From Armatimonadia bacterium (GTDB taxonomy: Bacteria; Armatimonadota; Zipacnadia; Zipacnadales; JABUFB01): a stretch of DNA of 34,538 nucleotides. Positions 1 through 34,538 of this stretch are shown piece by piece. Each line of letters begins with the position of its first letter. Position 1 is the first letter of the stretch. A model generated the notes under the pieces. It worked only from the letters and a program-made list of their open reading frames with translations, did no database searches and had not been told where the DNA came from. The position numbers and the translations under genes were made by a program. The DNA lies in contig JBDKVB010000105.1 of the NCBI GenBank assembly GCA_039679385.1, positions 1 through 34,538 of the forward strand. The letters are read 5' to 3'.

Positions 1-141
1 GCCCGACCTTGTCTCAACCTTCGCCCGCACGGTCATTCCGGTGATGGTGCGGATGACGCCGGTCCCGAACTTGAGCGGCACTCGGAACTCCTCGTCGGTG
101 AAGGTCGGTTCTACCTCAAGAAGGCGAATGTCTGACTGCAC
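1..141 (-). CDS. Enolase-superfamily (mandelate racemase/muconate lactonizing) protein, N-terminal fragment
   Basis: The first 47 codons are present; the gene runs off the left edge of the window. The GTG start at 141 is supported by an AAAGGTGA ribosome-binding site just upstream and by an in-frame TGA nine bases before it, so translation cannot begin earlier. The visible peptide contains FRVPLKFGTGVIRTITGM followed by a TVRAKVETRSG-like strand. This resembles the capping-domain start of enolase-superfamily enzymes, where a substrate-facing 'PLKFG' loop precedes beta strands. No catalytic residues are in view, so neither substrate nor reaction can be named. The gene is divergent from the DUF4091 gene, with about 100 bp between starts. 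The family call rests on N-terminal resemblance alone. Confidence 0.55.
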   Translation of the reverse strand, partial: MQSDIRLLEVEPTFTDEEFRVPLKFGTGVIRTITGMTVRAKVETRSG

Positions 142-245
142 GAGAAATCACCTTTGCGATGTCGGATTCGTGTTGGCACCAACCTAATTCCCCACAGGCA
201 GCCCCAGACCTTGCCGCCCATACCAGGGGGCAGGGACGTCGCCGC

Positions 246-3155
246 ATGTCCCCGGGGGATCCGAAGCGCACCGGCTTCCGGCTGAGCACGCTTCTCTCCC
301 GCTCCTGGCTGGCCTTGGTGCTGCTGTGTGCCCTATGTTGCGCCGATGAGCCGGCTAGTCTCGCGCCGGTTGCCGTCTGCGGTCGTGCCCTGGCGCCTCC
401 GACCATCGACGGCAACCTCAACGAGCCGGCCTGGCGTAACGCCGCGATGTTGGCCCCCTTCGTCCTCGTCGCCACCCATGAGCTACCGACGCAGGCCACG
501 ACCTGCCGGGTCATGCGCGATGCCACGCGCATCTACCTCGGCTTCGACTGCTCCGAGGCGAAGATGCCGTCGCTATCCATGGTTACCACCGAGCGTGACG
601 ATGCCCACGCCTGGATGGACGACTGCGTGCATGTCTTCCTCGCGCCTCTCGACCCGCGCCACACCTACTATCACTTTGTGGTGACCGCCAACAACACCGT
701 CTTCGATGAGAGGGCGCTGGAGGACGGCCAGGAGCGCCAGCCCTGGTGGAACGCCGACGTGGTCACAGCCACCCGTCGCGGCACCGACCACTGGACCTGC
801 GAGATGTCCATCCTCCTGGAAGACCTCTATGAGGGACAGCCGCCGCAGGATAGCTGGTGGTTCAGCGCCTCGCGGGCCGAGCATCCCCACGCTGAGTGGT
901 CCAGTTGGTCCCTGCTGAATGCCGGCTTCCACGAGTTTACGAACTTCGGCCACTTGCTGTGGACCGACGAACCCACGGTCACCAGCCTTGAGTTGCCCGC
1001 GCCCTTTGTCGGACGCAACGAGTACCGCATCAGCCTCGGCCAGGCCTCACGCAGCTACATCACCGAGCTCCAGGTCATCCGTGACTTCCAGGTGTTCCCA
1101 AAGCTCCCGCTGCGTATGACCGGCGGGGCAAGCGCCTCCTACGGCTATGATCTCCAGGAAGAGGGCGACGCCGCTGTTCGTCTGATTGTACGCCGCGAAG
1201 ACAGCCACGATCTGCTCTACGCCAGCCCGCCGGTGTCCTTCTCCGTGCCCCGTGTGCGTGGCCTGGTCGAGGAGATGGGTGCTCGGCTGGCCTCGGCAGC
1301 CTTCACGGTGTCCGCCGCTCCCGATAGCCCCTTGCGGCGCCAGGTGACTGGCGAAGTCAGCCGCCTGCGAGACGAAACTCGTGCCCTCGGAGTGGCCGCC
1401 GACAAGCTCGCCCGCAGCGCCAGGGTTCCTCGCGATCGCTGGGAGGAGCTCCATCGCCGTGCGGCGACCCTTGCCCCGCAGGCACGAATCGCGGAGCTGA
1501 GAGGTCTGCTCGTATCCAGGGGTGCCGGCAGCATGCCCAGCTTCGGCCTGGGTGTCGCCAACTCCCTGCAGAAGCTATCACCGCAGGACGTGGGGTATTC
1601 CCTGTCTGACGAGCTACAACTGCACTCCTGTCGACAGGAGCGTGAGTCCGGTCAGGTCGTCGTCGTCTCGGTCGGGAAGCCGGTCAAGAACGCCAGGGTG
1701 CAGTGGACAGGCCTGCGCGGACCGGGCGACGCCCGCATCGACCACGACGCCATTGAGATCCACCGGGTCGGCTGGGTCAACACCCGGCAGCCGCTCTACC
1801 AGGTAGAGAGGGTCGGACGCTGGCCGGATCCGCTGCTTCCGCCGGAGCCCTTCGACGTGCCCGCCCAGGAGATACAACCCCTGTGGGTAACCGTCACCGT
1901 GCCCGCCGATGCAGTGCCGGGGCAGTACACCGGAACTCTCACCGTTACCGCCGAGGGCGACGCCCCGCAGACCGTGAAGCTCTCCCTTGAGGTCTGGGAC
2001 ATCCAGCTTCCGCTCCATGGCAAGTTCCGCACCGGCTTCGGCACCGTCATCCGTGGCGACGCCAGCCAATGGTATGGCCTGCGGGGCGACCCGCCGGAGG
2101 ACTTCCGCCACAAGTTCTACAGCGTCCTGCTGCGCAACCGCATCAATCCGGCCAGCCTGTACATCCAGGAGGTCTGGCCGCTGTGGAGCGACTTCGACTG
2201 GTGCTATGAGCGGGGTCTCAATGCGCTGAGTCTGGGGAGCCTGCAAGTCGCCGACACGCGACGCCTGATGGACATGGCCGAGATCGCAGAGCGCCTCAAG
2301 CAGCGGAACCTGCTCGACATGGCCTACGTGTACGGCTATGGCGACCTGTCCGAGGAAGAGGTGGGCCTGGCGCGCGAGGGCTTCAGCAAGGTGCGACGCG
2401 CTCTCCCTGGTCTGCGTCGAGCTAGCCCGGTGGCGCCGAACAAGGCCCTGTGGAACTACGTGAACCTCTGGGGAACGCTGACCTCGGAGTTCGACCCGGT
2501 CAGCGCTGCTCGTCGTCAGCGCCTGGGCGAGGACATCTGGTGGTACGTCTGCTGCGGCCCACGGCACCCCTACGCCAACTTCTTCATCGACTACCCGGCC
2601 ACCGACGCGCGGACCCTCTTCTGGGCCGCCTACAAGTACGGCATCAGCGGCTTCTTCTACTACGAGGTCGCCATGTGGGCCTCGAACATGCTGACGCAGG
2701 ACATCGGTGACCCGAGCATCGTCATCCATGAAGACCCGGCCGCCCTGGAAGCGATCAAGGACGGCCACCGATGGCCTGACGTGCCCTGGAACTCCTATAC
2801 CTTCAGCCGCTACAACGGGGACGGTCTGCTGATCTACCCGGGGCCGAACGAGACGCCGCTGCCGAGTCTGCGGCTGGAGGTGATCCGCGATGGCATCGAG
2901 GATTACGAGTTGTTGGCTCTGCTCGAGGGCCTGGCACGCAAGCTGAAGACTCTCGACCCCCAGGGCGCCCACGCCTACCTGGTCGATGAGGCCATGCGGC
3001 TTGCAGCAGTCAGCCCCCAGGTGGTGCGCGACCTCACCCACTTCACCTCCGATCCCAACGTGATCGCCGGCGAGCGCGAACGTGTCGCGAACCAGGTGCT
3101 CCGCTTGCAGCGCGTGGTGTCACAGCTCGAGGAAGAGCGCGCTCAACAGCCCTGA
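246..3155 (+). CDS. Secreted CBM9-like / DUF4091 (GH123-like) protein
   Basis: A 969-residue protein, probably exported and acting on glycans. The ATG at 246 is preferred over the in-frame ATG at 159 because an AGGGA site lies about 10 bases upstream and a hydrophobic signal segment (WLALVLLCALCCA, residues 21-33) then sits near the N-terminus. Residues about 48-245 look like a family-9-type carbohydrate-binding domain (PPTIDGNLNEPAW opening). A helical linker follows. From about residue 560 comes the pattern of DUF4091/GH123-like proteins: a beta-sandwich with QPLWVTVTVPADAVPGQYTG, a TIM-barrel-like region, and the signature near the C-terminus (RLEVIRDGIEDYELLALLEG). GH123 members remove N-acetylgalactosamine from glycans, but DUF4091 as a group is mostly uncharacterised, so no substrate is claimed. 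It is monocistronic, with a hairpin after the stop. Confidence 0.85.
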   Translation: MSPGDPKRTGFRLSTLLSRSWLALVLLCALCCADEPASLAPVAVCGRALAPPTIDGNLNEPAWRNAAMLAPFVLVATHELPTQATTCRVMRDATRIYLGFDCSEAKMPSLSMVTTERDDAHAWMDDCVHVFLAPLDPRHTYYHFVVTANNTVFDERALEDGQERQPWWNADVVTATRRGTDHWTCEMSILLEDLYEGQPPQDSWWFSASRAEHPHAEWSSWSLLNAGFHEFTNFGHLLWTDEPTVTSLELPAPFVGRNEYRISLGQASRSYITELQVIRDFQVFPKLPLRMTGGASASYGYDLQEEGDAAVRLIVRREDSHDLLYASPPVSFSVPRVRGLVEEMGARLASAAFTVSAAPDSPLRRQVTGEVSRLRDETRALGVAADKLARSARVPRDRWEELHRRAATLAPQARIAELRGLLVSRGAGSMPSFGLGVANSLQKLSPQDVGYSLSDELQLHSCRQERESGQVVVVSVGKPVKNARVQWTGLRGPGDARIDHDAIEIHRVGWVNTRQPLYQVERVGRWPDPLLPPEPFDVPAQEIQPLWVTVTVPADAVPGQYTGTLTVTAEGDAPQTVKLSLEVWDIQLPLHGKFRTGFGTVIRGDASQWYGLRGDPPEDFRHKFYSVLLRNRINPASLYIQEVWPLWSDFDWCYERGLNALSLGSLQVADTRRLMDMAEIAERLKQRNLLDMAYVYGYGDLSEEEVGLAREGFSKVRRALPGLRRASPVAPNKALWNYVNLWGTLTSEFDPVSAARRQRLGEDIWWYVCCGPRHPYANFFIDYPATDARTLFWAAYKYGISGFFYYEVAMWASNMLTQDIGDPSIVIHEDPAALEAIKDGHRWPDVPWNSYTFSRYNGDGLLIYPGPNETPLPSLRLEVIRDGIEDYELLALLEGLARKLKTLDPQGAHAYLVDEAMRLAAVSPQVVRDLTHFTSDPNVIAGERERVANQVLRLQRVVSQLEEERAQQP

Positions 3156-3191
3156 CGCACGCCCCTCCCAAGTGACCGCACATACACAACA

Positions 3192-3219
3192 GGCGGCACC
3201 CCACTGGGGGAGTGCCGCC
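3192..3219. terminator. Hairpin between convergent genes (bidirectional terminator)
   Basis: GGCGGCAC at 3192-3199 pairs perfectly with GTGCCGCC at 3212-3219, and the stem can extend inward through CCC/GGG. It lies between the stop of the DUF4091 gene (+) and the stop of rpsT (-). There is no strong T-run on either side, so termination is inferred from position and stem strength. The same eight-base stem recurs in the hairpin at 27585-27620. Confidence 0.5.
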
Positions 3220-3259
3220 GAAAGATACTGCCGAGACGACGGGGATCCAGACCTGAGGA

Positions 3260-3535
3260 CTAGCCCTTGGTGGCCTGAAGTGCCGCTGCGCGCTTCATAA
3301 GACGTGACTTCCGCCGTGCGGCCGCACCCTTATGGAGGATGTTGCGCTTGGCAGCCTTGTCGATAGCCTTCTGCGCCGCGGCCATGGCAGCCGCCAGATC
3401 CTCGGCGCTACCTGCCTTGGCAACGTCCAGCGCCGCACGGGAGGCCAGCTTGATGGCCTTCTTCTTGGCGCGGTTCTGATCCCGCCTCTTGAGCGACTGT
3501 CGCAGAGCCTTCCTGGATGACGGAAGCTGTGGCAT
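3260..3535 (-). CDS. rpsT: 30S ribosomal protein S20 (bS20)
   Basis: A 91-residue, highly basic protein of the usual S20 length. It begins MPQLPSSRKALRQSLKRRDQ and continues with the Lys/Ala-rich helices typical of bS20: NRAKKKAIK near the N-terminus, and AAKRNILHKGAAARRKSRLM with a lysine/alanine tail at the C-terminus. S20 binds 16S rRNA early in assembly of the small subunit. The ATG at 3535 is preceded by GGGAGAGG at good spacing, which marks it as the true start within a longer open frame. The gene stands alone, as is common for rpsT, and has its own promoter about 120 bases upstream. The long leader leaves room for translational control, as reported for rpsT in E. coli, but no specific structure is claimed. 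Confidence 0.95.
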   Translation of the reverse strand: MPQLPSSRKALRQSLKRRDQNRAKKKAIKLASRAALDVAKAGSAEDLAAAMAAAQKAIDKAAKRNILHKGAAARRKSRLMKRAAALQATKG

Positions 3536-3652
3536 GAGACCTCTCCCATCCGACGCAATTCGAACCAAGCCCCCTAGGGACAATAAGCCGCCGGCTCTGT
3601 TGCCTCCGGCGCCCCTGGTTGCTCGGTAGCACGTGGCCTGTAAGTGGGTCGT

Positions 3653-3681
3653 AATATAACACAAACCTCGCCCCAACGCAA
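3653..3681 (-). promoter_or_regulatory. Sigma-70-type promoter of rpsT
   Basis: On the minus strand, TTGCGT (3676-3681) and TATATT (3653-3658) are separated by exactly 17 bp. The predicted transcript would start near 3646 and give a leader of roughly 110 bases before the rpsT ATG at 3535. This is among the most AT-rich patches of the intergenic region. Confidence 0.7.
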
Positions 3682-3890
3682 GGTTTCGCGACCTTCGGGC
3701 AGGACAAGGGGCTCCCGGCGGGGAATAGACCGTACCAGCCGCAGGTGACCTCCGCCGCCGGTCTGCGGCGCGAGTCCATCTCTGACGCCTGAACCAGAGG
3801 GCGTCGGCAGGCGTCCCCACAGACACAAGAGGCTTCGCCGGGCTGTGTCTCTCTTGCCGCACGGCCCTTATAGTGACGAGGGGTGAGACG
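3682..3890. other. Intergenic leader region upstream of the NHL gene
   Basis: No gene is visible here. The last 70 bases contain a possible stem (AGACACA at 3821-3827 with TGTGTCT at 3844-3850) just ahead of the ribosome-binding site of the gene at 3891. A TATAGT hexamer at 3869-3874 lacks a partner -35 element. The rest shows nothing I can support. Confidence 0.3.
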
Positions 3891-5708
3891 ATGTCCCTAC
3901 GAAAGCTGCTGCCCATCTTCTGTCTTCTGACCGTGGTGAGTGTGGCCGTCGCCCAGGAAGCGCCCACCTCAGCAGGACCAAAGGGCTACCGGTTCCTCCG
4001 GACCATCGGTGCTGCCGGAGCTGGAGCCCTCGACCGCGTGCTTGATCTCACCGCAGACAAGTACGGCAACCTCTATGTCGTCCAGAACCCCGGAAGCTCC
4101 ACCTTCCGCATCGATATCTTCCAGCGCAAGGGCACCTTCTACGGCAACTTCATGGAGAGCGCCGAGGAAACCGAGGCCGAGACCGCTGCCGCCGCCAAGG
4201 ACGCGAAGGCCAAGCCTGGCGAGATCCGTCGCCCGAGCTGCATCGCCACCGACAAGGACGACCGCTTGCTGATCGGCACTGAAGCCGACGGCGTCCTCGT
4301 CTTCGATGCGGAGGGCAGCTTCAGCAGCAAGCTCGGCGAGGGCCAGGGACTGACCAAGATCCGTGCCTTGCGCACCGATCCTGCCGGCAACGTCTACGTG
4401 TCTGCGCCCTCACGGACCTCCTCACTCTTCCGCTATGACTCCTCCGGGAAGCTCACCCTTGAGTACCCCCGGGAAGCCGTTCGCCAGGCTCCGGAGTCGA
4501 TCGCGGTGGACGAGAAGGGCTTCGTCTACCTCGTCGATTCAGAGGCCGGAATCGTGCGCATCACCCCGGAGGGCAAGCGCGACCCGGCCTACAAATCGCC
4601 CATACCCGGCTATGTGACCCGCGATGACGTGGCGGGCATCCGCCTGGCCTGCGACGCCAAGGGCAATGTCGTGGCTGCCTATCCTTCGAGCCGCCAGGGA
4701 GGCTCCTTCGTCGCCGTCCTGACCCCGCAGGGCACGGTGGCACAGAAGGCCAAGCAGATCCCCGGAACCGTCGAAGCCGCCCTGGGGACTCCCGACGGTT
4801 TCGCCTACATCGCCGCTGAAGGCCTCTTCTCTCAGAACCCGGCCATGGCCCGGCAGGCGCGCATCACCCGGGTCATGCTCTACAAATCCGATGGCACCGA
4901 AGTCCTCCGCTACGGCGCCGACGCCATGCCCGGACGTTTCGGCAAGATCGCTTGCCTGGCTCCCATATCCTCAGCTCTTGGCGGCGACCTGATCGTCCTC
5001 GACCGCACCGGCGTCATGCATCAGATGACCAAAGACGGCCAGGCGAGAGGCATTTTCGCCCATGCCTGGCCCTGTATCGTCGTTGTCGGCCCCGACCGTG
5101 GCGCCTTCCAGATCACCGGCGCGCAGTTCAACCTGCTGAGCTTCCGCGGCAAGCGCACCAAGTGGCAGACCCTCCGAGCCGCGGAGACCGGTGGCAGCGC
5201 CGTCCGTGTCACCGACGCCGTGGCCGACTTCGCGACCCAGACCCTCTACTGCGTCGACCAGGCCTCCCAGCGTATCGTCAAGCTGGATTTCGACTTCAAC
5301 TACAAGGGCGAGATCCGCACCTTCGGCACCAACGACAAGTTCCGCTATCCCTCCGGCGTGGCACTCTCGCCGGACGGCAACACCCTCTATGTCACCGAGT
5401 TCGGCGGCACGCAGCGTCTCCTCGCGCTTGACGCCAAGGCCGGCTCCCTCAAGTCTGAGCTGGCCAAGGGGCTGCAGGCACCGATGGTGCCCCGGGTAGG
5501 TCCGGATGGCGGCATCTTCGTCGTGGAGATGCGCGGCAAGCGCGTCCTGAAGTACAGCCCCACCGGCGAGAAGCTCGCTGAGTTCGCGGAGGCCGGGAAG
5601 ACCAAGTTCGAGTCACCTGCCGCCGTCGCAGTAGGCCCTGACGGAACGGTCTACATCGGCGACAACGCCACTTCCCTGGTCTACGTCTTCGTCCCCGGTC
5701 AGGGGTAG
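3891..5708 (+). CDS. Secreted NHL/six-bladed beta-propeller protein
   Basis: A 605-residue exported protein. The ATG at 3891 follows GAGGGGTGAG, and a signal peptide with core LLPIFCLLTVVSVAVA ends around residue 23. The body is built of repeated strands of NHL/SMP-30 type: KYGNLYVVQNPG near residue 62, IATDKDDRLLIGTEADG near 118, GVALSPDGNTLYVTEFGG near 490, and AVAVGPDGTVYIGD near the end. Such propellers usually bind ligands or proteins, and some are lactonases or lyases; nothing here shows catalysis. An Ala/Glu/Lys-rich patch (about residues 87-107, ESAEETEAETAAAAKDAK) interrupts the propeller and is probably a surface loop or helix. It is a single gene with a strong terminator after it, so its partner cannot be read from context. 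Confidence 0.85.
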   Translation: MSLRKLLPIFCLLTVVSVAVAQEAPTSAGPKGYRFLRTIGAAGAGALDRVLDLTADKYGNLYVVQNPGSSTFRIDIFQRKGTFYGNFMESAEETEAETAAAAKDAKAKPGEIRRPSCIATDKDDRLLIGTEADGVLVFDAEGSFSSKLGEGQGLTKIRALRTDPAGNVYVSAPSRTSSLFRYDSSGKLTLEYPREAVRQAPESIAVDEKGFVYLVDSEAGIVRITPEGKRDPAYKSPIPGYVTRDDVAGIRLACDAKGNVVAAYPSSRQGGSFVAVLTPQGTVAQKAKQIPGTVEAALGTPDGFAYIAAEGLFSQNPAMARQARITRVMLYKSDGTEVLRYGADAMPGRFGKIACLAPISSALGGDLIVLDRTGVMHQMTKDGQARGIFAHAWPCIVVVGPDRGAFQITGAQFNLLSFRGKRTKWQTLRAAETGGSAVRVTDAVADFATQTLYCVDQASQRIVKLDFDFNYKGEIRTFGTNDKFRYPSGVALSPDGNTLYVTEFGGTQRLLALDAKAGSLKSELAKGLQAPMVPRVGPDGGIFVVEMRGKRVLKYSPTGEKLAEFAEAGKTKFESPAAVAVGPDGTVYIGDNATSLVYVFVPGQG

Positions 5709-5734
5709 CCCGAGCGTCGAGTACAGATCAGCAC

Positions 5735-5773
5735 AAAGGGCCCGCGCACAGAAGTCTGTGTGGCGGGCCCTTT
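5735..5773. terminator. Strong hairpin terminator between convergent genes
   Basis: AAAGGGCCCGC (5735-5745) pairs with GCGGGCCCTTT (5763-5773), and the loop can pair further (CACAG with CTGTG). The outer A/T ends give a short T-run in both directions, which suits a shared bidirectional terminator for the NHL gene (+) and the membrane protein gene (-). Confidence 0.75.
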
Positions 5774-5812
5774 CCGTTCCTTCTGGACTGTCTCCGTCCG
5801 TAGCCGCCAGAC

Positions 5813-6418
5813 CTACCAGTCCTCGTCCTCCTCGGCACGTGGAAGGCCTGACAGGATCGCCACTAACAGCCCGCCGCCAGACAGCACCCCGATCACGGTC
5901 AGGGGAAGCATCACGGGCATTGAATCCACCAGCATATACCCGGCGAAGATCCCCGGGATGGTGCAGAGGCCGTAGGCCGGCCAGGCGATGCGGCGCAGCG
6001 TGCGAGCGTCGGTTATGGCCTCCTTGTCCACCTGCACGAAGAGCTCACCCTCAACGCTGGTCGTCGATCCCGGGAGCGCCAGGAACTCCCCCTTGGCCCT
6101 GTGAACCAGATTGGCGCCCCGGATCCCGAGGTAGGCCAGTGCCGCCGCTGTGAGGCCTGCTCCGACGTACACCTGATAGCGAGCCGTCGCACCGGGCAGC
6201 GGCTCCCATAGCCCCCAGAACTCAAGCAACCCGAGCCCTGCGGCTGCGGCAGCGAACAGAATCAGACAAGCAAGCAGCCATTCCAGAGGGCGTGGCTTCT
6301 CATACTGGTCCGTCGCCATGGTCCCGCGACGGTGCCGCTGCTGGATGTCCGCGGAGTGCAGCGCTAGTCCGAAGAGGCAGAAGGCCCACAGAGCGGCTCC
6401 GAAGATGAGTTGGTTCAC
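5813..6418 (-). CDS. Small polytopic membrane protein of unknown function
   Basis: A 201-residue protein I do not recognise. The GTG at 6418 is chosen because GGAGGG lies six bases upstream; a later ATG (MATDQYEKP) would lose the first membrane segment. Hydrophobic stretches are at about residues 3-22 (LIFGAALWAFCLFGLALHSA), 45-64 (WLLACLILFAAAAAGLG), 77-92 (YVGAGLTAAALAYLGI), and a Gly-rich pair near 150-190 (LCTIPGIFAGYM, LTVIGVLSGGGLLVAILSG). Between them is a soluble segment of about 45 residues (GEFLALPGSTTSVEGELFVQ). The tail is acidic (RAEEDEDW). It starts 25 bases after the macro-domain gene's stop, so the two are probably cotranscribed. No function is assigned. Confidence 0.7.
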   Translation of the reverse strand: MNQLIFGAALWAFCLFGLALHSADIQQRHRRGTMATDQYEKPRPLEWLLACLILFAAAAAGLGLLEFWGLWEPLPGATARYQVYVGAGLTAAALAYLGIRGANLVHRAKGEFLALPGSTTSVEGELFVQVDKEAITDARTLRRIAWPAYGLCTIPGIFAGYMLVDSMPVMLPLTVIGVLSGGGLLVAILSGLPRAEEDEDW

Positions 6419-6443
6419 CAAGCACCCTCCGCTATCGGATGGA

Positions 6444-7016
6444 TCACTGAGAATGGCCCGGAGAGGTCGACCAACCACAACGCTCCCACTCGCGCAGAAA
6501 GCACCCGAGCGTTGGGTCGTCATACACGACGAAATCGACCAGCTCCAGCGAGCTCTCCTCGTGCTGCTCGAGGTAGGCCCGGGCAGTTGCCAGCAGAATC
6601 TGCGCGCACCGCTCCTTGGGGAAGCCGAAGATCCCCGAGCTGATCGCTGGGATCGATATGCTGCTCAGCGCGAGTTCCTCGGCTCTCTGCAGGCTCGACT
6701 TTACTGCGCTCGCCAACTTCCCATCGCCCTGCGGATCGGAGCCACGGGGCCCTACGGCGTGAATAACGTAGCGGGCGGCGAGCTTGCCGCCGCCGGTAAC
6801 AACCGCATCGCCCTCAGCGCAGAACCCGATCTCCTCGGACTCGCGCTGAATCTCGTAGCCTCCCCGCCGAACGATGGCGGCAGCTACTCCTCCTCCGTGG
6901 AGCAGGCGCGAGTTGGCTGCGTTCACAATAGCGTCCGTCTCGGCGAGTGTGATGTCACCTTGTAGAAGCCGAATCTGACGAGTCCCCACCTGATGGGCAC
7001 AGACGGCCTTGTTCAT
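6444..7016 (-). CDS. Macro-domain ADP-ribose-binding / deacylase protein
   Basis: A single-domain, 190-residue macro protein, probably cytoplasmic. The family binds ADP-ribose and its derivatives and often removes acyl or ADP-ribosyl groups. The hallmark motifs are all visible: GDIT with Asp21, the DAIVNAANS strand-loop with Asn32 and Asn35, the LLHGGGVAAAIVRRGG loop (residues 38-53), VIHAVGP, and the phosphate-binding SIPAISSGIFGFP (121-133). The HGGGVAAAI form resembles the archaeal AF1521-like branch more than the MacroD form. The ATG at 7016 follows a GGGGGGA site. The C-terminal tail is basic/aromatic and poorly conserved. The partner gene downstream is a membrane protein. No ADP-ribosyltransferase is visible nearby, so its substrate is unknown. 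Confidence 0.9.
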   Translation of the reverse strand: MNKAVCAHQVGTRQIRLLQGDITLAETDAIVNAANSRLLHGGGVAAAIVRRGGYEIQRESEEIGFCAEGDAVVTGGGKLAARYVIHAVGPRGSDPQGDGKLASAVKSSLQRAEELALSSISIPAISSGIFGFPKERCAQILLATARAYLEQHEESSLELVDFVVYDDPTLGCFLREWERCGWSTSPGHSQ

Positions 7017-7340
7017 GGCAGTTCCCCCCTGTGGTACTTCATACAGGGTATCGGTTCGCCATGCTCCGGCCCTTCCCTTCATGCAACTCCCACTTCGTCC
7101 AGTAGCCTGCACACAAGGCGGAACTCCAGCCTCGTCATGTCCTCCCTCGACGCTCGCCCAGTCCTGAAGCCGAGTATACCCGCCGACACCTCTGCTCCAC
7201 ACCACCTTCCGCTGAGAGGGTGGCGCTCTCAAAGACCATCGCGCCCTGTGGGGCAGGGATTACCAGCCCCTCCGGGAATAGAACCTCCAGCCGCGCCACT
7301 GACTCACCTGCTGGTCGTCAATCAAGGGAGGACAGGACGC
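7017..7340. other. Divergent intergenic region with a possible leader mini-ORF
   Basis: This 324-bp gap separates the macro-domain gene (-) from the DUF4838 gene (+). On the minus strand, a TATACT hexamer (7174-7179) has no convincing -35. It is followed by a 19-codon reading frame (7138 down to 7079, MTRLEFRLVCRLLDEVGVA) with a perfect GGAGG site ahead of its ATG. This could be a leader peptide of the macro-domain transcript or chance. On the plus strand only the AGGGAGGA ribosome-binding site at 7325-7332 is clear. Confidence 0.3.
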
Positions 7341-9842
7341 ATGGTCAGGCCAATCCTCTGTGCAACGGTGCTTATCCTCTCGGTTAGTGCCTTCGCGACC
7401 CCCTTGACCCTGGCTCGCGACGGCAAACCGACTGCGACAATCGTCATCCCCGACAAAGCAGACGCCAAGATCCGAGCCGCTGCCCTGGACCTGCAGCACT
7501 ACGTCAAGGCCCTCTGTGACGTTGAGCTTCCTCTCGCCACCGACGGCAAGCGCGTGCAAGGAACCGGCATCTACGTCGGCGTCTGCGAGCCGACTTCCGA
7601 GGGCGACCTGCCCGACAAGACCCTCAACCCCGAGACCTACGCAATTCGGGTGCATGACGGCAACCTGTACCTCACCGGCCGCCAGCCGAGCCCGGTGTCC
7701 TTCGCCGTCTCCTCCTTCCTCGAGGACAACCTCGGTGTCCGCTGGTTCGCCCCCGGTTCGCTCTGGGAGTATGTGCCGCAGGGGAAGCCCGGCGAGCTGA
7801 GGGTCGAGGTCAAGGACCTGGTGAGTGTCCCCGGCACTTCGCCCCGCATCTGGTCCGGCCATGGCTGGACCGAGGAGTGGCGGGCCTGGGATCAGCGCAA
7901 CAAGGCGGTCCTCAGCGAGATCGTCCCGCGGCGGCAGTTCCAGAACAACCTGTACCGTGTGTTCCCGCCCGAGAAGTACGCGACGACCCATCCCGAGTAC
8001 TATCCCCTCATCAACGGCAAGCGCTGGATCCCGGGACCCGATGACCGCTACTGGCGGCCCTGCGAGAGCAATCCCGACGTGTTGCGCCTGACCGTCGAGT
8101 ACGCCTGCAAGTGGTTCGACGACAATCCCACCGTCGACAGCTTCTCACTGGGCATGGACGATATCTCGCACCTGTGCAGTTGCCCGAACTGCCGGGCCCT
8201 GGACCCGCGTCCGGACTCCTACGAAAAGAAGGAGTTCTCCGACCGCCACTACAAGTTCGTCAACGCTGTTGCCCGCGAGGTCGCCAAGACGCATCCCGAC
8301 CGCTACATCGGTACCCTTATCTATGCCATCGCCCGCAAGCCGCCGGAGACGGTTGACCGCCTCGAAGACAACGTCTTCGGCTTCATCACCCAGACTTGCG
8401 GTATGTGGTATCTCGATGGCCGCCAGGCCGAGGATGAGGCCGTCACCCGCGAATGGGCCCGGCGCTGCAAGCACCTGTCCCGCTACGACTACATCGGCTT
8501 TGGCACCATGACCCCGCGCGTGTTCCCTCATATGCTCGACCGGGCGATCAAATTCGACAAGTCCCTGGGCTTCGAGGGGATGTACACCGAGGTCTACGAC
8601 TTCCTCCCGAACACCGCGCCGATGATCTGGGCGATGGCCAAGCTGGAATGGGACCACACCCTGAACCTTGACGACCTGCTCCAGGACTTCTATACCAAGA
8701 TGTATGGCACCGCTGCGCCAATCATGAAGCAGTACTTCGACCTCCTTGAACGCTCCTACTACACCGACCGACCGGGGCACGGAGCCTGGGAGCACCGCAA
8801 GCTCTCCGTCCAGGCGGTAGCGCTCTCCGTCGAGGACCTCGACGAGGCCTTCCGTCTCCTCCAGCAGGCCACCAACGCTTCCGGTGATCCCGACGTCCAG
8901 GAGCGAATCTTCCAAAGCCGCCTGGGCCTGCAGTACGGGTCCTACGTCATCCGCGCAGCCGCGCTCTCCAAGCAGGCTCTGGCGGCTGCCGTCACCGACG
9001 AGAAGTCGGCGGAGTCGGCCCTGCAGTTTGCCGAGAGGATCTCCCAGCTCAGTGTCGAGCGCGAGAAGTTCTGGGCCGACATGCTCAAGATGGACGGCCT
9101 CGCGGGCGACAGTATCCGCGGACTGACCGGTCAGGGCTACCTCGTCGGCGGCCAGGCTCCCAGCCTGGAATCCGGCGGGACCGTCGCTGCCCTCAAGGTG
9201 CTTGCGTGGTACTCCGAGAACGCACCCGAGCGCGCCGCCCAGATTGCCCAGCGCATCTCCAATCTCGGCGGACCCGTCTCCGATGCGGTGAAGTCCTGGG
9301 TCTGGGCCCAGCAGACGAAACCGCAGAACCTCTCGCCGAACGGCGACTTCGAGGACCTCGGTACCAATACCCAGCCGGCTGAACAGGATTGGGCTACCGA
9401 GGGTGCGCCCAAGGGCTGGTCGACCTGGAGCTCCCTTGGTGATGCCCGCTTTGAGATCCTGGGCGGCAAGGGGCACCAGGGGTCCGTTGGGGCCTCCATA
9501 GCCGGAAGCAAAGCCTCTGCCTGCTACCTGCAGACAGTCCCCGTCAAGGCGGACGAACGGTATCTGTGCGTCGCCTGGATGAAGGGCGACCCCGCCGGCG
9601 CCGGACAGGGCAGCGGCAAGCTCTCGGTCCGCTTCCGCGACGCCAAGGGCTCCTGGCATGCCCGTCACGACCTGGAGCCCAGCGTCGACATGGTGCAAGG
9701 GCAAGCAGACTGGCAGCCCGTGATGATGACGGTCACGATCCCTGAGGGTGCCGCGGGCGCGGTCATCATGCTCGGTACGAGCGACCAGGCGGAAGGTTCG
9801 CGTATCCTCTTCGATGACGGGGCCTTCTACAAGCTGCCCTAG
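7341..9842 (+). CDS. Secreted DUF4838 protein with C-terminal carbohydrate-binding-like domain
   Basis: An 833-residue exported protein. The ATG at 7341 has an excellent AGGGAGGA site, and the N-terminus (MVRPILCATVLILSVSAFA) is a signal peptide. Residues about 25-150 match the N-terminal alpha/beta domain that precedes the barrel in GH20- and GH67-like enzymes (ATIVIPDKADAKIRAAALDL). The central DUF4838 region carries the SLGMDDISHLCSCPNCRALD motif near residues 266-286; the CxCxxC cluster there is typical of the family. A helical region follows. The last 160 residues (SPNGDFEDLG onward, ending ILFDDGAFYKLP) form a CBM4/9-like beta-sandwich. DUF4838 proteins are thought to be glycoside-hydrolase-like, but their reactions are not established. 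The methyltransferase gene begins 70 bases later. Confidence 0.85.
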   Translation: MVRPILCATVLILSVSAFATPLTLARDGKPTATIVIPDKADAKIRAAALDLQHYVKALCDVELPLATDGKRVQGTGIYVGVCEPTSEGDLPDKTLNPETYAIRVHDGNLYLTGRQPSPVSFAVSSFLEDNLGVRWFAPGSLWEYVPQGKPGELRVEVKDLVSVPGTSPRIWSGHGWTEEWRAWDQRNKAVLSEIVPRRQFQNNLYRVFPPEKYATTHPEYYPLINGKRWIPGPDDRYWRPCESNPDVLRLTVEYACKWFDDNPTVDSFSLGMDDISHLCSCPNCRALDPRPDSYEKKEFSDRHYKFVNAVAREVAKTHPDRYIGTLIYAIARKPPETVDRLEDNVFGFITQTCGMWYLDGRQAEDEAVTREWARRCKHLSRYDYIGFGTMTPRVFPHMLDRAIKFDKSLGFEGMYTEVYDFLPNTAPMIWAMAKLEWDHTLNLDDLLQDFYTKMYGTAAPIMKQYFDLLERSYYTDRPGHGAWEHRKLSVQAVALSVEDLDEAFRLLQQATNASGDPDVQERIFQSRLGLQYGSYVIRAAALSKQALAAAVTDEKSAESALQFAERISQLSVEREKFWADMLKMDGLAGDSIRGLTGQGYLVGGQAPSLESGGTVAALKVLAWYSENAPERAAQIAQRISNLGGPVSDAVKSWVWAQQTKPQNLSPNGDFEDLGTNTQPAEQDWATEGAPKGWSTWSSLGDARFEILGGKGHQGSVGASIAGSKASACYLQTVPVKADERYLCVAWMKGDPAGAGQGSGKLSVRFRDAKGSWHARHDLEPSVDMVQGQADWQPVMMTVTIPEGAAGAVIMLGTSDQAEGSRILFDDGAFYKLP

Positions 9843-9912
9843 GACGGAGAGATCAGGCCCGCCTCTCGCAGTGCAAGTCTCCTTCCGACTCGAGGGCCGG
9901 GCCTTGCTGAGC

Positions 9913-10467
9913 ATGGGCGAACTACCCTTAGCGATCTGCGTCCTGTTGCTGGTCTCCTTCCGGCTCCTGGAGTGGCGGCAGCTCCGAGGCAACCCTGCGG
10001 CCCTCCAGGGCTGGAAGACGGATCCCTCTGCCTATCTGGTCATGGTGCCGTGGGCGCTCACCATCGTGGGTTCGCTCGTCGAGTACGTCGGCCTGCACCG
10101 GCAGCCGACCCTCGTCGGTCTGGTCATCGGCACCCTCCTTGGCGTTCTGGGCGTCTCCGTCCGAATCAGTGGCCTCCGGAGCCTCGGCCGCCACTTCGTC
10201 GTCGCTGTGCAGGTTCCCGAGGACCACACGCTCGTGCAGGAGGGGCTGTACCGCCACCTTCGTCATCCCCTTTACCTGGGCAACCTGCTGCTCATGTTCT
10301 CGCTGGGCCTTGTACTCGGGGTCACGTATACTTGGGCGGCCGTCGCGCTGGGTGTGGTCGGAGTGGTCTGGAGGATACGGATCGAGGAGCGACTGCTGCT
10401 GGAGAAGCTGCCGGGGTACGCCGAGTACCGCTCGCACACTGCTGCCCTGATTCCCGGCCTGTGGTGA
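9913..10467 (+). CDS. ICMT/PEMT-like membrane methyltransferase
   Basis: A 184-residue integral membrane protein resembling isoprenylcysteine carboxyl methyltransferase and phospholipid methyltransferase families. It has about five hydrophobic segments. The conserved C-terminal SAM-binding pattern is plain: VQEGLYRHLRHPLYLGNLLL (about 113-132), then RIRIEERLLLEKLPGYAEYR, where the paired glutamates and the YxxY-type tail are family features. Bacterial members methylate lipids or unknown small acceptors; the acceptor cannot be told here. The ATG at 9913 has only a weak upstream GAGGGCCGGG, and TTG at 9904 is possible. It lies 70 bases downstream of the DUF4838 gene and may be read with it. Confidence 0.8.
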   Translation: MGELPLAICVLLLVSFRLLEWRQLRGNPAALQGWKTDPSAYLVMVPWALTIVGSLVEYVGLHRQPTLVGLVIGTLLGVLGVSVRISGLRSLGRHFVVAVQVPEDHTLVQEGLYRHLRHPLYLGNLLLMFSLGLVLGVTYTWAAVALGVVGVVWRIRIEERLLLEKLPGYAEYRSHTAALIPGLW

Positions 10468-10488
10468 GCGGGCCTCAGCCGGTCGCTC

Positions 10489-10659
10489 TCAGCGCTCACC
10501 AGACAGCAGGACTGCCTTCCTCAGCACGTGGGCAGAGGCTGTGTTGAGTGCCGACGCCAGCCCCAGGAGGAGACCGAAGTCCTTGGGCATCCTCGCGGCG
10601 TTATACAGGTATGTGCCGTGGTAGCCGTCGGTTCCCCTTGACGCCAACCCGCGGCGAGT
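10489..10659 (-). pseudogene. Possible remnant of a minus-strand gene (C-terminal fragment)
   Basis: This lies inside the 332-bp gap 10468-10799. A 56-codon minus-strand frame ends with TGA at 10489 and is closed upstream by TAG at 10660-10662. It contains GYHGTYLYNAARMPKDFGLL and ends TASAHVLRKAVLLSGER, with G or C at most third positions like the true genes around it. The MPKDFGLLLGLA segment loosely recalls the C-terminal helices of beta-hydroxyacid dehydrogenases, but the match is weak. No start codon or ribosome-binding site precedes it, so if real it is a decayed 3' end. The rest of the gap (10660-10799) shows no gene. Confidence 0.25.
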
Positions 10660-10799
10660 CTACTCTTCCACTTGACGGTTCCTGTACCTGCTCCTTTCCG
10701 GCGGACAGGACCCGCTCCAGGGCGTGGGAGAACACGGCCCGGTTGCTCTGGGACTTCGTCATCAGGGCATCGCGGGACTTCACTGCGGGAGACCAGACC

Positions 10800-11795
10800 A
10801 TGACCTCCGCACCCTCTGCGTGGTTACTCTTCACTCTCTTCCAGGGCGCTCTCTGCATCTGGGGGCCGGGCGCGGTCCAACCGAAGGCCCTTAGCCCCGA
10901 GCGAGAGTCCATGTCGCTGAGCCGCCTTGCCGTGACTCGCGACGGAACGACCTGCTACTTCAGCGTCTCGCACAACCTGTGGCAAGCCTCGACGACCGGG
11001 GCCGCACCTAAGCAACTCACCACGCGCGGGCATGCGACGGTCGTCGACGAGGAGTTTGCAGAGCCCCACGATTGCGACTGCCCGCTGCTGTCTCCGGACG
11101 GCCGCTACCTGGCCTACCGCTACATGCCCGACAAGGGAGCCGCGCAGGTATGGCTCATGAACCTGCAGACCGGCAAGGACGCTCGGCTGGCCGACGACGC
11201 CGACCTTGGTCCCGGCTGCTGGACTCCTGACGGGTCGGCGATTGTCTTCGAGAAGGGCCAGAGCCTGTGGCGCGTTGAAGTCGCCACTGGTGCCCTCAGC
11301 CAGGTGACGCAGTGTCCGGCAGGTGCCCGAGTGGGCGACGGTCAACCAACCTTCAGCCCCGACGGCACGCTGGCCTTCACGCGTGACTTCGACCTGTGGC
11401 TCCTTCCTCCCAACTCGACAGCCGCGCGCCGTCTGACGAACACGAGCTACCTGCAGTGGCCGACCTGGAGCCCGGACGGCAAGCGCCTTGCTGCCTATGC
11501 CTCCCGCAGGGCCGGAGAAGGGGAAGACGCCGACCAGTGGGATGAGATCCACATGGTGGACCTCACGGGGACAACGAAGTGCCTGGTCTCGACCAGCAAC
11601 GCACCCGAGGGCACCCTTTCTGCCGCCCAGATCATCGGGTGGCTTAGCAACACCGAGCTGTTGATCGACCGCAATGTCGGGGAAGCGCCGCCGAAGGTCT
11701 ACGCCATCGACGTGAACACTGGCCTTTCGCGTCTCCTGCTGAAGCTTCGGGATGGCGACGAGATGCCAACGCTGTGGGTCCCGGGCCGTCAGTGA
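10800..11795 (+). CDS. Exported TolB/PD40-type beta-propeller protein
   Basis: A 331-residue protein starting at ATG 10800, preceded by GCGGGAGA. A signal-like segment (AWLLFTLFQGALCIWGPG) covers residues 7-24. The body has four clear PD40 repeats of the TolB propeller: LLSPDGRYLAYRYM, CWTPDGSAIVFEKG, TFSPDGTLAFTRD and TWSPDGKRLAAYASRR. These are spaced about 45-65 residues apart, and the last turns (GWLSNTELLIDRN, VYAIDVNTGLSRLL) complete the propeller. Such proteins bind partners or peptides rather than catalyse. It is the first gene of a tight cluster, with 37 bases to the sialidase-like gene, so it may share a role or substrate with it; that is inference. It lacks the N-terminal TolB domain, so it is not TolB itself. 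Confidence 0.85.
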   Translation: MTSAPSAWLLFTLFQGALCIWGPGAVQPKALSPERESMSLSRLAVTRDGTTCYFSVSHNLWQASTTGAAPKQLTTRGHATVVDEEFAEPHDCDCPLLSPDGRYLAYRYMPDKGAAQVWLMNLQTGKDARLADDADLGPGCWTPDGSAIVFEKGQSLWRVEVATGALSQVTQCPAGARVGDGQPTFSPDGTLAFTRDFDLWLLPPNSTAARRLTNTSYLQWPTWSPDGKRLAAYASRRAGEGEDADQWDEIHMVDLTGTTKCLVSTSNAPEGTLSAAQIIGWLSNTELLIDRNVGEAPPKVYAIDVNTGLSRLLLKLRDGDEMPTLWVPGRQ

Positions 11796-11832
11796 CGGTC
11801 TCAAATGCCCTGCTACGTCAGGAGGCTCCCTG

Positions 11833-13200
11833 ATGTCGCTGCGCAAAACCGAAGACGTGGTCATCTACCAGGACGATAGCTGGTACTCCTCCTTCCCGTC
11901 GCTGGTCACGCAGGATGACGGCACAGTCCTGTGTGCCTTTCGCCGCGCACCGGAGCGCCGAAAGTGGGGAGCAAGTGGCGTCACCCATGCCGACCCCAAC
12001 AGCGCCTGTGTCCTCGTTCGCTCGGAGGATGGCGGGGAGACCTGGAGCAAGCAACCGCTCACCGTCTGGGCCAATCCGCTCGCGGGCAACCAGGACCCGT
12101 GCATGTTCCAGCTTGCCGACGGCTCCCTGCTGTGTTCCACCTTCTCCTGGATGCTGCTGCATGGCGAGGCTCCCACGGCGCCGGGCATCATCAACGTCGC
12201 GCATCTGGGCTGGAAGATGGTGAACCTCGGGGCGAGCTGCCTGCGCTCGACAGACGGCGGACGAACCTGGACTGCTCCCGATCCACTGAGCGTCGCCGAG
12301 GACCCGGCCGTCATGAGCCATCTCATCGAGAAGCATCGCCCTGTGGTCGGGAAGCTGGCCAAAGAGTACGAGGACGAGTGCGATGTAAGCCTGGAGGAGC
12401 TCACCGCCGCCGGTGAGGTTGGCTTGCAGCGAGCGGCCGCGAGCTTCCGCGAGGGCAAGCACTTCGACTTCGGCACCTACGCCTCCTGGTGGGTCCGCTG
12501 GGCCATCACCTATGCCCTGACGCACGGTGGCCAGCCCTTGCGTGTGGCCGTTCCCATCGAGCCGCCACCCGGGCGGCCTCGCGAGGTGTATCCGGGCATT
12601 CCGAACCGTGGTGCCTGCCGGGGCAAGATGGCGCAGTTGCCTGACGGCCGCGTCCTGTGGCCGCTCTATGGCTTCCGCAAGGGGCCAATGCCCAGTGAGT
12701 CCTGCGTCTACGCCTCCGATGACGGCGGCGAGACCTGGCGCTACCTGTCACTGATCGCCGAGGATGAGGCAATCGGCTTCAACGAGACTTCGCTTCATCT
12801 GTGTCCGAGTGGCCGCCTGGTTGCCTTCCTGCGCACCACCGGCCTCGAGGGAGTCCTGGCCACCGCAAGCTCCTCTGACGGCGGCCAGACCTGGTCGCCC
12901 TGGCGTCAGAGCTCGATCTGGGGACACCCCTTCACCCCCTGTGCGCTCAAGGATGGCCGGGTGGCTCTCATCTACGGGCATCGGCGCGAGCCCTTTGGCA
13001 TCCGCATGAAGCTCCTCGACCCGGAGTGCTCAGACCTGGAGACCGCCGAGGAGTTGGTCCTGCGCACCGACGGCGGTAACGGCGACATCGGCTACCCGTG
13101 GGTCACTCCGCTGTCCGAGAGCAGGCTGCTGTGCGCGTACTACACGAACCATGACGACGGCACCCGCTACATCGCCGGGAGCATCGTCGAAGTTTCCTGA
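11833..13200 (+). CDS. Sialidase-like (BNR) propeller carrying an inserted sigma-70 region 2-like domain
   Basis: A 455-residue protein starting at ATG 11833 behind a strong AGGAGG site. It has no signal peptide. The sialidase superfamily is shown by four Asp-boxes: SEDGGETW (64-71), STDGGRTW (139-146), SDDGGETW (295-302) and SSDGGQTW (347-354). Family strands such as YPGIPNRGACRGKMAQLPDG and SLHLCPSGRLVAFLRTTG are also present. Residues about 153-243 do not belong to a propeller. They read as sigma-70 region 2 with its following linker (see the separate entry). Removing them leaves about 364 residues, a normal single six-bladed propeller. The protein sits between a PD40 propeller and a KDPG-type aldolase (gaps of 37 and 40 bases). 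A glycosidase reaction is not certain, because many such cytoplasmic or exported BNR proteins have no tested activity. Confidence 0.88.
   Translation: MSLRKTEDVVIYQDDSWYSSFPSLVTQDDGTVLCAFRRAPERRKWGASGVTHADPNSACVLVRSEDGGETWSKQPLTVWANPLAGNQDPCMFQLADGSLLCSTFSWMLLHGEAPTAPGIINVAHLGWKMVNLGASCLRSTDGGRTWTAPDPLSVAEDPAVMSHLIEKHRPVVGKLAKEYEDECDVSLEELTAAGEVGLQRAAASFREGKHFDFGTYASWWVRWAITYALTHGGQPLRVAVPIEPPPGRPREVYPGIPNRGACRGKMAQLPDGRVLWPLYGFRKGPMPSESCVYASDDGGETWRYLSLIAEDEAIGFNETSLHLCPSGRLVAFLRTTGLEGVLATASSSDGGQTWSPWRQSSIWGHPFTPCALKDGRVALIYGHRREPFGIRMKLLDPECSDLETAEELVLRTDGGNGDIGYPWVTPLSESRLLCAYYTNHDDGTRYIAGSIVEVS
12289..12561 (+). other. Sigma-70 region 2-like segment inside the sialidase-like gene
   Basis: Codons 153-243 of the gene at 11833. 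The order of elements follows primary-type sigma factors. First comes an opening helix HLIEKHRPVVGKLAKEY (compare LVEKNLRLVVxIAKKY), then SLEELTAAGEVGLQRAAASF (compare LEDLIQEGNxGLMRAVxKF). Next is DFGTYASWWVRWAIT (compare KFSTYATWWIRQAIT), then QPLRVAVPIE (compare RTIRIPVHMIE). The aromatic residues that open the promoter -10 element in E. coli sigma-70 (Phe427, Tyr430, Trp433, Trp434) have counterparts Phe213, Tyr216, Trp219 and Trp220. The counterpart of Gln437 is Trp223; that of Thr440 is kept as Thr226. No region 3 or 4 follows. The frame is open across both joins and base composition does not change. Confidence 0.8.
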
Positions 13201-13240
13201 TCCAGACGCATCTGTACCGACTCAGTAGGGAGGAAAGCTC

Positions 13241-14266
13241 ATGGCCCAGTTCACACGCCTCGAAACCCTCAATGCCATGCTCGACCGAGGCCTTGTGCCC
13301 GTGTTCTACAACAAGGACATCGACACCGCGGTGAAGATCACCGAAGCCTGCGCCGCCGCAGGTTGCCGATGCGTCGAGTTCACCAACCGCGGCGACTTCG
13401 CCTACGAGGTCTTCGCCGAGCTGGTGAAGTACTGCAAGGACAACCTGCCCCAGGTCATCATGGGCGTCGGCTCCGTCGTCGACCCCGGCACCGCTGCCCT
13501 GTACATGGCCAACGGCGCCAACTTCATCGTCGGCCCGATCCTCAATCCCGAGGTCGCCCGCGTCTGCAACCGCCGCAAGATCCCCTACTCGCCCGGTTGT
13601 GGTAGCGCCAGCGAGATCTCCGAGGCCGAGGAGCTCGGGGTCGAGGTCGTCAAGGTCTTCCCTGGTGCCGAGGTCGGAGGTCCGGCCTTCGTCAAGGCCA
13701 TGCTCGGACCTTGCCCCTGGACCCGCATCATGCCCACCGGTGGCGTCGATGCCACGGAGCAGAGCGTGACCGCATGGATCAAGGCCGGCGCCGCCGCCCT
13801 GGGAATCGGCAGCAACCTCATCACCAAGGACCTCGTCGCAGCCGGCGACTTCGCGGGCATCACCGCGAAGGCCCAGGAAGTCCTCTGGTGGGTGCAGAAG
13901 GCCCGTGGCGCCTCGCTGTTCCTCGGAATCGAGCACCCCGGCCTGTACCCGGAGAAGCCCGCCGGTGGTCAGGAGATGGCGGACTGGTATGCCGGCGCCT
14001 TCGGCCTCGACGTGAAGGTCGGCAACTCCTCCATCTTCGTCTCCGGCAAGGGCCCCGGTCGCCTTGAGATCATGAAGGAGCCGACCCAGCCCAAGACTCA
14101 CGTCGCGGTGCGCGTCAGCAATTACGAGGAGGCCAAGAAGGCCCTGGAAGCCAAGGGCTTCGCCTTCGAGGACGAGACGGACAAGAAGGGCGTCAAGGCA
14201 GGCTACCTGACCACGCCGGATCCGGCAGGCCATCGCGTACACCTGCTGTACAACCCGAACCTCTAG
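13241..14266 (+). CDS. KDPG/KHG-type aldolase fused to a C-terminal VOC (glyoxalase-like) domain
   Basis: A 341-residue, two-domain cytoplasmic protein; ATG 13241 follows AGGGAGGAAAG. Residues 1-220 are an Eda-family TIM barrel. VEFTNRG holds the conserved Glu46, VVKVFPGAEVGGP the Schiff-base Lys138, and IMPTGGVD the phosphate or carboxylate loop (164-170). Family members cleave 2-keto-3-deoxy sugar acids into pyruvate and an aldehyde. Residues 225-341 resemble a vicinal-oxygen-chelate domain. His232, Glu276, His287 and His334 fall at the four places where VOC enzymes bind metal, with His rather than the usual Glu at the last. The fusion is unusual: Eda proteins are normally about 210 residues. 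It is the last gene of the PD40-sialidase cluster, which suggests work on a sugar acid released from a glycan. Confidence 0.88.
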   Translation: MAQFTRLETLNAMLDRGLVPVFYNKDIDTAVKITEACAAAGCRCVEFTNRGDFAYEVFAELVKYCKDNLPQVIMGVGSVVDPGTAALYMANGANFIVGPILNPEVARVCNRRKIPYSPGCGSASEISEAEELGVEVVKVFPGAEVGGPAFVKAMLGPCPWTRIMPTGGVDATEQSVTAWIKAGAAALGIGSNLITKDLVAAGDFAGITAKAQEVLWWVQKARGASLFLGIEHPGLYPEKPAGGQEMADWYAGAFGLDVKVGNSSIFVSGKGPGRLEIMKEPTQPKTHVAVRVSNYEEAKKALEAKGFAFEDETDKKGVKAGYLTTPDPAGHRVHLLYNPNL

Positions 14267-14313
14267 AGCCCATCGGCCGCCCCTGTTCGGGCGGGCGAAG
14301 CGGTGCAGTGTTG

Positions 14314-14349
14314 ACGGGGTCTGATGGCCGGAAGGCTGTCAGGCCCCGT
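14314..14349. terminator. Hairpin between convergent genes
   Basis: ACGGGG-T-CTGA (14314-14324) pairs with TCAG-G-CCCCGT (14339-14349), with one T-G pair inside the stem. It lies between the aldolase-VOC stop (+) and the methyltransferase stop (-), so it likely ends both transcripts. No long T-run is present. Confidence 0.55.
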
Positions 14350-14356
14350 TGCTCTG

Positions 14357-14986
14357 TCAGCCCCTGATTCCGAGGGTCAGTAGGACATCGAAGTTCCTCA
14401 TGACCCCGCCGGCGACGGGTTTGGTTACGGTCGTGGCCTTCACCGTCCGCACCTGCATCAGTCCGGCCGACCGCAGCATCTCCTGCATCTCCTCCGCGCT
14501 GAACCCAAAGTGCGCCACCCCGGTGTTGTCGGCGTGGAAGTCGCCCGCTTCCTTGTCGAGGTCCACAATCGCCAGCACACCACCGGCCTGAAGCATCTGC
14601 GCCAGTCGCCCAATCACGACTCCGGGGTGCTCGAGGTGGTGCATGGTCAGGCTGCTAAAGATCAGGTCATACCGGCCCTCTGACGGCTCCTCGTGCTCCA
14701 GGTCCAGCTTCAGCGTCCGCACGTTGTCGATCTGTGCCGCCGCGAGCTTGTCCTGCAGAACCCTCAGCATCCCCTCTGAGGAGTCCGCGGCCACTATGCT
14801 GCCAAGTCCCGGCTGAAGGCCAAGCGTCACCAGGCCCGTGCCACAGCCATAGTCGAGGGCCTGCAGGGCGTCACTCAGCAGCACTTCCCGACGAATCGCT
14901 TCGCAGATACCTCGGGCGGCGCTGATGCGGCCCGGGTTGTCATCCCAGGTCGCCGCCAGGTTGTCGAAATCGCGCTTGTTAGCCAT
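14357..14986 (-). CDS. Class I SAM-dependent methyltransferase
   Basis: A 209-residue soluble methyltransferase. The ATG at 14986 is chosen because GGAGG lies six bases upstream. Motif I is intact (ALDYGCGTGLVTLGL, residues 43-57), and the acidic residue that contacts the ribose follows in SIVAADSSEGML (Asp68). The LDLEHEE and YDLIFSSLTMHHLEHP stretches match motifs II and post-II of the Methyltransf_11/25 group. The C-terminal part (FSAEEMQEMLRSAGL) is the usual cap. The acceptor cannot be told from sequence; the YDLIF-MHHL type includes enzymes for small metabolites, lipids and quinones. It sits 39 bases after the stop-proximal start of the DUF6785-like gene's downstream end and could share its transcript. 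Confidence 0.88.
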   Translation of the reverse strand: MANKRDFDNLAATWDDNPGRISAARGICEAIRREVLLSDALQALDYGCGTGLVTLGLQPGLGSIVAADSSEGMLRVLQDKLAAAQIDNVRTLKLDLEHEEPSEGRYDLIFSSLTMHHLEHPGVVIGRLAQMLQAGGVLAIVDLDKEAGDFHADNTGVAHFGFSAEEMQEMLRSAGLMQVRTVKATTVTKPVAGGVMRNFDVLLTLGIRG

Positions 14987-15025
14987 CTTCAACCTCCGTA
15001 GTTCAGGGCCCTGCGCGGCCGCAGG

Positions 15026-17119
15026 CTACAGTCCCCCGATGCCTGAGGTCGCCGGCAGGTACAGGCTGAAGGCCAGGTCCAGAAGAGTCCGCAGGTAGCC
15101 GACCGCGAACTCACCCACGATCAGGCCGAGGAAGAACGGCCTCGCCTTCCGGTACGCCGACAGCCCTCCGTAGCGCAGCAGGAGGCTCTTGATGAGCCAG
15201 GTCAGGAAGATCGGCAGCCACAGTCGGAACAGGCCGAAGCTCCCCGAGACCAGGTACCCCGCAGGATGGAAGGGCCACCAGACGAACCGCGTCCGCAGCG
15301 CCGCCAGCAGAAGCGTGAAGCCGACGCCATACAGGTAGGCGCAACTCGCTCCCAAGTCCGGCTTGCGTGGGTTGGCCAGCCAGGAATCCAGCTTACGCCA
15401 GGGGTCAAGACCAAAGGCCCACTTCAGGGTTGCGTTGAACTTGGCCGACTCGTAGCCCACCTGGTAAGTCACATGCAGGAAGGCCCAGAAGGCCGTGACG
15501 ATCGCCACGGCCGAGGCCAAGAGGATCACCACTGTTAGCCCGCGCATCGACAGACCCGACTGGTCGGCGATCCGCAGCGAGTCGCCGTGGATCGGCATCG
15601 GGAGCTGCCGGTGCGTCCGGGTCAGCCAGAAGAACAGCGTGATGACCGACAGGTCCTTCTTCGACCACGACGCTGTCCCCGCGACGTTCTGCATGATGTC
15701 CTCGGCTCCCACCTGGTACATCTCGATGGTGGGCAGCCCGAGCTCGGCCCGGATGCGCGTCACCGTCAGCGTCACCGTCAGGAACAGGAGCAGAAAGCAC
15801 AGCGCCGAACCCCAGGCCATCCCCGCCGCGACCGCAAAGGCCACCATGAACGCGACCCCGGCCACAAAGCCCCACACCGCCACTGCAGAAGACAGGGGCT
15901 CCTGCGATGGGTCTGCCTTCACACCATCTCCCACGAGTCCGGCCCAGGCCTCGCCATCACCCTTCTCAGCGCGAATCCCGACGGCTTCTCGCAGCACTCG
16001 CTGCAGATGATGCCGTGCAGCCCACAGCACGAACAGCGCAATCCCGAAGTAAGCCCCGACGCCCTGCTGCTGGACGAAGGGGAAGCGGTTGAACTGCTTG
16101 TAGCCGATCAGCGCGGTGCCGATCAGCTCCAGACGCGCGAACCAGAAGAAGAACCACACGGAGAAGGCAAGCTGCAACGGGAGCAGATATGCGAGGCCAT
16201 AGCTGAAGGGGTATGAGGAGATCGGGATCGCCCCGGCGGCGCTCAGCGGCATGCCCTTGAAGGTGTAGTTGTACACGCCGATGTTCAGCGCCGGCACCGC
16301 AGGCCACAGACTGTGCCCAAGCCGCACCAACTCCATCCCACCTGCCAGCGCGAAGGCGACCCAGAAGGGCCAGCTATGGTACAGCGCCCGATCCGGCGCC
16401 GTCAGTTCGAGGGGGACGCCTGCGATGGGGTAGTTCAGCCGCTCCCGGTCCCACTGTCTGCGCAGGATCGACATCAGGCATAGCAGCGTCCACACCAGGA
16501 CCATCGCGAATAGCGCCCACCAGGCCAGTGGCAACAGCCACGGACGCCAGTGTCCACCCTCGTACAGACTCGAGCCGCCCAGGTACAAGGGGTTCAGCGC
16601 CACCGGATCGGAGACCACCAGGTGGTGTGGCAGATGCGGCCAGATCTCCTCGGCCCAGCCGTTCTCCGGTGTGGCGTTGCGGAAGACCCAGGTGATGGTG
16701 GTGAAGAGGATCTGCAGTTGGTCGTGGCCGGTGAGCGCGCTCGCCACTACGAGCATCACGTAGACCGTCAGCAGTTCGGTCCGACTGAAGGCCTTGTGTG
16801 GCCACAGCCTCGCGACCAGTCCATTGACCCCGAGGAGCACCATCAGCAAGGTGATGGTGTTGAAGAACAGCGCCGAGGTGGTGCAGTTGTCCGAGTACCG
16901 CACATACTCGATGTGTGCGAACCACCAGGCATTGGGAGGAATCAGCAGCAGCCCGCACAGGATGGCGCGGGCTGTCGGACGTGCCGGGCGATCTGCGGCC
17001 CTTCCGCCGGCCTTGTCGTCAGTAGAAGGCTGCTGCAGCATGGGTGCCGGCCCAGGTGCGGGATCGACTAACCCCGGGTTCTTCGGCGTCCCAGGCCGAC
17101 CTTCCTCCGCGCAGTGCAC
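15026..17119 (-). CDS. Large polytopic membrane protein, DUF6785/DUF6784-like
   Basis: Up to 697 residues with about 14 hydrophobic segments spread over the whole length. It resembles a family of large integral membrane proteins found mostly in Planctomycetota, Armatimonadota and relatives. Recognisable family-like stretches are FSRTELLTVYVMLVVASALT after the second segment, LPTIEMYQVGAEDIMQN in a central loop, and RYGGLSAYRKARPFFLGLIV near the C-terminus. The conserved SRxEL and RYGGxxxYRxxRPFFxG motifs suggest a transport or processing role, but no activity has been established to my knowledge. Starts are uncertain: GTG 17119 or ATG 17041 (MLQQPSTDDK), and neither has a good ribosome-binding site. 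The 50 residues before the first segment are disordered-looking. The neighbouring lipoprotein gene upstream is separated by two hairpins, so it is probably transcribed separately. Confidence 0.82.
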   Translation of the reverse strand: MHCAEEGRPGTPKNPGLVDPAPGPAPMLQQPSTDDKAGGRAADRPARPTARAILCGLLLIPPNAWWFAHIEYVRYSDNCTTSALFFNTITLLMVLLGVNGLVARLWPHKAFSRTELLTVYVMLVVASALTGHDQLQILFTTITWVFRNATPENGWAEEIWPHLPHHLVVSDPVALNPLYLGGSSLYEGGHWRPWLLPLAWWALFAMVLVWTLLCLMSILRRQWDRERLNYPIAGVPLELTAPDRALYHSWPFWVAFALAGGMELVRLGHSLWPAVPALNIGVYNYTFKGMPLSAAGAIPISSYPFSYGLAYLLPLQLAFSVWFFFWFARLELIGTALIGYKQFNRFPFVQQQGVGAYFGIALFVLWAARHHLQRVLREAVGIRAEKGDGEAWAGLVGDGVKADPSQEPLSSAVAVWGFVAGVAFMVAFAVAAGMAWGSALCFLLLFLTVTLTVTRIRAELGLPTIEMYQVGAEDIMQNVAGTASWSKKDLSVITLFFWLTRTHRQLPMPIHGDSLRIADQSGLSMRGLTVVILLASAVAIVTAFWAFLHVTYQVGYESAKFNATLKWAFGLDPWRKLDSWLANPRKPDLGASCAYLYGVGFTLLLAALRTRFVWWPFHPAGYLVSGSFGLFRLWLPIFLTWLIKSLLLRYGGLSAYRKARPFFLGLIVGEFAVGYLRTLLDLAFSLYLPATSGIGGL

Positions 17120-17140
17120 CTCACTGTCGGGGAATCACGC

Positions 17141-17172
17141 GGGCGCCGCTGCCGGGGGAGACAGCGGCGCCC
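17141..17172 (-). terminator. Strong hairpin downstream of the TIG lipoprotein gene
   Basis: GGGCGCCGCTG (17141-17151) pairs perfectly with CAGCGGCGCCC (17162-17172), an 11-bp GC-rich stem with a 10-base loop. It follows the lipoprotein stop on the minus strand and precedes the DUF6785-like gene. There is no T-run, so it may be a pause or an RNA-stabilising structure. Confidence 0.55.
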
Positions 17173-17180
17173 GAGAGGCT

Positions 17181-17210
17181 CGTCACACTGAGGGCAATAC
17201 CTCGGTGACG
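17181..17210 (-). terminator. Second hairpin immediately after the TIG lipoprotein stop
   Basis: CGTCAC (17181-17186) pairs with GTGACG (17205-17210), with an inner GAGG/CCTC pairing. It begins 13 bases after the stop codon at 17224. Together with the next hairpin it forms a tandem pair in a 100-bp gap. Confidence 0.4.
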
Positions 17211-17223
17211 GCCTGAGGGGACT

Positions 17224-19194
17224 CTACTCACGATACAGGGTGTAGTACAGCCGATAGCTCCCCGTGTCGCCGTTGTTGGAGAAGACGATCGTCCGGTTCA
17301 TGCTAGAGTTCGGCCCCAGCATCGACTGCAAGGTGGCGTTGCTCCAGTACTCGCGCCTCTCGCCCAGGAAGTCGGGGTCGCCGCCAAACCAGGAGGCGAT
17401 GTAGTCGATCGCGTCCGAGAGGAAGTCCAGCACCGCCTCGACAATGCTGCCGGCGGCGCTGCCCCAGATCGCTCCCACGATCGCTCCGGCAACATCGCCC
17501 ACGAAGCCGATGAAGGACTGCACGGCGTCCACGTCTCCGGCATCCCATTCATACAGTCGCGTGGTCAGCGCAAGGCCGTACTTCACGTCTCCCCAGTTGC
17601 CGTCCGGCTTGAAGACGCTCTGGTCACTGGCCTTGTAGTTCTTCTCGTCACCATCGTCGAAGCCGCCGTACTCGTCCGTGTTCTTCTTCCACACATAGCC
17701 GTCCGCGACGACCGCCCAGAAGGTGACGATCTCGTCATGGCCCCACCATTCTGGGTTCGACTCATCGTCGCAGCGCATCTTGGTGAAGACGATCCGATAG
17801 TGTGGTATCCCAACCTCGTAGATCCTCGAGTCGCTGTTGGGGGTGTTGTAGATCTGCACCTGGATGCCGTACTGCCCCGGCACAAGACGCACCGGAATCT
17901 GCAGCCGCAGTTGCGTCTCGCTCTCCACGGTTGCCGTTGTCCAATAGTCATGCGGATCGGCGAGATCCAGCAGCGTCATCCTGATGTAGTGAGTCTTGCC
18001 GGGCTGGAAGTTGTGGCCATTGAGGTACACCCATTGCGACGGCTCCTGCCCGGAGGGTGTGATACTGTCGATCACAGGCTGCGGCTTCGGCGGCTCCGCG
18101 ACTCGCACGGAAACCTGGTTCGAAGGAGCATCCTTCACCACTACCTGCACATGCCAGTACCCGGGCGTGATAGTGGCCGGAAGATTGAAGGCCAGGCGTC
18201 CCGCGCCTGCGATGGTCGAGGTGATGCGGTACGTCGGCGTGGTCGCGCCGCCGCTCGCCGGGTAGATCTCGACATGGTTCTCGGCAGCCACGCCCGAGAA
18301 GCCGATCCCGGCCAGCACCAGGCTCTGGCCCTTCGCATAGCCTCCTGCCGGAGCGGTCGGCTCCACGTGGTCGATGTGAGGGTACGGAGCCACCACGATC
18401 AGCGGCTGCATACCCACGACCTTCATCGCCGACGTGGGCTTGGCCGCGATCAGGGCCTGTCTGGCATCGGCCTTCGTGACCGCTCCCATCGGTGGCGCCT
18501 GCAAAGAACTGAAGCGCGCCTGCTTCTGTGCCGGGGGGATCGCGCCGAAATCGCCCACGAACTTCTGCAGCGTCGCACGCGAGACTCCGGGGTGCCTGGC
18601 AAGAGCTGCGGCGAAGACCTGGTCAAGCTCATTCGTGTCCGTTGCTCCGCCGAGGTTCCTTCGTGCCAGTTGCGCCAGAATCGGTGTCAGACCATCCCTG
18701 CCGCCCGACCCCATCGAGGAGGGGTCCTGGGGTATCGCCGGGTTCAGCGGACGCTTGCTGACCCGATCGCCGGTACCCAGGAACACCGCCATCTCACCCT
18801 TGAGCTCCCCCGTGAGGCCGGCCGTTGCGGTGATCGTGATGTTGTAGACTTGCCCCCGGGTAGCCTTGAACTCCACCGTCAGCGGTGGCGGCCCCATCTT
18901 CGAGGCAGGACGCATGCCCGCCGACGACACCTCAAGCCGGAGAGGTATCGTCGAGCCCCAGTTAGCACCGGCTGTGTGATCGCCATCCTTCACGGGTTTG
19001 AACTGATAGCTGAAGGTCGTCACCCTTGGCCCCAGCGTGAAGGGCACAATGACGCGTTGCGTGGGGCTCACCAGGGCCATCCCTGGCTTCACCGTCGGCA
19101 CCGTCGGCCGGGTTATCGGCCCGGGCTGCGCACATGCCGAAACACAGATCGCGACGGCTACCAGGACAACCAGAACCGTCCACCGTCCACCCAT
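17224..19194 (-). CDS. Exported TIG/IPT-domain lipoprotein with a Gly/Ala-rich hydrophobic C-terminal segment
   Basis: A 656-residue protein. ATG 19194 is preferred to GTG 19203 because GGAGG lies eight bases before it. The N-terminus (WTVLVVLVAVAICVSACAQ) ends in VSAC, a good lipobox, so it is probably lipid-anchored. The middle contains two immunoglobulin-like TIG/IPT domains, opening IDHVEPTAPAGGYAKGQSLV (about 275) and IDSITPSGQEPSQWVYLNG (about 380). A helical region (about 150-260) precedes them. Toward the end, a stretch at about 560-608 (VGDVAGAIVGAIWGSAAG, then VLDFLSDAIDYIASWFGG) is hydrophobic with spaced Gly/Ala, like a membrane-inserting pair. It is flanked by acidic, aromatic-rich soluble sequence (DEYGGFDDGDEKNYK). 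I do not recognise the family as a whole. No partner is evident beyond the (-) block. Confidence 0.82.
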   Translation of the reverse strand: MGGRWTVLVVLVAVAICVSACAQPGPITRPTVPTVKPGMALVSPTQRVIVPFTLGPRVTTFSYQFKPVKDGDHTAGANWGSTIPLRLEVSSAGMRPASKMGPPPLTVEFKATRGQVYNITITATAGLTGELKGEMAVFLGTGDRVSKRPLNPAIPQDPSSMGSGGRDGLTPILAQLARRNLGGATDTNELDQVFAAALARHPGVSRATLQKFVGDFGAIPPAQKQARFSSLQAPPMGAVTKADARQALIAAKPTSAMKVVGMQPLIVVAPYPHIDHVEPTAPAGGYAKGQSLVLAGIGFSGVAAENHVEIYPASGGATTPTYRITSTIAGAGRLAFNLPATITPGYWHVQVVVKDAPSNQVSVRVAEPPKPQPVIDSITPSGQEPSQWVYLNGHNFQPGKTHYIRMTLLDLADPHDYWTTATVESETQLRLQIPVRLVPGQYGIQVQIYNTPNSDSRIYEVGIPHYRIVFTKMRCDDESNPEWWGHDEIVTFWAVVADGYVWKKNTDEYGGFDDGDEKNYKASDQSVFKPDGNWGDVKYGLALTTRLYEWDAGDVDAVQSFIGFVGDVAGAIVGAIWGSAAGSIVEAVLDFLSDAIDYIASWFGGDPDFLGERREYWSNATLQSMLGPNSSMNRTIVFSNNGDTGSYRLYYTLYRE

Positions 19195-19332
19195 TCCATC
19201 CACCTCCGCAAGCCGTTTGGTACGGCAAGTCTACTCCCGAACTTCAACGGGAGAAGGGCACTTCCTGCGGGCAGGACGGAATATTTACGGTTTGGTGAGC
19301 AGTCTGGGTGGATTGTGTACGCCGAGGGTGAC

Positions 19333-19812
19333 CTAAAGGAGAACGCGAAGAAGATTGACCGCCCAGCCGCCGAGGAGCACCAGAAACGCGATCTGGGTCA
19401 TCCGCACAAGACCTGTCAGTTCGGGGATCGGGCGTCGGCCCGTCACGCAGCATTCCAGCGCCCACAACGCCACTACCCAGGTCACTGTATAGGCAGCCGG
19501 CCCCAGCACATGGGCCTCAAAGGCCTGTGCCACGTGCCCTTGCGCCATCGCGACAAAGGCCCTCGTCATCCCGCACAGCGGACACGGCAGTCCGGTCAGC
19601 AGGCGAAAAAGGCACGGCGGCCCCAGGAGCCGGAAGGCAGCAGGCTCTCCCTGTGCGCTCGGTACCAGAACAAAGGACAACGCCGGCATCGACGCTGTCA
19701 CGACCAGCAGGGCCAGCGCTCCCAGTCGGTTCGCCAGCCTCGGACGACGCAGCCACCAGGGCATGGCGCGAGAGACCGGCGCAGCTTCGCCCAGGTCGGC
19801 CGGAAGGGTCAC
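19333..19812 (-). CDS. DUF2752 membrane protein
   Basis: A 159-residue membrane protein with the DUF2752 signature: TGLPCPLCGMTRAFVAMAQG at residues 74-93, with Cys77 and Cys80 just before the GMTRA turn. Three or four hydrophobic segments are visible (about 30-52, 65-85, 104-124, 140-158). The family is widespread and uncharacterised; the paired cysteines may bind metal or form a disulfide. The GTG start overlaps the acetate kinase stop as GTGA, with AAGGTG seven bases upstream. Its translation is therefore very likely coupled to the kinase gene. That overlap suggests a functional tie between the two, but none is known. Confidence 0.85.
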   Translation of the reverse strand: MTLPADLGEAAPVSRAMPWWLRRPRLANRLGALALLVVTASMPALSFVLVPSAQGEPAAFRLLGPPCLFRLLTGLPCPLCGMTRAFVAMAQGHVAQAFEAHVLGPAAYTVTWVVALWALECCVTGRRPIPELTGLVRMTQIAFLVLLGGWAVNLLRVLL

Positions 19813-21014
19813 ACCGGTTCACCTTGCACAACCGCCAGAGTATCGCGGGCGATCACCAGTTCCTCATTCACCGTCACCACCGCGATCTGTCCCCGGCTTG
19901 AGGAGGTCGACAGAATCGCCTCGCCCTCGGACTGCATGTTCTTGTCCTGGTCAAGCTCCAGGCCCATGAACTCCAGGTCGCCGCAGATGGCCTCGCGGAC
20001 CTGCGGCGCCTTCTCGCCGATGCTTCCTGCGAAGATCAGCACATCGACGCCGCCCATGGCCGCCGCGTAGGCACCCACATACTTCCGCGCCCGATGCGCA
20101 TGAGCCGCCAGGGCCAGCCGCGCCTGGCCATGACCCTCCTCTGCCGCAGCAATCACCTCGCGCAGGTCGGCGCTCAGGCCGCTGATCCCCAGCCATCCGC
20201 TCCGCTTGTTCAGCACTTCGGTCATCTCCTCGGGCGTGTAGCCCTCCTTGCTCATCAGAAAGGGGATCACCGCGGCGTCGAGGTCACCGGCACGAGTGCT
20301 TTGCACGAGACCTTCCTGGGGCGTGAAGCCCGTGCTCACCTCCACCGACCGCCCATGGTCATACGCATTGGCCGTGTTGCCGCTCCCCATCATGAGCGTC
20401 ACGACCTTGAGTTCCTCGACCGGCTGGCCCAGCAGCAGCCCGGCACGCTCGAAGGCCGACCGGAAGGCCAGACCGTGGAACCCATACTTGCGAATCCGGA
20501 GCTTCCGGCTCAGCTCATAGGGAAGCGCGTAGGTGTAGACCTCAGGCGCGAGGGTATGGTGCAGGGCGTTGTCGAAGACGCATACGTGAGGGCAGTGGGG
20601 CATGGCCGCCTGGCAGGCCTGAATTCCCGCGAGGTTGTGCGGGTTGTGCAGGGGCGCCAGCTCAGCGAACTCCTCGATCGCCGCCAGCACCTCCGGCGTC
20701 GCGAGAACCGATCCCGAGTAGCGGTCACCGGCGTGCAGCACCCGGTGACCCACTGCATCGACCTGCGCCAGGGACTCCAGCGGACCGCCCTCAGGCAGCA
20801 CCAGCATCCGCAGCATCAAGTCGACTGCCCTGGCGTGCGAGGTCACCTCCATCTCCACCACGGTCTCGTCGTCGTCCTCGGCCTCGTGCGTCAGCAGAGC
20901 GTCCTGATGACCGATCCGCTCCACCTGGCCCTTTGCGACGGCCTCGCCGCGGGGCATGTCGAGGAGTTGGTACTTGAGGGAGGAAGACCCACAGTTGACG
21001 ACCAGTACAAGCAT
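19809..21014 (-). CDS. ackA: Divergent acetate kinase-family protein
   Basis: A 401-residue member of the acetate kinase (ASKHA) fold; acetate kinases convert acetyl phosphate and ADP to acetate and ATP. ATG 21014 follows AGGTG. Comparing with the well-studied Methanosarcina enzyme, numbering matches nearly one to one. Asn7, Ser10 and Ser12 (VNCGSSS), Arg91 (HRVLH), His123 (PLHNPHN), Asp148 (FDNALH), His180 (GFHG), Arg241 (STRAGD) and Glu384 (NEEL) are kept. His184 is Phe (GFHGLAF instead of GFHGTSH). The HLGNG motif is MMGSG, so His208 is Met and Asn211 is Ser. The essential residues therefore remain but the phosphate and nucleotide loops differ. It may be a working kinase for another short-chain acid. 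No phosphotransacetylase gene is adjacent. Confidence 0.88.
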   Translation of the reverse strand: MLVLVVNCGSSSLKYQLLDMPRGEAVAKGQVERIGHQDALLTHEAEDDDETVVEMEVTSHARAVDLMLRMLVLPEGGPLESLAQVDAVGHRVLHAGDRYSGSVLATPEVLAAIEEFAELAPLHNPHNLAGIQACQAAMPHCPHVCVFDNALHHTLAPEVYTYALPYELSRKLRIRKYGFHGLAFRSAFERAGLLLGQPVEELKVVTLMMGSGNTANAYDHGRSVEVSTGFTPQEGLVQSTRAGDLDAAVIPFLMSKEGYTPEEMTEVLNKRSGWLGISGLSADLREVIAAAEEGHGQARLALAAHAHRARKYVGAYAAAMGGVDVLIFAGSIGEKAPQVREAICGDLEFMGLELDQDKNMQSEGEAILSTSSSRGQIAVVTVNEELVIARDTLAVVQGEPV

Positions 21015-21060
21015 CCGCTACACCTGCTGTCCCAGGAAGTCACGCCCGAAACCACAGCGA

Positions 21061-21084
21061 CCGGCTACCCTTCAGGACAGCCGG
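21061..21084 (-). terminator. Weak hairpin downstream of the FlgT-C-like gene
   Basis: CCGGCT (21061-21066) pairs with AGCCGG (21079-21084) across a 12-base loop. It follows the stop of the gene at 21110 on the minus strand and precedes ackA. The stem is only six pairs and there is no T-run. Confidence 0.3.
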
Positions 21085-21109
21085 CCGCCGACACTTCACC
21101 TAACCGCCT

Positions 21110-22633
21110 TCAGTCCAGCACGACGATCTGTCCGACCTGGAGGTTCGCCTCGGGCGTCTGCTCGATGATATCACATCGGCTCGACTTGTCGAACACCTCC
21201 GCCACCTTGAGCCGGGCGACCCGCGTCCGGATCGTCTCGATCAGCTTGCCGGTGTCCGGGTCCCGCAGCTCCCGGCTCAGCCATACGCTGAAGGTGTCTC
21301 CCAGCCGGGCTCCCTGCTCCTTGCCGAAGGCGATGTAGGCCACCTGTCCGTCGGCCACCAGGATCTTGGCGGTGGTGGCAGTGACCTCCTCCGGCGGGTT
21401 CGCCGCAGCGATGAGCTCTTCACCAGGTACCGGAAGCATCGCCCGCATCGCCAGGACGTCGCAGAACTCGGTGGTCTCCCGGCGAGCGATGTCCATCGCC
21501 TCAGTCGCACGCAGGCGTACCTCGTACTCATCTTCCTCGGCGTCGTAGTTGTCTATCCGGTCGATCTTGTACCAGCGGTAGTCGAAGCCCCTGACCTCGT
21601 CCTCCTCCTCCGACTCCTGGCTCCCCTCGATCTTGTAGCTGATCAGACGCTCGCCCTTCGTGGCATCCACAAGGGTTATCTCGCCGGCCATCGAGGTCGT
21701 GTAGTTCCGCACCTGGTACGGCGCAGCCCACACCAGATCCGGGTCGGCGACCTTCTTGCTCACGGTTCGCCCCTTCCCGGCCTGGTCTGCTCGGTAGTCG
21801 TCGAGCCGTTGCTGGGCCTCCTGGGAGGTCATCGTGCGGTTGCTCTTCTTGAACTCGGTATGCTCCCTGCACTTGGTCGAAGCATCCGTGATCGTTGCGA
21901 AGGCCAGGGCCTGCACCTTCAGCTCCCGGGCCAGCTCCTGGATCTGCTTGAGCGTCGTGACACTCGACGGAGTCGATGCCGACATCGCCTCCCGTCCCAC
22001 CACCTCGAAGGCCCGCAGTTCCACCAGACCGCGGTAGAGCGCCGATTCTGCGGCGTTGCCTACACCCGCGAAGGCACGCTCGGCCAGCGAGGGCAGGCAC
22101 GCGATCGCGCGGATGCGGCGCAGATCGGCCACGGGATGCGTAATGGGTTTGGCCAGCGGGAACTGGTCCAACGCCGTGGCCTCGGTGAGCAGCGCATCCA
22201 CCAGCTTCTTCGTCGGCGCAGTGATGAGCATCTTGATGCTGTACAGCGCGGGCTTCTCCCCGGGTACCGACTTCGACGCAATCATCATCTCCGTCTCTGA
22301 GAGTACCTCGGGGGAGACCGGGAACTCGGCCTGCCAGCTCGGGTGGAGCGCAACGCCCTTCGGGTCCGACTTGATCAGGAACAGCACCAGCGGCACGTAT
22401 CCGGGCGGCAGCGTGAGACTCGCGCGGTCCGTGTCAGGGCTGACCCACAAGACGTACTTGGGCTTCACCTTGGTGAGCCAGTTCTCATAGCTGCTCCGCT
22501 CCAGGTTTGAGACGATCAGCACCGTTCCCTTGACCGTCTGGCGCGGAATGACCGGACCGCCGGCATAGGCCAGCGACACCCCAACCGTCCCTAACAGGAT
22601 GCAGGCGACCAACAACCGCACAAACCTCGTCAT
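21110..22633 (-). CDS. Secreted protein with CsgG/FlgT-C-like organisation
   Basis: A 507-residue exported protein. The ATG at 22633 is chosen because GAGGAG lies about nine bases ahead; ATG 22642 would touch its own ribosome-binding site. The signal peptide core is VRLLVACILLGTVGVSLAYA. Residues about 165-300 (IACLPSLAERAFAG, ALYRGLVELRAFEVVGRE, ELKVQALAFATI) recall the nucleotide-free alpha/beta domain of CsgG/FlgT-like secretion-associated proteins. A charged, acidic segment (EGSQESEEEDEVRGFDYRW, about 340-375) follows. The C-terminal 80 residues (GQVAYIAFGKEQGARLGDTF and RVARLKVAEVFD) fit the FlgT C-terminal domain fold. A function in outer-membrane assembly is possible, but the resemblance is distant. 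It is the upstream neighbour of ackA. Confidence 0.75.
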   Translation of the reverse strand: MTRFVRLLVACILLGTVGVSLAYAGGPVIPRQTVKGTVLIVSNLERSSYENWLTKVKPKYVLWVSPDTDRASLTLPPGYVPLVLFLIKSDPKGVALHPSWQAEFPVSPEVLSETEMMIASKSVPGEKPALYSIKMLITAPTKKLVDALLTEATALDQFPLAKPITHPVADLRRIRAIACLPSLAERAFAGVGNAAESALYRGLVELRAFEVVGREAMSASTPSSVTTLKQIQELARELKVQALAFATITDASTKCREHTEFKKSNRTMTSQEAQQRLDDYRADQAGKGRTVSKKVADPDLVWAAPYQVRNYTTSMAGEITLVDATKGERLISYKIEGSQESEEEDEVRGFDYRWYKIDRIDNYDAEEDEYEVRLRATEAMDIARRETTEFCDVLAMRAMLPVPGEELIAAANPPEEVTATTAKILVADGQVAYIAFGKEQGARLGDTFSVWLSRELRDPDTGKLIETIRTRVARLKVAEVFDKSSRCDIIEQTPEANLQVGQIVVLD

Positions 22634-22766
22634 ACTCCTCATCTCCTCAGCGGACCCCGTTCACGGCATCCACAATCGAAAAGGCAGCAGGCCGGACGCA
22701 AGGCCCGCAGATCTCCCACGGAAGCGCCCGGCCCACCTGACAGCGTATCCTTCTGCGTCCCGTAGG

Positions 22767-23606
22767 CTACAAAGTCCGCAGGAAGTCGACGGCCTTCTGG
22801 ATGTCACCTACCGGGTCCTCACCGGTCTCGCGCTCGATGGCGAAGTACCCGTCGTACCCGGCCTCGCGCAGGTATCCCACATACCGAGGCCAGTCTACCC
22901 AACCGGTTCCGAGCGGAACCTCCTGGCGCTTGCCGTCCTCATGCACCAGCGCGTCCTTGGCATGGGTATGCACGATCACGTCTGCTAGGGCACGGGCGCC
23001 CTCGTTGGGCTGGTACCGCTCGATCCACTTCTCGCGCTGGTAGGTCTCGCCGGCCAGTTGGCAGGCACGCGCTCCCCACAGGATCATGTTCGCCGGGTCC
23101 CAGTTCACGCGAATCGCCTTGCTGCCGACCTCGGTGATGACACGCCGCAGCACATAGGGAGGCTCCGGTCCGGTCTCGATTGCCAGGCAGGCGCCGACCT
23201 GCTCACCGCGCTCAGCAATCTGACCCATGCCGTCGACGACGCGAGCCCAGCCCGGCTCCTTTGCGTCTTCCGGCATGACGCCGCAGTGGCCCTGCCAGAT
23301 CCCGCAGCCCAGATCGGCCGCGAGCTCGAGGTTCTTCTTGCCCCATTCGACGTTTTCCTGCCAGTCCTTGTCTACCGTCAGGTCCACTTCGCCGCCCCAG
23401 CAGGAGATCGCCGAGACCTCCAGCCCGAGGCCCTTCACGTGTGCGACGAGTTCCTTCCGAGCCGCTGCGTCCATCGTGCGGGCGTCCCAGGGGCCGCCTG
23501 CCGTGATGTGGATACCCGGTACACCAAGCTCCACAACCTTCTTCATGGCTTCGTATCGTTCCATTCGCAGGTTGCCGAGCATGACTGCTATCTTGAGTCC
23601 GGCCAT
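22767..23606 (-). CDS. Sugar phosphate isomerase/epimerase-like TIM barrel
   Basis: A 279-residue, cytoplasmic AP-endonuclease-2/xylose-isomerase-like barrel. ATG 23606 follows AGGAGG. The usual divalent-metal ligands are visible in order: Glu144 (LAIETGPEP), Asp170 (VNWDPANM), His213 or His215 (VHTHAKDA) and Glu258 (FAIERE). The N-terminal strand KIAVMLGNLRMERYEAMKKV is also typical. Members isomerise or epimerise keto sugars and cyclitols, or dehydrate inosose; the substrate here is not determined. It is divergent from the URO-D-like gene and lies upstream of the secreted FlgT-C-like gene with a 133-bp gap. Together with the aldolase and Gfo/Idh genes it fits a sugar-processing neighbourhood. 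Confidence 0.88.
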   Translation of the reverse strand: MAGLKIAVMLGNLRMERYEAMKKVVELGVPGIHITAGGPWDARTMDAAARKELVAHVKGLGLEVSAISCWGGEVDLTVDKDWQENVEWGKKNLELAADLGCGIWQGHCGVMPEDAKEPGWARVVDGMGQIAERGEQVGACLAIETGPEPPYVLRRVITEVGSKAIRVNWDPANMILWGARACQLAGETYQREKWIERYQPNEGARALADVIVHTHAKDALVHEDGKRQEVPLGTGWVDWPRYVGYLREAGYDGYFAIERETGEDPVGDIQKAVDFLRTL

Positions 23607-23746
23607 TGTCTACGCCTCCTGAAGTCTTTTGAGGTGTCACACGATTCCCCATCCATGCCCCTCAGACCTGCCCGTGTGGCCAAGAAGGTTACGCGACCGA
23701 CGCAGGGAATACCCGACCATACCCCTACAGAGCCTCGGAGGCCCTC

Positions 23747-24970
23747 ATGTCCAGGGACATCACGATCCTGCACGACCTCGCCGCCCGCTACGTCGACATC
23801 TGCAACCAGCTCGTCAACGACGAGCGGCGTGACCTGTGGCGACGTCACAACAGCCTTGAGCGCACCCGTCCTCTGGTGCTGTGCAACTGGCTCGCCACCT
23901 GGTATGAGGCCGCCGAGTCCAAGACCGAGTGTGAAGACCCCTTCTACCGCGCTCATGAGACCTGGCTGCGACAGCGCCTCTTCCAGGACTCGATCGGCGA
24001 CGACCAGATCTTCGAGCCCTTCATCACTCAGCGCGCGAGCCTCTACTCGCCTCCTCACAGCCACTGGGGCGTTCCCTATGGGCGTATCCGTGGCGATGTC
24101 CCGGGCGGCTCCTGGAAGAACGATCCGCCGCTGCACAACCTGCGCGACCTGTCCATGCTGGCCGCTCCCCGGCACGAGGTCAACGAGGAGGCCACTGCCC
24201 GCAACGTCGCCAGACTCCAGGATGCAGTGGGCGACCTGCTTGAGGTCAGCGTCGACCGTGCCCCTCTCTGGTCGGGCTGGAATGCAGACATCTCCACCGA
24301 CCTGGGCTATATCCGCGGCATCGACACCTTCATGCTCGACATGTATGACGACCCCGAGGGCCTGCACAAACTCGTGGGCTGGATGCGCGACGGAATTCTG
24401 CGGGTGCAGGACGAGGCCGAGGCCGCCGGCGACTGGAGCCTGTGCAACCACAACAATCAGGCTATGTGCTATGCGAAGGAGCTTCAGGGCCCGAAGGCCA
24501 ACACGCCCTGCAAGCGCGAGGACCTCTGGGTCTTCTTCTCGGCCCAGGAGTTCACTCTCGTCTCGCCCAGGATGCACGACGAGTTCCTCCTGCAGTACCA
24601 GATCAGCCTCATGTCCAGGTTCGGCCTCTCGGCCTACGGCTGCTGCGAGGACCTCACCGAGAAGATCGACATGCTGCGGCAGATCCCCAACCTCCGGCGC
24701 ATTGGTGTGACTCCTCGGGCCGACGTACGCCGGTCTGCCGAGCAGATCGGCGAGGACTACGTCTTCTCCTGGCGCCCGAATCCCTCCGAGATGATCTGCT
24801 GTGGCTTCGACCCCGAGCATGTCCGCAAGGTCGTCCGCGACGCGATGGAGGCCTCGAAGGGTTGCCACGTCGATATCACGCTCAAAGACGTGCAGACCGT
24901 CGAGCATGACACCAGCCGTCTCCGCCGCTGGGTCGAGACCGTCCGCTCCGTAACCGACGACTACGCCTAG
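23747..24970 (+). CDS. Uroporphyrinogen decarboxylase-like (URO-D) family protein
   Basis: A 407-residue soluble protein; ATG 23747 follows CGGAGG. It belongs to a branch of the URO-D/cobalamin-independent-methyltransferase barrel superfamily that is common in Planctomycetota- and Armatimonadota-like genomes. Family-like stretches include VLCNWLATWYE near the start, GLHKLVGWMRDGILRVQDEAE (helix), LSAYGCCEDLTEKIDMLRQI (about 290-309) and IGVTPRADVRRSAEQIGEDY (about 322-341), then SWRPNPSEM. Known members decarboxylate uroporphyrinogen or transfer methyl groups to corrinoids; this branch is uncharacterised. The C-C pair in YGCCED could bind metal. It is not a haem-pathway HemE by sequence. The thioredoxin gene follows after about 50 bases, so the two may be cotranscribed. 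Confidence 0.82.
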   Translation: MSRDITILHDLAARYVDICNQLVNDERRDLWRRHNSLERTRPLVLCNWLATWYEAAESKTECEDPFYRAHETWLRQRLFQDSIGDDQIFEPFITQRASLYSPPHSHWGVPYGRIRGDVPGGSWKNDPPLHNLRDLSMLAAPRHEVNEEATARNVARLQDAVGDLLEVSVDRAPLWSGWNADISTDLGYIRGIDTFMLDMYDDPEGLHKLVGWMRDGILRVQDEAEAAGDWSLCNHNNQAMCYAKELQGPKANTPCKREDLWVFFSAQEFTLVSPRMHDEFLLQYQISLMSRFGLSAYGCCEDLTEKIDMLRQIPNLRRIGVTPRADVRRSAEQIGEDYVFSWRPNPSEMICCGFDPEHVRKVVRDAMEASKGCHVDITLKDVQTVEHDTSRLRRWVETVRSVTDDYA

Positions 24971-25021
24971 CGGGTGCCCATGAGCCGTCCTCGCACCCTC
25001 CAACAGGAGCCAAGATCCGCC

Positions 25022-25501
25022 GTGGTCAACAATAACTGGGTTCTGCTGATCCTTGTGATAGCACTTCTGGCGGGCGTCATCGCCGCCAAGGCCTACAAGT
25101 CCCATGCAGGCACGCCGGTGACGCCGACAGCCGGCGAGACCTCCTCCGTGCCCTCTGCAGTGCCCGAGAGTAGCACGGTTCCGGAGGCGGAGAACACTGC
25201 CGCCGATGTTTCGACCGAGGGCCTTCCCAGGCTGATCGAGCTCGGATCAACGGGCTGCATCCCCTGCGAGCATATGGCCCCGATCATCGATAGCCTCAGA
25301 ACGGAGCTCAAGGGCAAGGTCACCGTCGAGTTCATCAACGTCGGCGAGCATCCAGAGGCTATCGACAAGTACGCCATCCAGACCATCCCGGTTCAGGTCT
25401 TCCTCGATGCTTCCGGCAAGGAGCTCTTCCGGCACACGGGTGTGTTCGAGAAAGACGAAATCCTCGCGAAGCTGCGAGAACTGGGAATGCTGCCGCAGTA
25501 G
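25022..25501 (+). CDS. Membrane-anchored thioredoxin-fold protein
   Basis: A 159-residue protein starting at GTG 25022 with AGGAG 12 bases upstream; ATG 24980 is an alternative that adds 14 residues and has no ribosome-binding site. One N-terminal membrane segment (WVLLILVIALLAGVIAAKAY, about 6-25) anchors it. A Pro/Ser/Thr/Glu-rich linker of about 40 residues leads to a thioredoxin fold of about 95 residues. The active-site motif is GCIPCEHM with Cys79 and Cys82. The cis-proline turn IQTIPVQVF holds Pro123. The KELFRHTGVFEKDEILAKL end is a standard thioredoxin helix. It would reduce or isomerise disulfides on the outer face of the membrane. The next gene encodes a 10-cysteine protein, a possible client, though that is inference. 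Confidence 0.82.
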   Translation: MVNNNWVLLILVIALLAGVIAAKAYKSHAGTPVTPTAGETSSVPSAVPESSTVPEAENTAADVSTEGLPRLIELGSTGCIPCEHMAPIIDSLRTELKGKVTVEFINVGEHPEAIDKYAIQTIPVQVFLDASGKELFRHTGVFEKDEILAKLRELGMLPQ

Positions 25502-25675
25502 CACGAGCGGCCCGGCGTGGTCAAGCTCAGATCACCTACGACTCGGCGCACCAGACCGTCACCCTTCAGCGCAGCAAGCGTCCTGCCAACCCTTAGCGAC
25601 CTGCCCGACGGGTTCACACCACACCTTCACCTCGTGCTCGGCCCTGCCTGAGCACGCGAACTCGGAGCCTTACCC

Positions 25676-26014
25676 ATGTCCACCGTCAAAGGCACAATCC
25701 ACGCCGGCGTCTGCGGCTTCGTAACCACGGTCACGGCCTCCTGCGAGGACGGCCAGAACGTGACCCTCGATATCCAGACTGACTGCCCGAACATGCAGTG
25801 CCTGTCCGCTGCCCTGCCGCCGGTGATCGACTGCTATGCCCAGCTTGGCGGGGGCTATGAGGGCGACTTCTACCAGGCTGCCCGCACCTGCCTCAAGGGC
25901 TGCTGCTGTGGCGGCTGCGTAGTCCCGCCCGGGCTGTTCAAGGCGATGCAGGTCTCCGCCGGCGTCGCCCTGCCTCAGACCGTGACTATGGAGTTCGTCA
26001 AGACGGGGGACTGA
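25676..26014 (+). CDS. Cys-rich DUF6951-like protein
   Basis: A 112-residue protein with ten cysteines (13, 23, 37, 42, 53, 72, 76-78 and 81), including the cluster TCLKGCCCGGC. It resembles the DUF6951 family: an N-terminal HAGVCGFVTTVTA strand, the IQTDCPNM motif, and a C-terminal VPPGLFKAMQVSAGVALPQ helix followed by VTMEF. The family is uncharacterised; the cysteine cluster could bind a metal or an iron-sulfur centre. No signal peptide is visible. ATG 25676 has GGAG at nine bases. It follows the thioredoxin gene by 174 bases. A new promoter lies just after it, so it is probably not in the his transcript. Confidence 0.78.
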   Translation: MSTVKGTIHAGVCGFVTTVTASCEDGQNVTLDIQTDCPNMQCLSAALPPVIDCYAQLGGGYEGDFYQAARTCLKGCCCGGCVVPPGLFKAMQVSAGVALPQTVTMEFVKTGD

Positions 26015-26052
26015 CGCCCCGTGGCTTACTCCTCCCTCCGCAGTCGCCTGCC

Positions 26053-26081
26053 TTGCCGACACTTGGCGCCCCGTCTATAAT
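26053..26081 (+). promoter_or_regulatory. Sigma-70-type promoter of hisH-hisA
   Basis: TTGCCG (26053-26058) and a perfect TATAAT (26076-26081) are 17 bp apart. Predicted transcription would start near 26088, leaving about 93 bases before the hisH ATG at 26181. This is the best -10 match in the window. Confidence 0.72.
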
Positions 26082-26180
26082 GTGCCGACACGCTACTGCG
26101 ACGCGAAGCAGCGCGAGTCTGTGCACTGCAGGCCATCACCGGGACCTCGGCAGCGCCCCGGTTCACTTACGGATGAAACC

Positions 26181-26786
26181 ATGATCGCACTGATTGACTA
26201 CGGGATGGGCAACCTCGGCAGCGTCTCCAAGGCCCTGGCGAGGGTAGGCTGCGAGGCGCGAATCACCGATGACCCCGACGTTGTCGTCGGCGCAGACGGT
26301 GTCGTCTTGCCCGGCGTCGGCGCCTTCGACGACTGCATCACGAACCTCACCGACCGGGGCCTCGCCGCCGCCGTCAAGAAGGCCGTCGCTGCAGGCACTC
26401 CCTTCCTCGGAATCTGCCTGGGCCTGCAGATGCTCTTCGACTCCAGCGAGGAAGGCAAGCTCCCCGGTCTGGGCATCATCCCCGGCAAGGTCGTCCGCTT
26501 CACTCACGACCTCAAGATCCCGCAGATCGGCTGGAACCAAATCGACCTCAAGCTGCCCGCACCGCATCTCAAGGACGTGCCCGACAAGTCCTGGGTCTAC
26601 TTCGTCCACTCCTACTACGTGGTCCCCGAGGACCCCTCCATCGCAGCCACCACCACTGACTACGGCTACGAGTTCGTGAGCGCGATCTGGAAGGACAACA
26701 TCTTCGCCTCGCAGTTCCACCCCGAGAAGAGCCAGGCGGTGGGGTTGAAGATCCTGAGCAACTTCGCCGCCTTCGTTGAGGGGTAG
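26181..26786 (+). CDS. hisH: Imidazole glycerol phosphate synthase, glutaminase subunit
   Basis: A 201-residue class-I glutamine amidotransferase. It releases ammonia from glutamine for the HisF cyclase, which makes imidazole glycerol phosphate and AICAR in histidine synthesis. The catalytic triad is visible: Cys79 in the nucleophile elbow LGICLGLQMLF, and His180 and Glu182 in SQFHPEKS. The start MIALIDYGMGNLGSVSKAL is characteristic of HisH. ATG 26181 has GGATGA upstream, and the longer frame upstream (from 26082) is not coding-like. hisA follows after 37 bases. hisF is not in this window, so other his genes lie elsewhere. Confidence 0.96.
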   Translation: MIALIDYGMGNLGSVSKALARVGCEARITDDPDVVVGADGVVLPGVGAFDDCITNLTDRGLAAAVKKAVAAGTPFLGICLGLQMLFDSSEEGKLPGLGIIPGKVVRFTHDLKIPQIGWNQIDLKLPAPHLKDVPDKSWVYFVHSYYVVPEDPSIAATTTDYGYEFVSAIWKDNIFASQFHPEKSQAVGLKILSNFAAFVEG

Positions 26787-26823
26787 GCCCGTCTCCAGCA
26801 ATCACACTTCCGGGAGCCAGTCC

Positions 26824-27549
26824 ATGCTCATCCTGCCCGCCATTGACCTGTCGGACGGTAAGTGCGTTCGCCTCAAGCAAGGCGACATGAACCAGAAGAC
26901 CGTCTTCTCCGATGACCCCGCGCAGATGGCGGTTCGCTGGGCCGACGCCGGTGCTCAGGTGCTGCACCTCGTCGACCTCGACGGTGCCATGGTCGGTCGC
27001 TCGGCGAACCTGGAGGCCGTCGAACGCATCCTCAAGGCCATCAGGATCCCCGTTGAGCTTGGTGGAGGCCTGCGGACCCGCGACGACGTCGCTCGCGTGC
27101 TTGATCTGGGTGTGAAGTGGGCCATCATGGGCACCAGCGCGCTCTCGAAGCCCCAGGAACTGAAGCGCTGCCTCAAGGAGTTCGGCGACCGCATCACCGT
27201 TGGCATCGACGCCCGCGACGGCCGCGTGGCGGTCCAGGGATGGACGGAAACCAGCGACGTCTCGGCTCTCGACCTCGCTCGCAAGATGGAGGAACTGGGC
27301 GTCCGCCGGATCATCTTCACCGACATCGCCACCGACGGCATGCTGGCCGGTCCCAATGTCGAGAGCACTCGCGCCCTGGCCGAGGCCGTGTCCGTGGACA
27401 TCATCGCCTCCGGCGGCGTAACTACCCTCAATGACCTTCGTGTCCTCAAGGCCCTGGAGCCCCTGGGCGTCGTCGGCGCCATCGTCGGTCGCGCCCTCTA
27501 CAGCGGCACCATCGACCTCGCCGAGGCAATCGCCGAGGCCGGCTCCTAA
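26824..27549 (+). CDS. hisA: Phosphoribosylformimino-5-aminoimidazole carboxamide ribotide isomerase
   Basis: A 241-residue TIM barrel catalysing the Amadori rearrangement of ProFAR to PRFAR, the step before HisF/HisH in histidine synthesis. The two catalytic aspartates are Asp8 (ILPAIDLSDGKCVRLKQGD) and Asp129 (VGIDARDGRVAVQGW). Phosphate-binding loops ELGGGLRT and IASGGVTTLNDL are in place, as is the TDIATDGMLAGPN strand. ATG 26824 is preceded by GGGAG. The protein has full family length. The hisH-hisA order is common. In some bacteria HisA also serves tryptophan synthesis (PriA), which is not assessed here. Confidence 0.96.
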   Translation: MLILPAIDLSDGKCVRLKQGDMNQKTVFSDDPAQMAVRWADAGAQVLHLVDLDGAMVGRSANLEAVERILKAIRIPVELGGGLRTRDDVARVLDLGVKWAIMGTSALSKPQELKRCLKEFGDRITVGIDARDGRVAVQGWTETSDVSALDLARKMEELGVRRIIFTDIATDGMLAGPNVESTRALAEAVSVDIIASGGVTTLNDLRVLKALEPLGVVGAIVGRALYSGTIDLAEAIAEAGS

Positions 27550-27584
27550 GGCCGCAGTTGCCCACAACCTATCGCCGGAATCAG

Positions 27585-27620
27585 AGGCGGCACGAAGTGC
27601 CTTGCGCACCCGTGCCGCCT
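27585..27620. terminator. Hairpin between hisA and the SGNH gene (bidirectional terminator)
   Basis: AGGCGGCACG (27585-27594) pairs with CGTGCCGCCT (27611-27620), a perfect 10-bp stem followed by TTCGCGTTCT. It lies between two convergent stops. The stem shares GGCGGCAC/GTGCCGCC with the hairpin at 3192-3219. Confidence 0.65.
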
Positions 27621-27649
27621 TTCGCGTTCTGCCTTCGGTCCCGCTGCGA

Positions 27650-30136
27650 CTATTCGCCCACTACCTCGTAAGTGCCCCGACCGGTTCCGCCAAAGGTCAC
27701 CTGACCTGCCGTTACCTGCTCCGGACTCACCGTCAGGCCGCCCGAGCAGGACACCCAGGGACGGTTTCGGTAGGGCGCGGTGAAGCTGATCGTCTCGCCG
27801 GGGAAGGCCTCGCCGACCAGCCGGCGCTCCTGGTTCGCGTTGCTGCGAGCGTCGTAGGCGTACACGCCCAGGATTGCCACAGGACGATCCGTCGCCTCAA
27901 GCCGGACCGTGTGCCAGCCGAAGCCAAGCCCCAGGATGCCCTTGCGATTCTCAAGGAAGTTCTGTTTCTGGTCGAGGTCGACGAAGGGCACGTTGGTCGC
28001 CTGCACCAGCCTCTCCACACCATCCACCAGCACCCGCAGCGTTCCACCCTCGGCAGCATCCACATAGGCCACCGACAGATCGGTGCACAGCGAGTTCACC
28101 GTGAAGGCCTGACCCGGCTGCAGGACCGCCTGCTGCGATCCGTAGGGGGAGCCCCAGTCCGAAGCGAAGGGCTCAACCTTCGTGCCTGCCAGGTCCCAGC
28201 GAGGGTTGCTGACCGGGATAGACTGGCGCCCCGGACACACCTTCGCATCGACCGCACTGAGGTGAGCGCCCGTCCCGGCGAACTCCAGGATGTGGCGGTC
28301 ACCGAGCCGGCAATTCCCCACCCGCTGCACAGAGTTGCGGAGGTTCCGGCCCATGTTGAGACCGCGAGAGGGCACCTCCTTGCCGTCCACGTAGACCTTG
28401 GTCGGCCCTTCCTGTGCCGAGCCCCAGCAGTTCATCACCGTGTCCTCAAAGATGAACCTGTTGTTCTTCAGCCGCGGGCTCTTGTCGTCGAAGGTCAGCA
28501 TCTCACCTTCCCAGCCATAGCTGTTCGGATGCATGCGCTCGGGAAGCTGAAGCTGCGCCTGGCCTGCCTCGATTGGGTCCCAGCACTCGAAGGCCTTCTC
28601 CAGTTGCTTGAACCACATGTAGTGCGCCGCCGCCTGCGGGTGTCCGTCCGAGGGCACCAGTGCATTCCGGCTGCACCAACGCATCAGCCCGTCTTCGATG
28701 ACGTCGTAGTCCATCACCGGAATCTGATACCGCAGTGCCAGGGCCGCCAGGTCGCCCACGTTAGGCGTGTAGCTCCCGGAGTTCTGGAACTGGCAGAACA
28801 GGAACTCGGTCCCGGGGTAGTGGCGCTGGATCCACCGGATCATGCCCTCGAAGACCGCCGCCTCGTCGGGGGTGTCGGTCTTCTCATTTGCGCCGCTGCC
28901 GAAGATCACCAGGTCCGGCCTCGGTCCTTCCGGCCGAGTGAACAGCTCCGGGTACAGCTCTTGCCAGGTCTTGCCGGTCGGGTGGCCGTTCGCGTCCTCA
29001 CCCGGTGGCAGCGACAGCGAGCAGTACTCCGCCAGCCCCGAGTGCGCCTCACCCACACAGGAGCCGTCGCAGGCCATGAAGTTGAGACAGATCTTGCTCA
29101 CCGGCAGGTTGAACTTGCGCATTAGCTCCAGCCGCAGGCGGCCTGCGTAGTCGTGATAGTGCTGCCACCAGCCGATGTACCCGTCCAGATCGGGACGCCC
29201 CACCTTCGAGCCGTCGAAGTTGCCCTCGGCCAGCGGCTGCTTGAAGGTCGGCGAGGCTGGGTCCTCGTCATAGGGGTACATCTTCGGGTTCGCGCTGCCG
29301 CGGTCGATGCTCGACCCCATGAGCAGGATGTGGATCGGCTCGCCTTTCCACAGCTTCTGAATCGTGCGCGGAAGATACCGGTACTGCGGCCCCATCGGGC
29401 GACCGGGCAGATCCGCCGCTTCGCGCACCGAGAGCGTCGTCTCGGTTCCCTTCACCAGACACGGCGACCACACCCACACGTTCGCCGCTCCCGCGTTCTC
29501 GAACTCCACCTGGACCGCCACGGTGTTGATGTCCTCGGAGTGTGACACGTTCTCGTTGTGGAACCGGCCAACGACCTCCACATCGGAGACTCGCAGCTCC
29601 ACGGCGCCCACCTGGTCCGACTGCGCTTCCTTACTCGCCGCCACCACCAGCTCACCCCGCGAGTGCCGGGGGAAGGGCCGCTTGTCGGCGAAGCCAAAGT
29701 CGGCCGGCGACCAGGTGCCGTCCTCGCTATCGAGCTTCAGCACCTTCACGCGGGCTCGAAGCGTACCGGCTGCAGGCTGGTATCCGCCGACGACCAGGCT
29801 GAGATGGTCGCCGTGCGAGAGGCCCACCTCCGGCAAGGTCGCAAACTGCCACAGCTTCTTGCCGGGCGCAATCGAGACGAGGCCCTGGTTCCCGTAGGCC
29901 GGGCGCACCGCCGGGTCAACATGAGAGGGCCGTGTCACCGTGATGTCGCCCCAGGCGTCGGTGTTCCAGAAGGCGACGTTGTGCGAGCTGAAGCTGACCT
30001 TGTCTCCCAGCCGGTGGTTCTCGAAGGGGTGGAAGGCGAACTGCGGATTGGTCAGAAGATTGCTGGGTGGAGCAGACTGGGCGTGGGCAGCGGTAAGGCC
30101 GAGAGCCAAAGCAGCGACGGGAAGGAGCATGCGCAT
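27650..30136 (-). CDS. Secreted SGNH/GDSL-like hydrolase with flanking beta-sandwich domains
   Basis: An 828-residue exported protein. ATG 30136 has AGGTGG at seven bases; the longer frame upstream is not coding-like. The signal peptide core is LLPVAALALGLTAAHA. Residues about 30-250 form a CBM-like beta-sandwich (SNLLTNPQFAFHPFEN opening). The SGNH hydrolase core follows. IHILLMGSSIDRGS (about 268-281) holds the nucleophile serine, Ser275 or Ser276. VIFGSGANE holds Asn417, the oxyanion block. VPSDGHPQAAAHYM holds Asp497 and His499, the catalytic acid-base pair. A C-terminal beta-sandwich region (about 560-828) completes it. Members remove acetyl or other esters from polysaccharides or cell-wall polymers; the substrate is not shown. 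It is divergent from the TPR gene, and its own promoter is not evident. Confidence 0.85.
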   Translation of the reverse strand: MRMLLPVAALALGLTAAHAQSAPPSNLLTNPQFAFHPFENHRLGDKVSFSSHNVAFWNTDAWGDITVTRPSHVDPAVRPAYGNQGLVSIAPGKKLWQFATLPEVGLSHGDHLSLVVGGYQPAAGTLRARVKVLKLDSEDGTWSPADFGFADKRPFPRHSRGELVVAASKEAQSDQVGAVELRVSDVEVVGRFHNENVSHSEDINTVAVQVEFENAGAANVWVWSPCLVKGTETTLSVREAADLPGRPMGPQYRYLPRTIQKLWKGEPIHILLMGSSIDRGSANPKMYPYDEDPASPTFKQPLAEGNFDGSKVGRPDLDGYIGWWQHYHDYAGRLRLELMRKFNLPVSKICLNFMACDGSCVGEAHSGLAEYCSLSLPPGEDANGHPTGKTWQELYPELFTRPEGPRPDLVIFGSGANEKTDTPDEAAVFEGMIRWIQRHYPGTEFLFCQFQNSGSYTPNVGDLAALALRYQIPVMDYDVIEDGLMRWCSRNALVPSDGHPQAAAHYMWFKQLEKAFECWDPIEAGQAQLQLPERMHPNSYGWEGEMLTFDDKSPRLKNNRFIFEDTVMNCWGSAQEGPTKVYVDGKEVPSRGLNMGRNLRNSVQRVGNCRLGDRHILEFAGTGAHLSAVDAKVCPGRQSIPVSNPRWDLAGTKVEPFASDWGSPYGSQQAVLQPGQAFTVNSLCTDLSVAYVDAAEGGTLRVLVDGVERLVQATNVPFVDLDQKQNFLENRKGILGLGFGWHTVRLEATDRPVAILGVYAYDARSNANQERRLVGEAFPGETISFTAPYRNRPWVSCSGGLTVSPEQVTAGQVTFGGTGRGTYEVVGE

Positions 30137-30215
30137 GGGTAAGCCACCTGGAGAACGGGATGGAAACAGGTTGGTAAGATTCTCCCCCTCGCGCGCCCTT
30201 CCTCCTCTGTCTCGT

Positions 30216-30244
30216 TTGCCCTGTTTGGCTACCTTTGCTATACT
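30216..30244 (+). promoter_or_regulatory. Sigma-70-type promoter of the TPR / GspF-like genes
   Basis: TTGCCC (30216-30221) and TATACT (30239-30244) are 17 bp apart. Predicted transcription starts near 30251, about 46 bases before the TPR gene ATG at 30297. It is the only clear promoter in this divergent gap. Confidence 0.68.
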
Positions 30245-30296
30245 TCCCCCTGGCACTGATCGTGACCAGCGACGGCACCCGGGGAGCTGGTGCAAG

Positions 30297-30791
30297 ATGC
30301 GCCTGTTTCGACGGAGCACGCCACAGACACCACGCGCCAGGTTCCGTGCCGGTACGCAGGCTCTGAACGCCGGGCGCTATGATGAGGCCGTAGCCCTGCT
30401 GACGGCTGTGTGCAAGGACGCGCCCGACAACCTTGGTGCCTTGCTCAATCTGGGCCTCGCCTACCACCGCCTGGGGCAGCATACCAAGGCGATCCAGGCC
30501 TTCGAGCGGGTCCACGAGCTCAATCCCCGCGAGCCGCGTGCCTACCTCAATCGAGCTGCCGCTGAGAACGCCCTGGGGCACCTCGACAAGGCCGAGCAGG
30601 CTCTCCTGCAGGCTCTGGAGATCGATCCGCGGCAGGTCGGCGTGCACTACAATCTCGCCGTGATCCACCTGAAGCGCAACCAGTACGCGAACGCCATGGC
30701 CGAGATGGAGCTTGAGTTGGCGGTCAACCCCGGTCATCGTGAGACCGAGATCGCCCTCCGAGCCCTGCGAGAACGCTTGATGCTGCGCTGA
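30297..30791 (+). CDS. Tetratricopeptide-repeat protein
   Basis: A 164-residue, soluble TPR protein. ATG 30297 has GGGGAG ten bases upstream. About four 34-residue repeats are visible, with the standard pattern of small and aromatic residues: AGTQALNAGRYDEAVALLTA, then LLNLGLAYHRLGQHTKAIQA, then LNRAAAENALGHLDKAEQAL, then YNLAVIHLKRNQYANAMAEM. A basic N-terminus (MRLFRRSTPQTPRARFR) precedes them. TPR domains bind proteins. The gene is followed after a hairpin by a GspF/PilC-like gene, so it may scaffold a secretion- or pilus-related assembly. It has no signal peptide, so it acts in the cytoplasm or at the inner face of the membrane. Confidence 0.88.
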   Translation: MRLFRRSTPQTPRARFRAGTQALNAGRYDEAVALLTAVCKDAPDNLGALLNLGLAYHRLGQHTKAIQAFERVHELNPREPRAYLNRAAAENALGHLDKAEQALLQALEIDPRQVGVHYNLAVIHLKRNQYANAMAEMELELAVNPGHRETEIALRALRERLMLR

Positions 30792-30799
30792 GGCCTCAC

Positions 30800-30821
30800 C
30801 CGGTCGCCTTCTTGCGACCGG
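30800..30821 (+). terminator. Hairpin between the TPR and GspF-like genes
   Basis: CCGGTCGC (30800-30807) pairs perfectly with GCGACCGG (30814-30821) across a CTTCTT loop. It lies eight bases after the TPR stop. It may act as a partial terminator or an mRNA-processing or stabilising element inside a two-gene transcript. Confidence 0.45.
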
Positions 30822-30854
30822 TCCCGGCAGATTCCACGAGCACTGAGGTGTTCC

Positions 30855-31433
30855 ATGCCCCCGGAAGAGATGGACGTCGGCAATGCGGAGATGGCCCAGT
30901 TCTGCCGCCAGTTCTCCAGCCTCATGCACGCCCAGGTCAACATCATCGACATCTTCGAGGCCCTGCGTGAGCAGACCGGCAGTGCCCTGCTCCGCGAGAT
31001 TCTCGACCACGTGCGCGAGGATGTGGAGATGGGCCGTACGCTGGCCACGGCCTTCAGCCGCTACCCGCAGGTCTTCTCTCCCTTCTTCATCAGCATGATC
31101 CGCCAGGGCGAGCTTGAGGGTGAGCTCGATCGCATCCTCACCGACCTTGCGACGCACTTCGAGACGCGCCTGGAGGATGGCGTCGATGCAACCCGACGCC
31201 GTGACACAGGCGGCTTTGACCTCGAGGGCATTGCCTCCGTCTTCCAGTGGATCTTCATCTGGTTCTCCGCGCTCCTGGGCTTCTGCGCCTTCGGCGGAGG
31301 CCTTGTCTATTACGCGACCGACATGGGTGCCATTCCCGGCCGGGTGCCCGCCAATATCGCCCTCTTCGTCGGCGTCATCATGTTCCTCGGAGTCCTGGTC
31401 TTCACCCGTGGCCGCCGTCGTCGAAGGGGGTAA
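30855..31433 (+). CDS. Half-size type II secretion / type IV pilus platform protein (GspF/PilC-like)
   Basis: A 192-residue protein with one T2SSF domain where canonical GspF/PilC proteins have two in about 400 residues. Residues 12-105 fit the T2SSF helix bundle: FCRQFSSLMHAQVNIIDIFE, LLREILDHVREDVEMGRTLA, and the conserved FFISMIRQGELEGELDRIL. Two hydrophobic segments follow (about 128-152 IFIWFSALLGFCAFGGGLV, and 165-184). The C-terminus is basic (RGRRRRRG). ATG 30855 has GAGGTG upstream. GspF-like proteins form the inner-membrane platform that couples the ATPase to pseudopilin polymerisation. None of the other pilus genes is here, and whether a half-size protein works alone, as a dimer, or not at all is open. 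Confidence 0.85.
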   Translation: MPPEEMDVGNAEMAQFCRQFSSLMHAQVNIIDIFEALREQTGSALLREILDHVREDVEMGRTLATAFSRYPQVFSPFFISMIRQGELEGELDRILTDLATHFETRLEDGVDATRRRDTGGFDLEGIASVFQWIFIWFSALLGFCAFGGGLVYYATDMGAIPGRVPANIALFVGVIMFLGVLVFTRGRRRRRG

Positions 31434-31538
31434 CCGCTGGCCGGGCCGAACCGCTTCCGTGGGGTTTCGTCTGATATGATGACAGGGGATACTTACAGGT
31501 AGACCCTGAGATCAGACGGGCGGAGGGGAGTGGGAAGC

Positions 31539-32504
31539 ATGACACGGCTGACACCGACCGTCCTTGCACTATCGCTTCTTTTGCTCGTGGCGCTGGCCGC
31601 TGCGCAGGCCGACGGCACTACTGCGACACCCCAAACTGGCCAGTACCAGTTCTTCAATGAGGGCGGCTCCACGAGCCGTGCTATACCCAAACTCGGAGCC
31701 GGTGCCATCGGCATTCGCACACAGCCCGCTCCCGGCTCCTTCACCTGGCGCGGCGGCACTGACTACGTGCCTGGCCTGGGCCCCGGAAGCCTCATGCACA
31801 CCGTGAAGCCCGGCACCGGTCAGCAGGCCACGCCACAGCAGCTCTTCGGCCCCGGCGGGATCCTCGAGTACAACCCGCCCTTGCCCTCCGGCTCATACCC
31901 CTTCAAGACGTACGACAACTACTTCTACTCCTACCCTTCCAACGACCCGCGCTGGAACCGGGGCTACAACAACTACAACAACTACGCCCCCTACGGGACA
32001 GACCAGTCAGGCTATGGCGCCTGGTACCCGCCCGCGACGCAGGGCGCAGGCACTGCCGCTACCACGCCGACCACTGGTGCCGCCAACACGCAGGCCAACA
32101 CCGAGCAGCCCGCCGCGATCACCTGGAACGGCCTGCTCTACGTCCCGACCCGCGACTACTTCCTTGCCCTCGGAGTCACCGCCTACTGGGACGAGACCCG
32201 GCGCAGCGCCGTCGCCGTCCTCAAGGATGGGCGAACGGTGGTCCTGCCCCTGGAGGGGACCACGCTCTACGTCGACAATAAACCCGTCACTATGACAGCC
32301 GGCACCGCCGTGATCGGCGGAGTGATGATGGTTCCGATGCTGGCTCTCTCGGAAGCTCTGAGCATCTCTCTCCAGTATGACGAGGCCAGCGGCATGGTCT
32401 ACCTGGTTCCCCTGCCGACACCGGCCGCAAGAACCGAGACGAAGCCTGCGACCGAGACCAAGCCCGCAACCGCAAGCCGGGGCGGAACCGGCCAGACTCC
32501 CTGA
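31539..32504 (+). CDS. Exported stalk protein with copper-amine-oxidase-N-like domain
   Basis: A 321-residue exported protein. ATG 31539 is chosen over GTG 31530 because GGAGGGGAG sits at the right distance. A signal peptide (LTPTVLALSLLLLVALAAA) is clear. Residues about 40-165 are low-complexity and rich in Gly, Pro, Tyr and Asn (SYPFKTYDNYFYSYPSND, GYNNYNNYAPYGT). Residues about 190-290 match the copper amine oxidase N-terminal/stalk domain (LLYVPTRDYFLALGVTAYWD, TTLYVDNKPVTMTAGTAVIG, MMVPMLALSEAL). This is a small alpha/beta module found in many bacterial cell-surface proteins. The tail has a TETKPATETKPAT repeat. No copper oxidase is attached, so its role is likely structural or wall-binding. 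It follows the GspF-like gene by 105 bases. Confidence 0.83.
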   Translation: MTRLTPTVLALSLLLLVALAAAQADGTTATPQTGQYQFFNEGGSTSRAIPKLGAGAIGIRTQPAPGSFTWRGGTDYVPGLGPGSLMHTVKPGTGQQATPQQLFGPGGILEYNPPLPSGSYPFKTYDNYFYSYPSNDPRWNRGYNNYNNYAPYGTDQSGYGAWYPPATQGAGTAATTPTTGAANTQANTEQPAAITWNGLLYVPTRDYFLALGVTAYWDETRRSAVAVLKDGRTVVLPLEGTTLYVDNKPVTMTAGTAVIGGVMMVPMLALSEALSISLQYDEASGMVYLVPLPTPAARTETKPATETKPATASRGGTGQTP

Positions 32505-32548
32505 CGTCCGCGAGACTCTTCCTGACCTTCCCGCCTCCTGACGCTCAC

Positions 32549-32577
32549 GGGGACAGCGCCCACAAGGGCCTGTCCCC
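32549..32577 (+). terminator. Hairpin after the stalk-protein gene
   Basis: GGGGACAG (32549-32556) pairs with CTGTCCCC (32570-32577), and the loop adds GCCC/GGGC pairing. It ends 110 bases before the asparaginase ATG. There is no T-run. The GGGGACA word recurs in the next 80 bases, so this may be part of a repeat element rather than only a terminator. Confidence 0.5.
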
Positions 32578-32687
32578 GCTGAGTGTCTACGACCCTCTCG
32601 TCGGCCGAGAAGGGACCCCGCACCTTCGCGGAGAAGGGGACACCCCAGTTCGTCCAACCTACGTCTACCGGATTGGCAGGTTCAGCC

Positions 32688-33689
32688 ATGCCCGAAGCCC
32701 TCGCCCATGTGACACGCGGTGACTTGATCGAGTGCATCCATTACGGTGACCTTGCAGTCTGCGACGCCGCCGGCAAGCTCGTGGCTTCCGTCGGCGATCC
32801 CTCGCGCCGGGTCTACTGGCGCTCTTCCGCCAAGCCGATTCAGGCCCTTGGCGTCGTGCAGAGCGGGGCAGCGGATCGCTTCGCTTTCACTGCCCGCGAG
32901 TTGTCCGTGTGCTGCGCCTCCCACAGCGGCTCAGCAGAGCATGTGGAGACCGTCCGCGGCATCCTCGCCAAGATCGGCCTCGATGAGACCGCGCTGCAGT
33001 GCGGCACTCACTGGCCGGGTGACACGGCCGAGCGCAACCGGCTCATCAAGGCCGACGCAAGTCCCTCTCCGGTCCACAACAACTGCTCCGGCAAGCACAG
33101 CGGCATGCTGGCCTCGACCGTAGCCTGGGGAGCCGACCCGGGCGGCTACCTCGCCCTCGACCACCCGGTGCAGAAGCGCATCTACGAGAACCTCTCGCTG
33201 CTGTCCGGCGTCCCCGTGGCAGACATCCCCTGCAGTGTCGACGGCTGTGGTGCGCCGACTCATGCCATGAGCCTGCAGGCCATGGCGACGGCCTTTGCCC
33301 GGCTGGCGTGGCCTGACGAGATGCCGGAGCCGATCCAGCAGGCTGCACCACGAATCGTCGCCGCCATGGCCGCCGATCCGGTGATGGTGAGCAGTCGCGG
33401 GAGCTTCAACAGCCTTCTGCTTGGGGCCGGGATGGGTCGCATCGTCGCCAAGGGAGGCGCTGAGGGCCTTTTCGTCCTCGGCGTCACCACGCGCGGACTG
33501 GGGATTGCCGTGCGCACCTCGGACGGCAGTGGCCGCTGCCATCCGCCGGTCGTCTTGCACCTTCTGGCTTCCCTGGGTTGCCTGGAGCGCGACCTGGGCG
33601 AGGCCCTGGCCGACTTCGTGCGCCCCAAGATCACCAACTGCCATGGCGTGAGCGTCGGCGAGATCAGACCCACCTTCGAGCTTGCCTGA
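32688..33689 (+). CDS. L-asparaginase II (Rhizobium etli AnsA type)
   Basis: A 333-residue soluble enzyme of the class-3 (ReAII-like) L-asparaginase family, which hydrolyses asparagine to aspartate and ammonia. It is not related to E. coli AnsA/AnsB. The family's catalytic and zinc-linked residues are present with an offset of two from ReAII: Ser46 and Lys49 (RSSAKPIQ), Cys133 and Lys136 (HNNCSGKHSG), Cys187 (VDGCGAPTHAM). ELSVCCASHSGS (71-82) and HNNCSGKHSGM are the signature blocks. ATG 32688 has only a weak site (GGCAGG); the earlier ATG at 32583 would add a non-conserved, repeat-derived segment. The next gene, a Gfo/Idh/MocA protein, begins 37 bases later and is probably cotranscribed. 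The product is likely cytoplasmic, as no signal peptide is seen. Confidence 0.92.
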   Translation: MPEALAHVTRGDLIECIHYGDLAVCDAAGKLVASVGDPSRRVYWRSSAKPIQALGVVQSGAADRFAFTARELSVCCASHSGSAEHVETVRGILAKIGLDETALQCGTHWPGDTAERNRLIKADASPSPVHNNCSGKHSGMLASTVAWGADPGGYLALDHPVQKRIYENLSLLSGVPVADIPCSVDGCGAPTHAMSLQAMATAFARLAWPDEMPEPIQQAAPRIVAAMAADPVMVSSRGSFNSLLLGAGMGRIVAKGGAEGLFVLGVTTRGLGIAVRTSDGSGRCHPPVVLHLLASLGCLERDLGEALADFVRPKITNCHGVSVGEIRPTFELA

Positions 33690-33726
33690 GTCTGCGAAAC
33701 GTGCATCGCTGAAAAGGGGATTGTCT

Positions 33727-34538
33727 GTGAGCATCAAGGTAGGGCTGGCGGGAGCCGGAGCCGTCGCACGAGCACACCTGCGGGCCTTCGTCCGTCACCA
33801 GCAGGTCGAGGCCGTCCAGGTGGCAGACCCGTGCGCGGAGGCTCGTGACCGGCTGGCCGCCGAGTACGGAATCCTCCGCCGCAGTTGCGCTGACCTCGCC
33901 GAGCTCTTGGCCGACGAATCGCTGGAGCTCATCGACCTGTGCACGCCGCCGGAGCTTCATTGCGAGCAGGCCCTCGCGGCTCTTCGGGCCGCGAAGCACG
34001 TCATCGTCGAGACACCCCTGGCGCTGACGGTACAGGACTGTGACGAGATGATCCAGGTGGCCGCCGAGACCGGCCGCCACCTCTACTGTGCCCTCAACCA
34101 CCGCTGGTTCCCCGCCCATCGACGCGCAGAGGAGGCTCTTGCGGCAGGCGAGATCGGTCGTCCCCTGCTCGGCATGGTCGCTGTTCTCGGCGATCAGCGA
34201 CCGCTTGCCGCCGACCTTCCCAACTGGCGCGATTCCTGGCAGCAGGCAGCGGGCACCACCCTCCTTGAGAGTGGCTATCACGCGGTGTACCTGCTCCAGC
34301 GCTTCTTCGGACCGACGAGCGCCGTCACGGTAACCACCGGCAAGCTGAGCCAACCGGATAGCGAAGCCGAGGTCGCTGCCGACGATACCTGCCTGGTGGC
34401 GCTGGAGATGCAGAGTGGAGCCCTGTGCAACGTGGTGGTCACCTACGCCGCTGCTGGTGACCGCTGGAGTGAGGAGCGTCGTCTGATTGGTTCCGAGGGT
34501 TCGCTTCTGATCCGGGACAATCCCGAGGACGAGATGCC
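33727..34538 (+). CDS. Gfo/Idh/MocA-family oxidoreductase, N-terminal part
   Basis: The first 270 codons; the gene runs off the right edge. GTG 33727 has AAGGGG at seven bases. Residues 1-125 form a Rossmann fold (SIKVGLAGAGAVARAHLRAF, with the GxGxxA NAD(P)-binding loop). The C-terminal dehydrogenase half starts at about 130, with TTLLESGYHAVYLL (177-190) holding the conserved His185. In most family members the EKP motif follows the fifth strand; here the same place reads HVIVETPLALT, with Glu95-Thr96-Pro97. The lysine that usually acts in hydride transfer is thus Thr. Members oxidise or epimerise sugars, inositols and related alcohols; the substrate here is unknown. Confidence 0.88.
   Translation, partial: MSIKVGLAGAGAVARAHLRAFVRHQQVEAVQVADPCAEARDRLAAEYGILRRSCADLAELLADESLELIDLCTPPELHCEQALAALRAAKHVIVETPLALTVQDCDEMIQVAAETGRHLYCALNHRWFPAHRRAEEALAAGEIGRPLLGMVAVLGDQRPLAADLPNWRDSWQQAAGTTLLESGYHAVYLLQRFFGPTSAVTVTTGKLSQPDSEAEVAADDTCLVALEMQSGALCNVVVTYAAAGDRWSEERRLIGSEGSLLIRDNPEDEM

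Follow-up and report, generated by a model that had tools for sequence, protein, structure and literature searches.

Few enzymes of central carbon metabolism have been studied as thoroughly as KDPG aldolase (Eda), which is also widely used as a design scaffold. A preliminary description of the window (the whole 34,538-nucleotide stretch of DNA analyzed here) took Eda enzymes to be single-domain proteins. This calls for a caveat, since NF041633 describes proteins in which Eda is fused to a sugar kinase. The close unfused relatives of the NF005499 branch that were fetched from genome contigs end at 219-236 aa, whereas the window protein continues with a 116-residue VOC domain. Eda and VOC are both known families; the novelty lies in how the two are joined, in the recurrence of this architecture on two lines of Eda, and in a His/Glu/His/His site in the VOC domain. 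A search of open-licence papers for KDPG/KHG aldolase together with VOC or glyoxalase found none that describes an Eda-VOC fusion, and Eda-VOC proteins that carry an automatic Eda annotation must exist.

The joining of Eda and VOC in frame within one 341-aa protein (Table 1) is confirmed. The preliminary description had proposed a KDPG-type aldolase fused to VOC, and this holds: the NF005499 and PF00903 matches both exceed their cut-offs and 18 further full-length fusions were found. For the aldolase part, Pfam matched PF01081 at residues 17-209 (E 3.1e-36, 125.1 bits against a cut-off of 27.8), NCBIfam matched NF005499 (Eda) at residues 1-222 (327.7 bits, cut-off 275), and an aldolase barrel is predicted in the model of the window protein. 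Structure alignment identified 8di1 as the closest solved structure for this domain (47% identity, TMt 0.97). An alignment of 19 full-length Eda-VOC proteins, the window protein included, was used to score invariance, and E46, R50, K138, and T166-G168 (TGG) are invariant in 19/19. The roles of Glu46 and Lys138 are presumably those of E45 and K133 of E. coli Eda. The domain thus has both the family profile and the Schiff-base Lys, catalytic Glu, and TGG loop of a class I KDPG/KHG aldolase. Additionally, the window genome encodes elsewhere a second, short Eda that is unfused, indicating that the fusion is dispensable for the aldolase reaction.

Table 1. Features of the Eda-VOC locus and of a related fusion; positions are those of the window unless another locus is named.
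Feature	Position	Strand	Basis or remark
BNR/Asp-box sialidase-like gene, 40 bp upstream of the fusion	11752..13200	+	Pfam, sequence; start may be 11833
Likely ribosome-binding site GGGAGGAAAG	13228..13237	+	3 bases 5' of ATG, read from sequence
Eda-VOC fusion gene	13241..14266	+	ORF and translation, 341 aa plus stop
Class I KDPG/KHG aldolase domain, residues 1-222	13241..13906	+	PF01081, NF005499, structure 8di1
Glu46, aldolase catalytic Glu	13376..13378	+	Invariant in 19 fusions
Lys138, Schiff-base lysine	13652..13654	+	Invariant in 19 fusions
Short linker, residues 223-225, within the RG..LFLGIEH joint	13907..13915	+	Predicted structure
VOC domain, residues 226-341	13916..14263	+	PF00903, model, PDB matches
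His232, predicted metal ligand 1, beta1	13934..13936	+	Invariant; match start on 1f9z residue 5
Glu276, predicted metal ligand 2, beta4	14066..14068	+	Invariant; strand 274-278
His287, predicted metal ligand 3, start of beta5	14099..14101	+	Invariant; aligned with GloA H74
His334, predicted metal ligand 4, beta8	14240..14242	+	Invariant; aligned with GloA E122
Methyltransferase-VOC gene	L126:571-1857 = L133:6757-8043	+	Four VOC ligands present

The C-terminal extension, read as VOC from its letters in the preliminary description, gave a Pfam match to PF00903 (Glyoxalase) at residues 244-334, scoring 25.7 bits where the cut-off is 20.6, and the VOC fold on which that description depended was found by prediction. 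A full-length AlphaFold2 model built with 32 sequences (mean pLDDT 90.9, pTM 0.84) places, in order, the barrel, a helix at 204-221, and a strand at 227-235 that opens the first of two beta-alpha-beta-beta-beta units (227-278 and 288-337), which is the VOC fold. When the VOC part was modeled by itself (mean pLDDT 79.9), it matched many VOC structures in the PDB, the best of them 3ghj (VIA-align Z 11.2, rmsd 2.5, 103 aligned); Ni-glyoxalase I reached Z 9.0. The paired units that define the VOC superfamily are therefore present in the model, and fold matches reach a Z of 11.2.

Nine of the 116 VOC residues are invariant in the 19 fusions (H232, G234, F254, F266, E276, H287, A298, G306, and H334), and His232, Glu276, His287, and His334 are the only polar residues among them; Lys279 is kept in 18/19. 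The naive probability of all four ligands falling among the nine invariants is about 2e-5, a value to be taken as a guide only given that the sequences are related. In the model, the four predicted ligands sit on beta1, on beta4, at the start of beta5, and on beta8, the classical VOC positions, and the VIA-align match starts with H232 on residue 5 of 1f9z and on residue 7 of FosA (1lqk, 5wew), both of which are known ligand positions. Further, H287 aligns with GloA H74 and H334 with GloA E122, in a GloA sequence whose ligand positions were checked. In a plain sequence alignment, GloA H5 and E56 did not fall on H232 and E276, and these two ligands were assigned from the structural alignment and the order of strands. 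The fourth position, which is Glu in glyoxalase I, is His (His334) in 19/19 fusions. The VOC-like metal positions named in the preliminary description are thus supported by the predicted strands, by VIA-align, and by invariance in the 19 fusions, and all of its residue numbers (E46, K138, TGGVD, H232, E276, H287, H334) are correct. By position and invariance the predicted site corresponds to the VOC metal ligands at beta1, beta4, beta5, and beta8, and, with the fold, this argues well for a VOC domain that holds one divalent metal through His232, Glu276, His287, and His334; the site may lie between two chains, as in glyoxalase I. Extradiol-type VOC dioxygenases hold Fe(II) in a triad of His (beta1), His (beta5), and Glu (beta8), and the window protein departs from that triad, its beta8 residue being His and its Glu lying on beta4 instead.

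A survey of Eda-VOC fusions and their neighbors, as the preliminary description had envisaged, yielded the 18 further full-length proteins, from the phylum of the window, from Chloroflexota, and from one gut Clostridia plasmid. Eleven other genomes, ten from the window's phylum and one from Chloroflexota, encode full-length copies with 63-78% identity, and the Chloroflexota genome has in addition a second copy truncated at the end of a contig. More distant fusions were found in L098 and L099 (window's phylum), L129-L132 (Chloroflexota), and L068 (the gut Clostridia plasmid). The fusions fall into two classes: 14 are window-type, with the long NF005499 aldolase, and 5 are gut-type, with a short aldolase that is about 30% identical to the window-type aldolase. 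In the aldolase tree, the two fusion lines lie in separate, fully supported parts with unfused enzymes near each. Nonetheless, a profile built from window-type VOCs alone finds three gut-type VOCs at 39-54 bits, scores that exceed those of any stand-alone VOC in those loci. On this reading of the tree, either VOC became attached to Eda on two occasions or the aldolase was swapped under a retained VOC. Among 201 genomes of the window's phylum, the VOC subfamily was detected in 14, with a profile built partly from those very sequences, and it is fused to Eda in 13 of the 14. A "Rosetta stone" pair, in which a stand-alone VOC would stand beside an unfused aldolase, was rejected: in 25 of the 27 genomes with an unfused window-type aldolase that were searched, no VOC of the subfamily was found, indicating that unfused window-type aldolases work there without a VOC of this kind. 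Viral contigs yielded a single relative, of the aldolase part only. It should also be noted that one Anaerolineae contig (L005) carries two fusion copies on opposite strands, at 8001-9020 (+) and 12809-13216 (-), the second ending at the contig edge, and that these copies adjoin a branched-chain-amino-acid-type ABC permease gene.

In the window itself, Pfam searches of the neighboring genes revealed no sugar-acid gene next to the fusion, which converges on a methyltransferase gene downstream, and the adjacent genes are uninformative on substrate. The BNR gene upstream contains, at 12289-12549 and in frame between BNR repeats, a sigma-70 region 2 stretch (PF04542, E 1.6e-8, residues 191-256) that is missing from the nearest BNR orthologs in five genomes (54-57% identity); the insert itself has matches with 31-40% identity in other proteins of the sampled genomes, most of which are similar in size to RpoD (about 690 aa). 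At 159-3155 and 6993-9842 (+), the window encodes large proteins of glycoside-hydrolase type (GH123-like; DUF4838), fitting a polysaccharide degrader.

Other fusion loci say more about the substrate. In L134, L135, L136, L137, L099, and L068, the fusion lies next to a sugar kinase of the PfkB type, and in the four loci scored with NCBIfam (L135, L136, L137, and L068) the best match of the kinase is the kinase half of NF041633, at 465-578 bits. The L135 locus also contains a D-galactarate/altronate dehydratase, and L098 an iron alcohol dehydrogenase and a malate/lactate-dehydrogenase-like gene. KDG-kinase-like orthologs (60-66% identity) are present in 11/11 window-type genomes of the phylum sample, that of the window included, and an unfused window-type aldolase (G024) likewise adjoins a KDG-kinase-like gene. 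Because such a gene is the usual neighbor of the fusion in Chloroflexota and in the gut-type loci, KDPG made from KDG is the most likely substrate of the aldolase; the fusion of the VOC domain to two Eda lineages and the KDG-kinase neighbors support its connection with the KDG/KDPG pathway. In three loci of the window's phylum (L089, L091, and L094), a Gfo/Idh/MocA oxidoreductase adjoins the fusion. A trifunctional oxidoreductase-Eda-VOC protein in L089 was considered and rejected, as its frame crosses an ambiguous stretch and the oxidoreductase is a separate gene in L091 and L094. In L091, an apparent operon at 276-5692 (+) reads gnd-zwf-pgl-Gfo/Idh/MocA-(Eda-VOC), an oxidative pentose-phosphate set in a genome without a canonical edd. 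No fusion genome encodes an edd above the curated cut-off, dehydratase relatives scoring below it only, and the edd dehydratase as canonical Entner-Doudoroff partner, and with it the classical pathway, is thus unsupported despite the gnd, zwf, and pgl of L091.

A third partner of the VOC domain was found in a Chloroflexota genome (G216), where the fusion partner of a VOC of the same subfamily is a methyltetrahydrofolate:corrinoid/iron-sulfur-protein methyltransferase (NF005719 above cut-off; Table 1). The joint there, KARRAALFLGIEHVGLY (KARxxxLFLGIEH), is nearly equal to the Eda-VOC joint. This shows that the VOC domain is able to move to another barrel enzyme; it is therefore not strictly tied to the aldolase, and a strict link with the product of the aldolase is weakened. 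The methyltransferase-VOC cluster also comprises a GH88-like gene, a Gfo/Idh/MocA oxidoreductase, an SDR, and an old-yellow-enzyme relative, and, as a guess, it could possibly serve the demethylation of methylated uronates.

The explanation that we favor, tentatively, is that the fusion is a bifunctional enzyme of 2-keto-3-deoxy sugar-acid breakdown, in which a KDPG aldolase is combined with a metal-dependent VOC enolization or isomerization of a pathway compound. First, in the barrel, Lys138 would form the Schiff base and Glu46 would transfer protons, cleaving KDPG to pyruvate and glyceraldehyde 3-phosphate, as expected from the family and its intact residues. Second, the divalent metal predicted on the four VOC ligands might chelate two neighboring oxygens, either at the 2-oxo-acid end of KDG/KDPG or on the alpha-hydroxy-aldehyde product. 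An enediolate stabilized by the metal could then allow the compound to be isomerized, epimerized, or ring-opened. Several observations weigh against this reading: the window gene has no sugar-acid gene as a neighbor, the second Eda of the genome makes the fusion unnecessary for the aldolase reaction, a generic accessory domain would account for the methyltransferase fusion equally well, and unfused window-type aldolases manage without a VOC of the subfamily in 25 of the 27 genomes searched. The more specific proposal of a new metal-dependent VOC isomerase, epimerase, or ring-opener of sugar acids, which feeds or drains its aldolase through the unusual His/Glu/His/His site, is doubtful as it stands. 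If true, it would mean that a VOC acting on 2-keto-3-deoxy sugar acids was recruited separately by two aldolase lineages; we know of no earlier VOC enzyme for such compounds. The presence of the fusion in two distant lineages, hosted by uncultivated environmental bacteria and gut bacteria, suggests a step or a control in uronate/aldonate breakdown that has yet to be described.

The main rival to metal-dependent enolization or isomerization is a non-catalytic role as sensor or in assembly, in which the VOC domain would be a metal-binding accessory for assembly, stability, or metal/metabolite-sensing regulation of the attached barrel enzyme. This is possible but rather unlikely. The methyltransferase barrel of G216, which carries a VOC of the same subfamily behind a nearly equal joint, is what such an accessory would lead one to expect, and the non-catalytic binders of bleomycin, tiancimycin, and zorbamycin are among the closest folds. 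A full set of four ligands is, however, typical of catalytic VOC enzymes more than of binding proteins, and the set is complete and invariant here. Moreover, the clustering of the methyltransferase fusion with a GH88 uronyl-hydrolase-like gene makes a shared substrate from the uronate pathway possible as well.

The preliminary description had suggested that the VOC domain may process or detoxify the aldehyde product, or bind the substrate. It is improbable that the domain is instead a glyoxalase clearing methylglyoxal, or aldehydes related to it, that derive from the triose phosphate released by the aldolase. That product is a source of methylglyoxal, and the structural matches include Ni glyoxalase I (1f9z) and GloA2 (4mts), at a Z of about 9. 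However, many folds score equal to or above glyoxalase I. The GloA model NF050074 gives only 13.3 bits against a cut-off of 165, and the position of the catalytic Glu122 is His in 19/19 fusions; glyoxalase-type detoxification is weakened by both. Further, the substrate of glyoxalase I is a thiol adduct, which such a role would require.

Still less probable is a VOC domain that takes the place of KduI, or of a different sugar-acid isomerase, ahead of the aldolase and so unites two uronate steps in one protein. A strong KduI match is found in 0/13 fusion genomes of the phylum sample and in 48/188 others, with a Fisher p of 0.04 that is untrustworthy because the pattern tracks relatedness, whole families having or lacking KduI. 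Strong KduI is also missing from the five Chloroflexota fusion genomes searched, and GH88 and SDR genes stand in the methyltransferase-VOC cluster, but G216, the genome of that cluster, has two KduI genes. In addition, organisms can reach KDG without KduI via mannonate dehydratase or via altronate dehydratase, the latter of which is encoded at one fusion locus. Finally, that two neighboring genes were joined by an assembly or frame error, a concern raised by the draft state of the window genome (184 contigs), is ruled out for practical purposes, since the same in-frame joint recurs in independent contigs of many genomes, in copies with 63-78% identity and in more distant ones.

The bifunctional reading can be set against the known systems that the protein resembles. 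Its residues 1-222 align end to end with the KDPG aldolase of Tannerella forsythia (8di1). The natural fusion of NF041633 is alike in that Eda is joined to another domain of the KDG pathway; there, however, the partner is a KDG-type sugar kinase, whereas the partner in the window is VOC, and the window protein lacks the C-terminal PfkB kinase and reaches 75 of 700 bits on that model, through the aldolase part only. Among VOC proteins, the integron cassette protein HFX_CASS4 (3ghj, Z 11.2) is the best fold match to the VOC domain alone, followed here by a glyoxalase-family protein of B. anthracis (2qqz, Z 10.7); unlike the VOC of the window, both stand alone, are "putative" or uncharacterized by title, and share about 21% identity with it. 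The metal-dependent enzymes GloA (1f9z), FosA, and methylmalonyl-CoA epimerase are alike in fold and in the metal positions on beta1, beta4, beta5, and beta8, but identity to GloA and other metal VOC enzymes is about 20%, and the VOC of the window is a single module fused to an aldolase.

Follow-up and report, generated by a model that had tools for sequence, protein, structure and literature searches.

The platform proteins of the GspF/PilC family carry two cytoplasmic T2SSF domains (Cyto1 and Cyto2), and published platform models have two cytoplasmic domains facing six ATPase subunits, either as a PilC/PulF trimer or as a TadB-TadC heterodimer. Pull-downs indicate that PilB binds the N-terminal domain of PilC (PMC5424180), and in the model of PulE-PulF each PulF Cyto domain sits on one PulE N2D (PMC10790770). 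A Tyr-Pro pair in TMS1 and a Glu-Pro pair in TMS3 of PulF line its channel and are called conserved in all GspF/PilC homologs (PMC10790770). Two further systems use smaller proteins: TadB and TadC (CpaG/CpaH) have been reported as the product of fission of a two-domain ancestor (PMC6668835), and the SpoIIIAA/SpoIIIAB pair combines a type II/IV-secretion-type ATPase with a GspF-like protein in the sporulation secretion apparatus, not in a pilus (PMC2703783). Statements on the cited papers refer here and below to the accessible parts of their text. Our literature searches for orphan, truncated or single-domain GspF/PilC platforms retrieved no comparable case, those for a GspF with a ClpX-type zinc finger retrieved none, and the accessible main text of the Zipacnadia description paper (PMC10290634) contains no word starting with “pil”.

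Architecture and genomic context of the half-size GspF

The window, i.e., the whole stretch of DNA analyzed (34,538 nt), lies on contig C105 of genome G000 (5.6 Mb, 184 contigs). It encodes a half-size GspF/PilC-like protein of 192 aa (30855..31433, + strand; hereafter half-GspF), which was recognized by ORF calling, Pfam and its orthologs. Its single T2SSF domain of the Cyto1 type (residues 16-108; 30900..31178, + strand) was identified by Pfam (77.9 bits, profile positions 1-94 of 125), by a domain tree, by fold and by profile alignment. The Pfam scan at an E-value of 1 returned this match and a weak PilY1 match, nothing else; membership in the SpoIIIAB family was rejected, as no SpoIIIAB match was obtained at this threshold. 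Each half-GspF scanned contained one T2SSF domain, each PilC/GspF control two. The original prediction of a GspF-like protein with one T2SSF domain, followed by two C-terminal membrane segments and a basic tail, was thereby borne out: hydrophobic segments peak at residues 133-151 and 164-182 and are followed by the tail RGRRRRRG, and the AF2 model, which is of moderate quality (pLDDT 77.5, pTM 0.50), has helices at residues 123-155 and 164-191. The first membrane helix (residues 123-155; 31221..31319, + strand) is of the FQW[IL]FIW type and has no Tyr-Pro according to hydrophobicity, the AF2 model and the ortholog alignment. The second starts at residue 164, extends to about residue 186 and is followed by the Arg-rich tail (helix and tail together 31344..31430, + strand), as judged from hydrophobicity, the AF2 model and the orthologs.

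The best fold matches of the AF2 model were the N-terminal domain of PilC (2whn, Z 17.5 over 108 residues) and the Cyto1 domains of OutF/EpsF (Z 16-17), with weaker matches to TcpE (Z 12.4) and SpoIIIAB (6bs9, Z 9.3, 105 residues, rmsd 3.0, 7% identity). Profile comparison by hhalign against two-domain PilC/GspF aligned residues 5-107 of half-GspF and no more, so the membrane hairpin cannot be called homologous to PilC.

The half-GspF gene follows, on the same strand and after a gap of 63 nt, a gene for a TPR protein of 164 aa (30297..30791, + strand; ORF call, with matches to many Pfam TPR families). This protein begins with MRLFRR (often MWPF..R in its orthologs) and has no signal peptide by eye. 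The gap contains a perfect 8-bp hairpin without a T run (30800..30821, + strand; fold and sequence). A sigma-70-like consensus scan gave one promoter match upstream of the TPR gene (30216..30244, + strand; 9/12 matches, one found versus 0.2 expected, a consensus match alone) and none in the gap. The shared promoter that had been proposed for both genes agrees with this arrangement as a prediction only.

No pilin, T2SSE ATPase or second T2SSF domain, and hence no paired T2SSF paralog beside a Tad-type ATPase, was matched by Pfam among 26 window proteins, which comprised 25 of the 26 called genes plus the TPR gene (left out was the weak ORF at 3260-3967). The scan was run once at an E-value of 1 and otherwise at 1e-5. 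The absence of a pilin gene near half-GspF, as originally noted, therefore holds within the window for proteins long enough for the gene caller, shorter pilins being beyond its reach. Three of the scanned proteins matched no Pfam family. Elsewhere in the window, one ORF (11752-13200, + strand) combines matches to Sigma70_r2 (residues 191-256) and, behind it, to BNR_2 (residues 278-456), and by eye BNR-like sequence also precedes Sigma70_r2, giving the appearance of a sigma-region-2-like insertion in a BNR propeller; a 510-aa protein (21110-22642, - strand) has an FlgT_C match at its C-terminus.

Conservation and Cyto1 origin of the single domain

Long matches to half-GspF (P0001) were found in 38 of 61 genomes searched, with 52-78% identity outside its own genome, and 36 of them were complete proteins of 189-202 aa. 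Contig-cut pieces in two further genomes (G009 and G029) brought the number of half-GspF genomes to 40, all of which belong to a set of 43 genomes (G000-G042) covering the order and its nearest families; the three members of this set without half-GspF are 85, 59, and 76% complete. One of the two remaining long matches (L048) is cut by a contig end and the other, from G010 (L073:7933-8433, - strand), stops early after TM1 at 166 aa and represents a truncated allele or a sequence error. Both were excluded, together with the fragments L081-L083, from all counts based on 36 sequences, and both were kept in the profile used for the TPR/ATPase linkage search. With the family alignment as query, 49 of the 291 genomes of the phylum yielded a member, each aligned across 167 or more of the 191 positions and scoring at least 180.6 bits; next came a single contig-cut fragment (123 bits), followed by proteins from longer frames at 110 bits. 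Complete orthologs span the order and the class (Candidatus Zipacnadia/WS1, Armatimonadota). The scope beyond Armatimonadota is that of a close-relative scan, which returned 6 loci, all from Zipacnadia/WS1/Armatimonadetes, and more distant relatives elsewhere are possible. The dN/dS ratio of half-GspF was 0.06-0.19 by NG86 (seven pairs) and 0.04-0.09 by YN00 (four computable pairs).

These data bear on whether half-GspF is a two-domain GspF copy that has been cut short or is in decay. Its length and domain content match the N-terminal half only and one ortholog, that of G010, does end early, both of which would suit such a copy, but a length of 189-202 aa is kept in 36 complete orthologs, dN/dS is 0.04-0.19 and members occur in 49 of 291 genomes. 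By length and by selection alike, truncation or decay is refuted and is regarded as extremely improbable, and half-GspF is a conserved family under purifying selection rather than a broken copy. A frameshift, named beforehand as a sign of a truncated copy, was not found, nor was a lost second half, and the orthologs are complete at the same length. Stops inside half-GspF matches were the terminal stops of the genes, and the only early end was that in L073.

The suggestion of a split platform likewise found no support. A T2SSF search of the own genome revealed no matching C-terminal half; its other 12 T2SSF domains belong to three two-domain proteins and to three adjacent Tad-sized pairs (labeled Tad from size, pairing and the ATPase in front). 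A second single-domain GspF, for which a search of this genome had been advised, was represented by these Tad-type pairs and by no partner half.

In the tree of T2SSF domains the half-GspFs sit among the N-terminal domains of two-domain PilC/GspFs (FastTree only, ca. 95 columns, midpoint root; Tad domains, which the search profile did not reach, lie outside this tree). Their mean identity was 34.0% to GspF N-domains compared to 25.3% to C-domains (18 half-GspFs by 5 PilC/GspFs). The domain derives from the N-terminal (Cyto1) half of PilC/GspF and, given this grouping and identity, the family has the appearance of a GspF/PilC in which Cyto1 was retained and the remainder lost. The recommended comparison with half-size TadB/TadC held insofar as each has one T2SSF domain, but both fold and sequence are nearer to PilC/GspF Cyto1, and a Tad-type origin was not supported by domain similarity or fold comparison.

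The channel signature was absent as well. Tyr-Pro at TM1 occurred in none of 36 half-GspFs (a lone YP lies in a loop of L058), and the proteins lack the second T2SSF domain and TM3, thus having two membrane segments and not three. Both Tyr-Pro and Glu-Pro were present in all five ATPase-linked PilC/GspFs of the phylum and, overall, in five of the seven two-domain membrane GspFs examined. Loss of the pair is not exclusive to half-GspFs: in the own genome, L085 (C2) has Tyr-Pro without Glu-Pro and L086 (C16) has neither. The former (L085:5022-6032, - strand) is an orphan two-domain GspF of 336 aa that adjoins a DnaJ-like protein (by eye). With TM3 and the Tyr-Pro/Glu-Pro residues gone, half-GspF probably does not support PilC-like pilin polymerization.

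TPR and orphan ATPase partners

The TPR gene is located upstream of half-GspF in 22 of 40 genomes from 8 families, at a distance of 13-149 nt in 21 genomes and of 798 nt, with another ORF between, in G042. The pair, whose conservation in related genomes had been put forward as a check, is thus kept in these 22. Only two neighbor clusters, TPR and an orphan GspE/PilB-type ATPase, were found within two genes of half-GspF in more than two families. In 14 of the 40 genomes, for the neighborhoods examined, the TPR gene is beside neither half-GspF nor the ATPase. A TPR fragment beside the G012 ATPase (67 bits, at a contig edge) was not counted, G012 already having a TPR gene beside half-GspF. In L093, a TPR protein with many repeats (140 bits in total, best single match 39) was judged unrelated and discarded.

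The ATPase carries T2SSE and MshEN domains in G000 (Pfam), and through MshEN it may be subject to control by c-di-GMP. A query with one ATPase split the 61 genomes into 35 with at least 344 bits and the remainder, the next best match being 259 bits. All 35 carry half-GspF (G009 and G029 as contig-cut pieces), and five of the 40 half-GspF genomes (G013, G023, G034, G039, and G040, which are 92, 86, 80, 68, and 67% complete) yielded no member of the ATPase group. Walker A was present in 35 of 35 ATPases, Walker B in 34 and the His box in 33, the misses being contig-cut. The group was monophyletic (0.954 in FastTree; UFBoot 98 for ten members). FastTree joined it to the GspE of two T2SS-like operons (0.996), for which support in IQ-TREE was only 59, so that its origin may lie with either PilB or GspE. 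Co-occurrence of half-GspF and the ATPase had p = 5e-12 over the 61 genomes and p = 0.0045 within the 43 of the order and nearest families; as it partly reflects common descent, gene linkage bears most weight. The ATPase is divergently oriented beside half-GspF in 7 of the 35 genomes, from four families (G006, G019, G022, G028, G031, G041, and G042), with the TPR gene standing between the two in G031, G041, and G042. It is divergent from the TPR ortholog, with half-GspF elsewhere, in G008, G017, G026, and G029, so that in 11 of 35 ATPase genomes it lies divergently beside half-GspF and/or the TPR gene. The original statement that no ATPase is nearby was correct for the window but misleading, since relatives have a GspE/PilB-type ATPase beside half-GspF or the TPR gene and the own genome retains it as an orphan on another contig (C68).

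Several further genes were noted, some of them beside these ATPases. No GspF-like gene lies beside the orphan ATPase in G000. A candidate second half-size GspF beside this ATPase in G001-G003, which belong to the same family as G000, was rejected, as the gene encodes a two-domain GspF without membrane segments. Such two-domain, membrane-less GspF-like genes (L096:6071-6937, - strand; L132:3884-4840, - strand; L133:4122-5003, - strand; the latter two ranges being stop-to-stop frames) adjoin the orphan ATPase and a TPR/zinc-ribbon protein. In the own genome, L109:3683-5610 (+ strand) encodes, in this order, an ECF-size factor of the sigma-70 family and a GspE-like ATPase that bears a zf-HC2 domain at its N-terminus. 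Tandem clusters of PilT-like ATPases were also seen, three in 7 of the 15 genomes and two in another 7 at the search threshold used (L093:7004-11030, + strand; also L097, L099, L100, L101, L102, and L105).

The own genome encodes a PilB-PilT-PilC operon with pilin-like genes on C91 (genes named by eye except those scored by Pfam). Half-GspF could alternatively be a regulator of the canonical type IV pilus, acting either as a decoy that binds the ATPase or as a hetero-oligomer partner that competes or mixes with PilC. A longer PilC-like match is present in at least 37 of the 40 half-GspF genomes, at least 34 of them in frames of at least 400 aa, while G009, G014, and G017 show none among the matches listed, and half-GspF retains the Cyto1 domain that faces PilB. 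The conserved neighbors, however, are the TPR gene and the separate orphan ATPase and not a PilB-PilT-PilC operon, and the operon of the own genome is on another contig. We therefore consider a role as pilus regulator unlikely.

A similarly low probability was assigned to half-GspF being a true minimal platform, the homo-oligomers of which would assemble, together with the orphan ATPase, some of the pilins or pseudopilins whose genes lie elsewhere in the genome. Pilus assembly by half-size platforms is known (TadB/TadC; PMC6668835, PMC12019362), the catalytic motifs of the ATPase are retained, and in the own genome pilin-like genes adjoin PilC (by eye) and 9 secretin matches were obtained. On the other hand, TM3, the second Cyto domain and both the Tyr-Pro and Glu-Pro pairs are missing, and pilins were neither matched in the window by Pfam nor noticed by eye among the neighbor genes of relatives.

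Of the 49 members in the phylum, 11 (G043-G045, G054, G063, G064, G066, and G117-G120) carry a C4 zinc finger of the ClpX type behind the membrane hairpin, in 11 of 11 by motif and in 10 of 11 above the Pfam cut-off (zf-C4_ClpX). By sequence, the finger of L162 matches the solved ClpX zinc-binding domains (ZBDs) 1ovx and 2ds7, and its fold matches 2ds8. An orphan ATPase that groups with those of Zipacnadia (UFBoot 100) is present in four of these 11 genomes and was not found in the other seven. The control consisted of nine genomes without half-GspF, which reached at best 464 bits compared to 487-533 for the four positives, and the control ATPase L170 (G048) was the sister of the whole orphan-ATPase group. 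EF-P is encoded directly upstream of the zinc-finger half-GspF in L161, L162, L163, and L165 and one gene away in L166 (Pfam), and in L078 an EF-P-like gene is located ca. 0.4 kb upstream (by eye). DnaE (DNA polymerase III alpha) adjoins the gene in L162 and L163 and, by eye, in L164 and L165. In G066, L163:8265-9947 (- strand) encodes a single polypeptide, interrupted by the contig end, in which one T2SSF domain is naturally fused to a T2SSE ATPase. This fusion suggests that one T2SSF domain can serve one ATPase.

Putative function and comparison with known systems

The half-size form is kept class-wide, the TPR pair occurs in 22 of 40 genomes and truncation is excluded, which fits the original proposal of a minimal platform or of an orphan used for another membrane process. 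The binding of PilB to the N-terminal domain of PilC and the PulE-PulF model, taken together with the retained Cyto1 domain and anchor and with the co-inherited ATPase, point to a docking platform. We give an even chance to the reading that we consider most likely, namely that half-GspF is a membrane docking platform or anchor for the orphan ATPase, with the TPR protein as adaptor, and not a canonical platform; it would act in the manner of PilC Cyto1 or of SpoIIIAB. The Cyto1 domain would dock the ATPase, and the two-helix hairpin with its basic cytoplasmic tail would hold the protein in the inner membrane. The partner would be the dedicated orphan GspE/PilB-type ATPase, encoded on another contig here and adjacent in relatives, and the TPR protein may act as a cytoplasmic adaptor of the pair. 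Several copies of half-GspF could oligomerize, their single domains filling the places of PilC Cyto1 and Cyto2, and such an oligomer may serve to anchor the ATPase hexamer at the membrane or to gate it. Half-GspF would more likely recruit, hold or regulate the motor, or couple it to another membrane cargo. A pilus-type motor may thus operate here without its usual platform.

A broader reading, more tentative than the docking platform, derives these proteins from a type II secretion/pilus motor that has dispensed with the filament, i.e., a GspE-type ATPase on a channel-less half-GspF with a TPR adaptor or, in the deeper form, a ClpX-type zinc-finger tail, using ATP to drive a process at the inner membrane that has nothing to do with pili. 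ClpX ZBDs dimerize and dock adaptors (PMC7226468), and the zinc-finger form might connect ClpXP-type adaptors or substrates with the traffic ATPase or with the membrane, or might dimerize half-platforms into PilC-like pairs. These fingers resemble the N-terminal ZBD of ClpX but form the C-terminal domain of the 11 deeper relatives, behind T2SSF and two membrane segments and without the ClpX AAA+ domain, and are absent from the branch to which the half-GspF of the window belongs.

Compared with GspF/PilC, half-GspF shares the six-helix T2SSF bundle, being nearest to the N-terminal domain in both sequence and fold, and its putative partner ATPase is of the same superfamily. It differs in its smaller number of T2SSF domains (one, not two) and of membrane segments (two, not three), in lacking a Tyr-Pro/Glu-Pro pair and, as far as the window shows, in its location outside a pilus operon. 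TadB and TadC likewise have one T2SSF domain per protein, whereas half-GspF groups with the Cyto1 domains of bacterial PilC/GspF, begins almost directly at the domain, has no pair partner and is not part of a Tad-type locus, the three Tad-type pairs of its own genome being elsewhere. SpoIIIAB also consists of a single GspF-like helical domain (6bs9, Z 9.3), but half-GspF has only 7% identity to it in the structural alignment, has no Pfam match to SpoIIIAB and is much closer to PilC, and the window contains no sporulation operon. In its mode of action, the putative half-GspF/ATPase pair would most closely resemble the SpoIIIAA/SpoIIIAB pair. If the docking platform is true, a conserved single-Cyto1 platform that lacks the channel residues and has its own co-inherited ATPase would separate motor docking from pilin polymerization, making each testable apart, and half-GspF with its ATPase would be a second motor-platform pair outside filament assembly, after SpoIIIAA/SpoIIIAB of sporulation.
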